Of a stretch of DNA of 8,231 bases, positions 1 through 8,231 are shown one piece after another (position 1 is the first letter of the stretch; the number at the start of each line of letters is the position of its first letter). The stretch spans positions 1-8,231 of the forward strand of contig CADBNG010000035.1 of assembly GCA_902795985.1 (NCBI GenBank), written 5' to 3'. The DNA comes from an uncultured Lachnospiraceae bacterium (lineage in GTDB: Bacteria; Bacillota_A; Clostridia; Lachnospirales; Lachnospiraceae). A program made the translations under genes and the position numbers. The notes under the pieces were generated by a model. It was not told where the DNA came from. It was given only the letters and a program-made list of their open reading frames with translations, and made no database searches.

Positions 1-54
1 CTTAAACGCCTTCTCATCATTTTTACCCTTCCAGGCCGGTGTAAATAAGCCCAT
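1..54 (-). CDS. 5' end of a hypothetical protein gene, cut by the window edge
   Basis: Eighteen open codons run from an ATG at 54-52 to the window edge and read MGLFTPAWKGKNDEKAFK. The start is supported by GGGAGG (61-66 on the plus strand, read in reverse), 6 nt upstream of the ATG, and by a perfect TATAAT box at 98-103, which predicts a 5' UTR of about 35-40 nt. From memory only, the 'MGLF-P-W' opening resembles short Bacillota proteins of unknown role, some with HEAT-like repeats; too little is visible to assign a domain. It is transcribed divergently from the URO-D gene at 458. The start is fairly secure, the function is unknown. Confidence 0.62.
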   Translation of the reverse strand, partial: MGLFTPAWKGKNDEKAFK

Positions 55-97
55 GGCTGCCCTCCCTTTTCATCCTGTAACCGTGCCGCTTTTTATT

Positions 98-103
98 ATT
101 ATA
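98..103 (-). promoter_or_regulatory. -10 box for the minus-strand gene at 1-54
   Basis: Read on the minus strand, 103-98 is a perfect TATAAT, about 44 bp upstream of the ATG at 54. No convincing -35 hexamer lies 16-18 bp upstream; the sequence there is ATGTTT-like. The call rests on the -10 match, the following ribosome binding site and the orientation. Confidence 0.45.
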
Positions 104-170
104 CTACAGATACCTGCTTAAAACATCTCTCCTCTTTGTCATCATCTGATACCATCGCCCGGTCTCTGTT

Positions 171-189
171 TTATCAATAGCTTTGATAA
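171..189. promoter_or_regulatory. TTATCAA inverted repeat, possible operator
   Basis: TTATCAA (171-177) and TTGATAA (183-189) form a perfect 7-bp inverted repeat with a 5-nt spacer. A third TTATCAA occurs at 311-317. The sites lie in the AT-rich divergent region between the genes at 54 (minus) and 458 (plus). The geometry suits a dimeric repressor or activator, but no regulator can be named and AT-rich DNA gives such matches by chance. Confidence 0.3.
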
Positions 190-372
190 TTTCTTTTGTC
201 TATGTGCAGGATTTTATAGAGCTGTTTTGGATATCGGACAAGATATTTTAAATAACATGACCCGATGATTTTCCGGAGTCCTGTTGAAAAGAATAATCTG
301 AACACCCGTTTTATCAAAAGGCAAGACACATGAAAGAACTTCTGAAATCTTTATTATTTTTCTAAAATCATG

Positions 373-378
373 TATACT
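373..378 (+). promoter_or_regulatory. possible -10 box upstream of URO-D gene A
   Basis: TATACT at 373-378 matches the -10 consensus at 5 of 6 positions and lies about 85 bp upstream of the ATG at 458. No clear -35 hexamer is seen around 350-355. A start near 385 would put the leader ORF at 421-456 inside the 5' UTR. Confidence 0.3.
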
Positions 379-420
379 GATTTTCAGTGAACACGATAAC
401 GGACATAAAAGGGAACCGAT

Positions 421-456
421 ATGTCTGTGAAGAAAACAAAAGAAAGAGAGTTCTGA
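421..456 (+). CDS. possible 11-residue leader peptide abutting URO-D gene A
   Basis: ATG at 421 opens a short frame reading MSVKKTKEREF that stops with TGA at 454-456, one nucleotide before the ATG of the URO-D gene (458). AAAAGGGA at 407-414 is a fair ribosome binding site about 6 nt upstream, stronger than the GAGAG that serves the URO-D start. The ORF also overlaps that weaker site. This layout would suit translational coupling, but no attenuator hairpin or run of regulatory codons is visible. Chance remains a real alternative for a frame this short. Confidence 0.3.
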   Translation: MSVKKTKEREF

Positions 457-457
457 T

Positions 458-1468
458 ATGCTTTCAAAACGCGAGAATCTGATAGAAACCCTGAAGGGGG
501 AACACGGTCATCCGGACCGCTTTGTCAATCAGTATGAACCCTTTTCCATCCTGTACGCCACTCCCGTTACGGTTCAGAGTCCCATGCCGACCTATGGGGG
601 CGAACCGGTTAAGGATGCCTGGGGCGTCACCAAATCATGGCCGCTCGGTACACCGGGCGCTTTCCCGATCCATGATGAGGAACATCTGGTCCTGAAAGAT
701 ATGGAAGACTGGCGGAGCCAGGTGAAGGCTCCCCGCCTGGATTTCTCGGAAGAAGAATGGCTCCCCTTTATCAAAATGGCAGAGGAAGTGGACCGGAAAG
801 AAACCTTTGCGACTCTTTTCTATGCCCCCGGCCTTTTCGAGCAGTGCCACTATCTCATGAACATGCAGAATTGCATGATGGCTTTTTATGAGTATCCGGA
901 TGAGATGCATGAACTGATCGAATACATTACCGAGTTTGAACTCTCCTACGCGGAGCTGGCCTGCAAGTACATAAAACCGGATGCTTACTTCCAGCATGAT
1001 GACTGGGGATCTCAAATCTCCACTTTCATGTCTCCGGACATGTTTGAGGAATTCTTCCTGCCTCATTATAAAAAACTGTACGGATATTATAAGAGCCACG
1101 GATGTGAGCTCATCATACATCACTCAGACTCCTATGCCAAAACGTTAGTGCCCTTCATGATCGAAATGGGTATTGATATCTGGCAGGGGGTTATGCGCAC
1201 CAACGATATTGAAGAACTGATCCCCAAATACGGCGATCAGATCATCTTCATGGGCGGGATCGACAGCGCCACCATCGACTTCCCGGACTGGAATGAACAG
1301 GTGGTGGAAAAGCAGGTCCGCGACGCCTGTGAAAAATACGGAAAATTCGGCAAGGGCTTCATCCCCTGCGCGTCACAGGGGCTCCCGATGAGTACCTTCC
1401 CCGGAGTTTACGAAGCCACTACCAAATATATCGACCAGATGAGCGCGGAGATGTTTCCGTTAAAATAA
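458..1468 (+). CDS. URO-D-fold (uroporphyrinogen decarboxylase family) protein A, likely methyltransferase-like
   Basis: This 336-residue protein has the length and pattern of the URO-D superfamily (HemE, MtaA/MtbA, CmuA). It lacks the N-terminal substrate-binding signature of true uroporphyrinogen decarboxylases (MRQAGR type), so a role in corrinoid or C1 transfer is more likely than haem synthesis. Visible landmarks are HDDWGS at 180-185, HHSDSY at 221-226, IWQG at 241-244, MGGID at 265-269 and PCASQG at 303-308. In MtaA-type enzymes the zinc site is His-x-Cys plus a late Cys. Here the middle position is Ser223, while His221 and Cys304 remain. Protein B (3619-4623) aligns along its whole length and carries the Cys. 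The ATG follows a weak GAGAG site and a leader ORF; the gene ends at a strong terminator. No corrinoid protein gene is visible. Superfamily is sure, reaction is not. Confidence 0.9.
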   Translation: MLSKRENLIETLKGEHGHPDRFVNQYEPFSILYATPVTVQSPMPTYGGEPVKDAWGVTKSWPLGTPGAFPIHDEEHLVLKDMEDWRSQVKAPRLDFSEEEWLPFIKMAEEVDRKETFATLFYAPGLFEQCHYLMNMQNCMMAFYEYPDEMHELIEYITEFELSYAELACKYIKPDAYFQHDDWGSQISTFMSPDMFEEFFLPHYKKLYGYYKSHGCELIIHHSDSYAKTLVPFMIEMGIDIWQGVMRTNDIEELIPKYGDQIIFMGGIDSATIDFPDWNEQVVEKQVRDACEKYGKFGKGFIPCASQGLPMSTFPGVYEATTKYIDQMSAEMFPLK

Positions 1469-1505
1469 ATCCAGCAGATCGTCCGGACAAAGGTCCGTCA
1501 TGAAT

Positions 1506-1554
1506 GGAGCGGAAAGTTCGAAACCGATACTTTCCGCTCCATTGTTTTTCTTTT
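1506..1554 (+). terminator. intrinsic terminator of URO-D gene A
   Basis: GGAGCGGAAAGT (1506-1517) pairs perfectly with ACTTTCCGCTCC (1529-1540), a 12-bp stem with an 11-nt loop, followed by a T-rich tail at 1541-1554. It starts 37 nt after the stop codon. The reverse side has no T-run, so it acts mainly on the plus strand although the nuclease gene converges from the other side. Confidence 0.85.
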
Positions 1555-1584
1555 CACGCAGCTTAAGCCCTGTATTGTCTTCCT

Positions 1585-2385
1585 TTACATGCAGTAGGTA
1601 CCGATCATCTGCTTTATCACCGACAAATTGAGCGGCTGCTGACTGGTCTCCATCGTCAGGATCAGTTGGATGCCGGGCATGATTCCGTTCTGCTCGTAGA
1701 ACCGGATTCTTTTCAGATTCTTTATTACATAATCAGGGTCATCCATCATCCCCAGATGTTCCCAGTAAAGCAGTTTTCTGTCCGGAATCCTCAATATCGT
1801 AAAATCCGGATGCAGGACAACACCTGCTTCCAGCGAAAGCGGGCATTCGTATCGATAGGGAATCTCCGCCTGAGCGAGCGCGTCCGCGATCATGACTTCT
1901 GATTTGGACCGGACACGCTCCCCTTTGTTTGAAAAGTGTTCCGGAACATCGCTGCTGATTTCTTTTGGCTGAAAAGGCATGCTCTGCCAACGTTCCGCAT
2001 AGACATGATCGGGCAATTCCACTGGAATGATGCTCCTTTTCCTGACATCCGACATCGATTCATAGATCTTTTTCAGGCAATCGGGATTGTAGTTTCTGAT
2101 GAAATGATCCAGCAACGCGGCCTGTTTTCCTGCTGCCGAAGCAATTTGCCGGTCATATTTTTTCTGGATCAGCGCAAGCGCCTTTTCTCTTTCCGCCGCC
2201 GGAAGATATCTGCCGTTCCTGTCCTTCGGATCGTGTCTTATATAAAACTGAACACCTTTCCCATGCCTGTTCACACAAACCGTCCCCTCCGGTGCTTTCC
2301 GGATCCTCTCTTCCGCGCTTTTTTCAATGGATTCGAATTTTGATCTCTCTTTTTCAAGGTGATCCAGCATCTTTTTTATCTGCAT
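1585..2385 (-). CDS. PD-(D/E)XK nuclease-like protein of unknown role
   Basis: This 266-residue protein has a charged, coiled-coil-prone N-terminus (about 1-32 and 62-85) and a C-terminal half resembling the PD-(D/E)XK nuclease fold. The core elements in order are SKSE (160-163, candidate acidic residue Glu163), PYRYE (176-180), HPDF (192-195, Asp194) and YWEHLG (207-212, Glu209). The usual ExK lysine is replaced by His210, a variation that in my memory is common in this Bacillota family. Residues 213-245 then hold conserved-looking DDPDY and a strand ending in LILTME. ATG at 2385 is preceded by AAGGG with 7-nt spacing. It converges on URO-D gene A, and the tandem array begins just upstream of its start. 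It could be a nuclease in repair, defence or mobile-element biology, or a degenerate domain. Fold is likely, substrate unknown. Confidence 0.8.
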   Translation of the reverse strand: MQIKKMLDHLEKERSKFESIEKSAEERIRKAPEGTVCVNRHGKGVQFYIRHDPKDRNGRYLPAAEREKALALIQKKYDRQIASAAGKQAALLDHFIRNYNPDCLKKIYESMSDVRKRSIIPVELPDHVYAERWQSMPFQPKEISSDVPEHFSNKGERVRSKSEVMIADALAQAEIPYRYECPLSLEAGVVLHPDFTILRIPDRKLLYWEHLGMMDDPDYVIKNLKRIRFYEQNGIMPGIQLILTMETSQQPLNLSVIKQMIGTYCM

Positions 2386-2451
2386 TCTCCATCCCTTCTT
2401 TCTTTTTCAATTATTTCTCACGAAACACAGAGTAAATTGGTTTTTTGTAGT

Positions 2452-3037
2452 TTTTCCATGCCTTCGCTGTCTCCCGCAACCGAGCTCCAGGCATAGGAAA
2501 TGTGATTTTTACAGCTTTTCCATGCATTTACCTGCTCCACAACCGGACTCCAGGCATGGGAAATGTGATTTTTACAGCTTTTCCATGCATTTACCTGCTC
2601 CAGCAACCGGGCTCCAGGCATGGGAAATGTGATTTTTGTACATTTTCCATGCCTTTACCTGCTCCAGCACCCCGACTCCGGGCATAGGAAATGTGATTTT
2701 TGCAGTTTTTCCATGCCTTCGACGTCTCCCGCAACCAGACTTCAGGCATAGGAAATTTGATTTTTGTACATTTTCCATGCGTTTACCTGCTTCAGCACCC
2801 CGACTCCGGGCATAGGAAATGTTATTTTTGCAGTTTTTCCATGCCTTTACCTGCTCCATCAGCCGGGCTCCAAGCATGGGAGATTTGATTTTTGCAGTTT
2901 TTCCATGCCTTTACCAGCTCCAGCCACCCGACCCCTGGCATAGGAAATTTAACTTTTGTTGATTTCCCATGCCTCTATCTCACTCAGCAACCCGACTCCG
3001 GGCACAGGAAACTTACTTTCCGTAGATTTTCCATGCC
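2452..3037. repeat. tandem array of nine 63-65 bp units plus a partial tenth, each with inverted repeats
   Basis: Units start at TTTTCCATGC: 2452, 2516, 2579, 2643, 2707, 2771, 2835, 2899, 2962 (diverged, ATTTCCCATG) and a partial copy at 3027. Each unit has a left arm TTTTCCATGCC, a C/T-rich middle of about 28 nt resembling ACCTGCTCCAGCAACC, a right arm GGCATAGGAAA or GGCATGGGAAA, and a T-rich link such as TGTGATTTTTGCAG. The arms are complementary apart from one extra purine on the right, so each unit can fold on itself (about 28-nt loop) or the right arm can pair with the next unit's left arm (about 14-nt loop). Most periods are 64 nt, not a multiple of three, so open frames crossing the array are not repeat proteins. 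No unique spacers are present. Units 8-9 are the most diverged. Confidence 0.95.
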
Positions 3038-3065
3038 CCGTTCGGATAAAAGCGTCTGTGGCGAC

Positions 3066-3480
3066 TTACGGTTTCATCTTCATTCCTAACTCTGCGGCAA
3101 AACGCTGCGGAGTCCGAAAAGAAGGATTCGCATTGAAGCGGCCAAGATACAGGATGACAAAATACAATGGATCGATAAGCTGAGGCTCATGCCCTTTTAA
3201 CATAGACGTTATCCACCAGAAAAACAGACGTGCCAACAGAATCAGTAAATTGTATGTACGGTTAATATACGTCTTAACAGATTCCGAGTCAAGATCAGAG
3301 AGTAGCGGAATTGAGAAAACAGAATGTTTTCGTCTTCCACTCTGAAGCCTTCGATGGTGAAGGACTTCGGAGCAGGTCGGAGATCCCGGACGTTCTTTGT
3401 TCGATCTTCCTGGCCGCGTTAGATTTCAAATCGATATTCGGAAGGATCACCAGCTCGTGCATGGCGATGGCAGGACGATT
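3066..3480 (-). pseudogene. probable decayed, frameshifted coding remnant of unknown family
   Basis: Three overlapping minus-strand frames look coding in succession. Frame a is open from 3480 to a stop at 3295-3297 and begins with reasonable protein such as MHELVILPNIDLKSNAARK from the ATG at 3462. A second frame carries KSFTIEGFRVEDENILFS. A third runs from about 3426 to a TAA at 3066-3068 and contains LLSDLDSESVKTYINRTYN, then a hydrophobic LLILLARLFFWW stretch and LYFVILYLGRFNANPSF. The third frame stays open for about 115 codons but has no good start. A gene that acquired one or two frameshifts explains this best. I recognise no transposase signature or family. It lies immediately beside the tandem array. 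Confidence 0.45.
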
Positions 3481-3518
3481 CTAAATTGTCATTTTTATTT
3501 TGCTCAATTCAATCTTCC

Positions 3519-3547
3519 TTGACAGTGCTGTTGCCTGATGCTACGCT
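3519..3547 (+). promoter_or_regulatory. sigma-A-type promoter of URO-D gene B
   Basis: TTGACA at 3519-3524 is a perfect -35 box, followed after exactly 17 bp by TACGCT at 3542-3547, a weak -10. Transcription would start near 3554, giving a 5' UTR of about 65 nt that ends with AGGAGG at 3604-3609. A perfect -35 with a poor -10 often goes with regulated expression, but no operator was identified. Confidence 0.5.
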
Positions 3548-3618
3548 GAACGTGCCTGAACCATGAGTCAATCATCCTTTCGTCATTTCTTTTTTGACCA
3601 GTCAGGAGGTGTATTGCA

Positions 3619-4623
3619 ATGACCAAAAAAGAGAAGTTCCTGTCGGTAATGCACAACGAAAAACCTCTCAAGTGGATGGGGTATGGATTCGAAGCGTTCA
3701 CCCAGACCATGTTCCACTGTATCATTGACCCGATCTCCATATGGGATATCCTTTTCATCCAGGGGGAGAACGTTCTGGACCACTGGGGCGTCAACCACCG
3801 CTTCCTTCCCGGCGATCCCGGCATCATCCCGATGGTCAACGAGGAAAACCAGGTGATCAAGGATATCACTCACTGGCGGGACTATGTCACTTTTCCGGAG
3901 ATTCCCTCCGATCTGGACTGGAGCGCGACCCAGGCGCAGATCGCCGAAGTGGACCGCGATAACGAGCTGGTCATGATTCCCACGTTCCGCGGCCTGTTTG
4001 AACGGGCCCACTGCCTGATGACCTTTGAAGACACACTGATGAACATGTACGAAGAGCCCGAAGCCATGTATGATCTCTTCGGCGCCTATGCGGACTGGAA
4101 ACTCAAAGTGGCGGAAATGCTCTGCGACAATCTGGACTTTGACGTGATCCACAGCCACGACGACTGGGGCAGCAAGACGAATACGTTCTTCTCGGTTGAT
4201 ATCTTCCGGAAACTGCTGAAGCCCCATTACAAACGGCTTTATGATTATTATCACAAGCGCGGTAAAATCGTCCAGCACCACTGCGACTGTTACGCCGCCG
4301 AATTCGCGCCGGAACTGGCGGATCTGGGCGTGGAGATGTGGCAGGGAGTCCTTCCCTCCAACGATATTCCCGCCATCAAGAAAGCTACCGGCGGAAAGCT
4401 CCTCCTCATGGGCGGCCTGGACCAGGGTCTGATCGACCAGGCAGACGTCAGCGAAGAAGAAGTCCGCGCCGAGGTCCGGCGTGCCATCGACGAATACGCC
4501 CCCGGCGGCAGCTTTCTCCCCTGCATCGGCTCCCTGGAATGCCTGAACGGCTGGGTCACCCCCGTCGTCATTGACGAATGCAACAAATACGGCGCAGAGT
4601 GGCTCGCGCGCCAATCTGCCTGA
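3619..4623 (+). CDS. URO-D-fold (uroporphyrinogen decarboxylase family) protein B, likely methyltransferase-like
   Basis: This 334-residue paralogue of protein A shares the same landmarks at nearly the same positions: HDDWGS at 180-185, HHCDCY at 220-225, MWQG at 240-243, MGGLD at 264-268 and PCIGS at 301-305. Unlike A it has Cys222 two residues after His220, which with Cys302 restores the His-x-Cys...Cys zinc site of MtaA/MtbA-like corrinoid methyltransferases; Cys224 and Cys308 are additional nearby thiols. The true HemE N-terminal signature is missing. ATG at 3619 is chosen because AGGAGG at 3604-3609 lies 9 nt upstream. The gene has its own promoter and is followed by hairpins from 4697. 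Substrate and partner corrinoid protein are not visible in the window. A methyl donor or demethylation role is inference from the family. Confidence 0.9.
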   Translation: MTKKEKFLSVMHNEKPLKWMGYGFEAFTQTMFHCIIDPISIWDILFIQGENVLDHWGVNHRFLPGDPGIIPMVNEENQVIKDITHWRDYVTFPEIPSDLDWSATQAQIAEVDRDNELVMIPTFRGLFERAHCLMTFEDTLMNMYEEPEAMYDLFGAYADWKLKVAEMLCDNLDFDVIHSHDDWGSKTNTFFSVDIFRKLLKPHYKRLYDYYHKRGKIVQHHCDCYAAEFAPELADLGVEMWQGVLPSNDIPAIKKATGGKLLLMGGLDQGLIDQADVSEEEVRAEVRRAIDEYAPGGSFLPCIGSLECLNGWVTPVVIDECNKYGAEWLARQSA

Positions 4624-4696
4624 TACAGATTATCCGGCAGGACGCCTCCTGCGCACCGCTTCCTTTTTCATATCATTTCAACTTTCAGCACCTGAA

Positions 4697-4740
4697 CGTA
4701 TGAATCCCGGCCTTTGCAGGGGCCGGGACTCATACGCTTT
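4697..4740 (+). terminator. hairpin, probable terminator of URO-D gene B
   Basis: CGTATGAATCCCGGCC (4697-4712) pairs with GGCCGGGACTCATACG (4721-4736) across a 16-position stem with one mismatch and an 8-nt loop. Only CTTT follows, so the T-tract is poor. Termination may be completed at the bidirectional hairpin at 4822-4860. Confidence 0.6.
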
Positions 4741-4821
4741 GACCATCAATGCTTCATATTGTATGAAATTCAGGCAGCGCAACGTCTCCCTTTTCATACT
4801 ATTTCATCTCTTCAGTATGTG

Positions 4822-4860
4822 AAAAAACCTGCCGCGCCACGGTGCGGCAGCCTTTTCTTT
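4822..4860. terminator. bidirectional intrinsic terminator between convergent genes
   Basis: CTGCCGC (4829-4835) pairs with GCGGCAG (4844-4850). The stem is flanked by AAAAAA (4822-4827) on the left and a T-rich CCTTTTCTTT (4851-4860) on the right, so a U-tract follows the hairpin on both strands. It would end the minus-strand XRE operon, whose stop codon is at 4896, and back up termination of URO-D gene B. Confidence 0.8.
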
Positions 4861-4895
4861 TAAGCTGACAACAGGGACACACCCTGATGTCATGA

Positions 4896-5477
4896 TCATA
4901 CCGCCCGGAACAGCCCGTGCCGGTTGCAATAACAATACAGGGCCCTTGTTCTGCTGATTCCGAAGCGCGCCTCCGCGTTTCCCTCCGGATACAGCTTCCG
5001 GAATTCCAGGCCGTCATCCTTCACAGCCAGGATAAAAGAGATGAAATGCGTCTTGCTCATCTCATGATCGATCGTTACGTAGTACTCATCTTCTGACTTT
5101 TCTATATGCATCCGATGCGCGTCGTCCCCGGTTTCCGCTTCCAGCGCCGGAAGAACGAGCCCGCAGCAGCAGATAACCGCTTCTCCCGTACTCTGAATAA
5201 TGTTTCCGCAGATCGGACACACATAGAGCTGCGTGCGCCGCATATTGAATGTCCTGTTGGTGTTGACCACATCTTCGCCGGAGAACAGTTCGATAACCGA
5301 GACTCCAAGGGCATCTGCCAGCGGCTCAATCAGTGAAACATCCGGGTATCCCCGTCCATTCTCCCATTTGGATACCGCCTTATCACTTACGTTCAGCTTC
5401 GCGGCAAGCTGATGCTGGGTCATTTTCCGGTTCTCGCGCAGACGCCGGATCATTGCACCGGTAACATACTGGTTCAT
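4896..5477 (-). CDS. XRE-family HTH regulator fused to a desulfoferrodoxin-like (superoxide reductase) domain
   Basis: This 193-residue protein begins with an XRE/HTH_3 DNA-binding domain (about 5-65), with MTQHQLAAKLNVSDKAVSKW as helices 2-3. Residues 84-112 match a desulforedoxin FeCys4 module: CPICGN (Cys87, Cys90) and CCCG (Cys105-Cys106 as the likely pair). Residues 116-193 match the superoxide reductase iron centre: His121 in AHRMHIE, His138 and His144 in IDHEMSKTHF, and Cys184 and His187 in CNRHGLF. So both iron sites of a two-iron desulfoferrodoxin appear intact. The position before His121, Lys in active enzymes (EKH), is Ala120, suggesting a sensor rather than an enzyme. I chose the ATG at 5477 because AGGAGG (5488-5493) is 10 nt upstream of it but only 1 nt from the ATG at 5486. 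Last gene of the minus-strand cluster. Redox sensing is inference. Confidence 0.88.
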   Translation of the reverse strand: MNQYVTGAMIRRLRENRKMTQHQLAAKLNVSDKAVSKWENGRGYPDVSLIEPLADALGVSVIELFSGEDVVNTNRTFNMRRTQLYVCPICGNIIQSTGEAVICCCGLVLPALEAETGDDAHRMHIEKSEDEYYVTIDHEMSKTHFISFILAVKDDGLEFRKLYPEGNAEARFGISRTRALYCYCNRHGLFRAV

Positions 5478-5487
5478 GTTCTGCATA

Positions 5488-5493
5488 CCTCCT
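5488..5493 (-). promoter_or_regulatory. ribosome binding site that decides the XRE-desulfoferrodoxin start
   Basis: AGGAGG on the minus strand ends one nucleotide before the ATG at 5486, too close for initiation, and 10 nt before the ATG at 5477. The downstream ATG is therefore the likely start and the longer reading has three extra residues. Confidence 0.7.
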
Positions 5494-5505
5494 GATGGTG
5501 CAACG

Positions 5506-5545
5506 ATAATATACTTTCAGGCCGGGCACAACCTACGTTCCGTAG
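5506..5545 (-). promoter_or_regulatory. possible promoter and operator upstream of the XRE-desulfoferrodoxin gene
   Basis: CTACG-TTC-CGTAG at 5533-5545 is a perfect 5-bp inverted repeat with a 3-nt centre, about 20 bp upstream of a TATATT/TATTAT -10-like run (5506-5513, minus strand). No good -35 hexamer is present, and the palindrome overlaps where one would lie. The geometry suits autoregulation by an XRE protein, but the 79-nt gap could equally be internal to an operon. Confidence 0.35.
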
Positions 5546-5556
5546 AGTCCCGCGTT

Positions 5557-6126
5557 TCACTCTCCGCCCGCGGATTCTTCCCCGTAAAACCATTTTGTCC
5601 GGGGATCCCTTTTTACAAAAGCATAGAAACGGTCGCCGGAAAGGACCGCCATCTCTTCTCCCGGCTCGATCCGGAAAGTATTTACGAACGAGACATAACC
5701 GAATACCTCTTCTTTTCCGTCACAGATATAGCTGCCTTCCGCCTTCTCACGGGTGACATGGTTGACGGTCACGACATTGCATGTAAGATCCGGAGGCATC
5801 AACTGCCTGAGCTGATCCCGGTAATGGGTCTGTTTCGCCTTTCGAAAAGCCTTATGATCAAGATAGAAATAAAGAACCGGAATAAAAGCCGCCGCGATGA
5901 CCACCGCCGCCGTCATTGTCCCGGCAAACAGATTCGGATGCCTGTCCAGGGCTTCCGTAAACAGCATTCCGAAAATGAAACACAGTATCAACACACCGAT
6001 CGGCGGCAGAACGGCAATGCCCAGCGACACCCGGTGCGTCTTCATGACGCTGTACGGATCAAACATTACGAGATCCGGATTATCCAGCAATAATTCGCGT
6101 TGTTCCTGCGGTACCTGTCTTTCCAT
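5557..6126 (-). CDS. hypothetical membrane protein with two transmembrane segments
   Basis: I do not recognise this 189-residue protein. It has a polar N-terminus (1-32), two hydrophobic segments at about 33-57 and 67-89 joined by a short loop (TEALDRHPN), and a soluble C-terminal domain of about 100 residues that begins with a basic stretch (HKAFRKAKQTHYRDQLR). By the positive-inside rule the C-terminal domain is probably cytoplasmic, giving a hairpin topology. The frame stays open upstream to a TTG at 6150, but the ATG at 6126 has AGGGA about 7 nt ahead and the TTG has no ribosome binding site, so I start at 6126. It lies 102 nt downstream of the MFS gene and 79 nt upstream of the regulator, with no terminator seen on either side, so cotranscription is likely. 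Function is unknown. Confidence 0.75.
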   Translation of the reverse strand: MERQVPQEQRELLLDNPDLVMFDPYSVMKTHRVSLGIAVLPPIGVLILCFIFGMLFTEALDRHPNLFAGTMTAAVVIAAAFIPVLYFYLDHKAFRKAKQTHYRDQLRQLMPPDLTCNVVTVNHVTREKAEGSYICDGKEEVFGYVSFVNTFRIEPGEEMAVLSGDRFYAFVKRDPRTKWFYGEESAGGE

Positions 6127-6228
6127 CTGTTTTCCCTGAATCGGCTCCAATGAACTGATGCGCGTCCCGTAAGGATCGCCTGCAGTGTGATCAGATAATA
6201 CTGACTGAGCCTTCCCTTCGTATAATTA

Positions 6229-7440
6229 TCATTTATCCGCCCTGCGGATCCGCGCCTTCTTGTCCGTCTTAATGGTCGCCGCGTAGGCACTGTTGCACAG
6301 GCCGAGGATCGCGGAGAGAATGAACAGGGTCTCAATGCCGAGCGTCTGCCAGATCCAGCCGCCGAACAGGGCGATGAACAGCGTGATCATATGGTTGACG
6401 GAAACGCCGGTCGAGATCGTCGCCTTCATCTCTTCCGGGCTGTCCGACAGATCCTGGACGTAAACGTTCGAAGCCATGGAGGCCAGGGAGATCACGGAGT
6501 CCAGGATATAATTTACGCAGCATACGACAAAAGCGACCTTCATCGAAAACAGATGATGGGCGAAGCCGTAGAAAAAGCAGACAATCACAAGGATCAGCGT
6601 ATCGGAGATCATGACGATCCTGTATCCGAAGCGGTCGATGATCTTGCCGATCAGCGGAGCGCAGAAATAACAGCAGATCGCGGAAATAGCGAACAGCAGG
6701 CTGATCGTCTGGGTGCTGGCCCCGTAAAACAGGATGAGCACATAGGGACCAAAGGTCAGGAAGACCTGCTTACGCGCCCCGTAGAAGACCTCCAGCATAT
6801 AGTATTTCCTGAATTTCCGGGCAAAATAGAACCTGCTTCCGGTCGTATCGGTCTTGCTGCTGCCCTTAATCCGCTGGGAAAGGAATACGGCAGCAAAATA
6901 CACGGCGGCAGTCACGGCAAAGAACGGTTTATAGGGTTTGTTCGCGCCGAAAAAGGAGAACAGGACGATGACAAGGACAAAACCGGCCAGAGTGCCGATA
7001 TGCGAGAAGGCGTTCTGCTGGCCCAGCGCCTCCCCGCCCTTCCCGGGCCGGGCATACTCCAGTGTCATCGTACTCTTCATGCCGAGCTGGATATGTTCGC
7101 CAAGGGAATGGATACAGATCGCCAGGGTGACCAGGATCTTCGTCGGCGGGAAAATGGGCAGCATGGCGATGCCGATCAGCATGATCACCGCTCCCGCCTT
7201 ATACAGCGTTTCCGCCGTGTACATATAGAAAACCGCCAGAATCAGCACTAACAGAAGTCCGGGAACCTCCCGGAAAAACTCCGCGATCCCCCGGTCGAAT
7301 TCTCCCATGGAAACGATCTCCGCCAGATAGTTGTCGATCATTCCCTTGTACAGTCCGTATCCAAGCCCGGTGATAAGGATCGAAATAAAAAACATTTTAT
7401 AACCGGAATCCGGACGGAACAGTTCTTTTTTCTTAAACAT
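6229..7440 (-). CDS. major facilitator superfamily (MFS) transporter
   Basis: This 403-residue, highly hydrophobic protein has about 11-12 predicted membrane segments, the usual MFS length. The clearest are near 16-33, 60-76, 80-98, 103-116, 147-164, 172-188, 226-240, 245-262, 275-293, 300-320, 350-364 and 369-388. The loop motif GKIIDRFGYR at 265-274 matches MFS motif A (GxxxDRxGxR) in the second half of the protein. The stretch SKTDTTGSRFYFARKFRKYY (195-214) is the basic central cytoplasmic loop expected between the two six-helix halves. ATG at 7440 has GAGGG (7448-7452) about 7 nt upstream. It is the first gene of a minus-strand cluster with the two-TM protein and the XRE-desulfoferrodoxin regulator, and is preceded by a long potentially structured leader. 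Transport is surely its role; substrate and direction cannot be told from sequence. Confidence 0.92.
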   Translation of the reverse strand: MFKKKELFRPDSGYKMFFISILITGLGYGLYKGMIDNYLAEIVSMGEFDRGIAEFFREVPGLLLVLILAVFYMYTAETLYKAGAVIMLIGIAMLPIFPPTKILVTLAICIHSLGEHIQLGMKSTMTLEYARPGKGGEALGQQNAFSHIGTLAGFVLVIVLFSFFGANKPYKPFFAVTAAVYFAAVFLSQRIKGSSKTDTTGSRFYFARKFRKYYMLEVFYGARKQVFLTFGPYVLILFYGASTQTISLLFAISAICCYFCAPLIGKIIDRFGYRIVMISDTLILVIVCFFYGFAHHLFSMKVAFVVCCVNYILDSVISLASMASNVYVQDLSDSPEEMKATISTGVSVNHMITLFIALFGGWIWQTLGIETLFILSAILGLCNSAYAATIKTDKKARIRRADK

Positions 7441-7682
7441 GCCGCTTCCCTCAAACGCGTCTTAGTATGGTCTTATTTGCAGTTCATCGGTTTTCGGGCC
7501 TTCATGTGAAGGATACATCCGTTTTGTTTTCTCCGTCAATACGCTGCAAAAAATGATGGCCCCAGGATAGTTTTATACCGCCAAAGCGGCATCAGCCTGA
7601 CTCTTCCGGGGCACGAGTGATTCATCGTTCCGCTCAACCCCTTTCTTCTCCTGTCTATCTTCGTCCGGATCCGGGCACAGGA
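7441..7682 (-). promoter_or_regulatory. candidate structured 5' leader of the MFS gene
   Basis: From a predicted start near 7682 to the ATG at 7440 lies a leader of about 240 nt. On the minus strand it offers these helices: TCCTGT (7682-7677) with ACAGGA (7654-7649); ATGCCGC (7592-7586) with GCGGTAT (7581-7575); and GCCCC (7612-7608) with GGGGC (7563-7559). Its CCCC can instead pair with GGGG at 7641-7638, together with ACGA (7628-7625)/TCGT (7616-7613). TGATG (7594-7590) can pair with CATCA (7558-7554), right before TTTTTT (7553-7548), competing with the second helix. Mutually exclusive helices with a U-run suggest a riboswitch or attenuator, but I match no known class and the terminator stem is weak. 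Confidence 0.35.
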
Positions 7683-7697
7683 AATCTGATTATTGAG
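7653..7697. repeat. diverged solitary copy of the 64-bp array unit
   Basis: TCCGGGCACAGGAAA, ending at 7684, is identical to 15 nt of array unit 9 (right arm near 2998-3011), and the next bases CTGATTATTG resemble the array link TTGATTTTTG. Upstream, TCTATCT (7653-7659) also occurs in unit 9. The left arm is replaced by TCCTGT (7649-7654), which still pairs with ACAGGA (7677-7682). The copy covers the -10 box and the first hairpin of the MFS leader. Confidence 0.5.
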
Positions 7698-7718
7698 GAA
7701 ATATAAGGGGTTTCTCAA
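7689..7718 (-). promoter_or_regulatory. sigma-A-type promoter of the MFS gene leader
   Basis: On the minus strand TTGAGA (7718-7713) and AATAAT (7694-7689) match the -35 and -10 consensus at 5 of 6 positions each, with an 18-bp spacer. The predicted start is near 7682, at the base of the first leader hairpin. It lies just after the terminator of the upstream surface-protein gene, as expected for a new transcription unit. Confidence 0.5.
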
Positions 7719-7730
7719 GGCGTCAGGGGA

Positions 7731-7770
7731 GAAAAAAGCCTCATGCTGCGAGGATTCCACAGCACTAGGC
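7731..7770 (-). terminator. intrinsic terminator of the surface-protein gene
   Basis: On the minus strand GCCT-AGTGCTG (7770-7760) pairs with CAGCATG-AGGC (7748-7738), with one mismatch and a G-U pair, followed by TTTTTTC (7737-7731). It lies about 60 nt after the stop codon at 7829. Confidence 0.65.
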
Positions 7771-7828
7771 TTTGTCTTACTAAATTCTGTTTTTCTTCCG
7801 AAGCTGTTCAGAATTCTCTTTCCCGGTG

Positions 7829-8231
7829 TTATTCTTTTATACGTTCCCTTCTCCAACACACCAGGATCAGAACAGCCATCGACGCCGCTGCCAGCATAAG
7901 CCAGAAAGACATATTGCTGCCTTCGCCTGTAGCTGCTGCTTTACTCGCAGTTCGCGTCGGCGTCGCCGTACGTGTAGGTGTGGGGGTAACAGTGGTTTTC
8001 GCCTTCCATACCGCAGTAAAGGTATGGTCGCCCTCTACTTTATACTTGTCACCGGGATGGTATTCGGATCCCTTCCAGTAGCTGAAATCGTAACCTGTGC
8101 GCGTCGGCGGGCCGGGGATTTTGATCTCATCTCCCACATTCGCTTCCATGGTTATCTTTCCGGTTTTTCCGTCGAGGGTGCCTCCGGCGAGGTCAAAGGT
8201 CAGCGTGCCTTTTTTTACCGGTGTCGGCGTA
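7829..8231 (-). CDS. C-terminal part of a surface protein with an InlB B-repeat and membrane anchor, cut by the window end
   Basis: The frame is open from the window edge to a TAA at 7829-7831, so the internal ATG at 8149 is not its start. About 134 residues are visible. First comes a Thr/Pro linker and then one InlB B-repeat (Listeria-Bacteroides repeat) domain, with signatures LTFDLAGGTLDG, PTRTGYDFSYWKG and HTFTAVWK. Next is a second Thr/Pro/Arg linker (TPTPTRTATPTRT), then AAATGEGSN, a hydrophobic segment (FWLMLAAASMAVLILVCW) and the basic tail RRERIKE. This has the layout of a cell-wall sorting signal, but the LPxTG motif is not canonical; only ATGE remains. Such repeats occur in adhesins and other large exported proteins of Bacillota, whose N-terminal domains would lie beyond the window. 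A separate unit from the MFS operon. It could be sortase-anchored or simply membrane-anchored. Confidence 0.85.
   Translation of the reverse strand, partial: TPTPVKKGTLTFDLAGGTLDGKTGKITMEANVGDEIKIPGPPTRTGYDFSYWKGSEYHPGDKYKVEGDHTFTAVWKAKTTVTPTPTRTATPTRTASKAAATGEGSNMSFWLMLAAASMAVLILVCWRRERIKE

What the first reader, a model, noticed from the sequence alone, without database searches (positions are those of the whole stretch)
2452..3037. Tandem array of dyad-symmetric 64-bp units with two competing hairpin registers
Nine full units carry complementary arms. Each right arm can pair with its own left arm (about 28-nt loop) or with the next unit's left arm (about 14-nt loop). The link often extends the second register: TGT...ACA next to the arms recurs in links with different sequences (ACAGC and GTACA types), which looks like pairing conservation. 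The unit is not a CRISPR, not coding (64-nt period), and I cannot assign it to a named REP/BIME-type family. It could be a transcribed multi-hairpin RNA, a protein-binding array or a palindromic repeat family.
Basis: partly seen in the sequence, partly recalled or inferred. Interest (0 to 1): 0.72.

Follow-up and report, generated by a model that had tools for sequence, protein, structure and literature searches.

The report
Nuclease gene with matched repeat array
Beside an unnamed DNA-cutting-enzyme gene of a gut bacterium lies a row of 64-base repeats; relatives of the gene also tend to carry a private row, whose spacing comes in whole turns of the DNA helix, so the row is probably the enzyme's own docking strip and the pair may be a new kind of genetic element.

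Summary
The array is real: nine 64-bp units with imperfect dyads, window 2442-3037. The claimed pairing conservation is not supported. The neighbouring gene is the key: the array ends 56 bp from an unnamed 266-aa solitary nuclease of PD-(D/E)XK type. Tandem periodicity occurs upstream of this gene family in 54 of 73 loci, against 8 of 64 and 8 of 65 control regions. Unit sequences differ, but periods cluster near 42, 53, 64, 74 and 85 bp, multiples of about 10.55 bp: 72 arrays, R=0.83; 27 arrays from new loci, z=5.4. That points to double-stranded DNA sites on one face of the helix, not to an RNA. At several orthologous loci the protein's N-terminal half has been replaced while nuclease domain and flanks stay; in two such pairs the array has changed with it. 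Solo arrays or units occur elsewhere in 2 of 4 genomes tested. Best reading: a sequence-specific nuclease with its own phased binding-site array, probably a selfish element working like REPIN-RAYT with an unrelated enzyme. Binding, cutting and movement are inferred. The window's own genome is not held, so its copy number is unknown.

The parts
2442..3037 (.). Tandem array, about nine 64-bp units (one of 63); the 128-bp reading scores higher than the 64-bp one (two-unit higher-order repeat)
2452..2462 (+). First left arm TTTTCCATGCC; a left arm recurs in each unit, the last at 3027-3037
   Evidence: sequence, alignments
2490..2500 (+). First right arm GGCATAGGAAA (inverted half-site); further right arms at 2553, 2617, 2681, 2745, 2809, 2873, 2937 and 3001
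1585..2385 (-). Partner gene: 266-aa solitary PD-(D/E)XK-type nuclease; the array lies directly upstream of it (56 bp between)
   Evidence: 1748 proteins at E<=0.001 among 2307 candidates; no Pfam or NCBIfam match; AlphaFold model pLDDT 92.6
1996..2385 (-). N-terminal region, residues 1-130: helical hairpin with a small beta tip; the part that differs between orthologous loci, so the inferred specificity domain
1588..1938 (-). C-terminal nuclease domain, residues 150-266 (invariant E163, D194, E209, D215, D216 in 30 aligned relatives)
2391..2400 (-). Ribosome-binding-site-like AAGAAGGGAT 5 bp before the start codon, between array and gene
   Evidence: read from the sequence
7674..7691 (+). Stray half-unit (GGCACAGGAAATCTGATT, 0 mismatches to the degenerate pattern) 4.6 kb from the array
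   Evidence: 8 matches in the window, 0.01 expected by chance; the other 7 lie in the array

Best explanation
The array is a set of helically phased double-stranded-DNA binding sites for the nuclease encoded next to it. Each unit carries an inverted pair of half-sites; unit lengths vary by whole helical turns, so every unit presents the same face and nuclease dimers could line up on it. The N-terminal region reads the half-site and the C-terminal domain cuts. Array and N-terminal region change together, so that each copy of the system has its own private code. The pair most likely persists as a selfish, REPIN-RAYT-like module: nuclease-induced breaks and their repair would expand, homogenise and occasionally seed units elsewhere. 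SHOWN by computation: association, phasing between arrays, N-terminal replacement at conserved loci, solo copies in some genomes, nuclease-type fold of the predicted model. INFERRED: binding, dimers, cutting, co-replacement as a general rule, movement.
Against: 24 of 105 testable upstream regions had no significant array; in L037, L040 and L059 it is downstream only. The two nuclease matches on Butyrivibrio contig C1 have no array nearby. Secondary lags within arrays are not significantly phased (n=68, z=1.26). Co-replacement rests on few pairs: only six orthologous pairs have arrays on both sides. L018/L020 keep partly similar units at N-terminus 60% (excess 14.2), and so does the non-orthologous pair L047/L068 at 64% (21.3). 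L164, L032 and L078 have no significant array, nor do the conserved control loci L177-L180. Over 1830 pairs unit similarity does not track N-terminal identity. Only 19 of 63 arrays have a dyad better than all 30 shuffles. Two of four genomes have no solo copies. No clean empty site of the nuclease. The N-terminal model resembles no known DNA-binding domain; nuclease matches are middling, coiled-coil rows score alike, and Foldseek had none at E<=0.001. No expression or binding data.
Confidence: 0.55

Rival explanations
1. The array is mainly an autoregulatory operator or titration sink: the nuclease is a defence or addiction effector that sits on, and is silenced by, its phased array. The pair is kept for host benefit or addiction, not for spreading; solo arrays are remnants.
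For: Periodicity is far commoner upstream (54 of 73) than downstream (27 of 78), and 50 of 63 arrays end within 155 bp of the estimated start (recounted). The C-terminal domain matches the C-terminus of PADLOC phage-defence candidate PDC-S68 (E 1e-28).
Against: Downstream-only and two-sided arrays (L008, L013, L018, L062); solo arrays and single units in G002; no recurrent partner gene (the commonest neighbour family, ABC-transporter-like, is in 9 of 112 loci).
Confidence: 0.27
2. The array is transcribed and works as a multi-hairpin RNA (leader, sponge or guide precursor).
For: Both strands fold better than shuffles; dyads in two registers.
Against: No covariation in the window or in the G002 unit family (odds ratio 0.12, the wrong direction, Fisher p 0.10; the other register p 0.59). 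Periods follow the DNA helix, which RNA hairpins with free linkers do not need. No guide-like variable segment seen in the aligned units.
Confidence: 0.07
3. Some other host protein binds the array, and the nuclease gene is linked only by hitch-hiking or a shared insertion site.
For: No binding data; the N-terminal fold is not a recognised DNA-binding domain; all-pair similarity of units does not follow the protein.
Against: N-terminus and array both changed in L047/L077 and L058/L070 while the nuclease domain stayed closer; association seen in three phyla.
Confidence: 0.08
4. An ordinary minisatellite grown by slippage, without function.
For: Higher-order 128-bp repeat and unequal units are typical of slippage or unequal exchange.
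Against: Quantised periods and attachment to one gene family.
Confidence: 0.03

Closest known systems
REPIN-RAYT (REP sequences with REP-associated tyrosine transposases)
   Same: One enzyme gene with its own flavour of palindromic repeats beside it, several enzymes in a genome each with a different flavour, some clusters in tandem, dispersed copies (PMC3116915, passages). Here solo arrays or units in G001 and G002, and different units beside the copies in G001 (L005, L011, L019, L081).
   Different: The enzyme looks like a PD-(D/E)XK-type nuclease, not a Y1 transposase; a tandem array is the usual form; unit lengths are quantised in helical turns; few dispersed copies found.
EDxHD homing endonucleases (I-Bth0305I)
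   Different: Those are mostly phage enzymes; here the genes found are bacterial (17 candidate stretches in viral contigs, none encoding a relative) and carry an array of many sites.
PADLOC PDC-S68 (phage defence candidate)
   Same: C-terminal nuclease domain (window residues 150-263, E 1e-28).
   Different: PDC-S68 profiles are 1202-1273 positions long; this protein matches only the last domain and has its own N-terminus and array.
Iteron or operator arrays of replication and partition proteins (recalled)
   Same: Direct repeats phased to the DNA helix, bound by a protein encoded nearby.
   Different: Partner is a nuclease, unit is a long dyad; no gene family recurs in more than 9 of 112 neighbourhoods.

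Membership tests
REPIN-RAYT | Y1/HUH tyrosine transposase gene (RAYT) | tested here: not met
   The window protein has no Pfam match; among the 17 families matched by any of 30 relatives at E<=1 there is no Y1 transposase; model C-terminus is PD-(D/E)XK-like
REPIN-RAYT | Palindromic repeats immediately beside the enzyme gene | tested here: met
   Window: dyad array beside the gene. Relatives: 54 of 73 upstream regions periodic; 19 of 63 arrays with a dyad better than all 30 shuffles
REPIN-RAYT | Copies of the same repeat dispersed in the genome | tested here: inconclusive
   Met in G001 and G002, not in G003 or G205; the window's genome is not held
REPIN-RAYT | GTAG or CGTC tag at one end of the palindrome (title and cut-off abstract of PMC3733652 in the listing; said there of most, not all, REPs) | tested here: not met
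   GTAG precedes the left arm in 2 of 10 links of the window; the others read ACAG, GCAG, GTAC or GTTG
EDxHD homing endonuclease | EDxHD-type catalytic domain | tested here: inconclusive
EDxHD homing endonuclease | Gene lies inside its own recognition site and invades empty alleles | tested here: inconclusive
   L008 and L062 have arrays on both sides; no clean empty site found
CRISPR | Identical repeats separated by unrelated spacers, cas genes | tested here: not met
   The whole unit is conserved, 87% mean column identity; no cas family among the matches of seven window proteins
PADLOC PDC-S68 defence protein | Full-length protein of about 1200 aa | tested here: not met
   266 aa; best profile matched only at positions 1100-1217 of 1221
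Named structured RNA | Match to an Rfam covariance model at the gathering score | tested here: not met
   0 matches in the window, 4227 families

The most novel reading that the evidence does not exclude
A new class of two-part bacterial element: a solitary EDxHD/TnsA-like nuclease whose hypervariable N-terminus is matched to a private, helically phased tandem array. Array plus N-terminus move as a specificity cassette, several mutually orthogonal copies share one genome, and the arrays can spread without the gene. The nuclease may form a filament on its array, making the array a DNA-encoded restraint (antidote) or launch pad.
Probability: 0.45. Interest if true: 0.88.

Novelty: categorically new. 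Interest (0 to 1): 0.77.

Why it matters
The family is large: 1748 proteins at E<=0.001. Of 200 genomes drawn from one bacterial family, 70 had a match of any length, 55 of them one at E<=1e-40; one genome had nine matches. It crosses phyla (Bacillota, Fibrobacterota, Spirochaetota), yet the window member has no Pfam or NCBIfam name. A repeat period quantised by the DNA helix is a sequence-independent sign of a nucleoprotein array. If array and N-terminus are a lock and key, the natural pairs are a ready data set for learning how a small protein region reads DNA. The system would also be a second, enzymatically unrelated solution to what REPIN-RAYT does.

Tried and rejected
Sequence search for the array itself: 0 exact link matches in genome contigs, one match in viral contigs at a single site without a repeat (L001, taken as chance), none in phages or plasmids. 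CRISPR, Rfam RNA and tRNA: nothing.

RNA covariation: tested three ways, none supportive.

Recognition code: unit similarity over 1830 pairs of 61 arrays was unrelated to N- or C-terminal identity (Spearman -0.005 and 0.009); excess appears only in the 25 pairs with N-terminal identity of 50% or more.

Phasing within single arrays: not significant overall, although single loci (L080, L067, L072, L264) look phased.

Empty site: the Butyrivibrio locus of L132 and the L005 locus did not give one. Around solo array L270 the two flank matches lie 255 bp apart in G322 and 911 bp apart in G002, so the array is probably absent there, but not shown to the base.

Neighbour genes: no recurrent partner. 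N-terminal fold: coiled-hairpin matches. One structural row was TasH of the TIGR system; it covers only the coiled hairpin, so I rejected a TIGR-Tas reading (system recalled).

Papers: nine answered searches. None of the titles and abstract starts listed describes such a nuclease-array pair; two searches listed only 15 of 137 and 20 of 9,493 papers. Only open-licence PMC is held. PMC3943268 and PMC3116915 were seen as passages; PMC3733652 as title and cut-off abstract.

Rows dropped: searches dropped 5 and 3 partial or over-long hits and removed repeated proteins (136 records to 112; 12). One repeated protein still stood in each set (L011/L012, L158/L176); one search gives the numbers without them. 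Periods of 24-30 bp were left out of the phase tests: 8 of 81, 4 of 32; my sub-multiple rule put some of them there (L046, L048, L054 and L069 have their strongest lag at 54, 85, 74 and 74). A few loci of the second set had been looked at before. The tree labels are the uncorrected periods. One search printed only pairs with flank matches on both sides and at most 99.5% protein identity; one search took 14 chosen pairs. One search used the 63 arrays with a TRF consensus.

Full report
What was claimed. A 64-bp tandem array with two dyad registers, 2452-3037. It is there: TRF gives period 64, 8.9 copies from 2442, nine units align at 87%, and both registers pair better than slid versions. There is also a 128-bp higher-order repeat. 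The claimed conservation of pairing in the links is not borne out: no two-sided changes in the own register, and in the next-unit register no more than shuffling gives.

Where it lies. The window looks like a rumen or gut Lachnospiraceae contig (a URO-D protein is 90% identical to a protein of a Lachnospiraceae MAG). No genome is held for it. The array lies between a minus-strand gene (1585-2385, 266 aa) and a plus-strand URO-D-family gene at 3619. The exact link pattern occurs nowhere in genome contigs, and the array matches no phage or plasmid record. A sequence search alone would have ended there.

The array goes with the gene. Of 348 confirmed loci in genome contigs the best 80 were returned. 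A periodicity scan of up to 900 bp upstream was significant in 54 of 73 testable regions, the window among them; downstream 27 of 78; control windows 3 to 3.9 kb away 8 of 64 and 8 of 65. Units printed from 33 arrays are mostly unrelated to the eye. Some loci have arrays on both sides (L008, L013, L018, L062), and L037, L040 and L059 only downstream. A scan of 366,742 bp of one Butyrivibrio contig and of 19,901 bp of another, the latter chosen because it holds two nuclease genes, gave a mixed picture: both genes of the second stretch have 54-bp arrays (41 and 81-84 bp away, with overlapping rows to 250 bp), while the two nuclease matches on the first contig have none. Other non-coding arrays there were 31-33 bp (one also read as 66) and one of 42 bp, 18 kb from a nuclease match. 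No neighbouring gene recurs: the commonest family is in 9 of 112 loci.

Period is quantised. In 113 proteins, 105 upstream regions were testable and 81 significant. With fundamental lags corrected, 73 lie between 31 and 130 bp: 42-44, 52-54, 61-64, 73-75, 84-85, 95, 104-106 and 127-128 dominate, with a few at 31-40. The best modulus is 10.55 bp, R=0.83, nR2=50.6; without one repeated protein 72, R=0.83, nR2=49.7. On new loci, 54 proteins, 50 testable, 32 significant, 28 in range, u=0.73, z=5.44 at the modulus and phase fixed from the first set; without one repeated locus 53, 49, 31, 27, u=0.74, z=5.41. Relatedness does not explain it: one array per 50%-identity cluster gives 51 clusters and R=0.83; at 45%, 25 clusters and R=0.80; at 40% only 4 clusters remain, R=0.46, which decides nothing. 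On the protein tree the classes are scattered (58 changes over all groups, 'none' and 'short' included; shuffled mean 74.3). A test of secondary spacings within arrays failed (n=68, z=1.26), so the claim rests on differences between arrays. About 10.5 bp is the helical repeat of B-DNA (recalled): the units behave as double-stranded DNA sites on one face.

Dyads. Of 63 arrays with a consensus unit, 19 had a dyad better than all 30 shuffles and 29 one at p<=0.1. Among those 29, the shorter of the two arm spacings is 21-32 bp in 26 (my recount; for 53-bp units it cannot exceed 27), and the other spacing takes up the rest of the unit. In the G002 family the core GGCATAGG/CCTATGCC is kept while the adjacent base is mostly mismatched (19 of 30 A opposite C) and does not covary. 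That fits a protein reading half-sites better than a conserved hairpin.

N-terminus and array. Among loci with matching flanks on both sides, the C-terminal 125 residues are often much closer than the N-terminal 130: L047/L077 92 against 65% (flanks 92%), L032/L048 90 against 62% (flanks 90%), L164/L167 82 against 34% (flanks 85%; dS 0.73 against 1.85), L069/L078 with the first 60 residues replaced (dS 0.14 against 2.2). Arrays can be compared in fewer pairs, because L032, L078 and L164 have no significant array. Six orthologous pairs have arrays on both sides. Unlike: L047/L077 (both 52 bp; unit excess 1.2; upstream score 15 against a shuffled 11) and L058/L070 (74 and 73 bp; N 52%, C 69%, flanks 77%; 16 against 10). 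Partly alike: L018/L020 (N 60%; unit excess 14.2). Alike: L067/L072 (N 83%; 116 against 12), L166/L167 (N nearly identical; 466 against 12) and, by eye, the downstream arrays of L040/L059 (N 76%). Other conserved controls (L177-L180, N 95% or more) align upstream (444-496 against about 10) but have no significant array. Over 1830 pairs of 61 arrays, unit similarity appears only above 50% N-terminal identity. So the array follows the N-terminus in these few pairs, with L018/L020 in between; it is a lead, not yet a rule.

Copies without the gene. Querying the genome of L005 with its array finds two more 64-bp arrays on contigs without a nuclease match. The genome of L008, with a single nuclease match, has four further places: arrays of 8.8 and 6.4 units, and two places with one or little more than one unit. 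In the other 18 genomes of its genus no match to the repeat was reported, with at most 20 first-look candidates scored per genome. Two other arrays had no further copy in their genomes. In the window a stray half-unit lies at 7674-7691.

Reading. The simplest account is a matched pair: a sequence-specific nuclease and its own phased binding sites. Several copies per genome with different arrays suggest selection for not cross-reacting. Why a nuclease keeps a strip of its own sites is open: mobile element (preferred, because of solo copies and two-sided arrays), or restraint and operator of a defence or addiction enzyme. It works like REPIN-RAYT (PMC3116915, passages) but fails that family's defining enzyme. 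The EDxHD enzyme I-Bth0305I, the best nuclease match, dimerises on nearly 60 bp (PMC3943268, passages), which would fit one unit per dimer. The nine answered paper searches listed no description; the library is open-licence PMC only, so 'categorically new' is a provisional rating.

Noticed in passing
window 7674-7691: A stray half-unit of the array (GGCACAGGAAATCTGATT) 4.6 kb away; 0.01 matches to the pattern expected by chance.
   Followed up: partly
window 4896-5486 (-): HTH protein whose C-terminal part resembles desulfoferrodoxin (TIGR00320, 56.7 bits, below its cut-off); unusual fusion.
   Followed up: no
window 458-1468 (+) and 3619-4623 (+): Two URO-D-family genes with weak MtaA/CmuA methyltransferase matches flank the nuclease-array pair.
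   Followed up: no
G206 contig C129, loci L130 and L140: Two nuclease loci about 43 kb apart in opposite orientation are 100% identical over 3777 bp: a very recent inverted duplication or an assembly artefact.
   Followed up: no
G040, G084, G179, G195 and others: ORFs of about 1100-1260 aa match the model only in its nuclease domain, like PDC-S68.
   Followed up: no
L184-L188 (G205 contig C1): Another non-coding repeat family in Butyrivibrio, 31-33 bp units often with CCTTCCCC, not near a nuclease match.
   Followed up: no
L011 and L012: 8.4 kb including array and nuclease are 99.2% identical between two MAGs held as different species: recent transfer, close kinship or contamination.
   Followed up: no
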